From Paludibaculum fermentans (GTDB taxonomy: Bacteria; Acidobacteriota; Terriglobia; Bryobacterales; Bryobacteraceae), in NCBI RefSeq assembly GCF_015277775.1, contig NZ_CP063849.1, positions 4,968,501-5,032,500 of the forward strand: DNA of 64,000 nt. Direction: 5' to 3'. Below the pieces are notes generated by a model. It made no database searches. It was not told the origin of the DNA and worked only from the letters and a program-made list of their open reading frames with translations. Shown here piece after piece: positions 1 to 64,000 of the stretch (positions within the stretch are counted from its first letter, which is position 1; each line of letters starts with the position of its first letter). The translations under genes were made by a program, and so were the position numbers.

Positions 1-1983
1 GACGAAGTCCAACCGCTCGTGCGGCAATTGAGGCAGGGGCTGAAGCTCCAGCGTCTTGCCGGCGAAAAACTGAAACGGACACTGCAGATAGCTTTCAATC
101 GCCGTGGGACGATGCTGCCTGTGCTTCGCCCGCACAAAAGCCAGGGCCGGGTCGGACTGCAGGGCGGGCCGCGGCGGCAGCGGCACAACTCGTTGGGGTG
201 TCACCCGCAGTCCACGCGCGGCGTCCGGCTCCTGATTGATGAAATCCAAGGCGAACGATCGCAGCGTGGGACGGCCGTCGGGATCCTTCGTCGGCCAGGA
301 GAGCACCAGCGACTGGGAGGCTCGGGTGAGCGCGAACTGGAACAGAAATGCTTCTTCCGCCTGCTTGTCTGCCCGGTTCGACACAGGGACCCCATTGGTC
401 CGCAGCTTGAAGCGCGTCTCTTCCGAGAGCACCGGATCCGGAGCCACCTTGCGGGGAAAATCGCCTTCCAGCAAACCGCAGAGGAACACCACCGGCAACT
501 CCCACTGCCGCGCCTCGTGCACATCCAGCAGGTGGACGGCCTCCCGGCGCGGATCGGCCACACGCAGGGACGTCTCCTTGAGAACTTCCTGCGCCTGTCG
601 CCAGAATCCTTCCAGCAGCATGGGTTCGGGCCCCAGCAAGCCGGCCAACTGGGTCAAGGCGGCCTGCATCGACCGCAGCGCCGCGGCCCGGGTACGCCAG
701 ACCTGCAGCGTCGACGGATCTCCTCCCGGCTCGGGCGGTGCGACCAGCGAAGCCAGGCCCGCGATACGCTGGGCCCACTCAGCCGCGGGGGCGGGCACGC
801 TGCTCCAGGAGGTCATGCCCCCCCAAGCGGCCAGCCAATGCGCGGGTAGCGAAACCCGGGCCGCCAACTCCGCCAGCCCGGAGCCAGGCAAGGCCTCCCG
901 GACTTCGAGCTCCAGCAAATCCGCGGAAGGCTCCTGCCCCGCCAGCGTCACAGCCGAGCGTAGCGCCTGGGCCGTCCGCCGCCACTCCCACCCGCTCTGC
1001 AGCGCGTCAATCAGGAGAGTGATGAACCGGCACACCGGATGCCCTGCGAGGGGGCTGACGAAGTAGGAGCGGGCCGGCACGCCCAACCGCGCAAAAGTCG
1101 TCTCGAACAGCGGCAGATACGGGTGGGCGGACCGCAGCACCACACCCATCTCGCGCCAGGGACGCCCATCGGCATGCAACGCCAGCATGCGCAGCGCAAT
1201 CTCCTCCACCTCCCGCTCCCGGCTGGACGCCGAAACCAGCGTGGTCTGCGGGGTCGTCCTGACCGGCGAGAGCCGCTGCTCGCGCAAACCCATCTGCCGC
1301 AGCGCATCCCGGGAGGCCGCCACGCCCGTCCATTCCGGCAGTGCGACGGTCAGATCCGCATGCAGCTTCAAAGACCGCATCAGCTCGATTTCAGAGCGGG
1401 TAAATGAAAAGAACCCGTCGAAGTACAGTGACTGCAGGCCGCCCAAGCCCCGTTCACGGACATCTCGCGCGACGGAGGCCAACTGCTGGGCGCGGAACAC
1501 CATCGACTGCCCGGCCAGCCGCGCTTCCAACTGTTCGTAAACCTGCTGCAAGCCGGCGGCAAACGGGCCGGAGTGCACCCCCAGCCCGCGCAACGCAGCC
1601 CACTGCAGGGAATCGCAGCCAGCATTGGCCAGATCCTCCAGCGCACGGGCCAGGGCAGCGGCAAACCCCGGACTTCCGGCCAGCGCGGCGAACGCGCGCG
1701 ATTGCCCATCGGCCAGAATCTGCCGCAGGAACAGCGTCAGCGCGGTGGACGGCGCCAGGCTCTGGGACGGCTTCAGGCTCTCGACGAATCCGGCGATCGT
1801 AGTGATCGTCGAACTGCGCACCACCAACCCTTCGCGCGCCAGGGAATTCCGCAGATGCTCAGCCATCGTGGCCGTCGGCACGATCAGCCGGAAGGCCGCG
1901 CTGGAGGCGCGCAGGTGTCGCCGCACCTCGCGAAGGATGGCCGTTGTTTTTCCCGAGCCCGGTTCGCCGAGCAGAAGCCGCAT
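1..1983 (-). CDS. AddB/RexB-like helicase-nuclease subunit (partial, C-terminus off window)
   Basis: The minus-strand frame is open from an ATG at 1983 to the window edge, about 661 codons. The protein begins MRLLLGEPGSGKTT, a Walker A P-loop right at the N-terminus, as in AddB-type subunits of AddAB/RecBCD-like double-strand-break repair enzymes. The last visible stretch contains SYLQCPFQFFAGKTLEL, which resembles the opening cysteine segment of the Fe-S PD-(D/E)XK nuclease domain of AddB. The catalytic nuclease residues would lie beyond position 1. A middle region with SASSREREVEEIA and FLCGLLEGDFPRK fits the inactivated helicase part. The role in DNA end processing is inferred from family. 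An AddA partner, if present, must lie outside the window. Confidence 0.8.
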   Translation of the reverse strand, partial: MRLLLGEPGSGKTTAILREVRRHLRASSAAFRLIVPTATMAEHLRNSLAREGLVVRSSTITTIAGFVESLKPSQSLAPSTALTLFLRQILADGQSRAFAALAGSPGFAAALARALEDLANAGCDSLQWAALRGLGVHSGPFAAGLQQVYEQLEARLAGQSMVFRAQQLASVARDVRERGLGGLQSLYFDGFFSFTRSEIELMRSLKLHADLTVALPEWTGVAASRDALRQMGLREQRLSPVRTTPQTTLVSASSREREVEEIALRMLALHADGRPWREMGVVLRSAHPYLPLFETTFARLGVPARSYFVSPLAGHPVCRFITLLIDALQSGWEWRRTAQALRSAVTLAGQEPSADLLELEVREALPGSGLAELAARVSLPAHWLAAWGGMTSWSSVPAPAAEWAQRIAGLASLVAPPEPGGDPSTLQVWRTRAAALRSMQAALTQLAGLLGPEPMLLEGFWRQAQEVLKETSLRVADPRREAVHLLDVHEARQWELPVVFLCGLLEGDFPRKVAPDPVLSEETRFKLRTNGVPVSNRADKQAEEAFLFQFALTRASQSLVLSWPTKDPDGRPTLRSFALDFINQEPDAARGLRVTPQRVVPLPPRPALQSDPALAFVRAKHRQHRPTAIESYLQCPFQFFAGKTLELQPLPQLPHERLDFV

Positions 1984-2019
1984 GGTCACAGCGTAGCGCG
2001 CCGCCGGCCCCGGACGGGT

Positions 2020-2676
2020 TCAGGTCTTCCTGAGCTCCATGCGGAACGTCCGGAACTGCCCGGCCGTCTCCTCCGCTGAAACGATTTGGAACCCCGCCCC
2101 TTCAGCCAGTGAACGGTAGTAGGGCAGATCCATCCGAACCTGCGGCCACAGCGTGCCGTACCCAGTCTTCACCACTTCCCCAGGCAAGTGGAACTCGAAG
2201 TAGAACAGCGGCCCCTTGGTGCCCTGCTCCATCCCAGGATCCGTCAGCATCGGGATCACGGCATCCCAGATGAGCCACCGTCCGCCGGATTTCAGCACAC
2301 GCGCCGCCTCCACGAAAACCTTCCGCTGCACCTCCGGCTGCATGTACATCAGCGAAAAGAATGCAGTCGCCGTGGAAAACTGTCCGTCCAGGAACTTCAT
2401 CTCCGTCGCGTCCATGACGATCTTCAACGGTCCGGCGGGCGATTCCATCAGCTCATTCTTATAGAGATCGATGGCGACCACCTGGCTGGGCTTCATCCGG
2501 CCGATGATGCCTTCCCCACCGCCGCCGATGTCGAGCACGTAGCCCTCCGCGTCGAAGTTCGCAACCGTCAATGGCTGGCGTTCGAACCGGTGCATCTTTG
2601 GCCGTGCCGGTGGCTGCGCGGCGGCCTCATTCAACCCTGCGAGGCTCATCAGGAATCCTGTGCGTGTCAGTTGCAT
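2020..2676 (-). CDS. class I SAM-dependent methyltransferase
   Basis: A 218-residue protein starting at the ATG at 2676. After a basic/hydrophobic N-terminus (MQLTRTGFLMSLAGLNEAAAQ) that could be a signal peptide, it has the class I SAM-binding motif VLDIGGGGEG, followed by an acidic strand end (VAIDLYKN) and motif VMDATEM. A later segment, ARVLKSGGRWLIWD, is the usual motif III loop and strand. The substrate cannot be told from the sequence. It lies 54 bases downstream of lptFG on the same strand. The 3' end (2020) sits 36 bases before the AddB-like gene, so the three may be co-transcribed. Confidence 0.8.
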   Translation of the reverse strand: MQLTRTGFLMSLAGLNEAAAQPPARPKMHRFERQPLTVANFDAEGYVLDIGGGGEGIIGRMKPSQVVAIDLYKNELMESPAGPLKIVMDATEMKFLDGQFSTATAFFSLMYMQPEVQRKVFVEAARVLKSGGRWLIWDAVIPMLTDPGMEQGTKGPLFYFEFHLPGEVVKTGYGTLWPQVRMDLPYYRSLAEGAGFQIVSAEETAGQFRTFRMELRKT

Positions 2677-2730
2677 GATTCGAGATACGTAGATCCGAAA
2701 TCATGAGTTCCGCGAGAATCGGTACCCAGG

Positions 2731-5064
2731 CTAAGTCTTCATGCGGGTCATCAGGTAGATACCGGCCAGCGCGAAGCCCGCATCGGGCGACCAGGCCGCA
2801 ATCTCCGGCGGCAACTGCCCAACATTGCCCAGTTGCTCAAAGAAGTACGACATCGCGAAATAGGCAATGGCAACACCAATGGAGATGCCGACCCCGGTCA
2901 TCGCCCCGCGATTGCCGGTCAGGAACGCGAACGGTACACTCAACAGCGCCATCACCAGCGCGAACAGCGGTACGCTGAACTTCTTGTGATACTGCACCTG
3001 CAAGGGCGTCGTGTTGAACCCCGACTGCTGAAGCTCCTTGATATAGCCGGACAGCTGCCGGTAGTTCATCTGCTTGTAGGTCTTGACTTCTTTCAGGAAC
3101 CACGACGGCGACTCGTCCAGCTCAGTAAACGTTGCCGTGCTGCCCTGAAAGTCGCGATAGCTGTCTTCCCTCGGCCGCACATCGCGCACCCACCCGTTCT
3201 GGAAGATCCACGTATTCAGCGAAGGCTCCCACAACGCCCGCTCCGCGTAAATGTGGCGCCGCAGGCGGAAAGAAACCGGGTCCAACTCGTAGACGCTCAC
3301 GCCGCCCAGCACATGCTCGTTCTCGTTCAAATACTTGTAGTAGTAGATCCGTGAAGCGTGCCCAAAGATCCACTTCCGGTTCGGGCTCAGGTACGTCTGT
3401 ACCGGCTTGCCCTTGATGTGATTGCGCAGCATGTCCTGGATCAGGTTCGCGTTCGTCACGACGTAATGATCGAAGGCGAACAGCACACCGGACAGCGACA
3501 GGCAGGCCACCAGCACCGGAGCCGCCAGGCGGTATAGGCTGACGCCGCACGCCTTCAAGGCAATAATCTCGTTCGCCTTCGCCATGACGCCAAAGGTCAC
3601 CAGCACGGCGAACAACACGCTCACCGGAGCCGCGTCGTACAGCAACTTAGGCGCCAGGAAGAACAGGTAGCGGAACAGCTCGGAAATCGCGATGTTGTTC
3701 TTGAAGACATCGCCCAGCAGCTCAAAGAAGTTGAAGATCTCCGTGAGCATCACGAAGCAGAACAGCAGCATCGAGAAATAGAACAGGAAGTTGCTGACGA
3801 CGTAGGTGTCGATCACCTGGGGCAGCAGGAACAACCGCGTCGTCGAGCGCGGGCGCGTCCGCGCGGTCCCCTTCGCAGAACCTTCCCGCAGGGAGGCCAG
3901 TGCCTGGAAACGATCGACGATGTAACCTCGGATCGACTCGAAGATGTCCTTGTCGCCCGGCCGCTCCAGCCGCATCAGCAGTACGAACGCCGTCACGGCA
4001 AATAGAGCATTCGGAGTCCACACGGCGATCTCGGCCGGCATCTTCCCTTCACGCGCCAGGCTAATCAGCGACACCAGCATCGTGAAGTAGAAGAACGCGA
4101 ACACTACCGTGATCACGAAGGCCGCCGACTTGCCGCCTTTGCGCGACGACACGCCCAACGGGATGCCCGTCAGCGCCAGTAGCAGGCAGGCCAGGGGCAA
4201 AGCCAGCCGCTGGTGGAACTCGATGCGCGCCTCCAGCGACTTCTTCGTCTCGCCCATTAGTTCGAGCGTGGGCGTGGCCGTGTAGTTCTTCGCCTTCACC
4301 TCGCCGCGTTCTCGCGCCTCCAAGGCCTGTTCGCCCGTGGGGAACCCGACCTTGTAGTAATCCTGTGGATCCTTGGCAGCTTCATACGTAGACCCGTTCC
4401 GCAGCGAAAGCTGCAGCCGGTTGCCCACGGTATCCGGCACCACCAGCGCCTCGGACGCGATCGTAAGCACCGGGCCCTCGCCGCGCTCCTGCCCGCTGTT
4501 GTTCTTCCGCTCGGAAGGCGGCGTGAGATCCGCCATGAACAGGTTGCGCCAATGCACCGGTTGCCCGGTCAGCACATCGCCGACATACAGAATTTTGTTC
4601 GGGAACGACTCATCGAAAACGCGAGGCTGGATCTCGGCCGTCAACTGGGCCGCGCCCATCTGGTTGATCACCCGGATCATCTCCCCCTGGCACCACGGGG
4701 TCAGTTGCAGCGAGCAGTACCCGGTGAAGCTCATCGCCAGCAGGGCAAACGCGGTAACCGGCAGCGTCACCCGCCGGGCCGGGACACCCGCCGCGCGCAG
4801 CGCCGTGATCTCGCCATCGCTCGACATCCGCGAAAGCCCAATCAGCGTGCCCACCAGCACGCCCAGCGGGATGGTCAACGGCATGGTGGCCGGCAGCAGC
4901 AGCAGGAAAAGATAGCCAACCGTCTCCGGCGACGTGGTCGACGAGACCAGGATCGTGAAGAGCTGCCCGGCTTTCTGCAGGAACAGCACGAATATAAACA
5001 TCAAGGCACCCAAAAGGGCGCTGGACGCTATTTCGCGGAAGATCGTACGTGAGAGAATGCCCAT
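2731..5064 (-). CDS. lptFG: fused LptF-LptG LPS export permease
   Basis: A 777-residue protein containing two consecutive YjgP/YjgQ (LptF/LptG) permease units. LptF and LptG are normally separate proteins of about 360 residues that pair in the inner membrane with the LptB ATPase to extract lipopolysaccharide. Unit one (about 1-375) starts MGILSRTIFREI and ends in a hydrophobic pair before MRLERPG. A charged linker (about 375-410, SAKGTARTRPRS) leads to unit two (about 410-777), with FFELLGDVFKNN near the coupling helix, a large periplasmic beta-rich section, and final membrane segments. Each half has the family's membrane-periplasmic-membrane layout. The ATG at 5064 faces the divergent aldo/keto reductase across 113 bases, so the promoters probably share that gap. 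Confidence 0.9.
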   Translation of the reverse strand: MGILSRTIFREIASSALLGALMFIFVLFLQKAGQLFTILVSSTTSPETVGYLFLLLLPATMPLTIPLGVLVGTLIGLSRMSSDGEITALRAAGVPARRVTLPVTAFALLAMSFTGYCSLQLTPWCQGEMIRVINQMGAAQLTAEIQPRVFDESFPNKILYVGDVLTGQPVHWRNLFMADLTPPSERKNNSGQERGEGPVLTIASEALVVPDTVGNRLQLSLRNGSTYEAAKDPQDYYKVGFPTGEQALEARERGEVKAKNYTATPTLELMGETKKSLEARIEFHQRLALPLACLLLALTGIPLGVSSRKGGKSAAFVITVVFAFFYFTMLVSLISLAREGKMPAEIAVWTPNALFAVTAFVLLMRLERPGDKDIFESIRGYIVDRFQALASLREGSAKGTARTRPRSTTRLFLLPQVIDTYVVSNFLFYFSMLLFCFVMLTEIFNFFELLGDVFKNNIAISELFRYLFFLAPKLLYDAAPVSVLFAVLVTFGVMAKANEIIALKACGVSLYRLAAPVLVACLSLSGVLFAFDHYVVTNANLIQDMLRNHIKGKPVQTYLSPNRKWIFGHASRIYYYKYLNENEHVLGGVSVYELDPVSFRLRRHIYAERALWEPSLNTWIFQNGWVRDVRPREDSYRDFQGSTATFTELDESPSWFLKEVKTYKQMNYRQLSGYIKELQQSGFNTTPLQVQYHKKFSVPLFALVMALLSVPFAFLTGNRGAMTGVGISIGVAIAYFAMSYFFEQLGNVGQLPPEIAAWSPDAGFALAGIYLMTRMKT

Positions 5065-5177
5065 GCCAGACGAAGGCGCTTACCCTTTGAGCTTAGCTGG
5101 AACCGCGGCCGGACTGGAAGCGCCGCAACCGCCGCCCCCTTGCGGAACGCATACTAAAGTCAGGACAGGACTCAAAC

Positions 5178-6158
5178 ATGCAATACAACAGACTCGGCAA
5201 AACCGGACTCAAAGTCTCCCGCATCTGCCTCGGCTGCATGAGCTTTGGCGACGCCAGCAAAGGCTGGCACCCCTGGGTTGTCAATGAGGAGGAGGGACGC
5301 GCGCTCATCCGGCAGTCGCTCGACGCCGGTATCAATTTCTTCGACACCGCCAACATCTACGCCGGCGGCAGCAGTGAAGAGTTCCTCGGCCGCGCGGTGA
5401 AGGACTTCGCCCGCCGCGACGAACTCGTCATCGCCACCAAGGTCCACGGGAAAGTGCGGAACGACGCGAATGGCCAGGGCCTCTCCCGCAAAGCCATCCT
5501 CGGCGAGATCGACGCCAGCCTGAGGCGCCTCGGCATGGATTACGTCGACCTCTACCAGATCCACCGCTGGGACGACACGACACCCATCGAAGAGACCATG
5601 GAAGCCCTCCATGACGTCGTCAAGTCCGGCAAGGCCCGTTACATCGGAGCCTCCACCATGCGCACCTGGCAGTTCGCCAAGGCGCTCCACGCCGCCGACC
5701 TGCATGGTTGGACCCGCTTCGTCAGCATGCAGCCGCAGGTCAACCTCGTCTACCGTGAGGAAGAACGGGAACTCCTCCCGCTCTGCGCCGCCGACGGCAT
5801 TGGCGTGATCCCCTGGAGCCCGCTCGCTCGCGGCCGCCTGGCCCGCCCCTGGACGCAACGCGGCGAGACCAAACGCGGCCAGTCGGATCCCATCTCGCAG
5901 CGTCTCTACAGCCGAACCGAGGCCGCCGATCAGGCCGTAGTCGAGCGCCTCACCGAACTCTCCACCACCAAGGGTCTCCCCCAGGCCCAAGTCGCACTCG
6001 CCTGGCTGCTGCAAAAGCCCGTAGTCTCCTCCGTCATCGTGGGCGCCACCAAACCGCACCATCTCACCGACGCCATCGCCGCCCTCGACGTAGCTTTGAC
6101 CCCGGAAGACATCACCGCACTGGAAGAACCCTACCAGCCCCACGACTGGGTTTTGTAG
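5178..6158 (+). CDS. aldo/keto reductase
   Basis: A 326-residue NAD(P)H-dependent (beta/alpha)8 oxidoreductase. The catalytic tetrad of the AKR family is visible: Asp56 (FFDTANIY), Tyr61, Lys88 (VIATKVHG) and His129 (YQIHRWDD). The C-terminal cofactor segment SSVIVGATKPHHL is also typical. Length matches the family norm. It resembles the YajO/IolS-like group used on sugars and aldehydes, but the substrate cannot be assigned. It is transcribed divergently from lptFG and converges on the RND operon, whose stop lies 22 bases downstream. Confidence 0.92.
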   Translation: MQYNRLGKTGLKVSRICLGCMSFGDASKGWHPWVVNEEEGRALIRQSLDAGINFFDTANIYAGGSSEEFLGRAVKDFARRDELVIATKVHGKVRNDANGQGLSRKAILGEIDASLRRLGMDYVDLYQIHRWDDTTPIEETMEALHDVVKSGKARYIGASTMRTWQFAKALHAADLHGWTRFVSMQPQVNLVYREEERELLPLCAADGIGVIPWSPLARGRLARPWTQRGETKRGQSDPISQRLYSRTEAADQAVVERLTELSTTKGLPQAQVALAWLLQKPVVSSVIVGATKPHHLTDAIAALDVALTPEDITALEEPYQPHDWVL

Positions 6159-6179
6159 AGCCACACAATCCAGGGCCAC

Positions 6180-9100
6180 CTACAGCCCGCGCCCGCGCAA
6201 CTGGTAAAACAGCACCGGCGTCACCAGCAACGACAGCACCATCGATACGGTGACGCCGCCGATCACTGCAATCGCCAGCGGCTGCAGCATCTGTGCACCC
6301 AACCCAACTCCCAGAGCCAGCGGCAGCATGCCGAAGATCGTCGCCAGGGCTGTCATCAGAATCGGCCGCAACCGCCGCCGGCCCGCATGGAAGATGGCGT
6401 CCTTCAACGCGAAGCCGCGCGCCGTGAACTCCTGCTCCGCATCGAGCATCAGGATGCCGTTCTTGTGCACGATGCCCACCACCATGATGGCCCCCATGAA
6501 CGAGCTGATGTTCAGGGTCGTCTTCGTCATAAACAAAGCCAGCATGGCGCCAAAGCCGCACAGAATCGTCGCGGCCAGAATTGCGATGGGATGCGAGAAC
6601 GACCGGAACTCGAACACCAGGATGATGAAGATCAGCAGGATCGACGCCATCAGCACCTGCGTCAGCCCCAGGAACGATTCCTGCTGGATCTTGTACAACC
6701 CGCCATACTCGATGTCCGTTCCGGCCGGCAAGGCGATCTCTTTCGGCAGCCGCCGCTGGATCTCGTCCATGGCCGACCCCAGATCCCGACCTTCCAATCG
6801 CGCCGTCACCGCCGACAGGTTGCGCAGGTTCTCGCGCAGAATCTCATACGTCGCCTCTTCGGTCTCGATATGTGCAATGGAAGACAGCGGCACCGTCTGG
6901 CCCGTCGGCGACGTCAACAGCAGCGCCTCCAGTTTCTCCGTCGACGAGCGGTCCTTTAGCGGATACCGCACGCGAATCCCGATCAGCCGGTCGCCGCGGA
7001 TCATGTTCGACGCCAGCGCTCCGTCGAGAATCGCTTCCTCCAGGTCCGCCACATCCTGTACCTTGAAACCTGCCCGCTGCGCCTTCTCCAGGTCGACGCG
7101 GAAGTTCACCGCCGGCCCGATCGGCACCGTACGGTTCACAATATCGACAACACCCTTCACCTTCGGCAGCCACTCCTCCACACGCTTGGCGATGTCCTTG
7201 TAGACCTTATCGTCGTCGTGATGGATCTTGATCTCGATAGGCTGCGGCGACCACGCCAGATCGCCCACCAGGTCCTCCAGGATGTGCGGGAACTCGACCT
7301 CGATCACAGGCTCCGCCTTCGTGATCTTGCGCCGCAGTTCACTGGTGACCTCCTCCAGAGACCGCTTCCGGTCCTTCTTCAACCGGATCAGGAAGTCGCC
7401 GGTATTCGGCTCCGCAATCGCCAGCGCCAACCGCGCGCCGGTGCGCCGCGAGTAACTCTCCACCTCCGGCGTCTCCCGCAGAAACTTCTCGATGTGGAGC
7501 AGCATCCGGTCGCTTTCCTGCAGTGACGTGCCGGGCGGCGTGATGTAGTCCAGCACGAACGCGCCCTCGTCCATCTCCGGCAGGAAGCCCGAACCCAGTT
7601 GGTAGTACAGCCCCACGGTCCCCGCAAAGATGACCACCGCGCCCAGCATCACCATGACGCCGTGCTCCAGCGCCCAGTGCAGCGAGGCTTCATACCGCAC
7701 CGTCAGCCAGCGCAGCCATCGACCCTCACCCGCCTGCTCGGCCTGCTCCTGATCCGCAACCGCCTCGCCTTCCCGCTTCTTCAACAACCATGTCGCCAGC
7801 ACGGGCGTGAAGAAGATCGCAATGAACAGGGAAGCCAGCAGGGCCGTCACCATGGTCATCGCCAGCGCCCGGAAGAACACCGCCGTAATCCCACCCAGAA
7901 ACACGAGCGGCAGGAACACCATGATCGGCGTCAGCGTCGAACCGATCAGCGCCGGGGTCAGCTCCTCAATCGCGCTGCGCGCCGCCGCCGCGGGCGTCAG
8001 GCCCATGGACAGGTGCACGATGATGTTCTCCACCATCACGATCGCATCGTCGATCACGACACCGATGCACGCCGCCAGCCCGCCCAGCGTCATCAGGTTG
8101 AAGCTCATGTGGAACAGGCGCATGCAGACGATAGCGATTAGCACCGCGATGGGAATCACAATCGACGCCACCAGCGTCGTCCGCCAGCTCTTCAGGAACC
8201 CCACCAGCACCGCGACCGACAGGGCGAGGCCGATCAGAATGCTCTCCACCACGCCGCTGATCGAATCGCGCACCAGCAGCGACTGGTCGTAGAACGTATT
8301 CACCTGGATATCCGGCGGCAGCGTCTTGCGGATGCTCGCAAACTCGCGCTTCACAGCATCCGCGATCTCCACCGCGTTCCCGTCCGGCTGCTGCAGCACG
8401 TTGATCAGCACGGCAGGCCGCCCATCCGCGGTCACAATGTTATAGACCGGACGCTCGCTCAGCACGACCTCCGCGATGTTCTTCACAGTCACAGGAGTGC
8501 CGCGCACCATGTCCACCACCGTGTCCTCGATCTGCTCCTTTGACCGCAGCAGGCCCGTGACCGTCGTCAGATAAAGGTGGTAGTTCTCCTGCAGCATGCC
8601 GGCCGCTGTGATGATGTTCGACGAGCGGATCGCCTCGGTCACCTTCGTCAGCGGCATGTTGTAGCTGTTCAGCTTCTGCGGATCCACCAGGATGTGGTAC
8701 TCCGGCGGCCGTCCGCCGACGATGCGCGTCTCCGCCACGCCCGGCAGGTTGTAAAGCCTCGGCGCCAGATTGTAATACGCGAGATCCCACAGCTCCGACT
8801 GCGACCGCGAAGGCGAAGTGATGCTGTAGCCCAGCATCGGGAACACCGAGAACGTCAGCCTATTGATATAAAACCGGCACCCGGGCGGCAGCGACGGCGT
8901 GATCTGCGCGATGCGCCCCTGCACCAGGTGCAGCGCGTTCAGGATGTCCACATCCCAGCGGAAGAACACACTAATCTCAGTGGACCCGCGGGCCGTCGTG
9001 GATCGGATCGTCGAAATGCCCGGTACAATCCGCACGGCCTCCTCAATGGGCCGGGTCACCGTTAGCATCTGCACGTCCACCGGAGAGATCCCGTTGTCGA

Positions 9101-9251
9101 CCAGAATCACGATGCGCGGGAAATCGGTCTGCGGAAAGATCGCGATGGGCAGCTGAAACGCAAAAAACACACCGGCCACGGCGAAGCTCAGCACGATCAG
9201 AAGCATCGCCCGGCCGTGTGCTTCCACAAAGCTGGCCAGCGCTTTGGTCAT
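6180..9251 (-). CDS. RND family efflux pump, inner-membrane transporter
   Basis: A 1023-residue AcrB/CzcA-type proton-driven exporter. The N-terminus has a first membrane helix followed by FPQTDFPRI, the pore-domain opening of RND pumps. Transmembrane helix 4 carries GVVIDDAIVMVENI, with the paired aspartates of the proton relay. Two large periplasmic loops and a second set of membrane helices follow (ILLIFIILVFEFRSF onwards). Heavy-metal and multidrug RND groups cannot be separated confidently by eye. It is the last gene of a TolC-adaptor-RND operon; its ATG at 9251 overlaps the adaptor's stop by four bases. Confidence 0.93.
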   Translation of the reverse strand: MTKALASFVEAHGRAMLLIVLSFAVAGVFFAFQLPIAIFPQTDFPRIVILVDNGISPVDVQMLTVTRPIEEAVRIVPGISTIRSTTARGSTEISVFFRWDVDILNALHLVQGRIAQITPSLPPGCRFYINRLTFSVFPMLGYSITSPSRSQSELWDLAYYNLAPRLYNLPGVAETRIVGGRPPEYHILVDPQKLNSYNMPLTKVTEAIRSSNIITAAGMLQENYHLYLTTVTGLLRSKEQIEDTVVDMVRGTPVTVKNIAEVVLSERPVYNIVTADGRPAVLINVLQQPDGNAVEIADAVKREFASIRKTLPPDIQVNTFYDQSLLVRDSISGVVESILIGLALSVAVLVGFLKSWRTTLVASIVIPIAVLIAIVCMRLFHMSFNLMTLGGLAACIGVVIDDAIVMVENIIVHLSMGLTPAAAARSAIEELTPALIGSTLTPIMVFLPLVFLGGITAVFFRALAMTMVTALLASLFIAIFFTPVLATWLLKKREGEAVADQEQAEQAGEGRWLRWLTVRYEASLHWALEHGVMVMLGAVVIFAGTVGLYYQLGSGFLPEMDEGAFVLDYITPPGTSLQESDRMLLHIEKFLRETPEVESYSRRTGARLALAIAEPNTGDFLIRLKKDRKRSLEEVTSELRRKITKAEPVIEVEFPHILEDLVGDLAWSPQPIEIKIHHDDDKVYKDIAKRVEEWLPKVKGVVDIVNRTVPIGPAVNFRVDLEKAQRAGFKVQDVADLEEAILDGALASNMIRGDRLIGIRVRYPLKDRSSTEKLEALLLTSPTGQTVPLSSIAHIETEEATYEILRENLRNLSAVTARLEGRDLGSAMDEIQRRLPKEIALPAGTDIEYGGLYKIQQESFLGLTQVLMASILLIFIILVFEFRSFSHPIAILAATILCGFGAMLALFMTKTTLNISSFMGAIMVVGIVHKNGILMLDAEQEFTARGFALKDAIFHAGRRRLRPILMTALATIFGMLPLALGVGLGAQMLQPLAIAVIGGVTVSMVLSLLVTPVLFYQLRGRGL

Positions 9252-10513
9252 GGTTTTTCGGCCTTCGGCGCCGCGATCTCCACGGCCGTATCGTCGGCGA
9301 GCCCGTAGCCGCCGTCCACGATCACCGTCTCTCCGCCCTTCAGCCCGGAGAGGATGGGAACCTTGCCATCAATGGTCGGCCCGGCTTCTACCTCACGCCG
9401 CTTGGCCTTCTTCTGCTCCACCACGAGGACAGTCCCCTTCCGGGTCCCTTCCTCGAATTGCAGCGCCTTCAACGGCACCCAAACCGCCTGCTTGAGCTGG
9501 CCTGTCACGATTATCAGCTCACCGAACTCTCCGGCCTTCAGCGCGCGTTTTCCGTTGGCAATCTCGCACCACGACTCCACTGTGCGCCGGGCCGGATCCA
9601 CCGCCTGGTTCACCACCGTGATCCGCCCTTCCAACTGCTCGTCATGCCGGTCTGAAGCCGTAAACACACACCGCTGCCCCACCTTCAAACCGGCGGCGCC
9701 GCTGGCCGGAACCTGCGCGCGAGCCACCGCCGTCGACAGATCGGCCACCGTGAACATCGGCGTGTCCGGCTTGGCCATGTCGCCGGGAAACACGAACTGC
9801 TCCACCACTGTTCCGGCGAACGGCGACCGGATCTCGGCAAACTGCAGCTGCGTCTCCAACAAATTTAGATGCGACTTCGCCTGCGCCAGGCGGCTCTGGG
9901 CGATGGTGATGTCGCGCTGCTTGGACTGCCCCTCCAACAGGGCCTGCGACCTTTGGGCGACTTCATACGCCGTCTTCGCCTGCGCCAAGTCCGTCTCCGC
10001 CATCACCAGGTCCCGTTGGGGAATGGCTCCCTGATCGTACAACTGCTTCCGCCGGTCGTAGAACTTCTGCGCCTGGTTCAGCGCTGTCTGCGCCGTCGCC
10101 ACCTGCCCGCGTCCGCGCTCGATGTCCGTCGGCAGCGTCGACGCGGTGGTCTTCTCCAGCGTCGCCTGGGCGTCCGTCACCGCCGCCGCCGCTTCATCCC
10201 GCTGCGCCCGCAGGTCGCGGTCGTCCAACCGCGCCAGCACCTGCCCGGCCGCCACCGTATCGCCCTTATGCACCTTCAGCTCTCGAATAGGAGCCGTCAG
10301 GCGCGCGGCCAGGTTCGCCTGTTCCCGCGCGAATACCGAGGCGGGCGCTTGCACGCTCACCTCGAGATCGCCTCGCTCCGCTCGCACCACGCCCACCTGC
10401 ACCAGCGGTTTGGCCGCCTCTTCCTCTTCGTGCCTGGCACACGCCGCCGAGCTGACCACCAGCGCAATGACGAGCATCGCGGCCCGGCCTCGTCGATTAT
10501 TCACGCGTCTCAT
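9248..10513 (-). CDS. RND efflux periplasmic adaptor (membrane fusion) lipoprotein
   Basis: A 421-residue HlyD/AcrA-type adaptor linking the RND pump to the outer-membrane channel. The N-terminus has a lipoprotein-like signal (VVSSAAC). A biotinyl-lipoyl half-motif (IRELKVHKGDTVAAGQVLARLD) is followed by a long alpha-hairpin rich in Ala/Gln (about 95-230). The second lipoyl half is at RSPFAGTVVEQFVFPGD, then beta-barrel and membrane-proximal domains. It overlaps both neighbours by four bases, so the operon order is outer-membrane channel, adaptor, pump. Confidence 0.92.
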   Translation of the reverse strand: MRRVNNRRGRAAMLVIALVVSSAACARHEEEEAAKPLVQVGVVRAERGDLEVSVQAPASVFAREQANLAARLTAPIRELKVHKGDTVAAGQVLARLDDRDLRAQRDEAAAAVTDAQATLEKTTASTLPTDIERGRGQVATAQTALNQAQKFYDRRKQLYDQGAIPQRDLVMAETDLAQAKTAYEVAQRSQALLEGQSKQRDITIAQSRLAQAKSHLNLLETQLQFAEIRSPFAGTVVEQFVFPGDMAKPDTPMFTVADLSTAVARAQVPASGAAGLKVGQRCVFTASDRHDEQLEGRITVVNQAVDPARRTVESWCEIANGKRALKAGEFGELIIVTGQLKQAVWVPLKALQFEEGTRKGTVLVVEQKKAKRREVEAGPTIDGKVPILSGLKGGETVIVDGGYGLADDTAVEIAAPKAEKP

Positions 10514-11808
10514 CGCCCGGCTGCGACCTCCAGTTCCAAGCGCGCCGTCAAATACGCCGCAATCGCCGAATAGTAGTTCGTCCGACCCTGCGCCAGCTGG
10601 TTCTGTGCCGTCACCACATCCAGCGCCGCGCCTTCGCCGCCCTCATACCGAACCCGGCTCAGCTTCAAATCCTCTTCCGAAAGCGTCACCTGGTTGCGGG
10701 TCATCTCCACCTGCCCGTACATCTGTTTCACCCGCAGCAGCGCGGCTTCGTATTCGGCCGAGAACGCCCGCTGCGCCTGGCTGCGGCTGTCCTTGACCTG
10801 CGCGGCCCTCACCTGAAACTGTCGCGCCAGGCTCAACGACCGGAACCAGTCGAACACCGGAATCGTCAACGTCCCGCCAGCCAGATAGCCGCGGTCCTGC
10901 CACGCCGGACTGACCGAATCCACGCCAAACTGAAACAGCCCGCTCAACTTGGGATACAGGTTCGACTTTGCGATCCGCGACTCCGCCTGGAAGCCGTGCA
11001 CCTGCGCGTCGTACAGCTGGAACTCCGGCCGCCGCATGTAAGCCGCATCCGGCGGCCCGCCGTTCTCCGGCACCGGCAGCGGATCGTCCAGCACATCCGC
11101 CAGCGGCAGCGGCGTCGCCACATCCTCGGTCCAGAACGATGCCAGTTCCTGGTTCGCCAGCCGCGCCGCGAGTTGCGCCGTATCCGCCGCCTGCCGCAGG
11201 AACGCCGCCTGCGCGGACGCCTTCACCACATCCGCCCGCGCGGCTTCCCCGCCCTTCCACAGCAGGTTCACCCTCTGTTCGAAGGCTTCGCTCTCTGCCA
11301 GTGATGTCTTCAGCGCCGCTTCGATATGCCGCGCCAGCAGGGTCCGGTAGTAGGCGTCCGAGACCGCTTTCCGCAGATCCCGCTCCGCCACGGCCGCCGA
11401 GGCGGAAGCTGCATCCTGCGTCGCTCTCGCACGGGCCAGGTCGGCCCTCAGCCGGCCAGACGTGTCGATCTCCTGGATTACGTTGACCAGGGCCGTGAAC
11501 TCCCGCACCCCGTTCATCGCAACGAAACTCATCGTCGAGCGGTCCAGCCGGCTGGGGCTGTTATACATGTAGCTCGACGTGATCTCGGATTGAGGCAGGA
11601 AACCCGCGCGAGCCTGGCGCACTTCCAGCGAAGCGATGTCGCGCTCTTTTCGAGCCACGCTCGCCGCCGACGGCACCGCCAGTGCCTTATGGATGCAGTC
11701 TGCCAGCGTGAGGGGCGTCGAGGGGGCGGCCGGAGACTGCGCGAATGACATCAGGCAGCCGGCTGTGAACAGTGCAAGCCTCGCCGGGAAATAGGGTAGG
11801 TCGCTCAC
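10510..11808 (-). CDS. TolC-family outer-membrane efflux protein
   Basis: About 432 residues from the GTG at 11808. The frame stays open upstream to another GTG at 11850, but neither has a strong Shine-Dalgarno. The 11808 start gives a usable signal peptide (YFPARLALFTAGCLMSFAQS) followed by PLTLADCIHKAL, the standard opening of mature TolC-like proteins. Two outer-membrane-efflux repeats of long helices follow, with the second starting near RRPEFQLYDAQVHG. It is the first gene of the efflux operon and overlaps the adaptor by four bases. Confidence 0.88.
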   Translation of the reverse strand: MSDLPYFPARLALFTAGCLMSFAQSPAAPSTPLTLADCIHKALAVPSAASVARKERDIASLEVRQARAGFLPQSEITSSYMYNSPSRLDRSTMSFVAMNGVREFTALVNVIQEIDTSGRLRADLARARATQDAASASAAVAERDLRKAVSDAYYRTLLARHIEAALKTSLAESEAFEQRVNLLWKGGEAARADVVKASAQAAFLRQAADTAQLAARLANQELASFWTEDVATPLPLADVLDDPLPVPENGGPPDAAYMRRPEFQLYDAQVHGFQAESRIAKSNLYPKLSGLFQFGVDSVSPAWQDRGYLAGGTLTIPVFDWFRSLSLARQFQVRAAQVKDSRSQAQRAFSAEYEAALLRVKQMYGQVEMTRNQVTLSEEDLKLSRVRYEGGEGAALDVVTAQNQLAQGRTNYYSAIAAYLTARLELEVAAGR

Positions 11809-11889
11809 CTTGATCCAATAGCAACTACACCATATCGTGCCCGGTCGCACCGGGGCAAAGTGAGCCGGAGGATCAAGCCGAAAGACGGG

Positions 11890-13728
11890 TCAATTGCTGG
11901 TCAGAGGCGGCGGCGGAACGATTGGCGGTTTCGGCAGGTCGTCCGTGTTGGGCTCCAGCTCCAGCTCTTCAAACAGTACCGGCGGCGCGACGACGGAAGC
12001 CCCGACGACGAAATTCCCCGCTCCCATCAATGCCATGGGAGCCCCATTCTCGAGCCAGTCGAACTGATACTCCTCACTGCCGGCGGCCACGATGTCGCGG
12101 AACGCCCTTGTACCCAGCGAACGGAAGCGCATGCCACGCACCAGTTCCTCACGCCCATCCGGGAAGACCTTAAAGACCATCACCGGAGAGGACACCGGAC
12201 GCCCGCCGGCGCCCGAACGGCTGGCCCGCATGATCGTCCGTCTCAATTCATCAGTCGAACCAGCGGAGGGAAAGTCCATTTTCTTGACCAGCATGCCGTA
12301 GGGCTTGCTCTGGGTCTTGATCATCTCAATCAGACGCGCCTTCAGCGCACTTTCACTCTCACTCTTCGACACCCGCACGAACAGATTCGAGGTCCGCGCC
12401 ATCTTGGCCCCAAATCCGCCGGGAAGCCGGGCGTGGCCAGTGGTTTTCGTCAGGCCGCGAACCGGCGTCCGGGTGGTCAGCAGGGTCTTCAAAACACCCT
12501 TCTCCACGACGGTTACGGGCTCAGGAGCGACCCCTTCCAGATCGGCAGCGTAATGCCCCACCAACGGCCTCTTCTTATATTCCTGCAGGGTGGCGTCGTC
12601 CACCATGTCCATCCATTCGGGCAGGACCCGCGAACCCAAACGGCTCTCCAGCTCGGTCGCAGCCATCGGATAGGACCGGCCCGGCTCCGTCACCGGCCGC
12701 CGTTGTGGACACAACTGATAACTGAAGACTTCCGCGAACACTTGAGCCGCTGCCTGGCCGGAAAACAACACCGGCCCCGTATAGGATTCGCCTACCGGAG
12801 CAGCCGCAACCGTACTCAGGTTCTTTGCAACCTCTTCCACCGTCGCGCGCAGTTCCGGCTCCGTGGGGAGCTTGCTTGGATCCAGGGACGTTACGCACGC
12901 CCCGTCATAGACCGCCATTCCATCCGGACACTGTTGGGAGCCTCTCGCCCGCACGTACGCAATCCGGTCATTCACCCGCACGGCCGTGGCTTCGGTATTG
13001 ACGAGGTAGGTATTCCCCTGCGACGTCTCGAAATCGACACTGGAAGAGGTGATCCCGGGGTACTTGAGGAAAACGGCCGACAAGGCCTTCACCCGGCTGC
13101 TCCAGGCGTCATCATCCACTTTGATTCGCCTGGGTTCCTCGAACAGGGCCCGCCGCGGCGCCGGCCAGAAATCGTTCAACGGTTCCGCCACGGTCACGCC
13201 GCGCAGGGCAGCCTGCTTCCGGCCGATCGCCTCGGCCGCGGTCTTGTACATGCGGTCCAGCGCCAGCCAGATCTGCGTCCTCAATGCGACCAGATCGTTA
13301 TCCAACGGCAGCGAGCCATCGTCATACCGTGTACCGGAGTAGTAATCCGTGAAGATGGAGTTTGAGTTATCCATCTGCGGAGAACCCACGCGCACCTGGA
13401 CCCGCATCGGCCGCATCTTCGTCCGATTCGGCTCGAACAGCGCACCCAGCATCGCCGACACACTAAACGACTCAGCATCATCCAACGCCACATCCGCGTA
13501 GTACACGGCCTCGCCCATGGTCCGGAGCGTCTTCACCCGGGATAGTTCCTGCAGCATAGCCCGCAGAATCGGGTCCGCCGCCATGGCCGCATTCAATTTC
13601 GCCTGATGGGCGGCCCAGGCCGGGTCGGGCTCCGCGCCCGCCGGTTTGTCCTGCGCCCACGCCTTCGATACCAGCAGCCGGGAGGATGCCGCTAACCCAG
13701 TCCACAGCCAACCTCTACGTGAAATCAC
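11890..13728 (-). CDS. TldD-like exported protein lacking the metalloprotease motif
   Basis: A 612-residue protein with an export signal (MISRRGWLWTGLAASSRLLVSKAWA). It is alignable by eye with the upstream TldD homologue along most of its length. Matching blocks include VEKGVLKTLLTTRTPV against VEKGILKTFLMSRTPI and GHARLPGGFG against GHGRRQPG. Where the partner has HEIFGH, this protein reads AEVFSY (Ala332, Glu333, Tyr336), so both metal-binding histidines are gone. The Cys of the C-terminal block is also absent. This resembles the TldD/TldE pairing of one active and one inactive subunit, but here both are exported. Its start overlaps the partner's stop by four bases. Confidence 0.8.
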   Translation of the reverse strand: MISRRGWLWTGLAASSRLLVSKAWAQDKPAGAEPDPAWAAHQAKLNAAMAADPILRAMLQELSRVKTLRTMGEAVYYADVALDDAESFSVSAMLGALFEPNRTKMRPMRVQVRVGSPQMDNSNSIFTDYYSGTRYDDGSLPLDNDLVALRTQIWLALDRMYKTAAEAIGRKQAALRGVTVAEPLNDFWPAPRRALFEEPRRIKVDDDAWSSRVKALSAVFLKYPGITSSSVDFETSQGNTYLVNTEATAVRVNDRIAYVRARGSQQCPDGMAVYDGACVTSLDPSKLPTEPELRATVEEVAKNLSTVAAAPVGESYTGPVLFSGQAAAQVFAEVFSYQLCPQRRPVTEPGRSYPMAATELESRLGSRVLPEWMDMVDDATLQEYKKRPLVGHYAADLEGVAPEPVTVVEKGVLKTLLTTRTPVRGLTKTTGHARLPGGFGAKMARTSNLFVRVSKSESESALKARLIEMIKTQSKPYGMLVKKMDFPSAGSTDELRRTIMRASRSGAGGRPVSSPVMVFKVFPDGREELVRGMRFRSLGTRAFRDIVAAGSEEYQFDWLENGAPMALMGAGNFVVGASVVAPPVLFEELELEPNTDDLPKPPIVPPPPLTSN

Positions 13729-15467
13729 TGAATCACCTCCGGCCCGGCCTGGTTCAAGTCGGGACGGGGCCGCGGCAACAAGGGGGGTAGATCCTTGCCC
13801 CCGGCTTTGCGTTGAATCTCAATCTCGGAAACCAGCAAGGCCGGCGAAACGGCCGCCACCGGAACACTGCCCGACTCGGCGCCGCAGTAGCCGTTGAACA
13901 CTTCGCTGCGGTTGGAAGTCGCCATGATCTTCGCAAAACTGGCCAGCGGCGTACCTACAATGTCCGCGCCGCGGACCATCTCGTCCGGCCGCCCATCGGC
14001 ATAAACCCGATAGACCACCAGCGGAATCACCGTGAAGGCTTGCAGCCCCTGGCGCCTCGTCGTTGTGTAGCCGCCCGTCACCTGCTCGAAGTACAGGCCA
14101 TACGGTTTCTTCTGCTTCACCAACTCGGCAATCAGCATCTTCTTGAGCTCGGCATCGGAGACTTGGTTCGTCGAATCAACGAACAGGTTCGACTGCCGCG
14201 ATACCACTTCGAGCCCCGGTTGCCTGCGCCCGTGACCGTTCGACTTCGCAAACCCGGGAATCGGCGTCCGCGACATGAGAAAGGTCTTGAGAATCCCCTT
14301 CTCCACCAACTGGACCGGCTGCGCCGCCACACCTTCATCATCGAAGGCATACCAGCCGTTCAGGTCGGTCCTGTCCAGGGAACTCTTGGTCGCGTCAAAA
14401 CGCACCGACAGGAACTCAGGCAGCACCGGCTTCCCCACCGAACTGGAGAAAGTCTGCCCTTCAGTCTCATCGCGCTGCCGGTGACCTTCCACACGGTGGC
14501 CGAAGATCTCGTGGAAGAAGACGCCGGCCGCACGCCCGGACAGGATCGCCGGGCCGACGTAAGGATCCGCGGGCGCCGCTCTCAGCAGCTTCGCCAGGTC
14601 GTCGGCCATCTTGCGCACGGAAGCCAGCAATACGTCGTCCTTGGGCAGATGCGTTGGGTCATCCGCTTCAAAACTGTCGGTCGTGACCAGGTCATTGCCG
14701 TCATAGGACTTGGCTCGCGCCGTGATGAAAATCCGATAGAAGTTGCGTCCATGCTGAATCCGGCTGCCCTCTGACGACACAAACGTGCGGACCTCGCGCC
14801 GGAAGGCCAGGCTGACTTCCGACCGGAGCACTCCGCTGAACTGCCCGAACTCGTTCGAAATCCTCTTGATACGAGGCGTCCACTCCTCCACCGAGAACTT
14901 GTAGCGCGGCACCGCCTGTACCGCCGTCACTGCCTGCTCCGTCGAGAAGTCGGGCGCTGCTTTTTCCTGGCCGGATTTCACCTGGGAAGAGCTGCGCACC
15001 CGCAGATACCGCTCCGCCGCCGCCCGCCACGCCCGGTCCGTCTCCCGCCAGGCCGTGCGGGCAATCGCATCGGGTTTGTCTTCCACTGGAATGCTGGCGG
15101 CTGCCGCGAAACGCGGGCGGTCACCTTCCAGCAAATGGTAGTTGTCCAGCTCCGCTGAACCTACCCTGACGGAACAGTCCAGGAATCGCCGGCGATAGAC
15201 GCCCTTTGTCTGGATGGCTCCCAGTGACGCGGTCAAGCCGCTGCTCTCTTCGTCCGTCACACTGTACGAAATGAAGTACGGAGCAGGATCGGCCTTTGAC
15301 TTCAGGGCCTGAAAATTCCGGTCCAACTCCTTGGCCAGGATGTCTAGCAGCGCGGATTCAGCCGCCGGCTTGCCCGCGTTCGGCTTCGCCGCCGGTGGCG
15401 CCGCGCCCACCAGAGCCAAGCTGAATGCAACGGCCGCCAGTTGGAAAATAAGCCCCTTGAAACGCAC
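13725..15467 (-). CDS. exported TldD-family metalloprotease
   Basis: A 580-residue member of the TldD/PmbA (U62) family. The N-terminal signal peptide is GLIFQLAAVAFSLALVGAAPP. The zinc motif HEIFGHRVEGH is at residues 319-329, giving the HExxxH pattern that defines the active TldD subunit, and a conserved Cys follows in NGYCGAESG near the C-terminus. Cytoplasmic E. coli TldD/TldE trims peptides such as microcin B17 precursor. An exported version would act in the periplasm, and its substrate is unknown. It forms a two-gene operon with the catalytically dead paralogue downstream (stop/start overlap). Confidence 0.85.
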   Translation of the reverse strand: MRFKGLIFQLAAVAFSLALVGAAPPAAKPNAGKPAAESALLDILAKELDRNFQALKSKADPAPYFISYSVTDEESSGLTASLGAIQTKGVYRRRFLDCSVRVGSAELDNYHLLEGDRPRFAAAASIPVEDKPDAIARTAWRETDRAWRAAAERYLRVRSSSQVKSGQEKAAPDFSTEQAVTAVQAVPRYKFSVEEWTPRIKRISNEFGQFSGVLRSEVSLAFRREVRTFVSSEGSRIQHGRNFYRIFITARAKSYDGNDLVTTDSFEADDPTHLPKDDVLLASVRKMADDLAKLLRAAPADPYVGPAILSGRAAGVFFHEIFGHRVEGHRQRDETEGQTFSSSVGKPVLPEFLSVRFDATKSSLDRTDLNGWYAFDDEGVAAQPVQLVEKGILKTFLMSRTPIPGFAKSNGHGRRQPGLEVVSRQSNLFVDSTNQVSDAELKKMLIAELVKQKKPYGLYFEQVTGGYTTTRRQGLQAFTVIPLVVYRVYADGRPDEMVRGADIVGTPLASFAKIMATSNRSEVFNGYCGAESGSVPVAAVSPALLVSEIEIQRKAGGKDLPPLLPRPRPDLNQAGPEVIQ

Positions 15468-15512
15468 GTCTGTCAGGATATCACGCGCCTTTCCAGCACT
15501 ATCCGCCGAAGC

Positions 15513-16184
15513 CTAGGCCAGCGGCGAGTACCCCACGGCCGGCTGGACCGGAATCACGCCACGGATCCGCATCCCATTCAGCGCCAGCCCGTAACGGCCA
15601 TGGACCCCCGTCTTTTCAAAGATGTGCTTCAGGTGGATCTTCACCGTACCCGGCCGGATGCCCAACTCCAGCGCGATCTCCTTGTTCTTCATGCCCTGCT
15701 CCACCAGCCCGAGCACCTGCTGCTCCCGCATCGTCAGGTCGTTCCGGCTCGGCCGTTCGTGCCGCGTCGTATCCCGGAATACGCAGTCTTCCATCCAGGT
15801 GGCCCCATCGGAAACGGCCCGGATGCACGTCAGGATCGTGGCCAAGTCCGCCGTCTTCCGCAGCAGCCCGCGAGCACCCGCCTGCAGAAGCCGCAGCGCT
15901 TCCGCTTCGTTCATCGAATTGCCCCAGACGATGGTGCCGACATCCGGCATCGACTCCCGCAGTTCCGTTAGCGCGGAAATCACCGCCTGCTGCCCGAAGC
16001 CCTTGTCCAGCACGAGGGTTTGCACGGGTTGCTGCCGTGCCAGTTGCAGGCCAACCAGTAGATTCGGCACCGCCCACCGGCAGGTCAGATCCTCACTGCC
16101 GCCCAATAGTGCCCTGATCCCCTCGGCCGTGGCAGGCTGGGTCTCGCACAATCCAACACTACTTTTGTAGTTACCTTGAGTCAT
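15513..16184 (-). CDS. NarL/LuxR-type response regulator
   Basis: A 223-residue two-domain regulator. Residues 1-140 look like a divergent receiver domain: an aspartate in TLVLDKGFG at the expected phospho-acceptor position and a lysine in LLRKTADL. The usual acidic pair near the N-terminus is weak. Residues 150-210 are a LuxR helix-turn-helix (LTMREQQVLGLVEQG, then NKEIALELGIRPGTVKIHL). No histidine kinase is adjacent. It is divergent from the CpaE-like gene across 184 bases and may regulate it, which is inference. Confidence 0.88.
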   Translation of the reverse strand: MTQGNYKSSVGLCETQPATAEGIRALLGGSEDLTCRWAVPNLLVGLQLARQQPVQTLVLDKGFGQQAVISALTELRESMPDVGTIVWGNSMNEAEALRLLQAGARGLLRKTADLATILTCIRAVSDGATWMEDCVFRDTTRHERPSRNDLTMREQQVLGLVEQGMKNKEIALELGIRPGTVKIHLKHIFEKTGVHGRYGLALNGMRIRGVIPVQPAVGYSPLA

Positions 16185-16368
16185 AGGAACAACTTGCGAA
16201 TCGAACTCCGCTCCTCAACCAGTCAGCCGGCCTACATCCGCTGCGCCAGCTTTGTTTGCTGGACCGGTCTTCTGGGAACTTAGTCCCATGAGGGGGGCAA
16301 CCCTCTCAAGTTTTCCGTTTCAATTACCGATAGGTCCTATGTAAGGTCTAGCCTCAGAAGGGATCTTG
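16185..16368. promoter_or_regulatory. divergent intergenic region with hairpins, cpaE-side leader
   Basis: The gap between the LuxR-type regulator and the CpaE-like gene contains several dyads. These are CCAGC-TTTGTTT-GCTGG (16246-16262), GGGA-ACTTAG-TCCC just downstream, and GAGGG-GGGCAA-CCCTC followed by a short T-rich stretch. A small palindrome, ATAGG-T-CCTAT, lies at about 16331-16341. They could be operator sites or a structured 5' leader. A match to a known riboswitch was not convincing. Confidence 0.35.
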
Positions 16369-17571
16369 ATGTCCGCCTCCTCGACCAGTCACAATTTCGG
16401 CCAATGGAAAATCCTGGTCATCTGCCCCAACCCGAAACTGAGTGGGGAACTCACTCCTTTGTTGGCGGAGCACGTCCCGTTCTCGCCCGCGATTGAACTC
16501 AAGGAATATCCCACCCGGGCCCTGCTGGGCGACGCTTTACAGGAACAGGGGATCAACCTCTGCTTTGTCGATGTCGAGACCAATCGGGAGTGGGCGCTCG
16601 CGCTGCTCAGCGACCTCTCCATGCTCGATTCCAAATTGCCCATCGTGGCCTTGCATGCCGGCAACGACTCCGAGTTTATCCTGCGCACACTTCGCCAGGG
16701 CGCCACGGAATTCCTGTTCCAGCCCCTCACCGCCGAGCATTTCATCTCCGCAATGGAGCGGCTCTCCGCCCAGCATCGCGGCAAGGGCCTGGCAAACGCC
16801 AAGGTCTACTGCGTCATGCCGGCCAAAGGCGCTTGCGGCGCCTCCACCATTGCCTGCAATCTCGCTCATTACTACCGCAAGCTCGGCACTAAAAAGGTCC
16901 TGCTCGCCGACCTCGACCCACTCACCGGCACCATCTCCTTCCAACTGAAGCTGAAGCAGACGTACAGTTTCATGGAGGCCCTCACTCGAGGCGGCCAACT
17001 GGACGAAGACATCTGGAAAGGCATGGTCCAGTCCGCCGGAGGCGTGGATGTCGCGCTCGCCCCAGATCAGCCCGTCCATGGCATCGACGAGAACTACAAT
17101 GCCGCCGCCATCATCGACTTCGCCCGCTCCATGTACGAAGTCGTCATTCTTGACTGCAATGGCGCGTATGGGCAGTGGAGCCTCACCCTGGCCCGGCTCT
17201 GCGACGAACTGCTCCTCGTCACCACCAACGAACTCCCGGCTTTGCAGGCCACCCAACGCTCTCTCGCTTACCTCGACCGCAATCGCGTCGACCGTTCCAA
17301 GATCCGCATCCTCGTGAATCGCTACCACAAGGACATCGGCCTCAGCCGCGACGTCATCGAGGCCGCACTCCATTGCGATGTCTACCACCTCATCCCCAGC
17401 GACTATGAGGATGTGCAAAAGGCTCTCGTGGAAGGCAAGCCCATCCCGCCCGGAGCCGCTGTCGGACGCAGCCTCATGGCCCTGGCCGAAAAGCTCTCCG
17501 GCAAGGAAGCCACCAGCGTGGCGCCCAAGACGTCCTCGCTGTCCAGCCTGTTCAGCTTCCTGCGGAAGTAA
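16369..17571 (+). CDS. CpaE/TadZ-like pilus-assembly ATPase (receiver-like plus MinD-like)
   Basis: A 400-residue protein. An upstream in-frame TTG at 16366 exists, but ATG 16369 has an AGAAGGGA Shine-Dalgarno at suitable spacing. Residues about 15-140 form a receiver-like fold (NLCFVDVET near the phospho site). Residues about 145-375 are a MinD/ParA-type P-loop domain with the deviant Walker A motif AKGACGASTIACNLA, strand LLADLDPLTGT and VVILDCNG. TadZ/CpaE proteins localise Tad/Flp pilus assembly in the cytoplasm. Tad-type minor pilin genes occur 16 kb away (32.8-35.6 kb), but no CpaF ATPase or secretin is in the window. Confidence 0.85.
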   Translation: MSASSTSHNFGQWKILVICPNPKLSGELTPLLAEHVPFSPAIELKEYPTRALLGDALQEQGINLCFVDVETNREWALALLSDLSMLDSKLPIVALHAGNDSEFILRTLRQGATEFLFQPLTAEHFISAMERLSAQHRGKGLANAKVYCVMPAKGACGASTIACNLAHYYRKLGTKKVLLADLDPLTGTISFQLKLKQTYSFMEALTRGGQLDEDIWKGMVQSAGGVDVALAPDQPVHGIDENYNAAAIIDFARSMYEVVILDCNGAYGQWSLTLARLCDELLLVTTNELPALQATQRSLAYLDRNRVDRSKIRILVNRYHKDIGLSRDVIEAALHCDVYHLIPSDYEDVQKALVEGKPIPPGAAVGRSLMALAEKLSGKEATSVAPKTSSLSSLFSFLRK

Positions 17572-17606
17572 CTCGCGCCAGCGGGTTCCGGTACAATCGT
17601 CGAAGC

Positions 17607-18596
17607 TTGCTGGAACTCGATTCACCCCTGGCCAAGAGCTGGATCGCCGCCAGACTGTCGCTCGATCCCGACCACCTCCACGTGGAATCACTGGGCGGTG
17701 GTGTCTCCAATCACGTGCTGCTCGTGCGCGCACCCGGCCTCCACTGCGTCTTCAAACAATCCCTCGAGCGGCTGCGGGTCGAACAGGAATGGCTCTGCCG
17801 CCGCGACCGCATCTTCCGCGAATCTCAAATCATGCGCGATTTGGCAGGATTGCTCCCGCCCGGCAGCGTCCCCGCCATCCTGTTGGAGGATCGGGAGAAC
17901 TTCCTCTTCGCCATGGAAGCCGCTCCGGAAGAAGCCCAGCCCTGGAAGACGCCGCTGCTCCAAGGCGAAGTCAACCTTGACCTCGCCGCCCGAGCCGGCA
18001 ACTTACTCGGGACCTGGATCCGCGAAAGTGGACGGCATCCGCAGTGGCGCTCCGATTATGGCGACCAGACGGTCTTTCACGAGCTGCGAGTGGACCCGTA
18101 TTACCGCAGCACCGCCGCCAGGCATCCCCACCTCGCCGATCATTTCGCCGCGCTAATCCAGGAATCCGCCCAGCGCAACGTTTCTCTCGTGCACGGCGAC
18201 TTCAGCCCAAAGAACCTGCTGGTGACCGGTCAATCGATGATGACGATCGACTGGGAGGTGGTCCATTGGGGCGATCCCTCTTTCGACGCCGCCTTCCTCA
18301 CCAACCATCTCCTCCTGAAAGCCTTCCACCGACGCGAAAGCCGGAGCGCCTACGCCGCCGCCGCGTCCGCTTTCTGGAGCGCACTGCTCGAAACCACCGG
18401 CCCGGAACACCCCTGGCTCGAATCCGCCGCCATGCGCCATCTCGGCTGTCTCCTCCTGGCCCGGGTCGACGGCAAATCCCCGGCCGAATACCTGACCACC
18501 GAGTCCGTCCGCGACCAGGTCCGCGACGCCGCCCGGCAGTTGATCCTCACCCCTCCGGCCTCCGCCGCCGGCGCCTTCGAAAGAGTGTTTTCATGA
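17607..18596 (+). CDS. APH/MTR-kinase-like phosphotransferase
   Basis: A 329-residue protein of the aminoglycoside phosphotransferase/choline kinase fold. The TTG at 17607 is the first start in frame. The catalytic loop LVHGDFSPKNLL and the metal-binding IDWEVVHWGDPSFD are both clear, and the N-lobe has LGGGVSNHVLLV as a glycine-rich loop. It overlaps the enolase-like gene by four bases (ATGA), so the two are translationally coupled and probably act in one pathway: phosphorylation of a small molecule, then enolase-type chemistry. The substrate is unknown; 5-methylthioribose is one possibility from family resemblance only. Confidence 0.8.
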   Translation: MLELDSPLAKSWIAARLSLDPDHLHVESLGGGVSNHVLLVRAPGLHCVFKQSLERLRVEQEWLCRRDRIFRESQIMRDLAGLLPPGSVPAILLEDRENFLFAMEAAPEEAQPWKTPLLQGEVNLDLAARAGNLLGTWIRESGRHPQWRSDYGDQTVFHELRVDPYYRSTAARHPHLADHFAALIQESAQRNVSLVHGDFSPKNLLVTGQSMMTIDWEVVHWGDPSFDAAFLTNHLLLKAFHRRESRSAYAAAASAFWSALLETTGPEHPWLESAAMRHLGCLLLARVDGKSPAEYLTTESVRDQVRDAARQLILTPPASAAGAFERVFS

Positions 18597-19873
18597 GCTT
18601 AACCATCGCCAGGCTGCGCGCCCTGCAGATCCTCGACTCCCGCGGCGTCCCCACCCTCGAGGTCGAGGCCACCTTGAGCAACGGCGTCGCCGCCACCGCC
18701 CAGGTCCCTTCCGGCGCCTCCACCGGCCGCCACGAGGCCGTTGAACTCCGCGACGGCGACCCGCAACGCTATGCAGGCAAAGGGGTAACCCGAGCCTGCC
18801 GGAACGTCGAAACGGAGTTAGCCGCGGCCGTCACCGGCATGGATGCCACCAACCAGGCCGCCCTCGACCGCCGCATGATCGAACTCGACGGCACCGCCTC
18901 CAAAGCCCGGCTGGGCGCCAACGCCATCCTAGGCATCAGCTGCGCCGTAGCCCGCGCCGTCAGCCTGACCAATCACGAGCCGCTCTGGCAAACCCTTTCA
19001 CGTCAACACGGTACAAAGCCGTCGATGCCGCTGCCGATGGTCAACATCCTCTCCGGAGGCCTGCATGCCGGCCGGCAGGTGGAATTCCAGGATTTCCTGG
19101 CCGTCGCCCACGGCCTGCCCACCTACTCCGAGTCTCTTCACGCCATCGTCTCCATCCACCGGGAAACACGCAAGATCCTCGACGATCGCGGCTATCTCGT
19201 CACCGGCGTCGCCGACGAGGGCGGCTGGGGCCCGCAGCTTCCGTCCAACGAGGCAGCCCTCATCATCCTTACCCAGGCGATTGAAAATGCAGGCTTTAAA
19301 CCGGGCGACGAAGTCTCCATCGCCATCGACGCCGCCTCATCACATTTCTACGAGGACGGCCGCTATGTCCTGCGCTCAGAGGGTCGCACGCTGGAAGTCG
19401 ATGAGTTGATTGACCTTTATGAAAACTGGGCGGGCCAATATCCCATCCGGTCCCTGGAAGACGGCCTCGATCAGGACGACTGGGCCGGCTGGGCCCGGCT
19501 CACGCAGCGGCTGGCTGGCCGTATGCAATTGATTGGAGACGACTTCTTCACAACAAACCCCATCCGTCTCCGACAGGGCATCGCCAACCATTCGGCCAAC
19601 GCCGTCCTGGTGAAGATGAACCAGATCGGCACCATCACCGAGACCTTCGAGGTACTCCAACTCGCCGCCCAGGCCGGGTGGCGCGCCGTTGTCTCCGCCC
19701 GCAGCGGCGAGACTGAGGACAACTTCCTGGCGGACCTCGCCTGTGCCTCCGGCGCAGGCCAGATCAAGGTGGGATCGATTACCCGTTCATCCAGGTTGTC
19801 GAAGTACAACCGGCTGCTTGCGCTGGAACGGGACGGCCAGCTTACCTGGACCGCTTCTTCGCCGTGGTTTTGA
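18593..19873 (+). CDS. divergent enolase-family protein (catalytic His replaced)
   Basis: A 426-residue enolase homologue of normal length. Matching blocks are VPSGASTG, GGLHAGRQVEFQDF, DEGGWGPQ, SLEDGLDQDDWAGW, LIGDDFFTTN and LVKMNQIGTITET, so the metal ligands and the catalytic lysine are present. The block that normally reads SHRSGETED is SARSGETED here: the active-site histidine is alanine. That, together with coupling to a kinase, suggests a specialised paralogue and not the housekeeping glycolytic enzyme. Carboxyphosphonoenolpyruvate-synthase-like enzymes show enolase scaffolds can be repurposed. Its 3' end overlaps the convergent SET gene by about 32 bases. Confidence 0.85.
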   Translation: MSLTIARLRALQILDSRGVPTLEVEATLSNGVAATAQVPSGASTGRHEAVELRDGDPQRYAGKGVTRACRNVETELAAAVTGMDATNQAALDRRMIELDGTASKARLGANAILGISCAVARAVSLTNHEPLWQTLSRQHGTKPSMPLPMVNILSGGLHAGRQVEFQDFLAVAHGLPTYSESLHAIVSIHRETRKILDDRGYLVTGVADEGGWGPQLPSNEAALIILTQAIENAGFKPGDEVSIAIDAASSHFYEDGRYVLRSEGRTLEVDELIDLYENWAGQYPIRSLEDGLDQDDWAGWARLTQRLAGRMQLIGDDFFTTNPIRLRQGIANHSANAVLVKMNQIGTITETFEVLQLAAQAGWRAVVSARSGETEDNFLADLACASGAGQIKVGSITRSSRLSKYNRLLALERDGQLTWTASSPWF

Positions 19874-20402
19874 CGCTCTTCGCCGTCTTCTTCACGGTCT
19901 TCTTCTTCGCCGTCCGCGCCGCCTTCTTGCGGACCTTCGGTTCCTTCTTCAGGTTGATCGTGCCGCGGCAGCCTGGTGCTCCGCAGGCGCAGGGCACAGC
20001 CGCGACGTCGTGGTCGAACCGGTAGTCGATGGTGAGCTCTTCGCCGGTCTGGATATCCCGGGCCGACATATAGAGGATGTGGCCTTTGTGGATCCAGGCG
20101 TAGCAGTTGGGCGTGCAACAGTGGTTGATGTACTGTGCTCCGCTGCCGCCGACGCTGCCGTCGATCGTCCAGTAACTGGTCAGCGTGAACAGGTAGTTCA
20201 GCGGACCATCGGCACGGCGGTTCGTCTCTTTCCGGTTGATCTTCTCACCCGTGTATTCGATGATCTTGCGGCCTTTCGGGATCGGCTCCTTGGCGTAGAT
20301 TCCCCAACGGTGAATGGGGGACGGACGCACTTCGAGCGCGAAGCAGGCCTTCTTCTGATCGATCTGGGGAGCGGGTTCCTTCTTGGAAGGGGCTGGAGGC
20401 AT
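19842..20402 (-). CDS. SET-domain protein with lysine-rich histone-H1-like tail
   Basis: About 186 residues from ATG 20402 (an in-frame TTG lies 33 bases upstream). The SET domain shows WGIYAKEPIPKG, YINHCCTPNCYA (the NHxCxPNC pseudoknot core), GEELTIDYRF, and a post-SET CACGAPGCRG cysteine cluster that should bind zinc. The last 35 residues are a run of KKAARTAKKKTVKKTAK type, like histone H1 or bacterial H1-like proteins, and would bind DNA or RNA. SET proteins methylate lysines. Targets in bacteria could be ribosomal proteins or nucleoid proteins, which is inference. Confidence 0.9.
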   Translation of the reverse strand: MPPAPSKKEPAPQIDQKKACFALEVRPSPIHRWGIYAKEPIPKGRKIIEYTGEKINRKETNRRADGPLNYLFTLTSYWTIDGSVGGSGAQYINHCCTPNCYAWIHKGHILYMSARDIQTGEELTIDYRFDHDVAAVPCACGAPGCRGTINLKKEPKVRKKAARTAKKKTVKKTAKSVKTTAKKRSR

Positions 20403-20482
20403 GGAGAGTCTGGTCGGCTGTCTGGTTTCTCGCAAGGGCAGCGCTACGCCGGCTGCCAGGCGGCTAACGGCTCAAACTGTTC

Positions 20483-20584
20483 TTAGAAGTCGTCTTTCTG
20501 GTCGCGTTGTTGTTTCGCTCGGCGGCGCAGAATGATGATTACGACGCAAGCAACGGCGAGAACACCGCTGACAATGCGCAACAT
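20483..20584 (-). CDS. possible small single-pass membrane protein
   Basis: A 33-codon frame from the ATG at 20584: MLRIVSGVLAVACVVIIILRRR followed by a charged tail AKQQRDQKDDF. One strong hydrophobic helix with a positive cytoplasmic end is typical of small membrane proteins. The frame extends upstream without a good start. It sits alone between the SET gene and malate dehydrogenase, with only a weak GGA Shine-Dalgarno. It could be spurious. Confidence 0.4.
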   Translation of the reverse strand: MLRIVSGVLAVACVVIIILRRRAKQQRDQKDDF

Positions 20585-20743
20585 ATGTTCATCCAAGGCG
20601 GAACCTCCGAACAACTGTCCGTATGGACAATGTATTCTATACGATCGGCTTGCCGGAGGGGAACCCTTAGCTCCGCATCTGCCGGCAGGCCCGCCCACAC
20701 CTGCTCTCCGGCAGGATTGCGGACGGGCCTGTCATCCAGCAAC

Positions 20744-21703
<960 letters not shown>

Positions 21704-21811
21704 TTAGAAGTACGCGGCGATCCGAAGTGGAAAGCGGACGGCCTCATCTGATTGTACCGGCTTCGCACCCATGCGAGCACCACGGCCCGGCAAGGATAGA
21801 ATAGATGGTTC

Positions 21812-22807
21812 ATGCAGGTTCCGGATTCCGCACAAGAGTACTTCGGCCGGCAGACCGAGAAGCTCCGCCGCCAGCTCAAGAAGAAACGCATCGTCTTTCC
21901 TGAGGGCGAGGACCCGCGCGTCATCGAGGCCGCCTCCCGCCTCTGCCGGGAAGAGCTGGTCATTCCCATCCTCATGGGCCGGCCCAAGGGCAACATCGCG
22001 TCGTGCGTTGTGGTCGAGCAGCCGGAGAACAATCCGAAGCTGAAAGAGTACGCCGCCATCCTGCACGACCGCCGCAAGTCGCGCGGCATCACCATGGCCG
22101 AGTGCGAGAAGATTGCGCTCAACCCGCTGGTCTTCGCAGGGCTCATGGTCCATTCCGGTGACGGCGACGGCTTCGTCGGCGGAGCCGCCACCACCACCGC
22201 CGACACCTTCCGCGCCGCCCACATGACCATCGGCATGCGCCACGACATCAAAACCGCCTCCGGCGTCATGATCGTCTGCACCCATGCCAAGGAGTGCGGC
22301 GAAAACGGCGTCCTCGCCATGGCCGACCCGGCCCTCATGATCGACCCGACGCCTACCCAGCTCGCAGACATCGCCATCGCCACGGCCGAAACCACCCGCA
22401 ACGTCATCGGCGTCGAACCCATCGTCGCCCTGCTCTCCTTCTCCACCAAGGGCAGCGCCAAACACCCCCTGGCCGAGAAGGTCAAGGAAGCCCGCCGCAT
22501 CGTCGAAGCGCGCCGGCCCGATCTCCACATCGACGGCGAACTCCAGGCGGACGCCGCCCTCATCCTGAGCATTGGCCAGTCCAAGGCTCCTGGCTCCACC
22601 GTAGCCGGCAAGGCGAATACGCTCATTTTCCCCGACGTCGGCTCCGCCAACATCAGCGTCAAACTCGTGGAACGCCTGGGCGGCGCCATCTGTACCGGCC
22701 CCCTCTTCCAGGGCTTCCTCAAACCCGCCAACGACCTCTCGCGCGGCTGCACCGGCGAGGATATTTATCGATTGGGGATTCTCACCGCGCTGCAAGCCGG
22801 CGCCTGA
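21812..22807 (+). CDS. pta: phosphate acetyl/butyryltransferase
   Basis: A 331-residue enzyme converting acetyl-CoA and phosphate to acetyl phosphate. The family blocks RIVFPEGEDPRVIEAA, GLMVHSGDGDGFVGGA, ELQADAAL and GKANTLIFPDVGSANI are all visible. The length matches the short single-domain Pta class. The HDAC-family gene starts two bases after its stop, so the pair is an operon linking acetyl-CoA and deacetylation. No acetate kinase gene is adjacent. Confidence 0.94.
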   Translation: MQVPDSAQEYFGRQTEKLRRQLKKKRIVFPEGEDPRVIEAASRLCREELVIPILMGRPKGNIASCVVVEQPENNPKLKEYAAILHDRRKSRGITMAECEKIALNPLVFAGLMVHSGDGDGFVGGAATTTADTFRAAHMTIGMRHDIKTASGVMIVCTHAKECGENGVLAMADPALMIDPTPTQLADIAIATAETTRNVIGVEPIVALLSFSTKGSAKHPLAEKVKEARRIVEARRPDLHIDGELQADAALILSIGQSKAPGSTVAGKANTLIFPDVGSANISVKLVERLGGAICTGPLFQGFLKPANDLSRGCTGEDIYRLGILTALQAGA

Positions 22808-22809
22808 CC

Positions 22810-23742
22810 ATGCTGCCGTTCCCCCTGGTTTATCACGACGGCTACGATCTCAAGTTCGGCGCACACGTCTTCCCTTCCCAGAAGTACCGCCTGATCCGCG
22901 CCTGCCTCATTGATGAGTACATCGCCGGACCGGAAGACTTCCTCACGCCCGAACAGGCCACGGTCGAGCAGCTCCAACTCGTCCACACGCCCGACTGGGT
23001 GGCCAAACTCCAAAGCGGCAAACTCACTTACCACGAGATCCTCAAGCTGGAGGTGCCTTACTCCCGCAAGATGGTCGAGGCCTTCTTCCTCGCCGCCGGA
23101 GGCACGCTGCTCGCCGCGCGCCAGGCCCTGATCCACGGCATCGGTTTCAACATCGGCGGCGGCTTCCACCACGCCTTCGCGGGACACGGGGAAGGCTTCT
23201 GCGCGATCAACGACATGGCCGTGGCGGTCCGCGTCCTGCAGCAGGAACACCTCATCAAGACAGCCCTGGTGATCGACTGCGACGTCCACCACGGCAACGG
23301 CACCGCCTCCGTCTTTGCGCACGACCCCTCGGTCTTCACCATCTCCATCCACCACTTCAACAACTACCCCACTGAGAAGCCGCCCTCCACGGTGGATATC
23401 CATCTCGGCGACGGGGTCGGCGATCAGGAGTACCTGGAGAAACTACGATCTGCCTACGACACCGCCGTCTGCGGCTTCCGGCCCGACCTGGTGGTCTACG
23501 TGGCGGGGTCGGACCCGTACTATGATGACAAGCTGGGTGGGCTCTCCCTCACCAGGGAAGGCCTCTACCTGCGCGATCGCGTGGTGTTCGACGCCGCGCT
23601 CCGCCAGCATGTGCCGGTGGCCGTCACCCTGGCCGGCGGCTACGCCCGCAAACTGGAAGATACGGTGACGCTCCATATGCGCACGGTGAAAGCCGCGCTG
23701 GCGTCTTACCAGGAATTCGGCTGGAAGTCTGACGCGGACTAA
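22810..23742 (+). CDS. histone deacetylase family (AcuC/HdaH-like) amidohydrolase
   Basis: A 310-residue zinc-dependent deacetylase of the HDAC superfamily. Catalytic features are the His pair in GGGFHHAF, the zinc ligands in VIDCDVHHGNG and the third ligand in GSDPYYDDKLGGLSLT. Length is normal for bacterial members. In bacteria these remove acetyl groups from proteins such as acetyl-CoA synthetase or from small molecules such as acetylpolyamines. The close coupling with pta favours a role tied to acetyl metabolism, which is inference. Confidence 0.92.
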   Translation: MLPFPLVYHDGYDLKFGAHVFPSQKYRLIRACLIDEYIAGPEDFLTPEQATVEQLQLVHTPDWVAKLQSGKLTYHEILKLEVPYSRKMVEAFFLAAGGTLLAARQALIHGIGFNIGGGFHHAFAGHGEGFCAINDMAVAVRVLQQEHLIKTALVIDCDVHHGNGTASVFAHDPSVFTISIHHFNNYPTEKPPSTVDIHLGDGVGDQEYLEKLRSAYDTAVCGFRPDLVVYVAGSDPYYDDKLGGLSLTREGLYLRDRVVFDAALRQHVPVAVTLAGGYARKLEDTVTLHMRTVKAALASYQEFGWKSDAD

Positions 23743-23766
23743 GACCGTCCGCCAAGCGAGGTGGGT

Positions 23767-25491
23767 ATGCGGAATCTGACGAGACGCGGCTTCATCGCCG
23801 CCGGCAGCGCGCTGTCCTATGCGCGGATCCTGGGCGCCAACGATCGCCTGCGCGTGGGCCTGGTCGGCGCCGGAGGCCGCGGCACCTACGTGGCCCGCTA
23901 TGCCAAGGAGTTCGGCAACGCCGACATCGCCGCGTTCGCCGACATCTATCAGCCGCGCATCGACAAGGCGAAACAGGAACTCAACGCCAACGGCGACGCC
24001 CACCGCGACTTTCGCGAACTGCTCAACCGCAAGGATATCGACGCCGTCATCATCGGCTCGCCCGACCACTGGCACGTCCCCATGACGGTCGCGGCCGTGG
24101 CCGCCGGCAAGGACGTCTATGTCGAGAAGCCGCTCACCCACTCCGTGGAAGAGGGCCGCACCGTCATCGACGCCGTCCGCAAATCCGGCCGCATCGTCCA
24201 GGTCGGCTACCAGCAGCGCAGCTATCCGCACATGGCGCAGGCCCGCGACCTGATCCAGGACGGCCGCATCGGCACCATCACCCAGGTGCTCACCTGGTGG
24301 AACCAGAACTACATGAATCGCGAGGAGCCGCGCATCGACGTCTCCAAGCTGGAGTGGCAGCAGTTCCTCGGCAACGCCTGCCCGCGCGAGTTCGATCCCT
24401 GGCGCTACAGCCAGTGGCGCTGGTTCTGGGACTACGGCAACGGCACCCTGACAGACCTCTTCTCCCACTGGATCGACACGGTCCACTGGATCATGGGTGA
24501 CAGCGTACCCACGGAGGCCCGCGGCCAGGGCTCCCGCTTCCTCATCCCTTGGTACGAATGCCCCGACACCGTCAGCGTCGAACTGATCTACCCCAAGAAC
24601 TTCCAGGTCTCCTACGTCAGCACCATGGTCACTGGCATGGAAGATGGCGGCATCCTCTTCCGAGGTACGGAGGGCACCCTCCGCCTCACCCGCCCCTTCA
24701 TCGAGGTCTATCCGGAGAAGGGTGTCGACGACAAACGAACCCACGTCCGCCAGCCCACCCTCACCGTCGACGCGAAACGAGAGGGCACGATCGATCACGT
24801 CCTGAACTGGATGGACTGCATCAAGACGCGCAAGCAGCCCAATGCGCCAGTGGAGTCCTCGGTCGACGCGGCCAACGCCGCCCACTGGGGCAACGAGGCA
24901 ATTCGCAGTGGACACGCCATCACCACTCCGCCGGCCGACGGCGCCTGGCTTCCGCTGTTCAACGGCCGCGACCTCGACGGCTGGATCCAGGACACGCCCG
25001 GCCTGTGGAGCGTCCGCGACGGCATGATCGTGGGCAAACACACGGGTCTCAAGTGGAACGACTTCCTGCGAACCAAGGACACCTACGAGGATTTCGAACT
25101 AGCGCTCGAGTTCCGTCTATTAAACGGCGAAGGCAACAGCGGAGTGCAGTTCCGGAGTGTGAACGACCTGCAGCCGCACGAGCTCTTCGGCTACCAGGCC
25201 GACATCGGCCAGCAGTATTGGGGCTGTCTCTACGACGAATCGCGCCGCCGCAAAATCCTGGCGCAAGCCCCCGCCCCGGCCATCGAGAGGCTCGACAAGA
25301 ACGGCTGGCACACCTACGTGGTCAAGGCCCTGGGCAACCACATCACCATCACCCTGGACGGCATGCGAACAGTGGACTATACCGAAACCGAGCGAGGCAT
25401 CCTCAATCGAGGCCTGATCGCGTTACAGGTGCACGCCGGCCCCGGCATCGAAGTCTGGTTCCGCAATATCCGAATCAAGGAACTGGTCTGA
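23767..25491 (+). CDS. Tat-exported Gfo/Idh/MocA oxidoreductase fused to DUF1080 domain
   Basis: A 574-residue two-domain protein. ATG 23767 is chosen over GTG 23761 because GAGGTGGG lies just upstream. A twin-arginine signal (NLTRRGFIAAGSAL) is followed by an NAD-binding domain (RVGLVGAGGRG), catalytic VEKPLTHS and a C-terminal dehydrogenase domain to about residue 385. Residues about 390-574 are a DUF1080 concanavalin-like domain (LFNGRDLDGW, GEGNSGVQFR, GWHTYVVKALGN). DUF1080 members include 3-keto-disaccharide hydrolases/lyases. One chain could therefore oxidise a sugar at C3 and cleave the 3-keto product. This fits a plant-polymer-degrading acidobacterium, but the substrate is inferred. 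Confidence 0.88.
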   Translation: MRNLTRRGFIAAGSALSYARILGANDRLRVGLVGAGGRGTYVARYAKEFGNADIAAFADIYQPRIDKAKQELNANGDAHRDFRELLNRKDIDAVIIGSPDHWHVPMTVAAVAAGKDVYVEKPLTHSVEEGRTVIDAVRKSGRIVQVGYQQRSYPHMAQARDLIQDGRIGTITQVLTWWNQNYMNREEPRIDVSKLEWQQFLGNACPREFDPWRYSQWRWFWDYGNGTLTDLFSHWIDTVHWIMGDSVPTEARGQGSRFLIPWYECPDTVSVELIYPKNFQVSYVSTMVTGMEDGGILFRGTEGTLRLTRPFIEVYPEKGVDDKRTHVRQPTLTVDAKREGTIDHVLNWMDCIKTRKQPNAPVESSVDAANAAHWGNEAIRSGHAITTPPADGAWLPLFNGRDLDGWIQDTPGLWSVRDGMIVGKHTGLKWNDFLRTKDTYEDFELALEFRLLNGEGNSGVQFRSVNDLQPHELFGYQADIGQQYWGCLYDESRRRKILAQAPAPAIERLDKNGWHTYVVKALGNHITITLDGMRTVDYTETERGILNRGLIALQVHAGPGIEVWFRNIRIKELV

Positions 25492-25571
25492 GGGGACGTT
25501 CTCGTCTGTCCTAGACGATTACGTCTCCAACCCAAACGAAGCTACCCGAGTGGACAGACCAGAACGTCCCC
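25492..25571. repeat. imperfect 20-bp inverted repeat element
   Basis: Arms at 25492-25511 and 25552-25571 are reverse complements with one mismatch (GGGGACGTTCTCGTC against GACCAGAACGTCCCC), separated by 40 bases. The left arm starts right after the stop of the preceding gene. The transcript would form a long hairpin without a following T-run. A related sequence, GGGACGTTCCTACTCTGTCCC, occurs at about 59849-59869, suggesting a dispersed repeat family. Confidence 0.65.
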
Positions 25572-25628
25572 ACCCCCGCGTGCACCCACGTTCCAGCAGC
25601 GGCCACCAGGGGTCCGAAACCCGACGTG

Positions 25629-28067
25629 TCACTCGTACCGCAGCGCCGTCATCGGATCCACCTTAGCCGCCCTTCGCGCCGGAATCCAGCTCGCCAGCAG
25701 TGCGACGCTCGCGAGGAATACCGGCACGGCGACGAACGTCGTCAAATCGTGCGGCTCCACACCATACAGAATCCCGGCCGCCAGCTTCGCGCTCGCCAGC
25801 GCCGCGGCCAACCCCACCACCGTCGCGATCGCCGTCATCACCAGACCCTGCTTCACGATCATGCCCTGCACGTTGCCCGCCTGCGCGCCCAGCGCCATGC
25901 GGATCCCGATCTCCCGCCGCCGCCGGCTCACTGAGTAGCTCATCACCCCATACAACCCCACCGCCGCCAGCAGCAGCCCCACCCCACCGAACACCCCAAA
26001 CAGCGTCCCGGCCAGCCTGGGCAGGAACAGCGCATTGCGCAGATGCTCCTCCATGCTCTCGGCATTGAAAATCGCCATATTCGGATCCAGCGTCTGGATC
26101 TCCCGCCGCAGCGCGGGCGCCAGCGCCGCCGCATTGCCATTCGTCCGCACCATCACCGAGTACCCCATGAACGACACATCCGTCCCGGCCTCCTGCGACA
26201 CCGCGCGGTACATCATCGCCCTCGGATCTTCACCCAGCGTCCGCGACTTCGAGTTCTTCACCACGCCGATGATCTCGTAAGGTCCGCCGCCGCCACCCAC
26301 GATCCGTTGCCCCACCGGATTCTCACCAGCGAACAATTTCTTCACCAGCGTCTCGTTCACGATAGCCACCTTGGGCGCGGTGGGCGACTCGTTCGCGAAG
26401 TCGCGGCCCGCCACCCGGGCGATGCCCATCGTCTCGAAATATCCGGCTGAGGCCATATACACATCGACGCTGGTGTTGGATTCGCCTTCCTTCTCCGGAC
26501 GCCCCTCCGGGCGCATGCCATTCGTCGTACCGCCAATCGACAACGGCACAATATCCGTCACTGCCGCCGAGGTCACCCCAGGCAGCCCCAGGGCTCGCTG
26601 TCGGATCTGCTCCAGAAACTGGCTGGTTCGTTCCGGCGAATAACCGTGCAGGCGCGGATCCACCGCCATCATGAGGATCCCCTTCGACCGGAATCCGATC
26701 TCGATATTCGACGCGCTCTGCAGGCTGCGCAGGAACAGCCCCGTCGCGCACAGCAGCGTCAGCGACATCGCCACCTGCCCCACCACCAGCACATTCCGCA
26801 TCGTCCACCGCCGGCCCGGCCGGGCGAGCACGTCTTCTCCCTTCAACGCGCTCGCCAGAATCGGCCGCGACGCAGCCAGCGCCGGAGCCAGGCCGAACAG
26901 CAAACCCGTCCCCACGCTCAGCAGGAACGTATACAACAGAACCTGGGCATCCACCCCCACCCGCAAATCCACCGGCAACGGAATCGGCAGTTTAAAAGAC
27001 GACAGCGCCTGCGTCGACCACAACGACAGCGCCACCCCGAACAGCCCGCCGCCCAGCGCCAGCATCGTACTTTCCGCCAGCATCTGCCGGATCAACTGTC
27101 CGCGCGTCGCGCCCAGCGCCAGCCGCACCGCCATCTCCTTCTGCCGCGCCGACGCCTGGGCCAGCAGCAGGTTCGCCACGTTCGCGCACGCAATGCACAG
27201 CACCAGCAGCACCACCACGCTCAGCGCCCCCAGGAACAGCGTCACGCCCTTCTTGAGATTCGGCATCATCGTGCCGGCCTGCTCGACATGGAACCCCAGC
27301 CCCTCATCGTTCTTCGGATACAACTGGGCAATGCGAGCGCCCAAGCCTGTCAACTCGGCCTGCGCGGACTCGCGGCTCACCCCAGCTTTGACCCGCGCCA
27401 TCACCATCAGCCAGGAAGAATGCCGGCTGTTCCGCTCCGGCAGCTTCGGCATCAACTGATCCACCGTCCCCAGCGGAACCCACAGTTCCGTATTCAACCC
27501 CAGGTCCAACCCTCGAAAACCGGCCGGTGTGATGCCCACCACCGTGAACGGCTTGCCCGACAGGTTCACCCCCGCGCCGAGAATGGAGGGATCCCCTCCG
27601 AACCGCCGTTGCCACAATCCGTAGCTCAACACCACGACCTGGGCCTTCTCTTCGCCTTTCAGGAACCCTCGCCCCATCGGCATCCGCAGCCGCGCCAGCT
27701 CGAAATAGTTCGCCGACGCAGCCTGTCCCCACACCCGGGTCGGCTCGCCCTTCCCGCCAATCGACGCCGGCATCAGCGGGAAATACGCCGCCACGCCCTC
27801 AAACGACTTCGTCTGGTCGCGCACGTCCTCAAACAGCGGATGCGAGAACTCACTGCAGCAATCGCCCTTGTGCTGCGTATACAGACTCAGCAGCGTCGCT
27901 GGATCCCCCACCGGAGCCGGCTTCAGCACAAACGCGCTCACCATCGAGAAGATGGTCGAGTTCGCCGCGATGCCCAGTCCAATCGACAGCACCGCCGCCG
28001 CCGCGAATCCCGGTGACTTCCGCAATCTCCGAAACGCATAAGTGATGTCCTGCCGCCAGGTAGCCAT
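25629..28067 (-). CDS. ADOP/MacB-FtsX-type ABC transporter permease
   Basis: An 812-residue permease. ATG 28067 is preferred (AGGAGG eleven bases upstream); the frame stays open a further 29 codons. The N-terminus MATWRQDITYAFRRLRKSPGF is typical of acidobacterial duplicated orphan permeases. It has a first membrane helix, a MacB-like periplasmic domain (about 50-260), a three-helix FtsX block, a second periplasmic domain (VDPRLHGYSPERTSQ), and a final FtsX block ending AKVDPMTALRYE. No ATPase gene is adjacent, as is common for these orphans. Such proteins likely act in macrolide/lipoprotein-type export or envelope signalling, unproven here. Confidence 0.92.
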   Translation of the reverse strand: MATWRQDITYAFRRLRKSPGFAAAAVLSIGLGIAANSTIFSMVSAFVLKPAPVGDPATLLSLYTQHKGDCCSEFSHPLFEDVRDQTKSFEGVAAYFPLMPASIGGKGEPTRVWGQAASANYFELARLRMPMGRGFLKGEEKAQVVVLSYGLWQRRFGGDPSILGAGVNLSGKPFTVVGITPAGFRGLDLGLNTELWVPLGTVDQLMPKLPERNSRHSSWLMVMARVKAGVSRESAQAELTGLGARIAQLYPKNDEGLGFHVEQAGTMMPNLKKGVTLFLGALSVVVLLVLCIACANVANLLLAQASARQKEMAVRLALGATRGQLIRQMLAESTMLALGGGLFGVALSLWSTQALSSFKLPIPLPVDLRVGVDAQVLLYTFLLSVGTGLLFGLAPALAASRPILASALKGEDVLARPGRRWTMRNVLVVGQVAMSLTLLCATGLFLRSLQSASNIEIGFRSKGILMMAVDPRLHGYSPERTSQFLEQIRQRALGLPGVTSAAVTDIVPLSIGGTTNGMRPEGRPEKEGESNTSVDVYMASAGYFETMGIARVAGRDFANESPTAPKVAIVNETLVKKLFAGENPVGQRIVGGGGGPYEIIGVVKNSKSRTLGEDPRAMMYRAVSQEAGTDVSFMGYSVMVRTNGNAAALAPALRREIQTLDPNMAIFNAESMEEHLRNALFLPRLAGTLFGVFGGVGLLLAAVGLYGVMSYSVSRRRREIGIRMALGAQAGNVQGMIVKQGLVMTAIATVVGLAAALASAKLAAGILYGVEPHDLTTFVAVPVFLASVALLASWIPARRAAKVDPMTALRYE

Positions 28068-28303
28068 AATGGGTGAGTCCTCCTTTCCCTCAACGAAGCA
28101 AACACCCCGTTTGTTATCGCGCTTGTCGTAAATTCCCTCGACACCCCCACGCAATCCCGGATAAAATCCGCTGACGGCTCAATCCATTCGCGTCGTTCCC
28201 GTCAATTGCTGCATCTGACAAGTGCGAAAAAATTCTTGCCGGGGTAGAATGGTCCCCAAGGGATCCTGTCTCCAGGACCCCACTGGGTTTCCACAGTAAA
28301 CAT

Positions 28304-28963
28304 ATGTCCGGTTCGTGGTTGCACCGAATTCTCGTCCTGCTGTCGGCGTGCGCGCTGGCTGCCATTGTCTATGGCGTACCGCCGGTAGGCTCCCTGGCTG
28401 CGCCTGAAGTCGAAGCGGTCACCGCGTGGCTGGCTCATATGTTGTTCGCCGGCTTGGCTTTAGCCGCCTGGCGAACCTCACCCGCGGCCTCCTCGACAGC
28501 CGTTGTACCCGATTCCGGCTGGCCCTCGCTGCGCTCCATGGCAGTCGCCGCTCCGGCGGTCGTCGTTCTGCAAGTGGCCCTCGGTGCCGCCTATCGGCAC
28601 AAAGTCATGGGCGCCGTCCCGCACGTGGTCTGGGCCTTCATCGCCGCCATCGTTGTCATGATGGTCGCCGTTTCGGTAATGACTCACGCACAGGCCTTGG
28701 CGGGCATGAAACGCACCTGCGTCTGGCTGCTGAGCCTCATCGGGATCCAGGTCGTGCTGGGAGTCGCCGCGCTGGTCGCCCGCATGATGGGCGCCGAAGC
28801 AGGTTTGGCGATCCGCGCCGCCCTAATGACCCACGCCGGCACCGGCGCGCTGGTCCTCGCCTTGACTGTAGTTCTGTCGGCGCAAATCCTGCGCCATGTG
28901 GAGCAAGCTCCGGAGACGGGCTCATCGCGCCACGAGTTGGCTTCCCCGGGGCATCATTCATGA
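28304..28963 (+). CDS. COX15/CtaA-like heme A synthase homologue (short)
   Basis: A 219-residue polytopic membrane protein with about six hydrophobic helices. Histidines lie in or next to helices: WLAHMLF, AAYRHKVMG, VPHVVW, MTHAQ and THAGTG, as expected of heme-binding CtaA proteins. It is shorter than the usual eight-helix form (about 300-350 residues), which is built from two four-helix halves. Its stop overlaps the start of ctaB, and SCO1 and DUF420 follow, so a role in heme A synthesis for cytochrome c oxidase is strongly supported by context. Confidence 0.7.
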   Translation: MSGSWLHRILVLLSACALAAIVYGVPPVGSLAAPEVEAVTAWLAHMLFAGLALAAWRTSPAASSTAVVPDSGWPSLRSMAVAAPAVVVLQVALGAAYRHKVMGAVPHVVWAFIAAIVVMMVAVSVMTHAQALAGMKRTCVWLLSLIGIQVVLGVAALVARMMGAEAGLAIRAALMTHAGTGALVLALTVVLSAQILRHVEQAPETGSSRHELASPGHHS

Positions 28964-29814
28964 GAAGTTATCTCGATCTCACCAAGCCCAGAATCACCTG
29001 GCTCATCCTGATGAGTACAGGCATCGGCTATTTCTTCGGCCATCAGGGTTCGGTGGATTTCCTCCTGCTGTTCAACTGCCTGCTGGGCACGGCGCTCATC
29101 GCCTCCGGCACGGCCACCCTGAACCAGTGGTACGAACACGACGCCGACGCCAAGATGAATCGCACCAGCCAGCGGCCTATTCCCGCCGGCAAGGTCACCC
29201 CCCGCAACGCGCTGCTGTTCGGCATCGCCCTGCTGGTCGCCGGAGAACTCCAGCTCGGCTGGGGCGTCAACCCCCTCACCGCCTGGCTCGGCCTCTTCAC
29301 CGTCGCCAGCTACCTCTGCCTCTACACCCCGATGAAGCAGCGCACCTGGTGGTCCACCACCGTCGGCGCCTTCCCCGGAGCCATGCCTCCGCTGCTGGGC
29401 TTCGCCGCCGCGCGCGGCGTCCTCACCATCGACGCCTGGATCCTCTTCGCCATCATCTTCCTCTGGCAGTTCCCCCACTTCTACGCCATCGCCTGGATGT
29501 ATCGTGACGATTACGCCAAGGCCGGCATCCAGATGCTGCCCGTGGTCGAGCCCGACGGCGCTTCCACCTCCCGCCAGATCCTCGGCTTTGCCCTAGCCCT
29601 GATCCCCATCAGCCTGCTGCCTAGTTTCTTCAACATGACCGGCAATCTGTACCTCGCCGCAGCCCTGGTCCTGGGTGGATTCTTCCTGAATTCGGCCGCC
29701 CGCCTCAGCCGCGACCGCACGTCCCTCAACGCCCGCGGCGTCCTCAAGGCGAGCGTAATGTACCTGCCGCTCCTCTACCTGGCCCTGATTATCGACAGCT
29801 ACAAGCTATTCTAA
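28960..29814 (+). CDS. ctaB: protoheme IX farnesyltransferase (heme O synthase)
   Basis: A 284-residue UbiA-family prenyltransferase that adds a farnesyl group to heme B. The start at 28960 overlaps the preceding stop (ATGA). The motif LNQWYEHDADAKMNRTSQRP carries the first aspartate-rich DxxxD. The second polar loop YRDDYAKAGIQMLPVV is also present. It begins YLDLTKPRITWLI, as in CtaB/COX10. About eight membrane helices are visible. Confidence 0.95.
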   Translation: MRSYLDLTKPRITWLILMSTGIGYFFGHQGSVDFLLLFNCLLGTALIASGTATLNQWYEHDADAKMNRTSQRPIPAGKVTPRNALLFGIALLVAGELQLGWGVNPLTAWLGLFTVASYLCLYTPMKQRTWWSTTVGAFPGAMPPLLGFAAARGVLTIDAWILFAIIFLWQFPHFYAIAWMYRDDYAKAGIQMLPVVEPDGASTSRQILGFALALIPISLLPSFFNMTGNLYLAAALVLGGFFLNSAARLSRDRTSLNARGVLKASVMYLPLLYLALIIDSYKLF

Positions 29815-29823
29815 TAGTTGGCA

Positions 29824-30390
29824 ATGAAGATCCTTTCCTCCGCCGCACTGGGTGCGGCCTGTCTCTGTCTGGCCGCTTGCCTGAATTCCGGCCTCCCCAC
29901 CCTAGGGGAAGTGCCCCACTTCACCCTGACCAACCAGGACGGGCAGAAGTATGAAAGCACCGCCGCCCTCGCCAACAAAGTCTGGGTGGCCGACTTCATC
30001 TTTACCACCTGCCACGGCCCCTGCCCGCGCATGAGCGCCCAGATGCACAAACTGCAGGAGGACACGAAGGACCTCTCTGACGTCGAACTCGTCTCCTTCA
30101 CCGTCGACCCCAAAACCGACACCCCCGAAGTCCTCACCGCCTACGCCAAGCAGTTCAAAGCCGACCCCGAGCGTTGGACCTTCCTCACCGGCCCGGCGGA
30201 GGCCCTCAATAAACTCAGCTTCGACACCTTCCGCCTCGGCAATGTCGGCGACGGCAAGCTGGAGCATTCCACCCGTTTCGTCCTGATCGACCGCAAGGGC
30301 CGCATCCGCGGCTACTACGACACCACCGACGCCACCGCCCTGCCCCAACTGGTGGAAGACATCGGCAAGGTCCGGAAAGAGGTCTTGTGA
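29824..30390 (+). CDS. SCO1/SenC copper chaperone lipoprotein
   Basis: A 188-residue protein from ATG 29824 (an upstream TTG at 29818 is less likely). A lipoprotein signal ends in CLAAC. The thioredoxin-like domain carries the copper motif TTCHGPCPRM (CxxxCP) and the distal histidine in LEHSTRFVLID, the three ligands of SCO proteins. These deliver copper to the CuA site of cytochrome c oxidase subunit II on the periplasmic side. It sits between ctaB and a DUF420 gene. Confidence 0.92.
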   Translation: MKILSSAALGAACLCLAACLNSGLPTLGEVPHFTLTNQDGQKYESTAALANKVWVADFIFTTCHGPCPRMSAQMHKLQEDTKDLSDVELVSFTVDPKTDTPEVLTAYAKQFKADPERWTFLTGPAEALNKLSFDTFRLGNVGDGKLEHSTRFVLIDRKGRIRGYYDTTDATALPQLVEDIGKVRKEVL

Positions 30391-30391
30391 C

Positions 30392-30805
30392 ATGGAAGTG
30401 CGTGATCTACCCACGCTGAACGCCTGCCTGAACAGCCTGTCCGCCATACTCCTGGTCATCGGCTACGTTCTCATCCGCCGCCGCAATTTCGACGCCCATA
30501 AGAAGGTGATGCTGGCCGCCTTCACCACCTCCACCCTATTCCTGACCAGCTATCTCATCTACCACTACCAGGTGGGCTCCGTTCGCTTTCAGCACCCCGG
30601 CGCCATCCGGATCGTCTACCTCACCATCCTGTTGACCCATACGATCCTCGCTGTGGCAGTTGCCCCCTTGGCGATTACAACCCTCTACCGCGCCTGGACC
30701 GGCCAACTCGCCCGCCACCGCAAACTGGCCCGCATCACCCTGCCCATCTGGCTCTATGTCAGCGTCACGGGCGTGGTCGTTTACCTGATGCTGTACCATC
30801 TTTGA
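30392..30805 (+). CDS. DUF420 membrane protein
   Basis: A 137-residue protein with four membrane helices. It has a characteristic pattern of histidines (FDAHKKVM, IYHYQVGS, LLTHTILA, ARHRKLARITLPIWLYVSVTGV). DUF420 proteins accompany cytochrome oxidase and SCO1 genes and are thought to help oxidase assembly. The start follows the SCO1 stop by one base, and its own stop overlaps the next start (TGATG). Confidence 0.85.
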   Translation: MEVRDLPTLNACLNSLSAILLVIGYVLIRRRNFDAHKKVMLAAFTTSTLFLTSYLIYHYQVGSVRFQHPGAIRIVYLTILLTHTILAVAVAPLAITTLYRAWTGQLARHRKLARITLPIWLYVSVTGVVVYLMLYHL

Positions 30806-31554
30806 TGGGAATCTCTGACACCGTGGAATGGAACGCCGCCCTCTATGATCAGCGCCACTCGTTTGTCTGGAAGAGTGCTGAAGACCTGATCGCCCTGCTC
30901 GCCCCCGCCGCCGGAGAGCACATCCTCGACGTCGGCTGCGGCACCGGCCAACTCACCGCCAAACTCGGCGCTACGGGCGCCATCGTCACCGGGCTCGACA
31001 GCTCCGAAACCATGCTCGAACAGGCCCGCGCCGCCTACCCCGCCGGCTCCTGGATCCACGCCAGCCTGCCCGACTACGTCGCACACGAGCAGTTCGACGC
31101 CATCTTCTCCAACGCCGCCCTCCACTGGATCCGTCCGCCCCAGCAGGCCGCTGACCGCATGTTCGCCGCCCTCAAACCCGGCGGCCGGCTTGTCGCCGAG
31201 TTCGGCGGCGCCGGAAACGTCGCCTCACTCCTCAATGCGGCCAGGGAGATCTTCGGCGAGCGCGGCGAAACCGTCGATTTGCCCTGGTACTTCCCCGGCA
31301 TCGGCGAATACGCCACAGTCCTCGAAAACGCGGGCTTCGAAGTAGTGTATGCCCTCCTGTTCGACCGCCTGACCCCGCTGGACGGCGGCGACGCCGGTCT
31401 CGCCAACTGGATGGAAATGTTCGCCCCGCAGTGGCGCGCCTCTGTCCTGAATCGCTACGAAGAAATGGCCCGTCCAACTTTGTATGATGCGGAGTCCGGC
31501 CAGTGGCGCATGGACTACCGCCGCCTACGCATCGCGGCGCGCAAACGCGCCTGA
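30805..31554 (+). CDS. class I methyltransferase (trans-aconitate-methyltransferase-like)
   Basis: A 249-residue SAM-dependent methyltransferase. Motif I reads ILDVGCGTGQLT, the acidic residue after strand 2 is in VTGLDSSETML, and FDAIFSNAALHWI matches the Tam/UbiE-like motif II. It is close in architecture to trans-aconitate 2-methyltransferase. The substrate is inferred only. It is translationally coupled to the DUF420 gene and followed three bases later by lgt. Confidence 0.85.
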   Translation: MGISDTVEWNAALYDQRHSFVWKSAEDLIALLAPAAGEHILDVGCGTGQLTAKLGATGAIVTGLDSSETMLEQARAAYPAGSWIHASLPDYVAHEQFDAIFSNAALHWIRPPQQAADRMFAALKPGGRLVAEFGGAGNVASLLNAAREIFGERGETVDLPWYFPGIGEYATVLENAGFEVVYALLFDRLTPLDGGDAGLANWMEMFAPQWRASVLNRYEEMARPTLYDAESGQWRMDYRRLRIAARKRA

Positions 31555-31557
31555 ACC

Positions 31558-32355
31558 ATGTTTCCCAAACTCATCTCCATTGGATCGTTCTTCCTGCCCA
31601 CCTACGGGCTGCTGGTCGCGCTCGGCTTCCTGGCCGGCATCTGGCTCACCACCAGGCTCGCCCGCCGCGCCGGAATCGATCCCGAGAAGGTGAACAATCT
31701 CGCCATCTACTGCGCTCTCACCGGCTTAGCCGGAGCGAAGCTCCTCATGTTCGTGATGGACTTCGACTACTACGCCAAGAATCCAGGCCGCATCTTCTCC
31801 TTCGACACCCTGCTCTCGGCCGGTGTCTACTACGGCGGCTTCCTGGGCGCCTTCGTCTTCGCCTGGGCTTACATCAAGCGCCAGAAGTTGCCCTGGTTGA
31901 AGACCGCCGACGTCTTCGCCCCCGGAGTCGCGCTCGGCCATGCCATCGGCCGCCTTGGCTGCTTCGCCGCCGGCTGCTGCTGGGGCTCTCTCTGCGACCG
32001 TCCCTGGGCCGTCACCTTTGAAAACCCCGCCGCCCACGACCTCACCGGCGTCCCGCTGGGCATCCCCCTCCACCCGGCCCAACTCTATGAGGCAGCAGTG
32101 GTTGCCCTGCTGGCCGCATTCCTCTACCGGCAAAGCGGCAAGCTCCATCGCGACGGCCAGATCCTCGGACTCTATCTCCTTCTTTATGCCGTCGCCCGCG
32201 TGACCGTGGAGTTCTTTCGCTTCCACGAGCAGGCCCTCCCCTGGGGTGGCCCCTTCACCTGGACCCAGTGGATTGCCCTTGGCCTCGGAGCCGGAGGCGC
32301 CGCCCTGCTGCTGCGGCCCAACCGCTCCACCCCTGTGGCTGTGCCCGCCCGCTAG
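31558..32355 (+). CDS. lgt: prolipoprotein diacylglyceryl transferase
   Basis: A 265-residue inner-membrane enzyme that transfers diacylglycerol from phosphatidylglycerol to the lipobox cysteine of prolipoproteins. The signature HAIGRLGCFAAGCCWG (with the HGRxGCF-type block) is clear, together with an N-terminal YG block (PTYGLLVALGF) and HPAQLYEA. Seven or so membrane helices are visible. It is the last gene of the run starting at the CtaA-like gene. Confidence 0.95.
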   Translation: MFPKLISIGSFFLPTYGLLVALGFLAGIWLTTRLARRAGIDPEKVNNLAIYCALTGLAGAKLLMFVMDFDYYAKNPGRIFSFDTLLSAGVYYGGFLGAFVFAWAYIKRQKLPWLKTADVFAPGVALGHAIGRLGCFAAGCCWGSLCDRPWAVTFENPAAHDLTGVPLGIPLHPAQLYEAAVVALLAAFLYRQSGKLHRDGQILGLYLLLYAVARVTVEFFRFHEQALPWGGPFTWTQWIALGLGAGGAALLLRPNRSTPVAVPAR

Positions 32356-32845
32356 TACCCATCCCATTGAAATACCAGCGGCTTTCGGGCCGGAGCCTTA
32401 CCTGAAACCGCCCCACGCCGCCCCGCCTTCTTTTTGGTAATCGTTCCTGCCTCGAAAACTGTAGGGCGTCCGCCCAATCAAGTCCTTTCGCACTTCCGCC
32501 GATAGACTCAGTGACGGCATAGACAGGGAACTGGTCCGGAAGCCCCGGCCAGTCCTCAGCCTCGAGGCACTGGAGTGAAATTGGGGATTAAATCAAGGAC
32601 GCCGGTTCCAAACGCGGAGACGTGGCCGCTGCCTGTGCACCGGCCCCATCCAGCCGTTCCGGGCCGGGCCGTCAGTAGTTTATGCCCCTTGTTCTCCAGT
32701 AGAACCCTGATACGTACGTCGCAACTCAGCGTTTCCCTACCCGGAAAGTACCGGCCGTCTAGTACCGGCCCACCCATGGTAAGGTATCCACCCAATCGTT
32801 ATTTGACCGGCACCACTCGATACTTATTTCAGGTCGAACTTTCTC
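32356..32845. other. 490-base intergenic region before the Tad-like genes
   Basis: No convincing coding frame was found. A 10-base direct repeat AGTACCGGCC occurs at 32747-32756 and 32761-32770, about 80 bases before the TadE start. The 3' part is AT-richer (TTATTTGACC to TACTTATTTC) and probably contains the promoter of the TadE-TadG genes. No riboswitch was recognised. Confidence 0.4.
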
Positions 32846-33346
32846 ATGGCTACTGAGGCGAACCATATGTCTTCGCGACCATCCAGGCGTCGCCAGCGCG
32901 GTAACGCGATGGTTGAGGCTACGCTCGTCATTCTGCCGTTCTTCGCCATCGTCCTGAGCATTATCGACTTCGGCCGGGCATTCTATGCCCGCACCGCGAT
33001 TCAGTACGCTGTCCAGGCCGGCACCCGTTACGCAGTCACCTTTCAGACGATGACCGGCATGTGCCAGGACGCCTCCATTAAGGAAGTCGTCCGCCGCAGT
33101 TCGGTCGGGTTTCTCACCGCCACCGACATCTCAACCAAGACTTTTATTCGCTACTACAAGCCGGACACGCTGGCCGCAACTGCCTCCAACATGCCGGGCA
33201 ACATCGTGGAAGTCTCGGTCGAGGGTTACCAGTTTAGATGGATCGCGCCATTGTGGCGCACGGCAACACCCATGACCATCCTCGCCCGATCGAGCGATCG
33301 CATGGAAGGACTGCCCGGCGGCTCGTCAGGACCGCCCTGCCGTTGA
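32846..33346 (+). CDS. TadE-family minor pilin
   Basis: A 166-residue protein. Its N-terminus RRRQRGNAMVEATLVILPFFAIVLSIIDFGRAF is the TadE motif: basic leader, G-N-A-M-V-E and a single hydrophobic helix with the conserved Glu. TadE proteins are pseudopilins of the Tad/Flp pilus system. An AGGTCG sits ten bases before ATG 32846; ATG 32867 is an alternative start. It is the first of three Tad-like genes. Confidence 0.85.
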   Translation: MATEANHMSSRPSRRRQRGNAMVEATLVILPFFAIVLSIIDFGRAFYARTAIQYAVQAGTRYAVTFQTMTGMCQDASIKEVVRRSSVGFLTATDISTKTFIRYYKPDTLAATASNMPGNIVEVSVEGYQFRWIAPLWRTATPMTILARSSDRMEGLPGGSSGPPCR

Positions 33347-33356
33347 GAAAGCTGAG

Positions 33357-33980
33357 ATGCGCATGAGACTCGCACGCCAATCCAAGAAGAAAACCCAGGG
33401 AGGTCACTCCCTGGTCGACTTTGCTCTGGTCAGCATGTTCCTGATCCCCATCATGATGGCGACCATCTCAGTCGGCTTCAACACCAGCCGGGCTATCCAG
33501 GTCACCACGGTCACCCGCGACGCCGCCAACATGTACGCCCGTTGGGTCGACTTCAGTCTCGCCTCCAACCAAAACCTTCTCGTCCGCCTGGCCGCCGGCC
33601 TGGATATGACAGCCACCTCGGGCAACGGGGTCATCATCCTTTCCAAGGTCACCTACATCGCCTCCTCAGACTGCACGGGCGCCGGACTAACGACTGGCCA
33701 GTGCACGAACATGAACCAGTACGTAATCATCAACCGGATTGTCGTCGGCAACGCCAGCTTCAAAACCAGTGCGTTCGGCACACCGGGCAGCCTCGCAGCC
33801 AACGGCGACGTGCAAGGCTATCTGACCGATGCCTCGGCACGCGCCACCAACTTCGGAAATGTTCTCACTCTGACATCCGGTCAGTTTGCGTTCATGGCCG
33901 AAGGCTTCTTCAAAGGATTGAGCTGGAGCGTTCCCGGCTCGAACGTCGGCAATCTGATCTCGCGCCGGTACATTTTCTGA
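33357..33980 (+). CDS. TadE/TadF-like pseudopilin
   Basis: A 207-residue protein starting MRMRLARQSKKKTQGGHSLVDFALVSMFLIPIMMA. This is a TadE-like leader in which the usual Glu is Asp (SLVDFAL), followed by one membrane helix and an extracytoplasmic region with a possible disulphide (SDCTGAGLTTGQCTN). It lies ten bases after the TadE gene and is probably another minor pilin. Function is inferred from the N-terminal motif and neighbours. Confidence 0.75.
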   Translation: MRMRLARQSKKKTQGGHSLVDFALVSMFLIPIMMATISVGFNTSRAIQVTTVTRDAANMYARWVDFSLASNQNLLVRLAAGLDMTATSGNGVIILSKVTYIASSDCTGAGLTTGQCTNMNQYVIINRIVVGNASFKTSAFGTPGSLAANGDVQGYLTDASARATNFGNVLTLTSGQFAFMAEGFFKGLSWSVPGSNVGNLISRRYIF

Positions 33981-34026
33981 CAGGTTCAGCCTGGCGCATT
34001 GTTGTTTGTCTCCCCAGAGGTGAGTG

Positions 34027-35607
34027 ATGCCATCCACGAATTCAGCCATTGTCCAAGGTAAACGCTCCCGGCGTTGGACAGCACGGCAAAAGGGTATTTT
34101 CCTTCCGCTCACGGCCGTCCTCATCGCCGTGCTGATCCCCATCGTGGGCTTGGCTGTCGATGCGGGCGTGCTGTTCGTGCTGAAAACCATGATCTCGGCC
34201 TCGGCGGACGCCGCGGCCATCGCCGCCGCGCGCAACCTCAGCGTCGGCCTGACCATCGCGGACCAGACAGCCGCGGCGCAGGCTCGCGCCGTCGACTTCT
34301 TCAACGCAAACCTGAAGGCTGGCAGCTTCGGCACGAAGAATCAGGCCATCACGGTTAACGTCGCGGAGTCCGCCTACCGCACCCGCACGGTCACCGTCAC
34401 GGCTTCGGTGGATGCGCCGCAGTACTTCATGCGCTATCTGGGCTTCACCACCACTCACGTGGTCGCCACCGGTAAGGCCTCGCGCCGCGACGTCAACCTG
34501 CTGCTCGTGCTCGACCGCTCCGGCTCCATGGCGGACACCGGCACCAACGGCAAGCCTTGCACCACCATGCGCAATGCCGCCACCACCTTTGTAAACATGT
34601 TCGCCGAGCAGCGCGATCGCCTCGGCCTCGTCACCTTCGGCGGCGCCTGGTACCTGAACTTCGCGCCCTCCATGACCTTCAAGACCGGCTCCCCGTCCAT
34701 GCTCACCAGGATTGCGGCCATCACATGCAGCGGCGGCACCGGCACCGGTTCAGCCCTGGACGCGGCCTACGATCAACTCGTCGCCATTAACGAGCCGGGC
34801 ACCTTGAATATGATCGTCCTCTTCACCGACGGTTACGCCAACCTCTTCCATGCCAGCTTCCCTGTGAAGACAAGGTCCGACACACGCTACGGTTATTCCG
34901 GCGGCCCCACCGGATGCACAAGTGAGTCGTCTACGTGCACCATGCTCCCCAGCACCTGCACCGACGCCAACGGCGACAAGTACGACCGCAATTCGGGCCA
35001 GAGTTCCGCCAATTACAGCGCGCCCAACTGGAATCCCAACTGGACCCCAACCAATCTGGTGGGAGGCTTGACCCAGGCCGCCGGTGACACCTACAGCCTG
35101 TCCACTGGCGCGACTTACGGACTGATCAAGGAGGCTGCGTCTTCGGCCACGGATGTCAGTGACCCGCTCATCGCAGGCTCCGGGTGCGCCTTCACCAGCA
35201 GCGCAACCAATGTCCGGCGAGACGTTGCCTATATCCCCGACACCGAAATCCACGGCTACAGCACAACCGGGTACAAGGCGATCGCCACCTTCACCTCCGG
35301 CACCTACAATGGCCAAAAGCGTCCTGATGTGCCAATGGCCGTCACCGGTGCCGGCATGAACGTCGCCGACAACATCGCCACCACCGCGCGCAGCAACTCC
35401 ACTCTGAAGCCGGCACTCTACACCATCGGCTTGGGCAGCAACGGCGGTGTCGACCACGAACTGCTACGCCGCATCGCCAACGATCCGGCCAGCCCCATCT
35501 ACACCGACACCCAGAACACGGGCATGTACGCCTACGCGCCGACACCCACTGACCTGAACTACGCGTTCGTCCGCATCGCCAGTGAAATCCTCCGCATCGC
35601 CCAGTAA
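34027..35607 (+). CDS. TadG-like pilus protein with VWA domain
   Basis: A 526-residue protein from ATG 34027, preceded by AGAGGTGAG. The N-terminus RQKGIFLPLTAVLIAVLIPIVGLAVDAG is a TadG helix. The extracytoplasmic part is a von Willebrand A domain with MIDAS motif VLDRSGSM, later segments FGGAWYLNF and LFTDGYAN, and a cysteine-containing insert (GCTSESSTCTMLPSTCTDANG). TadG-VWA proteins occur in Tad loci and probably mediate adhesion. A terminator hairpin follows at 35651. The major pilin, secretin and ATPases are not in the window. Confidence 0.85.
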   Translation: MPSTNSAIVQGKRSRRWTARQKGIFLPLTAVLIAVLIPIVGLAVDAGVLFVLKTMISASADAAAIAAARNLSVGLTIADQTAAAQARAVDFFNANLKAGSFGTKNQAITVNVAESAYRTRTVTVTASVDAPQYFMRYLGFTTTHVVATGKASRRDVNLLLVLDRSGSMADTGTNGKPCTTMRNAATTFVNMFAEQRDRLGLVTFGGAWYLNFAPSMTFKTGSPSMLTRIAAITCSGGTGTGSALDAAYDQLVAINEPGTLNMIVLFTDGYANLFHASFPVKTRSDTRYGYSGGPTGCTSESSTCTMLPSTCTDANGDKYDRNSGQSSANYSAPNWNPNWTPTNLVGGLTQAAGDTYSLSTGATYGLIKEAASSATDVSDPLIAGSGCAFTSSATNVRRDVAYIPDTEIHGYSTTGYKAIATFTSGTYNGQKRPDVPMAVTGAGMNVADNIATTARSNSTLKPALYTIGLGSNGGVDHELLRRIANDPASPIYTDTQNTGMYAYAPTPTDLNYAFVRIASEILRIAQ

Positions 35608-35650
35608 GCCCTCCGGCTACCGGGCCCTCGCGGCTTCCAGTCAAACACAG

Positions 35651-35683
35651 AAAAGGGGCGCTCCCGGGCGCCCCTTTTCTTTT
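35651..35683 (+). terminator. bidirectional rho-independent terminator
   Basis: A perfect 11-bp stem, AAAAGGGGCGC (35651-35661) with GCGCCCCTTTT (35668-35678), 6-base loop, followed by CTTTT. The A-run on the other side makes it functional for the convergent oxidoreductase gene as well, so it separates the Tad-like genes from the gene ending at 35702. Confidence 0.9.
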
Positions 35684-35701
35684 CCAGCCATGCTCGTCCG
35701 G

Positions 35702-36787
35702 CTACTTGAGCTTCACTGCCCGGCCCGTCCTGATCGACTCCTTCGCCGCCTCGATCAGCTCCACCACCTGCGCGTTCAGGTCGATGCCGGTCATCCCGGA
35801 CGGAGCCGTCTTCGACTCAATCGCATGCACCATGGCCGCAATCGGCTCGGCCGCCTCCGGAGCCAGCGGTTTGATCGGAACCTCTTCCACCGCCCCCCGG
35901 CCCTTCCGCAGCTCCACCTTCTGGCTCGTCATATACACGCTGCCCTGCCGCCCGAACAGTTCCAGATCCTGGAAGCTGCGCGGCAGGTCCCAGCTGCCTT
36001 CCAGCACCGCTACGCCCTGTGCGTAGTGCAGCACGATCGTCGCGTTGTCTTCCACCTTGGGGAACTCCTCCGGCCGCAGATGATTCACCTGCGCGAACAC
36101 CGTCTCGGGCCGCCCCAGGTACATCAGGCTCCACAACGCGTTGTAGCACCCGAAATCCACCAGCGCGCCCGCGCCGTTCTTCACCGGATCCGTCAGCCAG
36201 TTGAAAAAATACTTGTTCAAACCCGTCGGACCGCCTGGACCGCCGTGCCCCACCACGCCGCGAATCCGCCAGACTTTGCCCAATTGGCCCGAATCGGCGA
36301 TCTCCTTGGCCACATAGTTCGACGGCCACCACGCCATCTGGTAGTTCGTCAGGATGTAGATGCCGTGCTTCGCCGCCAGATCCTTGATCGCCAGCGCGTC
36401 CTTATACGTCGACGCCAGCGGCTTCTCGAACATCACGTGGATCTTGCGCGGCGCGCAATACTCCACAATCTCCCGGTGCCGGTTGTTCTCGACAAACGAC
36501 CACACGATCTCCGGCTTCTTCTCATCGATCATCTTCTTCCAGTCGGAGAAGATCAGGTCATCGGGCACCTTGCGGCGTTTCGCCTCCGCCACCAGCTCCG
36601 GCTCGCTCTCGGCGACCCCCACCAGCCGGGCCGACTGCCCCTGCACCATCTTGTTCAAATGGCCCCAAACGTGGGAATGGACCAGGCCAACCACTGCAAT
36701 TGTATGTTCCGCCGCCACCAGCGGAAGGCTCATAAGACCCATGAGCAAAACTGCGAAAAGACGCATTCTGAGTACCGACCTCCGCAT
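35702..36787 (-). CDS. exported Gfo/Idh/MocA-family oxidoreductase
   Basis: A 361-residue protein with a signal peptide (MRLFAVLLMGLMSLPLVAA; ATG at 36787 or 36766). The NAD-binding start is IAVVGLVHSHVWGH, an atypical glycine loop in which GxGxxG is degraded to GLVHSH. The catalytic motif FEKPLAS is present. The C-terminal domain is complete. It is probably a periplasmic sugar or inositol dehydrogenase-like enzyme, but the unusual dinucleotide loop makes cofactor use uncertain. It is monocistronic. Confidence 0.85.
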   Translation of the reverse strand: MRRSVLRMRLFAVLLMGLMSLPLVAAEHTIAVVGLVHSHVWGHLNKMVQGQSARLVGVAESEPELVAEAKRRKVPDDLIFSDWKKMIDEKKPEIVWSFVENNRHREIVEYCAPRKIHVMFEKPLASTYKDALAIKDLAAKHGIYILTNYQMAWWPSNYVAKEIADSGQLGKVWRIRGVVGHGGPGGPTGLNKYFFNWLTDPVKNGAGALVDFGCYNALWSLMYLGRPETVFAQVNHLRPEEFPKVEDNATIVLHYAQGVAVLEGSWDLPRSFQDLELFGRQGSVYMTSQKVELRKGRGAVEEVPIKPLAPEAAEPIAAMVHAIESKTAPSGMTGIDLNAQVVELIEAAKESIRTGRAVKLK

Positions 36788-36991
36788 TCAGAATACGCCG
36801 CGGTCCCAGGTACCCCGCAACCCGCGTCCTTTCAAGGGTCTTGCATCCATTCGCGAACTAGTGCATCCATTTCAGATAACCGTTTGTGGCCGGCGCCGGA
36901 AATCTGTTCATCCGCCGCCTGCGTACACACGGACAGCAAGCTGTGATACATTCGATCACCACAGCGTGAGACTGGTTGGGATCGGGAGGGG

Positions 36992-39900
36992 ATGATGAAG
37001 CTCAAGCAGAGCGCTCGTTTCGCCCTATTGGGGACGGTCTGTTCCTTCACCTTGGCTTGGTCGGCGGACGACCTGGCCGATCGCGTGCGCCAAATGGAGC
37101 TGCGCGGACAAGGCCGCACCGCCAGGCAGACTCTCGAAGATGCGGCGAAATCCGCGCCTCGCGACGCAGCCGCACTCGCGGCCTACGCCGGGTTCCTGGA
37201 CCTGCGGCGCGATCCCGGCACCCGCGCCGCCTATGAGAAACTCCTTACCGTGTCCGGCCCCGCCACGCCCGCCGGAAAGCATGCGCTCCGCCGCCTGGTC
37301 GAACTCAACCTCATCGCCGGCGACCGTGCCGCCGCCAGCCGCCATCTCGCCGCCTGGCACCAGGCTGGTGGCAGCGGGCTGACACTCGCTGAGCAGGCGC
37401 CCACCATCGCCGCCCTGCCCACCGGCATCGTCGAAATTCCCGGCCCCATCCGCAGCTTCTCGCGCATGGCCGCCCTCTCGCCTGACCTGCCGGCCCGCGA
37501 CATCCTGCTCGCCCTCGCCCGCAACGTCGTCACCAACGGCTACCAGGCCGTCAGCGGCAGCGATTCCCTCGAGCCCACGGAATACCTCAAGCTCGTCATC
37601 CGCTACCTCGGCCAGGCCCGCGAACTCGACAAACTCGCCGGCGAATCCAAGGCCATCCATATCGAAAACTGCGACTCCGCCCAGACCGGCGAGCTACTCC
37701 GGATCCTCGGCTTCCGCATGCGCGGCGGCTGCGGCAGCGACGTTGTCCTCGAGACCGTCAATGCCACACGCGCCTTCCTCGCCATGGATTCCGGCTTCCC
37801 CCTGGCCGATCTCGAACAGGCCCTGCGCACCAACCGGCCCTTCCACTACGACTTCAAGCCCACCCGAGTCACCGTCCTGTACGCGCCCGAATACTGGCTC
37901 TCGAACAAAGAGCGCCAGAGCGGCGAATTCATCGATGCGTTCCTGAACGACCCGTCCCTCTGCCGCCTCTATCTCGGCATGGCGAAGCTCGACCCCGAAA
38001 CCGCCGAGGAACTCCGCAAGTCGCTGCCCGTCACTCGCATCCGCGCCTTCGCCCACGTCTTCGACTTCTTCGGCGGCATGTTCCGCATCCGCAACGGCAA
38101 GGTCAGCGTACCCGGGGGAGACCGCTCCGCCAGCGGTTGGGCCGAACTCGCCGGCGCCAACCCCAATGAAGGCGTCAAGTTCATCGAGAAACTGGTCACC
38201 AAGGATGACGGCTGGCTCGCCAGCTACTTCGATGCCCTCCTCCGCATCCACGGCCCCACGCTGGACTATCTCTCCGAACCGGCTCACCTGAAGCGCTTCT
38301 ACACCGCCCTCCGCGGCCGTGTCACCAGCCCGGGTCCGGCCCGCCCTGTCTTCCGCGCCAATACCGACCTCATGCTGCTCTCTACCCGCTTGCGTGTCGA
38401 GAACGGCAAGCCGCAGGTCCCCGGCGGCATCGAAATCTGGCGCAAGCTCTTCGTCGAACACCCCAACGGCAAGTACGACGGCAAGCTCACCAAGTCAGCC
38501 GCCGGCTGGAAGGAACCCGAGGAACTGCTCGAGGCTCTCTTCGGCCTCTCCCGCAAGGCCGTCGAGAACGAGCCGCTGAAGATCTTCATGTCGCTCAGCG
38601 ACCTGGATCGCAACCGGCGACAGCCCCTCGAACCGGCGACCGTCAGCCAGTTGGCCATCAAGTGGCGCGCCTACGGAGCCCAGTATTCGCTGTTCTCCGA
38701 ATCGCCCAACATCAGCGATCGCACCATCAAGCTCTACCTCGATACCGCCGAAGCCATCTCGGACATCCGCGATATGGGCGTCCGTTCGGATGTGGCCGGC
38801 AGCATGCAGGCGCTGGCCGGGTTCTGGCAGATCCTTGTCCGCCAGAAACTGATTCCCGCTGACCAGACCGACACGGTCCTCGCCTCCCTCATCGAGCCCT
38901 TCGCCAAAATCAAGAATGAGCGCGACCTCTTCGACGGCGCCCGCGGCGGCATCCAGACCATCCTCAAAGCCACCGGCGCCGCCCCCGGAGTCAATCCGCA
39001 GGACCGCCTCCTCGACCTCCTCGCCGGCGCCGTCAACCCCGCCGACGACGAAACCCACCAGCTCATGCTCACCGACATGATGAAGGGCTTCGAGGCCCAG
39101 AAGCTCGTCTCGGTGAAGACCCTCTTCGATCTGGCCGACCATCTCGACGCCCTCGCCAAGGGAGAGAAAGGCAACGCCGCCCTCCTCAACCGTCTCGCGG
39201 CCCGCGTCTCCGACCTCAACCTGCCCAAGGGCACGCTCTCGTCCCAGGAACGCAACTCCTTCTCCTTCGGCTTCTGGACCGAGAAGCACATCGACGCCCA
39301 GCGCAAGCTCAACTTCCGCTCCATCATCGAAAAGGCCGCCGGCAATCCCGAGAAGCTCAAGGACGCCCGCGGCATGCTCACCCCGCTGCTGCGCGACTCG
39401 ATGGTCGGGCTGCTGTACCTCCACTACGCACCACCCGGGGCGCAGATCCTCTACACCAACCCTCTGTTCGCCCGCAGCCACGACTTCATCGGAGTCCAGG
39501 GCAATAACCAGACCTGGCGCACCACCGAAGTCCTCGGCACCGGCTGGCCCTCCAGCGCCGGCGGCCGCCTCGTCGGCTCGCTCGCCAACCTGCCTTACGC
39601 CCTCGCCGAGGCTGAACAGAACTTCCTCATCCCCACCCGCGAACAGGCCCTCATCTGGGGCGACCTCGTGCCGCAGATGCTCGTCTCCAGCAAGCTCCCC
39701 CGCTTCTGGAATGTCGATCCGGCCCAGCTCCACTACGTCGACCTCCACATGCGGCTGGGCGAAACCGTCGTCGCCGACTCCGCACTTTCGCCCGAGGTGC
39801 GCGTCAAAGCCCTCGACATCCTCGACCGCCTCGCCCCGCCCGCCCGCGTCCGGCATGTCGACGACCTGCTCGCCGCCGGCGACGTCATCGCCGCCCTCGA

Positions 39901-40387
39901 ACAGATCACCCCGGCCGAGCTCTATCAAATCGGCACCCTGGCCGTCAGCCAGCGCATGGACTCCGGCGCCTTCGTCGCCGACGAGATCCGCCACCTCACC
40001 GCCGCCTGCCCCGACCGCTGCAACCAGGCCGCCATCTCCGAGGCTTTCGGGACACCCAAGCCCACGCTCACCAACTCCCAACACCCCGAGCTGTTGAATC
40101 TGCGGACCTTCCCCACCCTCATGGGGTACTCCAGCCGCATCCTCGCCGAAAGCTGGGAGTCCAACAATCTCTTCTTCGCCGCCCTGGCCGACGAGCTCTA
40201 CCTGCCGCCTTCCCGTTTGAACGTCCTGCTCCCCGAATGGACCCAACGCACCGTGGAACAGATCTTCGCTACCCACCTCGAAGACTGGCCCGCCCTGCTT
40301 CGCTCCATGCGCACGGTAGCCGATAGCGTCCGCGTTCAGACCCGCAAGCTCCAGGCGCTGGAAACCAAGGCCGCACTCGAAGACTAG
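36992..40387 (+). CDS. large exported protein of unknown function
   Basis: A 1131-residue protein preceded by a strong Shine-Dalgarno (GGGAGGGG). A signal peptide (ARFALLGTVCSFTLAWSA) is followed by a helical TPR-like stretch (about 30-130, with alternating Ala/Leu and acidic residues). The rest is mostly alpha-helical with no motif I recognise and no further membrane helix. The codon use matches its neighbours. It is thirteen bases upstream of the VWFA-related gene and on the same strand as the csm genes, so it could head a common transcript. I do not assign a function. Confidence 0.75.
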   Translation: MMKLKQSARFALLGTVCSFTLAWSADDLADRVRQMELRGQGRTARQTLEDAAKSAPRDAAALAAYAGFLDLRRDPGTRAAYEKLLTVSGPATPAGKHALRRLVELNLIAGDRAAASRHLAAWHQAGGSGLTLAEQAPTIAALPTGIVEIPGPIRSFSRMAALSPDLPARDILLALARNVVTNGYQAVSGSDSLEPTEYLKLVIRYLGQARELDKLAGESKAIHIENCDSAQTGELLRILGFRMRGGCGSDVVLETVNATRAFLAMDSGFPLADLEQALRTNRPFHYDFKPTRVTVLYAPEYWLSNKERQSGEFIDAFLNDPSLCRLYLGMAKLDPETAEELRKSLPVTRIRAFAHVFDFFGGMFRIRNGKVSVPGGDRSASGWAELAGANPNEGVKFIEKLVTKDDGWLASYFDALLRIHGPTLDYLSEPAHLKRFYTALRGRVTSPGPARPVFRANTDLMLLSTRLRVENGKPQVPGGIEIWRKLFVEHPNGKYDGKLTKSAAGWKEPEELLEALFGLSRKAVENEPLKIFMSLSDLDRNRRQPLEPATVSQLAIKWRAYGAQYSLFSESPNISDRTIKLYLDTAEAISDIRDMGVRSDVAGSMQALAGFWQILVRQKLIPADQTDTVLASLIEPFAKIKNERDLFDGARGGIQTILKATGAAPGVNPQDRLLDLLAGAVNPADDETHQLMLTDMMKGFEAQKLVSVKTLFDLADHLDALAKGEKGNAALLNRLAARVSDLNLPKGTLSSQERNSFSFGFWTEKHIDAQRKLNFRSIIEKAAGNPEKLKDARGMLTPLLRDSMVGLLYLHYAPPGAQILYTNPLFARSHDFIGVQGNNQTWRTTEVLGTGWPSSAGGRLVGSLANLPYALAEAEQNFLIPTREQALIWGDLVPQMLVSSKLPRFWNVDPAQLHYVDLHMRLGETVVADSALSPEVRVKALDILDRLAPPARVRHVDDLLAAGDVIAALEQITPAELYQIGTLAVSQRMDSGAFVADEIRHLTAACPDRCNQAAISEAFGTPKPTLTNSQHPELLNLRTFPTLMGYSSRILAESWESNNLFFAALADELYLPPSRLNVLLPEWTQRTVEQIFATHLEDWPALLRSMRTVADSVRVQTRKLQALETKAALED

Positions 40388-40400
40388 GATCAACGGAGGG

Positions 40401-41411
40401 ATGATGAAGTTCACACGCCGACACTTTTTCGCTACCAGTACGGGAGCCCTGATCCCGGCCGCCGCGCCGGCTCTCCTCCTCGGGCAGGAGCCGGGACGCC
40501 CCACCTTCCGGGTTAAGGTCGACATGGTGGTGCTCAGCTTCACCGTGACCGACTCCAAGGGCCGCTATGTCAACGGCCTCAAGCCGTCTGATTTCCGCAT
40601 CCTGGAAGACGGCATCTCTCAGAAAGTGAATACCTTCGCCGAGGGCAATAAACCGCCGCTCCAATTGCTGGACGACGGCAGCACCAAGCCCATGGTCACG
40701 GCCCAGGCTGACCCCGAAAAGGGAGGCATCGCCACCGACGCCTTCGTCGGCACCAATGTCTTCGTGCTGTTCGATACGTCCAATTACATGTACCGCGGCT
40801 TCGTCTACGCCTCGGACGCCATCGCCGACTTCGTCCGCGGCCTCGATCGGGCCGACTCCGTCGCCGTCTACACCTTCTCCCGCAACCTCACCCGCGCCGC
40901 TTCCCTGTCCCGCGACCGCAATGACGTCCTGCAGGGTCTGCGCACCGCCGTCGCCGGCGATGACGCGGCTCTTTACAATGCGCTCCTGCTCTCCCTGCGC
41001 GACGCCGCCAAGGTTCCCGGACGCAAGGTGGTCATCGTCTTCTCCAATGGACCCGACTCCGCCTCCATGGTCGCCCCGGACGACGTCCGGGCCGTGGCCG
41101 AGGACGAGGGCATCCCCATCTACGTCATCTCCACCAGTGACGTCAGCCGCGATCCCATCTCCACCGGCGTCTTCCGCCGCCTCGCTTCGCGCACCGGAGG
41201 CAAGAGCTTCTTCGCGAAGACCTGGCAAAAACAGGTGGAAGCCTTCGAAGCCATCCGCGAAGACCTGGGGAACTCCTATACCGTCACTTACTATCCGGCG
41301 CCCAACCCGAATGACGGCTTCCGCAAGATTACCGTTGAGATCAAGAGCGACGTGGCTCGCAAACTCCGGGTCAGTGCTCGTCCCGGCTACCGCCCGAGAA
41401 CTGGCATCTAG
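40401..41411 (+). CDS. VWFA-related acidobacterial protein (Tat-exported)
   Basis: A 336-residue protein with a twin-arginine signal (FTRRHFFATSTGALIPAA). Its body matches the VWFA-related domain typical of Acidobacteria: FRVKVDMVVLSFTVTDSKGRYV, the FRILEDG turn, then a VWA-like core with a modified MIDAS (VLFDTSNYM), VVIVFSNGPDS, and the C-terminal SYTVTYYPAPN. GGAGGG precedes the ATG. The function of this domain is not known; exported VWA proteins usually mediate protein contacts. The cas10 GTG starts 81 bases after its stop. Confidence 0.9.
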   Translation: MMKFTRRHFFATSTGALIPAAAPALLLGQEPGRPTFRVKVDMVVLSFTVTDSKGRYVNGLKPSDFRILEDGISQKVNTFAEGNKPPLQLLDDGSTKPMVTAQADPEKGGIATDAFVGTNVFVLFDTSNYMYRGFVYASDAIADFVRGLDRADSVAVYTFSRNLTRAASLSRDRNDVLQGLRTAVAGDDAALYNALLLSLRDAAKVPGRKVVIVFSNGPDSASMVAPDDVRAVAEDEGIPIYVISTSDVSRDPISTGVFRRLASRTGGKSFFAKTWQKQVEAFEAIREDLGNSYTVTYYPAPNPNDGFRKITVEIKSDVARKLRVSARPGYRPRTGI

Positions 41412-41492
41412 GGGTCCGGAAACCGAAGTTTCGACAACGAGTTCCGCCTCTGTGCTAGATTCAGAATTTGATTGTGGCCTGAGGCAGTCTTC

Positions 41493-42896
41493 GTGCAGAT
41501 TTTCCTTCAAGGCAAGCTCCTAGGCATTGAGCCTTTTATTCGCGACTCGGAAGGCGGCCTCGCGTCGCTGGCCGGACGTTGCCTTCACGTGTCCCTTTTG
41601 TCCGAGGCAATCCCCCGGGCCCTGCTCAAACACCTCGGCCTCGCGCCCGAACTCCTCGGCGCCAGCGGAGGCGGCCACTTCCTCGCCGTCCTCACCGACC
41701 AAAGCCTGCCCGAAGCCAACGCCTTCCTTGTCAACGTCACCCGCCGCCTGGCCGAATTCAGCGGCCACCGCCTGCGCCTCGCCTGGTCCGCCACCGAGAA
41801 TCTCGGAGCCTGGACCGACGTTCGCAAACGCCTCGACGACCAGATGGCCCGTTGGCGCGGCCCCGACGCCCTGGAACCCGAAGGCATCTTTGAGCCCTTC
41901 GCCGACGATTCGCGCCTGAACCGCTTCTTCTCTGACCTCTATCGGGGACTCCCGGCGACCTCCGCCGCCGTCTGGGACGCCGACGCGCCCGGCCTGCTCA
42001 AGGCCGAAGGCGAACAGCATTGGCTGGCCACCCACTATGCGCCGGCCGATTCCGGCCCCCAGCCCGCCTCGCGCCTCGAACTCGCCGCCCGCGCCAACGG
42101 CCGCAAGACCTGGGGCATTCTTCGCGGCGACGCCGACCAGTTCTCCACCCGCCTGCGCAAGGCCCAGAGCATCGAGGAGTACCTCCAGCTCTCCGTTTTC
42201 TTCCGGCAGTTCTTCGCCGGAGAAGTACAAGTCCTTTGTTCCCAGCCCGATTTCCAGAATCGCGTCTCCGTTCTGCACACCGGCGGCGATGAGTTCTCCG
42301 TCATCGGCAGCTGGGACGCCCTCATCCCCTTCGCCCGTGAGATCGAGCGCCTGTTCCAGCGCTCGGCCACGGAACTCCTCCGCGAGTTCCCCGGCGCCGA
42401 AGGCAAGACTCTGTCCATGGCCCTCGCCCTGGCGCCCTCCGCTGATGTCGATCCCGCCAGCGTCTACGCCGAGGCCGGTCACCAGCTCGAAATCGCCAAA
42501 AGCGTGGGCCGCGATTCCATCTCCCTGCTCGGCCGCGTGCTCGACTGGAAACAGGTGGGTGAAGCGGCCGACCTCAAAACCTCCATGCTCCGCCTGGTGG
42601 AGGAGTTCGGCTGCCCTCCGCAGTTCCTCGGCGAGTTGGGTTCGTTTTACAGGGAGACCGATCGCACCCTCCCGGCCCGCTCCACCCGCCGCGCGGCGGA
42701 GGCCCAGCAGCGCCCCTGGCGGCTCCACCGCCGCCTGCATCGCGTCCTGGATGGCCCGGAACGCAACAAAGAGTTTCAGAAGACCCGTAACACGGTGCTG
42801 GCCGCATTTCTCACCCGCGGCCAGGCTCAGTTGAAGCTGAGACCGGCGGGCCGCGTCGCCCTCGAATGGGCGCGATTCTTGGAAGAGGCTGAGTAA
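41493..42896 (+). CDS. csm1: Cas10/Csm1-like protein without HD domain, GGDE palm motif
   Basis: About 467 residues from GTG 41493, chosen because GAGG lies eight bases upstream; the open frame begins at TTG 41472. Cas10 of type III-A is normally 750-850 residues with an N-terminal HD DNase. Here the first residues already match the first palm region (SLAGRCLHVSLLSE at 25-38, SGGGHFL at 58-64). The middle has WGILRGDADQF (207-217) and the second palm has HTGGDEFSVIG with GGDEF at 264-268, in place of GGDD. The end shows DSISLLGRVLDWKQV. No CxxC pair for the usual zinc finger is present. It is the signature and putative cyclic-oligoadenylate synthase subunit, with doubtful activity. Confidence 0.88.
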   Translation: MQIFLQGKLLGIEPFIRDSEGGLASLAGRCLHVSLLSEAIPRALLKHLGLAPELLGASGGGHFLAVLTDQSLPEANAFLVNVTRRLAEFSGHRLRLAWSATENLGAWTDVRKRLDDQMARWRGPDALEPEGIFEPFADDSRLNRFFSDLYRGLPATSAAVWDADAPGLLKAEGEQHWLATHYAPADSGPQPASRLELAARANGRKTWGILRGDADQFSTRLRKAQSIEEYLQLSVFFRQFFAGEVQVLCSQPDFQNRVSVLHTGGDEFSVIGSWDALIPFAREIERLFQRSATELLREFPGAEGKTLSMALALAPSADVDPASVYAEAGHQLEIAKSVGRDSISLLGRVLDWKQVGEAADLKTSMLRLVEEFGCPPQFLGELGSFYRETDRTLPARSTRRAAEAQQRPWRLHRRLHRVLDGPERNKEFQKTRNTVLAAFLTRGQAQLKLRPAGRVALEWARFLEEAE

Positions 42897-42897
42897 T

Positions 42898-43695
42898 ATG
42901 AGCGAACTCGAACCGCAGCAGACCCAACCGGAAGAGACGCAACCGGCTGCGCCCGCGCCCCAGTCTGAACCGGCCGCGGAAACGCGCCAGGAAACCCCAG
43001 CCCCGGCCGAGGCCTCGGCGACGGCTGCAGCTGATCCGGCACCCGCTCCGGCCCCCACGCCCAAGCCGGAGAACAAACCCGAATCCAAACCCAACAACCG
43101 GCCCCCGCAGGAACGCCGCGAACGGCCCGCGGGTGGCGGCGGCCGGCCGGAGCGCCAGCCGCGCGGCGAACGCCCGCCCCAGGGCGACAAGCCCGCCGGT
43201 GACCGCCCGCCCCGCGCCGATCGTCCGGAACGTGGACCCGGCGGCGGCGGCGGCGGCGGCGGCGAACGCCGGCCCGAACGCGAAGGCGACCGCCGCGGCG
43301 GTCCGCGCGAACACGGCAAAGGCCCCGATCGCGGCGGCCGTCCCATGGAGCCGCCGTCCGACATCGATCTCGACAAACTGGTCGCCGATAGCCTTTACCT
43401 CGACAACGCCGCCCACGCCATCGTCGCCCGCATGCGCGACATGGACTCCGGCACCCGCAGCCAGTTGCGCCGCCTCTTCAGTGCGGTGCGCCGCGCCTGC
43501 CGCGCCGCCGAGGGCGAGCGTCAGCACCACTTTGTGATGCTCCGTGCGCGCCTGGCCTACACCATCGCGCGCCACCAGTTGCGCAGCCTCGATCCGCTCG
43601 AGCGGCTTCTGCTCCAGGTCACCCGTAAGAACGACGCCCGCGGCTACGAACGGTTCCGCGACCTCTTCGAGGCCATCGTCGCCTACAACGAATAG
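42898..43695 (+). CDS. csm2: Csm2-like small subunit with long disordered N-terminal extension
   Basis: A 265-residue protein starting one base after the cas10 stop. Residues about 156-265 are a Csm2 helical bundle: TRSQLRRLFSAVRRA, MLRARLAYTIARHQLRSL and the ending RFRDLFEAIVAYNE, matching the conserved EAIVAYh end of Csm2. Normal Csm2 is 120-150 residues. Residues 1-155 are low complexity: Glu/Gln/Pro/Ala first, then Arg/Gly/Pro with ERRERPAGGGGRPE and an eight-glycine run coded by (GGC)8 at 43240-43263. That tract is RGG-like and could bind RNA. Csm2 lines the crRNA-target filament. Confidence 0.87.
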   Translation: MSELEPQQTQPEETQPAAPAPQSEPAAETRQETPAPAEASATAAADPAPAPAPTPKPENKPESKPNNRPPQERRERPAGGGGRPERQPRGERPPQGDKPAGDRPPRADRPERGPGGGGGGGGERRPEREGDRRGGPREHGKGPDRGGRPMEPPSDIDLDKLVADSLYLDNAAHAIVARMRDMDSGTRSQLRRLFSAVRRACRAAEGERQHHFVMLRARLAYTIARHQLRSLDPLERLLLQVTRKNDARGYERFRDLFEAIVAYNE

Positions 43696-43729
43696 CATCC
43701 GTCAGGAAGAAAGATTTCCGGAGTTTCAC

Positions 43730-44563
43730 ATGAGCTCTCACACCGCCGATACCAAGCTCGGATTGATTGGCAAGTTGCTGCTGGATGGCGAGATGATCTG
43801 CGAGACCGGCCTCCACATCGGAGCCGGCAAGGGTTCCCTGGACCTCGGCGGCGCCGATAACCCGGTGGTCAAGGACGCCTTCGGGCGCCCCTACGTCCCG
43901 GGCAGCTCCCTGCGCGGCAAGCTCCGCAGCCTGCTCGAGCAGTCCTCGGGTCTGGTCTCCCCGGCCGACCTGATCTACCTCTCCCGCCGCCGCGGCCAGG
44001 AAGTCCGCATCCACCAGACCGACGATCCGGCTGACGAGGTCGGCGTCCTCTTCGGCCGCAACCCCGGCCGCATGGAGCGGGTCTCCGGCGACGCCCTGGA
44101 GCCGAAATCGGCCACCCCGGCCCGCCTCACCGCCTACGACGCCCCCCTCGACATGGAGTCCATCACCGCCCAGATGCGCGAAAATCTGGACGACGAACTC
44201 ACTGAGGTCAAGAGCGAGAACGCCATCGACCGCATCACCGCCCAGGCCAACGCCCGCACCCTCGAGCGCGTTCCGGCCGGCGCCCGCTTCCGCGTCCGCT
44301 TCGTCGTCGACATCCTTTGCCCGGCTGACCGCGAACTCGTGCCCACCCTGGTGCAGGGTCTTCGCCTCCTCGAAGACGATGCCCTCGGCGGCGGCGGCTC
44401 GCGTGGCAGCGGCCGCGTGCGCTTCGCCAACTGGAAGCTCACCTGGCGCAATAAGGCGTACTACTCCGCCGGTGAGGCCGAACAGGCCCTGCTCGACGCC
44501 GCGGAAACGGCGGCACTCCAGGCCGGTGTCCGCGATCCCGAGTTCTCCGGCAAACTCTCCTGA
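43730..44563 (+). CDS. csm3: Csm3-like Cas7 backbone subunit, catalytic Asp retained
   Basis: A 277-residue RAMP protein. The ATG at 43730 has GGAG six bases upstream; the frame runs back another 62 codons without a matching domain. The block ETGLHIGAGKGSLDLGG is followed by ADNPVVKDAFGRPYVPGSSLRGKLRSLLE, the Csm3 signature. Asp43 aligns with the aspartate (Asp33 in Streptococcus thermophilus Csm3) that cuts target RNA every six nucleotides. The C-terminal glycine-rich loop LGGGGSRGSGRVRF is also present. It is the most conserved subunit here and suggests an active RNA-cleaving backbone. Confidence 0.93.
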   Translation: MSSHTADTKLGLIGKLLLDGEMICETGLHIGAGKGSLDLGGADNPVVKDAFGRPYVPGSSLRGKLRSLLEQSSGLVSPADLIYLSRRRGQEVRIHQTDDPADEVGVLFGRNPGRMERVSGDALEPKSATPARLTAYDAPLDMESITAQMRENLDDELTEVKSENAIDRITAQANARTLERVPAGARFRVRFVVDILCPADRELVPTLVQGLRLLEDDALGGGGSRGSGRVRFANWKLTWRNKAYYSAGEAEQALLDAAETAALQAGVRDPEFSGKLS

Positions 44564-44577
44564 ACGGCGGATTCCCG

Positions 44578-45606
44578 ATGAACCCCGCGCTGCTCATTCG
44601 ACTACGGCCCACCACGCCCTGGCGCATCGGTCCCGATACCGGCGCCCGCGATCAGGCCGTGTCCATCTTCCACAGCGACGCCCTCTATTCGGCGCTGTGC
44701 TCCAGCTTCGAACAGTTGGGCCTGCTGGAAGAGTGGTTCAACGCCACCGCGCAGCCGCACACCGAACCCGCGGTCCGCTTCAGTTCCTGCTTCCCCTGGC
44801 AGCGCGGCCATCTTTACGCCCCGCCCCCCGCCGGTCTGTGGCCTCCCCCCGCCGCCAACCCCACCGCCGCCTCCAAAGTGCGGTGGAAGGGCGCCACCCT
44901 TGTCCCGACCTCGGTCATCGCCGGCCTTGTGAAGGGCGAACAGCCCTCCGAGGAACAGTGGACCGTCGACGGCCACAGCAGTTGCCTCATCCCCGGCAAC
45001 AGCCGCTCGTCTACAGGACCTTTCCGCTTCGTTCAACGCTCCAGCGCCGCCGTCGACCGCGTCACCGGCGGCCAGATCGAGCCCCACCGCGTGACCTGCG
45101 TTCAATACGCGCCAGCCTCCGGCCTGTGGTGCGCCGCCCAGTTTTCGAACCCCATTACCTACGCCGTCTGGGCTCCTAAGTTGCAGGCAGCGTTCCGCTT
45201 ACTGGCCGACACCGGCCTCGGCGGCCTGCGCTCGCGCGGCTTCGGCCGCTTCCGCAATCCCGACTTCCAGCCCGGCCTGCTGCCCGAGTTGCTGTTCGGT
45301 TCCGCCTTGCCCCCGGCAGGCAACGCCTACTGGCTGCTTTCGCTGTTCTCCCCCGCCGATACCGACACCGTCGAGTGGACCGCCGGCGACTACCTGCTCA
45401 CCCGCCGCACCGGCCGCGTCGGGGCATCGCAGGGCGGCGGCCAGCAGAAACTCGCTTCCCGCATGGTCGCCGAAGGCTCGGTGCTGCTCGCCGGACAACC
45501 GCCCCTGGGCGCCGTCCGCGATGTCGCACCGCCCGGCTGCCCGCATCCCGTCTACCGCTCCGGCTACGCCGTGGCGCTGCCCATCCCTTGGCCGGTGACT
45601 GCATGA
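44578..45606 (+). CDS. csm4: Csm4-like Cas5 subunit
   Basis: A 342-residue RAMP protein that in type III-A complexes grips the 5' repeat tag of the crRNA and contacts Cas10. The N-terminus LIRLRPTTPWRIG and SIFHSDALYSALCSSF match Csm4. The glycine-rich loop TGLGGLRSRGFGRF is diagnostic. The middle has a Pro-rich insertion (APPPAGLWPPPAANP). Its stop overlaps the csm5 start (ATGA). Retention of this tag-binding subunit despite no visible array implies that some guide-like RNA is still bound, which is inference. Confidence 0.9.
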   Translation: MNPALLIRLRPTTPWRIGPDTGARDQAVSIFHSDALYSALCSSFEQLGLLEEWFNATAQPHTEPAVRFSSCFPWQRGHLYAPPPAGLWPPPAANPTAASKVRWKGATLVPTSVIAGLVKGEQPSEEQWTVDGHSSCLIPGNSRSSTGPFRFVQRSSAAVDRVTGGQIEPHRVTCVQYAPASGLWCAAQFSNPITYAVWAPKLQAAFRLLADTGLGGLRSRGFGRFRNPDFQPGLLPELLFGSALPPAGNAYWLLSLFSPADTDTVEWTAGDYLLTRRTGRVGASQGGGQQKLASRMVAEGSVLLAGQPPLGAVRDVAPPGCPHPVYRSGYAVALPIPWPVTA

Positions 45607-46781
45607 AGAACTACCGCCTCACCGTCTTGACCCCGCTGCTGGTCGGCGACGGCCAGAAGCTCGCGCCCATTGACTATATGGTCTGGAAAGATCAGGTCAA
45701 TGTCCTCGACCAGCGCCGCATTTTCCGGCTCCTGGCCAAGGGCCCGCGCCTCGACACTTATCTGAATCAGATCCGCAAGGCGGAACGGCTCGACTTCGCC
45801 AGCTGGGGCGGCTATGCCCAGAACTACGCCAGCCGCCGCATCCCCTTCGAGCACCCGTCCTGCGCGCTGTATTACGCCCGTACCTCGCCGGAGCATCTCT
45901 TCATTCCGACCTTCGCCGCCACCCCCACCGGCGGTGTCTACGTACCGGCCAGTGCCGTAAAGGGTCCGTTGCGCACCGCGCTCCTCATCGATCGCGCCAG
46001 CGAAGGCCAGTGGAAGGACTTCGCCGGCCGGCTCGCCGCGCTGGAGCGCATGCCAACTTCGCCCGCCGAAGGTCTCGAGACGTCCACCCTGGGCGCTTCC
46101 GGCGTCAGCCGCACCCGGTCCATGATGCTCGCCGACAGCGACAGCCTCTCCTCCGGCGGCACGACCCGGGTCTACCTCATCCGGACCTCCACCATCCTGC
46201 AGCGAGGCACAAAACTGGAACTCGGCTGGAAGATGAGCCCGCGCGGAGCCGTCGAAGCCCGCCGCCCCACCGATTCCACCCCGATGTTCGCCGAAATGGC
46301 CGTGCCCGGCACGGTCTTCGAGGGCAAATACCAGGACACCCCCGCCATGGCTAGCGCCGAAATGTTGCGCGCCTTACGTTGGAAGGAACCCGCCGGAGCC
46401 CGCCGCTTCGCCCAGGCCGCCAACGCCGCAGCCGCCAAGTTACTGGAAGTGCAGCGAAAGTACGCCGAATCGACCGGTTTGACGGGTGTCGTCGAGTCCA
46501 TCGACCAACTCTCCGCCCGGCTCGCCGCCGTCCGCGAATCGGCCGCTTCCTGCCTCGTCTGCCTCGGCTGGGGCACGGGCATCCTCTCGAAAAGTGCCTC
46601 CATCGACATGGCGGCCGACCCGTTCCGTCAGATTCTCAGGAGCCTGCCTGTTTACAGCCAGCCGCTCCGCTCCGGGCTTCCCTTTCCGAAGACCCGCCGC
46701 GTCGTCTTTATGAACGACCAACCCGCGGCCCTGCCCGGGTGGGCCGAACTGGCGTTCGATGCCACCGGGCACCTCGCCTGA
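45603..46781 (+). CDS. csm5: Csm5-like Cas7 subunit
   Basis: A 392-residue RAMP protein that caps the crRNA 3' end. The start at 45603 overlaps the csm4 stop. Motifs are YRLTVLTPLLVGDGQKLAPIDYMV at the N-terminus, VYVPASAVKGPLRTALL (the PxSxxKG loop), LVCLGWGTGILSKS, and the C-terminal PKTRRVVFM with PGWAEL, all arranged as in Csm5. It is the last gene of the operon; no cas6, csm6, cas1 or cas2 follows. A 60-base reading frame and an ExeA-like ATPase come next. Confidence 0.9.
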   Translation: MKNYRLTVLTPLLVGDGQKLAPIDYMVWKDQVNVLDQRRIFRLLAKGPRLDTYLNQIRKAERLDFASWGGYAQNYASRRIPFEHPSCALYYARTSPEHLFIPTFAATPTGGVYVPASAVKGPLRTALLIDRASEGQWKDFAGRLAALERMPTSPAEGLETSTLGASGVSRTRSMMLADSDSLSSGGTTRVYLIRTSTILQRGTKLELGWKMSPRGAVEARRPTDSTPMFAEMAVPGTVFEGKYQDTPAMASAEMLRALRWKEPAGARRFAQAANAAAAKLLEVQRKYAESTGLTGVVESIDQLSARLAAVRESAASCLVCLGWGTGILSKSASIDMAADPFRQILRSLPVYSQPLRSGLPFPKTRRVVFMNDQPAALPGWAELAFDATGHLA

Positions 46782-46840
46782 AACTCAATACATCGTCTCA
46801 CCGCTTTCCTCCGTATTTGGGCTAAGGAGGAAGTCCGGTC

Positions 46841-46900
46841 ATGCCGATGGAGCATGTTAGAATGAGGGATCTCATCTACAAGAGTCAAACGAGAAGCTGA
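46841..46900 (+). CDS. possible 19-residue leader peptide
   Basis: A near-perfect Shine-Dalgarno AAGGAGG lies ten bases before ATG 46841. The frame MPMEHVRMRDLIYKSQTRS then stops 22 bases before the ATPase start. Such a strong ribosome site for a tiny frame suggests a real short peptide or a translation-coupling leader for the ATPase. It could be chance. Confidence 0.35.
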   Translation: MPMEHVRMRDLIYKSQTRS

Positions 46901-46922
46901 TCGGGGGCTGTGATCGGAGCTT

Positions 46923-47828
46923 ATGTATAACGCGTTCTTCGGATTTCGGGAAAACCCATTCAATCTCAGCCCGGATCCCGCGTTCCTCTATCGGAGCCCA
47001 CAGCACGAAGAAGCGCTCGCCAATCTCATCTACGGGGTTCATAGCCGTAAGGGATTCATCGTACTCACCGGCGAGGTCGGCACAGGCAAAACCACCATGC
47101 TCGAATGCATGCGGGACTACCTGGAGTCGCAGTACATCGAGTTCGCCTTCCTCTTCAACTCCCGCATCAACACGGAACAGTTTTTCGAGATGATCGCCTA
47201 CGATCTCGACCTTCGCTGCGCGCATAAGTCGAAGACCGAGGTCCTTTTCGCCCTGAATCAGCTCCTCATCCAGCAAGCCAACGAGGGTCGTACTACAGTA
47301 CTGATCGTTGACGAGGCCCACAATCTGGAATGGGACGTACTGGAAGAGATCCGCCTGCTCGGGAACCTCGAAAACCCCCGCCTCGGCAAGCTCCTCCAAA
47401 TCGTCCTGGCCGGTCAGCCCGAACTCGACCGCAAACTGGATGCCCCCAACCTCCGTCAGCTGAAACAACGCATCGTCCTCCGCTGCACTCTCGCCCCCTT
47501 CGGGCTGGCGGAAGCAACCGAGTACGTCAACTCCCGTTTGCGCAAGGCCGGCATGCCCGATCAGCAGGTCTTCTCTGAGGAAGTAATCAAGGAAGTCCAC
47601 CTGCGCAGCCAGGGCATCCCTCGTCTTATCAACGCGATCTGCGACAACCTCCTGCTCACTGCGTTCGCCCTCGAGAAGAAGACAACCACCATCGAAATGC
47701 TCGACGAAGTCTGCCAGGACATGCGCCTGGAATGGCCCGGCAAGCGTCTCCGCGGCAGGTCGTCGTTCCCCGGGCCCAACGACCCCGCCGAACCTCCGTC
47801 CTTCCTCAGCTCCCGCGAACAATACTAA
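46923..47828 (+). CDS. ExeA/GspA-like AAA+ ATPase
   Basis: A 301-residue ATPase beginning MYNAFFGFRENPFNLSPDPAFLY, the standard ExeA opening. Walker A is TGEVGTGKTT and Walker B is VLIVDEAHNLEW. A sensor-type segment GIPRLINAICDN follows. ExeA-family ATPases work in type II secretion and secretin assembly, in exopolysaccharide export, and as TniB/MuB-like regulators in transposons. No peptidoglycan-binding C-terminal domain is present; the tail is Pro/Ser-rich. It is 141 bases after csm5, so a shared transcript is possible, but its own promoter cannot be excluded. Confidence 0.88.
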   Translation: MYNAFFGFRENPFNLSPDPAFLYRSPQHEEALANLIYGVHSRKGFIVLTGEVGTGKTTMLECMRDYLESQYIEFAFLFNSRINTEQFFEMIAYDLDLRCAHKSKTEVLFALNQLLIQQANEGRTTVLIVDEAHNLEWDVLEEIRLLGNLENPRLGKLLQIVLAGQPELDRKLDAPNLRQLKQRIVLRCTLAPFGLAEATEYVNSRLRKAGMPDQQVFSEEVIKEVHLRSQGIPRLINAICDNLLLTAFALEKKTTTIEMLDEVCQDMRLEWPGKRLRGRSSFPGPNDPAEPPSFLSSREQY

Positions 47829-48085
47829 TAAGGCCAGTAGTACTGGCGGACAATCTTCGCCTCTCTCCCATTGGTACTTCACGTTGAGAAATCGCCCTAA
47901 GGCCCTCTAGAAAAACCACTTAGTCAACATTAGGGATTAGTCTATCCTAGTACCTAGGATAAATCCTATCCATTGGCACCTTCGTCCTCCCATAAGCTCA
48001 GGTAGAACCCTTAGTAATGGGGACCAAAAATTTGGATGCCGGCGCAAACCGGTCTCTATTTGTGCACTGCGAAGGTAGCCACCAA
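47829..48085. promoter_or_regulatory. AT-richer intergenic region with perfect dyads before the repeat protein
   Basis: Two perfect palindromes stand out: GCCAGTA-G-TACTGGC (47833-47847) and ATCCTAG-TAC-CTAGGAT (47944-47960). CCCTAA/TTAGGG (47895-47900 and 47930-47935) form a third pair. The region is clearly more AT-rich than the genes around it and should contain the promoter of the repeat-peptide gene. Towards the start codon (48018-48083) there is a GGCGCAAACC...GAAGGTAGCC arrangement that faintly recalls c-di-GMP riboswitches. Confidence 0.4.
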
Positions 48086-48562
48086 ATGTGCAAGAAAATT
48101 AGCCTGAGCGTCGTCTGTGCTACACTTTTCGTGTTCTCAGCCGCATCATTCGCGGCTGTTGTACCCGTCAGCACAGGTCTGAATGCCCCGTCTATCAGTC
48201 CTTTACCGCCCCCCGATCCCTGGGGTGACGGGCTGTCCATCAGCCCGCTGCCGCCTCCCGATCCCTGGGGTGATGGCCTCTCCATCAGCCCACTACCCCC
48301 ACCCGATCCGTGGGGCGACGGCCTCTCCATCAGCCCTCTGCCTCCGCCTGATCCCTGGGGCGACGGTCTCTCCATCAGCCCCCTGCCTCCGCCTGATCCC
48401 TGGGGCGACGGTCTATTCATCAGCCCTCTGCCTCCGCCTGATCCTTGGGGCGACGGTCTGTCCATCAGCCCGCTCCCTCCGCCCGATCCGTGGGGCGACG
48501 GTCTCTCGATCAGCCCGCTCCCTCCCCCTGATCCCTGGGGCGACGGCCTCAGCATCCGTTAG
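48086..48562 (+). CDS. secreted protein of eight 15-residue repeats
   Basis: A 158-residue protein from ATG 48086 (an upstream in-frame start at 48017 would disrupt the signal). The signal peptide is MCKKISLSVVCATLFVFSAASFA. After a short spacer (AVVPVSTGLNAP), eight copies of SISPLPPPDPWGDGL run to the end, capped by SIR. Only one copy differs (F for S at position 1). The pattern resembles multi-copy peptide precursors or low-complexity surface proteins. Pro/Asp/Trp/Gly content predicts an extended, calcium-binding-prone chain. No processing enzyme is obvious nearby except the unrelated TldD pair 35 kb away. The function is unknown. Confidence 0.8.
   Translation: MCKKISLSVVCATLFVFSAASFAAVVPVSTGLNAPSISPLPPPDPWGDGLSISPLPPPDPWGDGLSISPLPPPDPWGDGLSISPLPPPDPWGDGLSISPLPPPDPWGDGLFISPLPPPDPWGDGLSISPLPPPDPWGDGLSISPLPPPDPWGDGLSIR
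48191..48550 (+). repeat. eight tandem 45-bp repeats inside the coding region
   Basis: Each 45-base unit codes one 15-residue repeat, with about 85-95% identity between units. Differences are mostly at third codon positions, so the peptide is under selection while the DNA has drifted, with likely copy-number change by slippage or recombination. Confidence 0.93.
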
Positions 48563-48622
48563 GCTTAGTCAGTCCGACATTCTCGGGGCCCGGCGGCCTT
48601 TGCATTTCGCCGCTGGGTCCCT

Positions 48623-49294
48623 ATGAACTCCGACACCTTCTATTTCGCGCTCGCCTGCTTCGCCCTCCTCTGCTACGCTTACCTCCTCCATCTCATCCTC
48701 AAGGGCCCCATCCGTCCCTACGTCGCTTTGTTCATTGATTTGATCGTATTGTTTCTGACAAATGTCGCCGAACTCGCGCTCTACGGCGCCGACATTTACC
48801 CCAAAGTATTCTATATAGATGACATGTTCCGCCAGGCGATCGTCTTCATCCTGGTGATCTCGCTCGTCTACTACGCCCTCACCAGCAAGGGGGACAAGCG
48901 TTCGCTGGGCCGCTGGCTCATCATCGGAGCCACCCTCCTGGCCGCCATCTTCATCAGCTATGCGCTGCTCCATTCCACGAACGGGTTTATCCGCCCCATG
49001 ACGAATGCCGTCCGCAACCTGAGCGTGACGGCCATGGTCATGAACCTCATCCTGTGGATGCTGCTACTGAGTTCACGCACCCTTGATCGCCGCCTGCTCA
49101 CCGTAACCAGCGGGCTGGGCGTTCAGATGGCAGGCGAAGCCATCGGCCAATCCCTGAGGCTGATGGCCAAGTCGTTGATCCCCTTCAGCAACTTCGTCCT
49201 GATCGCCTCCCACTTCCTCTGCCTCGCCATCTGGATCAGCGCCTTCCGCCAGAAACCCCGCCCCGCCGCACCGTCCGCTCCCAGCCGCCCCTAG
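48623..49294 (+). CDS. polytopic membrane protein of unknown function
   Basis: A 223-residue protein with about six to seven hydrophobic helices (FALACFALLCYAYLLHLIL; VALFIDLIVLFLTNVAEL; AIVFILVISLVYYAL; WLIIGATLLAAIFISYALL; MVMNLILWMLLL; LIASHFLCLAIWISAF) and a Pro/Ala tail. No family motif was recognised. It resembles other multi-helix proteins of unknown function that are common in this lineage. It is 60 bases after the repeat-peptide gene. Confidence 0.7.
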   Translation: MNSDTFYFALACFALLCYAYLLHLILKGPIRPYVALFIDLIVLFLTNVAELALYGADIYPKVFYIDDMFRQAIVFILVISLVYYALTSKGDKRSLGRWLIIGATLLAAIFISYALLHSTNGFIRPMTNAVRNLSVTAMVMNLILWMLLLSSRTLDRRLLTVTSGLGVQMAGEAIGQSLRLMAKSLIPFSNFVLIASHFLCLAIWISAFRQKPRPAAPSAPSRP

Positions 49295-49307
49295 CAGTCT
49301 GTGGCGG

Positions 49308-52300
49308 CTAGGGCGTCACCGTGAACGAACCCAGCAACGGCGATCCGCTCGTCAGGCCCTCCTGATCCGTGGCATTCATCCAGATACTCTTTGCGCCCGC
49401 AAAGGCCGATTTGAATCCCAAATCCACGGAAACTGTCAGAGAGTTTCCAGATACCGACGACGCCGACGCGGCCCCATAAAGCACACATTGACTATTCTGT
49501 GCGGTCTCACTGACCCCTAGCCGGACCTGCGCCCACGCCGTACCCGAGTCGTCCGCCAGCGAAAGCACCCCGCTCGACCGCGTCAACTGGAAGTAACACC
49601 CATGCTCCGCCGTCTGCTGCGAATGGATCAGGACGCGCGGCGTCTCCACATCCGAGCCTCCATCGCCATCGCTGTAGGTGAACGTAAACACCTTCCTCGA
49701 ACCGCTGGCGCTGGACGGCGTCACGGAAACAGGGGCCGGCGCCTGGTGGCCTCCCTCCACCGCGACCGTGAACGTCCCGATCTGAGGCGAGGCGCTGGTC
49801 GACCCCGCCCCATCGGTCGCATTCGCCCAGACACTCTTCGCCCCATTGAAGGCCGCCGCAAACGAGACGTTCAGCACCACCGTCGCCCGGCTGCCGCTCA
49901 GGCTCATCGACGAACCCGTCCCACTCACCGTACACTGGCTGTTTTTCGCCGTCGCGCTGCTCCCCATCGCCGCCTGCACCCAGTTGGCACCCGGGTCATC
50001 GGCCAGATAGATGAGCCCAGTCGACCGTTCCACCGCGAGATAGCACGCCTGGGCAGCCGTCTGCTGCGAATGGATCAGCACCCGCATCCACGCCAGGTCC
50101 GACGCCCCCTTGGGATCGCCAAACACGAAACTGAATGCCTGCGATCCTCCGCTGCCGCTGCCGGGCGTCATGGAAACAGCCCCCAACGCCGCCGCCCCCG
50201 CGGCGTCCACAGTGAAAGCCCCCAATTGCGGAGACCCGCTCGTGAAACCCGTCCGGTCGCTCGCATTCGCCCAGATGGACTTCACGCCCGCGAAGCCCGC
50301 CTGGAAACTCAAGTCCAGTTTCAGCGTCGCCTGCGCTCCGGACAATGCGACGCTGCTGCCCGCACCTGAAATCTTACATTGACTGTTTTGTACCGCATCG
50401 CTGGCGCCCAACCGCGCCGCCGAGTAACCGGCCCCCGCATCGTCATACAGATACGCGACCAGCCCCACCGGATCGACCTCGAGATAGCAGCCGCCCACGG
50501 CCGTCTGTTGCGAATGGACCAGCACACGCAGCCAGGTCAGGTCCCCCGCGCCGCGCGGATCGGTGAACGTAAACGTGAACACCTGGCTCGACCCGCTACC
50601 CGCCGCCGGAGCCACCGTCAGCGGCCCTGTCGGCTGCGTACTCACCGCCGCCACCGTGTACGACCCCAACTGAGGCGACGCGCTGGTCAGCCCGGCCGCG
50701 TCCGTCGCATTCGCGTACACGCTCTTCACCCCGTTAAAGCCCGGGAAGAAGCTCACGCTCACCGCCATGCTCAAACCCGTACCGCTCGCCGCAATCGACG
50801 AGCCCGTCGCGTTCACCTTGCACTGGCTGTTACTGGCCGACTCCGCCGTACCCGCCCTCGCTGAAGCCGACCACACCGCCCCGCTATCGTCCGCCAGCCA
50901 GATCACACCCGCGCTCCGGTCCCATACGAAGTAGCACCCCGCCACGGCCGTCTGCTGGCCGTTGATCAACACCCGCAGCAGCGCCAGGTCCGCCGCTCCA
51001 TTCGCATCCGTGAATTGGAACGTGAACACCTGCGCCGCGCCGCTGCCGCTGGATGGACTCACCGACGCCGGCACCGGCGCGGTATTCACCACCGGCGCGG
51101 TCACTGTCCATCCCCCGAGCTGCTTCCAGCTACCCGACGCCCCCGACGCATCCGTAGCCATCCCGTACACATTGCGCGCCCCCGCAAACGCCGCCTGGAA
51201 GACGAGATCCAGCGCCACCGTCAGCGTACTGCCGGATACGGCGATCGACGAATTCACCAGCTTCACCTGGCACTGGCTGTTCTGCAGCGTACCCGAGCTG
51301 CCGGCCGCACCCGAGCTCCACGTCGACCCTGAATCCGCTGCCAGTTCGATCGTGCCCGCCGCCCTCTGCACCCGGATCGAACAGGAGTTCACATCCACGG
51401 CCGACGAATGCACAATCACCTTCGCGGTCGAGATATCCGCCCCGCCATCCGTATCGGAGAAGACCACGCTGAACTTCACTGCGAGCCCGCTGCCGCTGGC
51501 CGGAGCCACCAGACTGGCCGTGGGCGTCTGGTTCGAAGCCGAGACCACCGTCCACGAGCCCGCCGCGGCAAACCCGGTCTCTTCCCCACTCAGCGCCGCG
51601 GCGTTTAGGTACAACTGCCGCGTGCCCGCGAAGCCCACCGCGAAGCTCAACCCCGCCGTCACCGTCAAGGTGTTTCCGGCGCTCACCGCCGTCGCGCCGC
51701 TACCCGACAACGTACACTGGCTGTTCGACACGGAACTGCTTGCCCCCAGCGCCACGCTGCTCCAGCTCAACCCCGAATCCGCCGCCAGTCCCAGCAACCC
51801 CGTCGCCCGGTCATACCGGATCCGGCACACCTGCGCCGACGCCGCCGAAGGCCCCACCAACAGCTCCAGCACCCCGATTTGCGCCGCGCCCGAAGCGTGG
51901 GTGGCCGAGAACGAGAAGGTCCGAGCCGCGCCGGAGCCCGCATTCGGCGACACGGTCTGCAAAACAGGCAGCACGCCCACCGCCATCCGCGTCACGAACA
52001 TCCGCAGCGCCGCGCCGGACACGGCCTGCGCCGGATTCTTCTGCGGATAGTCCGCCGACCCGCTCTGCCCCGCCACATACACCGTCCCACCGGCGCCCAG
52101 CGCCAGAGCCGCCACTCCATCCGCCGCGCTCCCGCCCGTGTAGGTCGAGAACGCCACCGACGCGCCATTCGCGGCCATCCGCAGGACAAAGCCGTCCGAA
52201 CCGCCGCCCGTCGTCGACTGGGTGGCGCCCTGCAGCGGGAAGTTCGACGAAGTCGTCGACCCCGCTACCACCACCAGCCCACCGGCATCCAGGCCGATGC

Positions 52301-54062
52301 AGGTGCCGGAATCCTTCCCCGCCCCGCCCACCAGCGTGCTCCACACAACAGAACCCAGGCCGCTCGCCAGCCGCGCCACATACGCGTCCTGCAAGCCCTG
52401 CAGCGTCCCCATCCACGGCGTCACCAGCGGGAAGTCCGAGGAAGGTGTCATCCCCGTCACATACACGTTCTGCGCCGCATCCACCGCCAGGCCCAGCACC
52501 ATCTCAGGATTCGAAACATCGCCGCGCGTCCCCCCCAGGTAGGTGCCCGCGATCAACTGCGAGCCCGTCGCGTCGAACTTCATCACGAACCCGTCCTGCG
52601 AGCCCTTCAGCGACATCTGCGCTCCGCCCATCGGCAGATTCAGGTTCGACGACCCCGTCGCCCCCGCCGCATACACGCTGCCCTGCGAGTCCACCGCCAC
52701 CGCCTTCACGGTCTCGTCGCCGGACCCGCCCAGCAGCGTCGACCCCAGCAGCGAGCCGGTCTGCGAGTACCGCGCCAGGAACCCGTCCTGCATGCCGCCA
52801 TTGCTGTTGCGCCACCCATTTCCGCCTGGCAGCGAGGCGGAACTGCTGTCGCCGCCGATCCACACCTGCGTCGCGGTCAGAGCCAGAGCATTGCCCGACT
52901 CGCTCTGCGAACCCCCAAAGTACGTGCTAAAGGACAGCGCGCTCCCCGCCGGATTCAATTTCAGGAGAAACGCGTCTTTGTATCCGGAAAGCACCGGCTG
53001 CGCCGCACTCACCACCGGGAAGTTCGCCGACGTGGTCCAGCCCGTCACATACGCCGACCCCATCGCATCCACCGCCAGCGCGAACGCCCGGTCATCTCCC
53101 GATCCGCCGATATACGTCGCGTACACAAGCCGCCCCGTGGACGCCTGGATCTTCGCGACATACGCATCCACACCGCCCACCCGCGGCGAAGCTGGTCCCT
53201 GCACGGGCAAATCCGCCGCATCCGTGTACCCGGCCAGATAGAGGTACCCCGCCGCATCCACTGCCACGCCGGTGGCCGCCGAAGCGCCATACCCGCCCAC
53301 CAGTGAGCTGAAGGTCACCACCGGATCGATCACCAGCGGGCGCCTCCCGTCGAACTCCTCCACGGCAAAGCCCACCGTCCCATCCGGCCGCACCAGATAG
53401 CCCCCGTCCACCCTCTCCGGATGGCCGTCCACTACCTGGTACAGCAGCGGCGGCGCCTCGCGCCATACGCCCGTCTCCGTCTCGATCCGCAGGGAACCAT
53501 CGCCTTCCACCGTCATCCGCCACGCCGGAGCATAGCGGATCCGGATCAACCCCGGGTCGCCGCCGGCGGCAACAACGTACTCCGACTTCAGGGCCCCCCG
53601 CTCGCCGCTCAAATGCAGCTCTATGCCCGGATACAGCTCTCGGATGCGCATGGCATCGTAAGCCGGCACGCCGCTCCGCCACTGGCCCGGTTGGTTCCCC
53701 AGTAGCAGATTCACCGTACCTGCGGCCGCTGCCTCGCCCTCGGTCCGGGCCTGCGCACTCCGTCCCTCGAATGAGATGCCAATCGAGTGCCGCCCGTCCC
53801 GCAGCCACAGCCCCGCCGCACTGATTCGCGCCTGCTGCAGCCCGCCTCGCGCCATCCACTGCCCGGGACTCGTCTCGTGGAACGACACCGGAAGTCCCAT
53901 GGGCCGCAACTCCGCCTCGCCCATCCGCGGAGCCCCCTGCAATCCATGCAGAGCGCCGGAAAGCCACACCAGCAAGCCGATCGCGCTCCGTGCGCTGGGC
54001 CATTGTGCCCCGGCGCCGCCGCCACACGGGGCCGCCGCCATGGATCGGAGGAGTCCGTTCAC
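49308..54062 (-). CDS. giant surface protein: DUF7948-like region, SBBP propeller, six Ig-like repeats
   Basis: A 1584-residue exported protein. The N-terminus has a long basic/Gly region and then a hydrophobic core (AIGLLVWLSGALHGLQGA). Residues about 40-280 match the region that precedes SBBP repeats (ELYPGIELHLSGERGALKSEYVV, FDGRRPLVIDPVVTFSS). Repeats of about 55 residues with GSGDDRAFALAVDAMGSAYVTG form a beta-propeller (about 280-700). Then six domains of about 120 residues follow. Each has SVTPSSGSG, DLxWLRVLIHSQQTA, a Cys in CYL, NSQC, and a FAGAKSIWANATD ending. It is probably cell-surface; ligands are unknown. Confidence 0.88.
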   Translation of the reverse strand: MNGLLRSMAAAPCGGGAGAQWPSARSAIGLLVWLSGALHGLQGAPRMGEAELRPMGLPVSFHETSPGQWMARGGLQQARISAAGLWLRDGRHSIGISFEGRSAQARTEGEAAAAGTVNLLLGNQPGQWRSGVPAYDAMRIRELYPGIELHLSGERGALKSEYVVAAGGDPGLIRIRYAPAWRMTVEGDGSLRIETETGVWREAPPLLYQVVDGHPERVDGGYLVRPDGTVGFAVEEFDGRRPLVIDPVVTFSSLVGGYGASAATGVAVDAAGYLYLAGYTDAADLPVQGPASPRVGGVDAYVAKIQASTGRLVYATYIGGSGDDRAFALAVDAMGSAYVTGWTTSANFPVVSAAQPVLSGYKDAFLLKLNPAGSALSFSTYFGGSQSESGNALALTATQVWIGGDSSSASLPGGNGWRNSNGGMQDGFLARYSQTGSLLGSTLLGGSGDETVKAVAVDSQGSVYAAGATGSSNLNLPMGGAQMSLKGSQDGFVMKFDATGSQLIAGTYLGGTRGDVSNPEMVLGLAVDAAQNVYVTGMTPSSDFPLVTPWMGTLQGLQDAYVARLASGLGSVVWSTLVGGAGKDSGTCIGLDAGGLVVVAGSTTSSNFPLQGATQSTTGGGSDGFVLRMAANGASVAFSTYTGGSAADGVAALALGAGGTVYVAGQSGSADYPQKNPAQAVSGAALRMFVTRMAVGVLPVLQTVSPNAGSGAARTFSFSATHASGAAQIGVLELLVGPSAASAQVCRIRYDRATGLLGLAADSGLSWSSVALGASSSVSNSQCTLSGSGATAVSAGNTLTVTAGLSFAVGFAGTRQLYLNAAALSGEETGFAAAGSWTVVSASNQTPTASLVAPASGSGLAVKFSVVFSDTDGGADISTAKVIVHSSAVDVNSCSIRVQRAAGTIELAADSGSTWSSGAAGSSGTLQNSQCQVKLVNSSIAVSGSTLTVALDLVFQAAFAGARNVYGMATDASGASGSWKQLGGWTVTAPVVNTAPVPASVSPSSGSGAAQVFTFQFTDANGAADLALLRVLINGQQTAVAGCYFVWDRSAGVIWLADDSGAVWSASARAGTAESASNSQCKVNATGSSIAASGTGLSMAVSVSFFPGFNGVKSVYANATDAAGLTSASPQLGSYTVAAVSTQPTGPLTVAPAAGSGSSQVFTFTFTDPRGAGDLTWLRVLVHSQQTAVGGCYLEVDPVGLVAYLYDDAGAGYSAARLGASDAVQNSQCKISGAGSSVALSGAQATLKLDLSFQAGFAGVKSIWANASDRTGFTSGSPQLGAFTVDAAGAAALGAVSMTPGSGSGGSQAFSFVFGDPKGASDLAWMRVLIHSQQTAAQACYLAVERSTGLIYLADDPGANWVQAAMGSSATAKNSQCTVSGTGSSMSLSGSRATVVLNVSFAAAFNGAKSVWANATDGAGSTSASPQIGTFTVAVEGGHQAPAPVSVTPSSASGSRKVFTFTYSDGDGGSDVETPRVLIHSQQTAEHGCYFQLTRSSGVLSLADDSGTAWAQVRLGVSETAQNSQCVLYGAASASSVSGNSLTVSVDLGFKSAFAGAKSIWMNATDQEGLTSGSPLLGSFTVTP

Positions 54063-54109
54063 GCCCAGCTTATCGGATCAGTGGGCCCGAATCGGAGAAA
54101 AACTGGCGT

Positions 54110-55270
54110 CTAGACACTCGTGATCTCCACCAGCCGCCAGCTCACCCGCACACCCTGCCCACCCGGCATTCGCACACTCCAACCGGCGGCAAACAAAAGC
54201 GAAACGGCTTCGTCCTCACCCGGCTCCGGCAACTCCACCAGCCACTCAAACGGCCCTGGCCGCAGGGCCGTCGACGCCACAATCCGCGGGCCGTCACTCA
54301 CATGGATCCGCTGCTCGGCAGGAGCTCCGGCCCACCCCGGAACCTCCCCCTTCACCAGGAATTTCCGCGTTCCTCCAGGCAGCATCCAGTGCATCCTGCG
54401 GCCGGCCCAGCCGCCGGGATAGTAACCCTGCGCGTGCAGCGCCACACGATCGATCTTCCAGCGGCAAAGTTGGAACACCCGCGTCGCCAGCCACTCCGCG
54501 CCCACCCGCCGCAGCGCTCCGCTCCAAACCTTGTCATACGTATCCAACCCGTAATACCAGCAGCCCGGAGCCCACCACGCACCCGTCTGCCTACGCAGCG
54601 TCGCCCACAATTCCCGGAACCGCCGCCCCCCGCCCGACGCCGTCTTGGTCTCGCCATACTCCCGCAGGCACCCAAGGTACTCCGGCACGTAGCGCAGCCC
54701 AAACCGCTTCCCCAACCGCACCAGCAGATCCCAATCCATCGACCAGTGCAGGGTCTCGCGCAGCCACCCCACCTCCTCCACCGCTGAACGCCGGAAAAAC
54801 ACGCTCTGCTGCAGAATCGAGTCGCACACCCAAGTCAGCCGCCACAAATTGAACGGCTCCGTCGCCGGAAACCTGCCCGTCACCCGGCCTGCCCGGTCGA
54901 TGCAGTAGCCCTCGCCGTACACAGCGCCCGCCAGCGGACTCTCCGCAAACGCCCGCACCGCCGCCGACACCGCGCCCGGCAACAGCAGATCATCGGAGTT
55001 GATCCATGCCACTATCTCGCCCTTGGCCCGCTGGAAGCCCTGGTTGATGGCATCGCTCTGCCCGGAATCCCGCTCGGAGACAAACGTCAGCCGCCCCGCA
55101 TACTCCGCCACAATCGCAGCCGTGCCGTCGCTCGACCCGCCATCCATCACCAGGTATTCGATGCGCGGATAATCCTGCCCCAACACGCTCTCAATCGTGT
55201 CGCGGATGAACGCCGCCTGGTTGTAGGAAGGCGTGACAAGCGACACCAGGGGTTGGTAGCTTTCACTCAC
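54110..55270 (-). CDS. glycosyltransferase family 2
   Basis: A 386-residue protein from GTG 55270, which overlaps the upstream gene's stop (GTGA). Motifs: PLVSLVTPSYNQAAFIRDTIESVL, IEYLVMDGGSSDGTAAI, RDSGQSDAINQGFQRAKGEIVAWINSDD (the DxD-type nucleotide site). The C-terminal third contains a helix-rich region without further hallmark. It likely transfers a sugar to a polysaccharide or LPS precursor. It forms a pair with the 630-residue glycosyltransferase upstream. Confidence 0.9.
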   Translation of the reverse strand: MSESYQPLVSLVTPSYNQAAFIRDTIESVLGQDYPRIEYLVMDGGSSDGTAAIVAEYAGRLTFVSERDSGQSDAINQGFQRAKGEIVAWINSDDLLLPGAVSAAVRAFAESPLAGAVYGEGYCIDRAGRVTGRFPATEPFNLWRLTWVCDSILQQSVFFRRSAVEEVGWLRETLHWSMDWDLLVRLGKRFGLRYVPEYLGCLREYGETKTASGGGRRFRELWATLRRQTGAWWAPGCWYYGLDTYDKVWSGALRRVGAEWLATRVFQLCRWKIDRVALHAQGYYPGGWAGRRMHWMLPGGTRKFLVKGEVPGWAGAPAEQRIHVSDGPRIVASTALRPGPFEWLVELPEPGEDEAVSLLFAAGWSVRMPGGQGVRVSWRLVEITSV

Positions 55271-57159
55271 CGCGAGGCGCCCCCCTGCCGCCAGTCGTGC
55301 CAATAGCGCTGCCGCCGCCCCCGATTCACGGCCAGCCCCCGTAAGAGGCTCGGCCACCGGCCGCTCATCGCCCCCGTGCCGCCAGCCAGCCGCAGCACCG
55401 CCCGCCCGTCGATCCACTCCAGAGGAACGTACTCAAATTGTTCCAGAATCAACTCGATAGCCTCGTCTCGAACCTGCTCGAGGCCCTCGTCATGCAGCGA
55501 GAAATCATGACCCCAAACCGCCAGGCACTCGGTCAGCCCAACAACAGCATGCCCCCGAGCCACCCGCAGCGCCAGCCGCAACTCGTCCAGAGCCCCCCGT
55601 CCCGCCCCCGTCCTTGATCCGGTCCTTGAGTCCGTCGTTGAGCCGCGACCGTAAGGGAGCGGTGGACCCTCCACCAAACCCCCACCCTCCCCCAAAAGCC
55701 AGCCAGCCCCCTCAAACGCCGCCCGCCCATAAAACGCCGCCGCCCCCGCCCAAACCGGCCCGTAATTCAAATCCTCATACACATACGGAACCCTACCCAC
55801 AACCCCATCCCCCCGCCGAGCCAGCCCATAAATCACCCCCGCTCGCGGACTCCTCCGCCACGCCTGCGCCACCATCGCCGCCGCCCCGGGCAGCCACTCA
55901 TCCCCGTCCCGCAGCACATTCACCAGCGCGCCCGAGCAACCCTCCACCCCGCACAGCATCTCCACATGCGGATAATCCTGCCTCCGCACCGACGCCGCGG
56001 CCTCCTCCCCACAAATCACCACGGAAATCACCGGCCACTCCGTCACTTCAATCTGCGCCGGCCCGCGATACCCAACAGCGGCCACGCGTTGCAGCGCTTC
56101 CAAAGTGCGATCCACCGCCCGATCCCACGAAAACAAACCCGCCCTGGCCCGTCCTGCCTCCGTCAACCTTCGGCGCAATCCCACGTCGGCCAGCACGCTC
56201 TCCACACCGTTGGCAATGGCAGCCGGATCCCCGGCCTCCACCAGCACCGCGCACCCGCCGGCCACCTCTTCTGCCGCCCCCCCTCGCGAAGTCACCACCG
56301 GAACCCCCAGTTGCATCGCCTCCAGCACCGGGATCCCAAAGCCTTCAAACAGAGTAGGAAACAGCAGCCCGCGCGACCGCCGGTACAACTCCGGCACCAC
56401 GGAGCCCTCCACTCGACCCAGCAGCTTCACCCGGCGGCTCAAGCCCATCCCCTCCACCAGCGCCTGCGCCGGAGCCCAATCGCCTCCCCCCGTACACACC
56501 AGATGCAGCTCGCCATGCCCGCGCTCGTGCAGTAACTTCAATGCCTGGAATGCGTTCGCGTGATTCTTGTGCGGCCAATAGAACGCCGGAAAGTAGAGAT
56601 ACTCCGCCGGCAGCGCCATTGCTTCAGCCGGTGGGCCGCCCCCGGCAGGCTGCGCCAGGAACTCCACATCCACCCCATGCCCGCACACCACCACCTTCTC
56701 CGCAGCCACCCCGTACCGCTCCACAATCGTGCGCTTCGAGAACTCCGAACACGTCAACACCACCGACGCATTCCTTGCGCTCGGCTCATAGTTCCTGCAA
56801 CGCCACTGGAGCGCCCGATCGTCGAAATAGGCAGGGAAGAACTCGTGCTGCAAATCAGGTATCATCACCGCAGAAGGGATAGGCGGATCGAGCGGTTCCA
56901 ACGTATGCAGCGGGCAGAAGAGCAGGTCAAATCCGCCCCCGCCGATCGCCTGGAGCATCGCACGTCCCTCTTCCGGGACAGCCCACACCTCAACCGGAGC
57001 CCCCACCATTTCGCGCACTGCCTGGAACTGCGAAGGCTGGGCGAATATTGTCAATTTCTGCCCGCGCCGCGCAAGACCCCGCAGAATGGCCTGCAGGTAG
57101 TTCTCCTGACCGCCGATACGCCCTTTAAGGTAGTGCCGGACGTTGACTGCGATGTGCAT
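55267..57159 (-). CDS. GT4 glycosyltransferase fused to a degenerate GT2-like domain
   Basis: A 630-residue protein. Residues 1-365 form a GT-B glycosyltransferase of family 4, with the N-terminal IAVNVRHYLKGRIGGQENYL and the catalytic FPTLFEGFGIPVLEAM and GVPVVTSRGGA blocks. Residues about 375-600 look like a family 2 domain that has lost its core: WPVISVVICGEE, LRDGDEWLPGAAAMVAQAW and VIYGLARRGDG remain, but the GGSxDxT and NxDD motifs are missing. A repeat-derived insertion (PLPYGRGSTTDSRTGSR) interrupts it. It is the first gene of the two-gene minus-strand unit and diverges from the next glycosyltransferase. Confidence 0.85.
   Translation of the reverse strand: MHIAVNVRHYLKGRIGGQENYLQAILRGLARRGQKLTIFAQPSQFQAVREMVGAPVEVWAVPEEGRAMLQAIGGGGFDLLFCPLHTLEPLDPPIPSAVMIPDLQHEFFPAYFDDRALQWRCRNYEPSARNASVVLTCSEFSKRTIVERYGVAAEKVVVCGHGVDVEFLAQPAGGGPPAEAMALPAEYLYFPAFYWPHKNHANAFQALKLLHERGHGELHLVCTGGGDWAPAQALVEGMGLSRRVKLLGRVEGSVVPELYRRSRGLLFPTLFEGFGIPVLEAMQLGVPVVTSRGGAAEEVAGGCAVLVEAGDPAAIANGVESVLADVGLRRRLTEAGRARAGLFSWDRAVDRTLEALQRVAAVGYRGPAQIEVTEWPVISVVICGEEAAASVRRQDYPHVEMLCGVEGCSGALVNVLRDGDEWLPGAAAMVAQAWRRSPRAGVIYGLARRGDGVVGRVPYVYEDLNYGPVWAGAAAFYGRAAFEGAGWLLGEGGGLVEGPPLPYGRGSTTDSRTGSRTGAGRGALDELRLALRVARGHAVVGLTECLAVWGHDFSLHDEGLEQVRDEAIELILEQFEYVPLEWIDGRAVLRLAGGTGAMSGRWPSLLRGLAVNRGRRQRYWHDWRQGGASR
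55611..55665. repeat. dispersed acidobacterial-type repeat inserted in coding sequence
   Basis: The core GAGCCGCGACCGTAAGGGAG lies at 55640-55659, preceded by two imperfect copies of GTCCTTGATCCG/GTCCTTGAGTCC. On the coding strand it reads in frame as LPYGRGSTTDSRTGSRTG. From memory, the same core is a frequent intergenic and in-frame repeat in Solibacter-like genomes; this should be confirmed by a genome-wide count. Confidence 0.6.
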
Positions 57160-57217
57160 GATCTCGGTGGGCAGGGTTCAATTTCCGCTCTCACCGTAAC
57201 ATACTGTAGTAGGTCGC

Positions 57218-58126
57218 TTGAATAAGACAATCTCCATCGTCACGCCGACTTTTGGCATGGCGGAATACCTCGGCTGCGCGATCCAAAGCGTACTGGGCCA
57301 GGAGTGTGCCCAATGCGACTACCTCGTCGCTGACGGCGGTTCTTCCGACGGCACCGTGGAGTTGCTGCAGAGCTTCAACGGCCAGCTCCGCTGGCGTTCT
57401 GAGAAGGATGGGGGCGCCGCCGCTGCCCTCCAGCGCGCCTTCCAGGAAGCCAAAGGGGATATTTTCACATGGCTCAACGCTGATGACGTTCTGCTGCCCG
57501 GGGCGCTCACCCAGGTGCAGCAGGCCTTCGAGCGCTATCCGGACGCCGTGGCCGTTTACAGCGGAGCTTCCTGGGTCGACCAGAACCTGCAACTCATCCG
57601 CCCCTATCCCGTCATCGCAGACGCCGTGCGCCACCTCCAGGAGGAGTGCCTCATCTGCCAGCCCGCCTGCTTCTTCCGCGCGGAGGCTTACCGTGCCTGC
57701 GGCGGCATCGACCCCAAGCTGCAGTCCGCCTTCGACTACGACCTCTGGATCCGCCTCTCGCGGCTCGGCCGCATGGTCTATGTGCCCGGCGAGTGGGCCT
57801 GGTCCCGCATGCACTCGGCCAACAAGAGCCTCGGCCAGCGCCAGCAGGCCTTCCGGGAAGGCGAACAGGTGCTGATGCGCCACTTCGACTACGTCCCCTT
57901 CTCCTGGATCTACTCGCGCCGTGTCAACAAACGCGATGGCCGCGATCAGTTCTTCCAGCCGCTTGAGCCCTCCCTCTACGCCTACCTCGCCTGCCTGCCC
58001 GAAGGCCTCAACACCAACCGCCGCCACCCCCTCCGCTACCTGCGGGACTGGGCTGCGCAAATCAGCTGGCGCGCAGCCGTCCGCATGCTGGGTTTGAAAG
58101 GTCCGGGCCTGAAAGGACGATCCTGA
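57218..58126 (+). CDS. glycosyltransferase family 2
   Basis: A 302-residue family 2 enzyme with a TTG start (57218). Motifs: TISIVTPTFGMAEYLGCAIQSVL, YLVADGGSSDGTVELL, KGDIFTWLNADDVLLPGAL (the DxD equivalent) and a C-terminal LQSAFDYDLWIRLSRLG with acceptor-site acidic residues. A weak AGTAGG precedes the start. It is three bases upstream of the polytopic membrane protein and is probably co-transcribed with it in assembly of a surface glycan. Confidence 0.9.
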   Translation: MNKTISIVTPTFGMAEYLGCAIQSVLGQECAQCDYLVADGGSSDGTVELLQSFNGQLRWRSEKDGGAAAALQRAFQEAKGDIFTWLNADDVLLPGALTQVQQAFERYPDAVAVYSGASWVDQNLQLIRPYPVIADAVRHLQEECLICQPACFFRAEAYRACGGIDPKLQSAFDYDLWIRLSRLGRMVYVPGEWAWSRMHSANKSLGQRQQAFREGEQVLMRHFDYVPFSWIYSRRVNKRDGRDQFFQPLEPSLYAYLACLPEGLNTNRRHPLRYLRDWAAQISWRAAVRMLGLKGPGLKGRS

Positions 58127-58129
58127 TCC

Positions 58130-59881
58130 GTGTGGCTGGCGGGCAGCATCCTGCTCCTGTCCGTTCTGCTCCTCGCCTGCGCCTTCACGGGCCGGGCGGT
58201 CTTCGCCGTCTGCGGCTCCTGGCGCCGGCCCATCGCCGCGCTTTGGTTCTCACCCGTCACCGGCCTCGCCGTCTGGATCCACGCCGCTGCCCTGCTCGGC
58301 TGGACCATCGGCTTTCCCCGCCCCGCCGCCCTCGCCGTCATGGCGCTTCTGCTCGCCCTCGGCGCCTGGCTCCTGCGCCATCAATGGCGGACGCTCACCC
58401 GCAAACTTTGGCTGCTGGCGCCCGCCACCCTCGCCGGCGGCTTCAGCCTCTTCTGCTGCCTGTTCCGGTTCCAGGCATTTAACCCCTTCAACGACGCCTT
58501 CACTTACCTCGTCCACGCCCGCTGGCTGCAGCACCATCCCTTCCGCGAAGCGGTCACCCGCGACATCCTCCAACCCGCCCTTTCCCAGGTCTACCTCTAC
58601 CAGAGCGGCCATCACCGCATGGGCGCGTCGTTCCTTCTAGGTTGGATCCAATCGCTCACCGGCAGTGATTGGCCGCACGGCGTTTTTCCGGCAGTCATCG
58701 CGCTGGCACTCGCCTGTGGCGGACTCGCCCTCAGCGGAGCCGTCGCCCTCGCCGTCCCAGCCCGCCGGCGCCTCTGTCTCGTCCTCGGCCTGCTGCCCGG
58801 CCTCACCCTCTCCGGCATCACCTTCGGAGCCGTTCACGCCTTCCTGCCCCAGTCCTTCGGCCTCGCTTTCGGCCTCGCGGCACTGGCGTCCGCTGGTGCC
58901 GGAATGTGGTGTCCCGCCGCGCTCTGCTTCAGCGCCCAGGTCTACTGCTACCCCGAAGCCATCCCCTTCACCACCATCGGTTTCGTCGCCCTGGTGCTTC
59001 TGCGCACGACCCGCCGCTCGGCCCTGCTCACCCTGGCCGCAGGAGCCCTCCTGGCCGCACCCGAATGGCCTAGGCTCGCACACAGCCTGGCCTATCAGGT
59101 GTCCGCCGTGGCCGGAGTGAACTCACCCTTCTCCGCGCACGAGGCCCTGGAGCATGCCACCGGCTTCAACGCCGGCCCCTGGCAGGACCGCATGAGCCTG
59201 TTCTTCCAGCCCCACCTGAACCTGCTGGTCTGCCTGCTGGTCCTCGCCGCGGCCGCCTGGGGCCTGCGCACCGCCCGGCGCACCGCCCCGCTCCTGCCCT
59301 TTGCAGCCATCGCGGCCGTTCTGTTCCTGGCCTGGGCGTGGTTCCGTTTTGGAGCCGGAAACCCGTGGGACGGCACCCGGGGGGACCCCTGGCGGCAGGC
59401 CCGCGTGGCCACCTACGCGGCCTATCCCGCTTTCGTGCTCATAGCCAGCGGGCTCGCCCTGCTGTGGCGCCAGAAGCCCCGTATCAGGCCCGCGCTGGGC
59501 ATTCTGGTGGCGTTCTGGCTAGGCGTAGGCGCGCTCCAACACTACCGCCTGGCCGAACCGCGCCTCCAGACCATGCAGGAGGAGTTGCTCTGCCAGTCGG
59601 ATTGCTGGCAGCAACTCCAAGCCATCCAGGCCGCGGCCCCGTCCGGCTCCGTCTCGCTGCAGGGCTTCACCTTGGAGCACTACAAGCTCCGCCGCTTCCT
59701 GACGTACATCTTGCTGGACCACCCGGTAGAAGGCACATGGCAGGATGACGACTACCTCGGCCCCAACCTCCCACCTACGCAAAGAGGCGCTCCGGCTCCA
59801 ACAGACTGGCTGTTGACACCGGAGCGCCCTTTGCACTTTCAACCGCGGCCGGGACGTTCCTACTCTGTCCCGAAACCATAA
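58130..59881 (+). CDS. polytopic membrane protein, GT-C-like glycosyltransferase candidate
   Basis: A 583-residue protein with a GTG start and about eleven to twelve hydrophobic helices. An acidic, polar loop sits early after a helix (FNPFNDAFTYLVHARWLQHHPF), which is where GT-C transferases using lipid-linked sugars have their catalytic Asp. The soluble tail ends with LHFQPRPGRSYSVPKP. Between two glycosyltransferase neighbours, a polyprenyl-sugar transferase role is likely but unproven. The 3' end contains a hairpin (see 59786-59828) and a piece related to the 25.5-kb inverted repeat. Confidence 0.75.
   Translation: MWLAGSILLLSVLLLACAFTGRAVFAVCGSWRRPIAALWFSPVTGLAVWIHAAALLGWTIGFPRPAALAVMALLLALGAWLLRHQWRTLTRKLWLLAPATLAGGFSLFCCLFRFQAFNPFNDAFTYLVHARWLQHHPFREAVTRDILQPALSQVYLYQSGHHRMGASFLLGWIQSLTGSDWPHGVFPAVIALALACGGLALSGAVALAVPARRRLCLVLGLLPGLTLSGITFGAVHAFLPQSFGLAFGLAALASAGAGMWCPAALCFSAQVYCYPEAIPFTTIGFVALVLLRTTRRSALLTLAAGALLAAPEWPRLAHSLAYQVSAVAGVNSPFSAHEALEHATGFNAGPWQDRMSLFFQPHLNLLVCLLVLAAAAWGLRTARRTAPLLPFAAIAAVLFLAWAWFRFGAGNPWDGTRGDPWRQARVATYAAYPAFVLIASGLALLWRQKPRIRPALGILVAFWLGVGALQHYRLAEPRLQTMQEELLCQSDCWQQLQAIQAAAPSGSVSLQGFTLEHYKLRRFLTYILLDHPVEGTWQDDDYLGPNLPPTQRGAPAPTDWLLTPERPLHFQPRPGRSYSVPKP
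59786..59828 (+). terminator. possible hairpin terminator inside the 3' end of the membrane-protein gene
   Basis: GGCGCTCCGG (59786-59795) pairs exactly with CCGGAGCGCC (59819-59828) and is flanked by AAAGA and CTTT. It is 50 bases before the stop, so it would act as a terminator only if the protein ends later than needed, or it is a dispersed repeat. The following T-run is short. Confidence 0.3.
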
Positions 59882-59899
59882 CCACAACGAACGAGCGAG

Positions 59900-61009
59900 C
59901 TAGCCGCCCATCTCGTCCCAGGTCACAATCCGCTTCTCATAGATCGCCTTCCGGCCCATCATCGCCGTCAGCGTCGATCGCTTCGCCGAGGCGGCATTGT
60001 TGAGAGGCAGCTTCTTGGCCCGGGCATTCTCGATGAACGCCTTCACGCTCAGCAGGTCGCCGCGCTGCCCGGCATCCGGCACTTCCAGCGCGATCTCGCC
60101 CTTCTGCTCGAGCTTGATCCACTTCGCCTGCGCCAGGTCGATGGCGCCTTCACTGCCAAACACCCGCTCCTTCACACCCGAGAAACCGGCCGGGTCGAAG
60201 TAGATGTGGGAGAACGTCACGCGAATATCGTCCGGGAACTCGTAGATCACGGAGTAGTTGTCCATGGTCGTCCGGCCCGGAGGTACATTCTTGTACAGGT
60301 TGATCCCGCCGGAACCCATCGCCCGCAGCGGAGGCTTGCCCACGGCCCAGACAAACAGATCGATGATATGGCAGGCCTGCTCCACAATGTTGTCGCCACT
60401 GCGCACGCGGTCGAACAACCAGGGCTCGTTCCGCGGCAGGTCGCCCGTATGCCGGTAGCCCTGCGCATACAGCATCTTGCCCATCCCGCCCGATTGCAGG
60501 AACTTCATCGAAGCCGCGCGGTTCGGATCATGCCGCAGCTGGAAGCCTGCCTGATAAATGCCCTTCGCGCTCTCCGTCGCCTTCATGATCGTGTTGCACT
60601 CTTCGGGCGTCAGCGCCATCGGCTTCTCGCAGTAGACGTGCTTGCCCGCTTCCAGAGCCGCGATCGCCGGCCCGATGTGCGTGTCCACCGGAGTCGCAAT
60701 GACAATCGCTTCGATGTCCTTGCGCTGCTCGATCATCTTGCGGTAATCGGCATAGCCCTGAGGCTTGTGGCCCTTTTCCGTGGCCGCATCCACGGCCTTT
60801 TTCAAGGTCTCCGGATCGATATCGCAAATGGCGATGATGTCGACACCCTGAACCTCGAACATCTGTTTCAGCAGGAAGCCGCCCCGGTTGCCGACACCGA
60901 TGAACGCCACCTTCATCCGGCCCGGTGCGTCCTGAGCCCGCAGAATTGCGGGTGCGGCCACCGCCGCGGCCAGAAACCCGCGCCGCGATGCGGAATAGAA
61001 ATCGGACAT
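59900..61009 (-). CDS. Tat-exported Gfo/Idh/MocA oxidoreductase
   Basis: A 369-residue protein with a twin-arginine signal (SASRRGFLAAAVAAPAILRAQ). The NAD motif reads VAFIGVGNRGGF and catalysis is marked by CEKPMALTPEE. The middle has SGDNIVEQACHIIDLFVWAVG, a histidine pattern as in inositol/sugar dehydrogenases of this family, and the C-terminus is complete. Substrate unknown; periplasmic. It is convergent with the glycan gene and divergent from the tRNA. Confidence 0.92.
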   Translation of the reverse strand: MSDFYSASRRGFLAAAVAAPAILRAQDAPGRMKVAFIGVGNRGGFLLKQMFEVQGVDIIAICDIDPETLKKAVDAATEKGHKPQGYADYRKMIEQRKDIEAIVIATPVDTHIGPAIAALEAGKHVYCEKPMALTPEECNTIMKATESAKGIYQAGFQLRHDPNRAASMKFLQSGGMGKMLYAQGYRHTGDLPRNEPWLFDRVRSGDNIVEQACHIIDLFVWAVGKPPLRAMGSGGINLYKNVPPGRTTMDNYSVIYEFPDDIRVTFSHIYFDPAGFSGVKERVFGSEGAIDLAQAKWIKLEQKGEIALEVPDAGQRGDLLSVKAFIENARAKKLPLNNAASAKRSTLTAMMGRKAIYEKRIVTWDEMGG

Positions 61010-61085
61010 AGTTTCAAACCTCGCTGTCCCGAATTGTATCCAACCCGGCCCATGCGCGGCTAACCGAAACGCGAACCCGGCCCCC

Positions 61086-61114
61086 TTCGCAAACGGCCGA
61101 GGCTTTGTTATAGT
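61086..61114 (+). promoter_or_regulatory. sigma70-like promoter of the tRNA-Glu gene
   Basis: TTCGCA (61086-61091) and TATAGT (61109-61114) are spaced by exactly 17 bases. The -10 lies 13 bases before the tRNA 5' end, a suitable distance for transcription start plus short leader. Confidence 0.6.
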
Positions 61115-61127
61115 GAAGAAGTAGCGT

Positions 61128-61202
61128 GGCGCTATCGTCTAAGGGTTAGGACGGAGCCCTCTCAAGGCTCTAATAGGGGTTCGAATCCCCTTAGCGCTAC
61201 CA
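61128..61202 (+). tRNA. tRNA-Glu (anticodon CTC)
   Basis: The cloverleaf can be folded by eye. The acceptor GGCGCTA pairs with TAGCGCT (a G-U at the first pair). The D-arm is GTCT...AGGAC, the anticodon stem GAGCC/GGCTC holds the loop CTCTCAA with anticodon CTC, and the T-arm is AGGGG-TTCGAAT-CCCCT. CCA is encoded at 61200-61202. It decodes GAG, fitting a GC-rich genome. Confidence 0.95.
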
Positions 61203-61265
61203 TCCCCCCCTCCCGCTGTCCATTCTCCCCAATTCAAGCGGCCCCAGTTGTACACTGTGGCTGAC

Positions 61266-62054
61266 ATGCTTCGGAGTCTATGCCTCCTTTGCCTGACATC
61301 TGTGCTTGTCTGCGCAGCAGGCCCGCCTGGGCCCACGGAATTCTATGTGGTCTCCGCGTCCTTCTCCGATCACGGCCTCCAGTTCTACTACAGGGTGGTC
61401 GAAGTCCGGCAGGACAGCCCCGACTCGGTGATCCGCTATCTACGCGTCGCACCGAATAACGTGTACTGTCCCCGCATGATCGTGCAGGCCGCCGAAGCAA
61501 GGGTAGCCGGTAAAACGCCGGCGCAGCTCGCCGGCCGCAGCAATCCGTGTGCCGTGGACCCGCTGAAGTTTCGTGCCGCCCTCCGCAAACCGCAGGAGAT
61601 CAACTCCGTCTTCGAGGCCATCAGCTATGGCATCGTCGCAAATTGTGGCGGCTCCTCTGTTTCGCTGAGCCTGCCCATCGAGCAGGAAGTCGACCGGAAA
61701 CAACTCAAATCCACGCATCCGGACATGGCCCGCCTGTGGGACCTCTCGTCGAAAATCGCAAACCCGGTCTTCGACAATAAGGACCTCTTCCATGACCGTT
61801 CGGAGCCGGAGGACCTGGCTCTCCAAAAAGCGGGCGAGAGACTACGCCCGGAACTGATTTCCGGCCGCTACGACAACGGCCTGATGGAGGCGAGAAACGG
61901 CAACGCAGATGCCGCAAGGCAGCACAGCTTTCGAGATCCCCTCTCCGGTTACAAGGGGCCGATCCCAGCGTCGGCGAGCAAGGGGTACGAGGACCCGAAG
62001 TTGGAAAACACCGACGCCTATCACTTCGTCAAAGGCCACCGGCTGCTTGGGTAA
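61266..62054 (+). CDS. exported protein of unknown function
   Basis: A 262-residue protein from ATG 61266 (an in-frame TTG lies 18 bases upstream). Signal peptide MLRSLCLLCLTSVLVCAAGPPG. The mature part has three cysteines (NNVYCPRM, SNPCAVD, VANCGGS) that may form a disulphide, and a C-terminal polar region (YKGPIPASASKGYEDPKLENTDAYHFVKGH). No family recognised. It follows the tRNA by 63 bases and has no same-strand neighbour downstream before the convergent rRNA. Confidence 0.7.
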   Translation: MLRSLCLLCLTSVLVCAAGPPGPTEFYVVSASFSDHGLQFYYRVVEVRQDSPDSVIRYLRVAPNNVYCPRMIVQAAEARVAGKTPAQLAGRSNPCAVDPLKFRAALRKPQEINSVFEAISYGIVANCGGSSVSLSLPIEQEVDRKQLKSTHPDMARLWDLSSKIANPVFDNKDLFHDRSEPEDLALQKAGERLRPELISGRYDNGLMEARNGNADAARQHSFRDPLSGYKGPIPASASKGYEDPKLENTDAYHFVKGHRLLG

Positions 62055-62404
62055 TCCGCCAAAGAGACAGCCACGAAGTGGCGCCTCGAACCGGGTTCGG
62101 CCGGGTCAGTCGGCCTTACCATGACAATCGACTACGCCTTGAGCTGCCGCCAATAGAAATTGCCAGGGTCTCTAGTGACTCGGGTTCGTTTGGGAGAACT
62201 AATGTGGACTTTCCAGAGCAGATTACAGAGGCGAACAGGCTGGGTTCTTAAGTCTGGCCTTGGGATGGGCAGCCTGCCGGTGGGCGCCGGGAATTGACCG
62301 TAAAGTGACGGTGAAGTGCGCGCTGGATTTACTTGACTCTGTCAACTAACTTACTTGCTTCAGTCAAGTATCTCGTGGGGGCGGTGGGTGGGGTGTGGCA
62401 AAAG
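62055..62404. other. intergenic region between the hypothetical gene and rRNA operon end
   Basis: No coding frame is convincing. A perfect 9-base inverted repeat TACTTGACT (62330-62338)/AGTCAAGTA (62362-62370) lies about 40 bases beyond the rRNA terminator, with short related CAAGT/ACTTG words between. Nothing else stands out. Confidence 0.4.
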
Positions 62405-62436
62405 CAAAAAGCCCCGGGGTTGATTCCGGGGCTTCT
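62405..62436 (-). terminator. rho-independent terminator of the rRNA operon
   Basis: On the minus strand, AAGCCCCGG pairs with CCGGGGCTT (positions 62427-62435 and 62410-62418) around an 8-base loop and is followed by TTTTTGCTTTT. It sits about 10 bases after the 5S 3' end. Confidence 0.9.
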
Positions 62437-62445
62437 CGTTTTAAT

Positions 62446-62561
<116 letters not shown>

Positions 62562-62651
62562 AACTCGTTTGAGCTTTGTTCTTCATTGAATATTGACGGG
62601 GTCCACTTTGTTGCCAAAAGAGCGGGAGCTCTGTGCAAAGAGTAAATTTTA

Positions 62652-64000
<1,349 letters not shown>

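What the first reader, a model, noticed from the sequence alone, without database searches (positions are those of the whole stretch)
41493..46781. Array-less, stripped type III-A (Csm) operon with HD-less Cas10
The order cas10-csm2-csm3-csm4-csm5 is complete and tightly packed, but there is no CRISPR array, no cas6, no cas1/cas2 and no CARF/HEPN effector in 64 kb. Cas10 lacks the HD DNase, and Csm2 carries a long extra tail. The base composition matches neighbours, so the operon looks resident and not freshly acquired. Seen: gene set and motifs. Known: canonical III-A uses Cas6-processed crRNA and signals through Csm6. Inferred: the complex may load guides from a distant array or from cellular RNAs and act as an RNA-binding or RNA-cleaving regulator.
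Basis: partly seen in the sequence, partly recalled or inferred. Interest (0 to 1): 0.88.

Follow-up and report, generated by a model that had tools for sequence, protein, structure and literature searches.

The report
Core CRISPR machine without CRISPR memory
Most sequenced members of one family of soil bacteria carry, as a stably inherited gene set, the protein machine of a CRISPR immune system with no CRISPR memory found beside it, so this machine has likely been repurposed for an everyday RNA-control job.

Summary
Window 41493-46781 is cas10-csm2-csm3-csm4-csm5, with no array, cas1, cas6 or CARF gene found in the window. Cas10 occurs in 214 of 257 genomes of the order, all 214 in one family of 237. 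In the best 80 of 156 named loci Csm3 is 69-98% identical to the window's, and all 61 loci that show five genes have them in the same order. The Cas10 tree follows RpoB (Mantel r 0.91). dN/dS is 0.03-0.06 for four of the five genes between two relatives that both lack Cas1. None of the 80 loci holds an array; 5 of 12 ordinary III-A loci of the phylum do. The HD DNase is gone, the Csm3 cutting aspartate is invariant (82 of 82), the cyclase motif is mostly kept. A stand-alone Cas6 lies 2.7 Mb away, again without an array. Best reading: a domesticated Csm complex, likely RNA-guided, with guides not taken from CRISPR arrays. The guides are unknown, and genome-wide absence of arrays was tested only by repeat-tag patterns. 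Eight paper searches found no description.

The parts
41451..41461 (+). promoter-like word TGTGCTAGATT upstream of cas10
   Evidence: Position checked; TGTGCTA occurs in 22 of 65 upstream stretches of related loci, top 7-mer count 8 in a shuffle. That it is a promoter is inferred.
41493..42896 (+). cas10 (Csm1) without HD domain; palm2 motif GGDEF at 42282-42296
   Evidence: motif position; motif counts
42898..43695 (+). csm2: R/G/P-rich N-terminal extension, conserved core from about 43360
43721..44563 (+). csm3; presumed RNA-cutting Asp46 codon at 43856-43858
   Evidence: the catalytic role of this Asp in known Csm3 is recalled
44578..45606 (+). csm4
45603..46781 (+). csm5, start overlapping the csm4 stop
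   Evidence: scanned from 45600, one codon early
46923..47828 (+). flanking AAA ATPase (TIGR03015-like), frequent neighbour, not claimed as part of the complex
   Evidence: 294.5 bits, under its cut-off of 324.5; within 600 bases of csm5 in 33 of 59 loci with enough sequence, elsewhere in 6 more
40401..41411 (+). flanking VWA-domain gene, used as a comparison for selection

Best explanation
This operon encodes the proteins of a Csm (type III-A) effector complex that one bacterial family inherits as a core operon with no CRISPR array beside it, and it likely acts as an RNA-guided RNA-cutting complex whose guides are predicted to come from cellular transcripts trimmed by a stand-alone Cas6. Shown: gene set and order, presence in 214 of 237 family genomes, vertical descent, strong purifying selection between relatives without Cas1, loss of the HD DNase, invariance of the Csm3 aspartate, a mostly kept cyclase motif, and a protein with a predicted Cas6 fold elsewhere in the genome. 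Inferred: that the five proteins assemble, that the complex is loaded with RNA, that Cas6 makes that RNA, that the targets are the cell's own transcripts, and that Cas10 still makes a nucleotide signal in most lineages.
For: Core and family-wide: Cas10 in 214 of 257 genomes of the order, all in one family; five genes in order in 61 of 61 loci with all five. Vertical: Cas10 and RpoB distances r 0.909, 0 of 5000 permutations, 14 of 21 splits shared. Constrained without Cas1: dN/dS 0.033 cas10, 0.037 csm3, 0.047 csm4, 0.056 csm5 (Cas1 absent in both genomes). Array-less loci: 0 of 80 against 5 of 12 canonical III-A loci of the phylum. Cas10-positive genomes without a Cas1 match: 100 of 214, of which 86 have a Cas6 match. 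Csm3 Asp46 82 of 82, palm2 motif in a published likely-active form in 74 of 79. Cas6 fold of the stand-alone protein. No match in viral contigs and only <60% identity on plasmids.
Against: No guide RNA was found. Cas1 is commoner in Cas10-positive (114 of 214) than Cas10-negative (6 of 23) family genomes, p 0.016, which favours a link with ordinary CRISPR, though incomplete assemblies confound it. Cas6 is missing in 24 of 214 Cas10-positive genomes and present in 13 of 23 Cas10-negative ones, and it evolves faster (dN/dS 0.23-0.43). Against more distant relatives the dN/dS of the Csm genes is 2-4 times that of the flanking genes. Whole-genome absence of arrays rests on tag patterns only. Five of 79 Cas10 rows have a palm2 motif outside the published active forms.
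Confidence: 0.42

Rival explanations
1. An ordinary defence effector that borrows crRNAs in trans from arrays of other CRISPR systems in the same cell.
For: Cas1 matches occur in 120 of 237 family genomes and are commoner with Cas10; arrays exist in family genomes, e.g. a congener has a large Cas1-linked array region and four more loci have arrays. Use of another system's crRNAs by a type III complex is described for Marinomonas (PMC5576922, abstract start seen; the crRNA sharing itself is recalled).
Against: 100 of 214 Cas10-positive genomes show no Cas1; the window's genome has no Cas1 and no array by the tag patterns; strong constraint between two Cas1-less relatives; core, vertical distribution unlike a defence system.
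Confidence: 0.25
2. A split III-A immune system whose array in this genome has repeats that the patterns used here cannot see, served by the distant Cas6.
For: A Cas6 is present 2.7 Mb away; the tag patterns cover the repeat ends seen in the family but not those of some outgroup arrays.
Against: No Cas1; none of 80 related loci has an array; none in 40 kb around Cas6; none in the Cas6 loci of relatives that were fetched.
Confidence: 0.13
3. A guide-free complex: the Csm scaffold binds RNA without a base-pairing guide and serves as an RNA-binding or nucleotide-signalling device.
For: No guide candidate found; R/G/P-rich Csm2 extension; cyclase motif kept in most rows.
Against: All guide-binding and cap subunits are kept together in 61 of 61 loci and the Csm3 cutting Asp is invariant; Cas6 co-occurs in 190 of 214 genomes.
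Confidence: 0.12
4. A decaying remnant of an immune locus.
For: HD domain, array and cas1 are missing.
Against: dN/dS 0.03-0.06 for four genes; open frames, with one stop in 3 of the listed matches; conserved active-site residues.
Confidence: 0.02

Closest known systems
Type III-A (Csm) CRISPR-Cas effector complexes with solved structures
   Same: All five subunit families; Cas10 model matches Csm1 chains of Csm complexes best, E 1.4e-17; Csm3 motif aligned with solved Csm3
   Different: No HD domain, no array, no cas1, no adjacent cas6 or CARF gene; core and vertical in a family
Canonical III-A loci of other Acidobacteriota (L236-L247)
   Same: Same gene order cas10 to csm5 in the four listed (L236, L237, L239, L247), judged from ORF sizes and sequence starts
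   Different: Longer Cas10 with HD in the two scanned, Cas6 (two scanned) and CARF-type genes nearby, arrays in 5 of 12; Csm3 at most 47% identical over most of its length
Type III subtypes in which most loci lack arrays (III-B, III-C, III-E, III-F; PMC12669027, passages)
   Same: Effector operon without an adjacent array
   Different: That figure legend does not list III-A; family-wide vertical inheritance is not described in the passages seen
Cas6 pre-crRNA endoribonucleases
   Same: PF10040 over cut-off; fold matches solved Cas6, best E 1.4e-12; NCBI names close relatives Cas6
   Different: Stand-alone, follows an NHL-repeat gene in 14 of 14 nearest relatives (L117-L130) and in 0 of the next 16 loci, no array

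Membership tests
Type III-A effector complex (Csm) | Cas10/Csm1 plus Csm2, Csm3, Csm4, Csm5 in one operon | tested here: met
   four over cut-off, Cas10 under its full-length cut-off; fold
Type III-A effector complex (Csm) | RNA-cutting Asp in Csm3 | tested here: met
   82 of 82 rows, aligned with solved Csm3; role recalled
Type III-A effector complex (Csm) | Cyclase palm with GGDD-type motif | tested here: met
   GGDEF in the window; 74 of 79 rows in forms listed as likely active
Type III-A effector complex (Csm) | HD DNase in Cas10 (common, not universal) | tested here: not met
   present in 65% of III-A by PMC11229360
Type III-A effector complex (Csm) | Binds a guide RNA and cuts matching RNA | not testable with these tools
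   Needs the purified complex
CRISPR-Cas adaptive immune system | CRISPR array at the locus | tested here: not met
   Window; 0 of 80 related loci
CRISPR-Cas adaptive immune system | CRISPR array anywhere in the genome | tested here: inconclusive
   Tag-pair patterns: 0, 3 (control 0) and 17 (control 7) pairs, no array; a full repeat scan was not possible
CRISPR-Cas adaptive immune system | Cas1 in the genome | tested here: not met
   control rings in 9 of 14 genomes
CRISPR-Cas adaptive immune system | Cas6 in the genome | tested here: met
CRISPR-Cas adaptive immune system | CARF effector for a cyclic nucleotide signal | tested here: inconclusive
   Csx1_CARF 0 of 257 genomes, but this model also misses or scores under cut-off the CARF-like genes of two canonical loci

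The most novel reading that the evidence does not exclude
A whole CRISPR effector complex domesticated as core housekeeping machinery: an RNA-guided RNA cutter and signaller inherited vertically across a bacterial family, whose guides are non-CRISPR cellular RNAs made by a stand-alone Cas6.
Probability: 0.38. Interest if true: 0.93.

Novelty: new variant of a known kind. Interest (0 to 1): 0.8.

Why it matters
CRISPR effectors are normally patchy, moved horizontally and tied to arrays (general knowledge). A Csm complex that is core, vertically inherited and strongly constrained, and that persists in about 100 genomes with no Cas1 match, would be a clear case of a multi-subunit CRISPR machine turned into ordinary cell biology. 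It makes an open question (do effector complexes serve non-immune RNA regulation?) directly testable in culturable, non-pathogenic soil bacteria, by sequencing the RNA bound to Csm3.

Tried and rejected
Embedded guide RNA in the operon: silent-site identity over 17-102 sequences per gene showed only local fluctuation, although silent divergence of csm2 and csm3 is lower than that of the flanking genes in the closest pair and in three of four more distant ones. Guide RNA in the flanks: mostly promoter-like or coding words were enriched. Rfam gave only rRNA and tRNA in the window. Array near Cas6: none in 40 kb. Array-like calls in Csm loci: 13 in a first setting, of which one (L089: 70, 56) has periods that are not multiples of 3; 4 in the second setting, all multiples of 3. 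In G145 a 64-base repeat near the operon proved to be a palindromic element whose 'spacers' repeat too and that also occurs singly. CARF in the window: the hit is a LuxR response regulator. Mobile-element origin: no viral contig, plasmid matches all under 60% identity. A sequence search of solved structures with the Cas6 profile gave only E 0.5, so the fold search was needed. The first tree comparison used wrong ORFs for some RpoB rows (Mantel r -0.06) and was corrected. One search stopped on a script error after the control loci; the core loci were run. Two overlapping tag pairs at 3.94 Mb of the own genome are a twice-repeated 87-base unit, not an array. Papers: eight searches listed none on an array-less core Csm operon. 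Passages seen: PMC12669027, PMC11778308, PMC11742911 (array-bearing acidobacterial systems), PMC8759368, PMC11229360. PMC8759368 reports a Bryobacteraceae genome without CRISPRs, but by size and contig count it may be G078, which lacks Cas10, so it was not used as support.
Full report
What is there. The operon at 41493-46781 encodes Cas10, Csm2, Csm3, Csm4 and Csm5. Cas10 is 467 residues from the likely GTG start and aligns from residue ~235-249 of HD-bearing Csm1 proteins. Its AlphaFold2 model (pLDDT 85.3) matches Csm1 chains best (E 1.4e-17). Two canonical III-A Cas10s of the phylum carry a Pfam HD domain; this one does not. Csm2 has a conserved C-terminal core after an R/G/P-rich N-terminal extension; in the 72 of 83 rows where the core could be located, sampled lengths of the extension run from 40 to 151 residues.

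Active sites. Csm3 Asp46 lies in GG[AS]DNPV[VI]KD in 82 of 82 rows and aligns with the same motif in solved Csm3 chains; that this Asp cuts target RNA is recalled, not tested. The palm2 motif is GGDDF in 57, GGDEF in 14 (the window among them), AGDDF in 2, GSDDF in 2, and GGNDF, GGHGF, GEDDF and EGDGF in one each, of 79 rows. A survey lists GGDE, AGDD and GEDD among variants seen in loci with known effectors (PMC11229360, passages), so 74 of 79 would count as likely active and 5 not. D213 and D215 of the first palm2 motif and D266 are invariant in a 48-row alignment.

A core operon. Cas10 was found in 214 of 257 genomes of the order; all 214 belong to one family, which by handle numbering has 237 members; the 20 genomes of other families gave none. 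Named relatives are mostly labelled Bryobacteraceae, Bryobacterales, Solibacter or Paludibaculum, so I call the family Bryobacteraceae; that name is inferred. Among 163 good genomes of the order 143 have it. Family members without it include all five of genus g29 and G078 (98% complete), so losses occur. In a 396-genome sample of the phylum 33 have any Csm3 match; three are of this family (all three at 73-100% identity), and the other matches that cover most of the protein are at most 47% identical. Of 156 named loci with a Csm3 relative the best 80 were kept; in these Csm3 is 69-98% identical to the window, and all 61 with five genes have them in one order and strand; the other 19 lack cas10 or csm5 with their detected genes ending within 0.9 kb of a locus end.

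Vertical descent and selection. For 24 genomes with both genes, Cas10 and RpoB tree distances correlate at r 0.909 (0 of 5000 permutations) and 14 of 21 splits are shared; genera g49, g63 and g65 are clades in both trees, genus g1 only in the RpoB tree. Six of the 30 genomes asked had no RpoB hit and were dropped. Against L037, which gives the same values as L008 of genome G205 for the three genes that both cover, dN/dS is 0.033 for cas10, 0.037 csm3, 0.047 csm4, 0.056 csm5, 0.113 for whole csm2 and 0.075 for its core, against 0.028 and 0.020 for the flanking genes. G205 and the window's genome both lack a Cas1 match. With four more distant relatives the values are 0.11-0.28 for the five genes (0.05-0.06 for the csm2 core) and 0.04-0.08 for the flanking genes, so over longer times the operon is less constrained than its neighbours; partial saturation of silent sites may add to this.

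No array. The detector finds arrays in family Cas1 loci (L177, L183, L184 and, as a short run, L180, of eight short loci, and L185), in 4 of 15 further fetched regions and in 5 of 12 canonical III-A loci of the phylum, several of these on short contigs. It finds none in 80 Csm loci (1.17 Mb); its 4 calls there have coding periods. The own genome has no Cas1. Tag-pair patterns gave 0, 3 (control 0) and 17 (control 7) pairs; no array runs through any of the 17 distinct places. This covers the repeat ends that I saw in the family, not every possible repeat. Of 214 Cas10-positive family genomes 114 have Cas1 and 100 do not; fragmented assemblies make the second number an upper bound. Cas1 is rarer in Cas10-negative genomes (6 of 23, p 0.016), which is against my reading unless incompleteness explains it.

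A stand-alone Cas6. The own genome has one Cas6, modelled at pLDDT 89.5 and matched to solved Cas6. It follows an NHL-repeat gene, as in 14 of 14 nearest relatives (L117-L130) and in none of the next 16 loci; none of these fetched Cas6 loci shows an array. A Cas6 hit occurs in 203 of 257 genomes: 190 of 214 Cas10-positive and 13 of 23 Cas10-negative family genomes; among genomes without Cas1, 86 of 100 and 10 of 17. Some hits lie near Cas1 and belong to ordinary CRISPR loci. It changes faster than the Csm genes (dN/dS 0.23-0.43).

Mechanism. The kept backbone, caps and cutting residue point to an RNA-loaded complex that cuts RNA; the kept palm points to a nucleotide signal in most lineages; the lost HD argues against DNA cleavage. 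Guides from cellular RNA trimmed by the stand-alone Cas6 fit the co-existence of Csm and Cas6 without Cas1 in 86 genomes, but no such RNA was found. I put this ahead of guides borrowed from arrays because constraint is strong, nearly that of the flanking genes, between two Cas1-less relatives, and because the operon behaves as core genome.

Limits. Many of the genomes are fragmented assemblies. The CARF test used one insensitive family. HEPN, cas2 and other effectors were not searched genome-wide. Assembly of the complex, RNA binding and catalysis are untested.

Noticed in passing
48017-48562: Protein made largely of 15-residue repeats (SISPLPPPDPWGDGL; 45-base DNA repeat); repeat genes with 45- or 54-base periods lie downstream of the ATPase in several other loci.
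   Followed up: no
46923-47828: AAA ATPase like TIGR03015 sits just downstream of csm5 in 33 of 59 loci and elsewhere in 6 more; whether it has anything to do with the complex is unknown.
   Followed up: partly
L249 250-1080, 2600-3000, 19092-19990: Palindromic intergenic repeat in genome G145 (TTCCCCTCGCGC..GCGCGAGGGCTGCATCCC) in tandem runs of about 64 bases and as single copies; looks CRISPR-like to a simple detector but its 'spacers' repeat too.
   Followed up: partly
L185 2064-9235: Congener G208 has a Cas1-linked array region with at least 59 copies of a repeat end (GCTTCAATGRGGCCGCAAC...), while the window's genome has no Cas1.
   Followed up: partly
L042, L058: Loci labelled Arcobacter and Bordetella parapertussis carry this family's operon at 79% and 73% Csm3 identity; probably mislabelled metagenome bins.
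   Followed up: no
43402-44560: Silent divergence of csm2 core and csm3 is lower than that of the flanking genes in the closest pair and in three of four more distant ones, without a sharp local peak.
   Followed up: partly
genus g29 (G109-G113): All five genomes of this genus lack Cas10; a possible natural deletion for comparing gene content.
   Followed up: no
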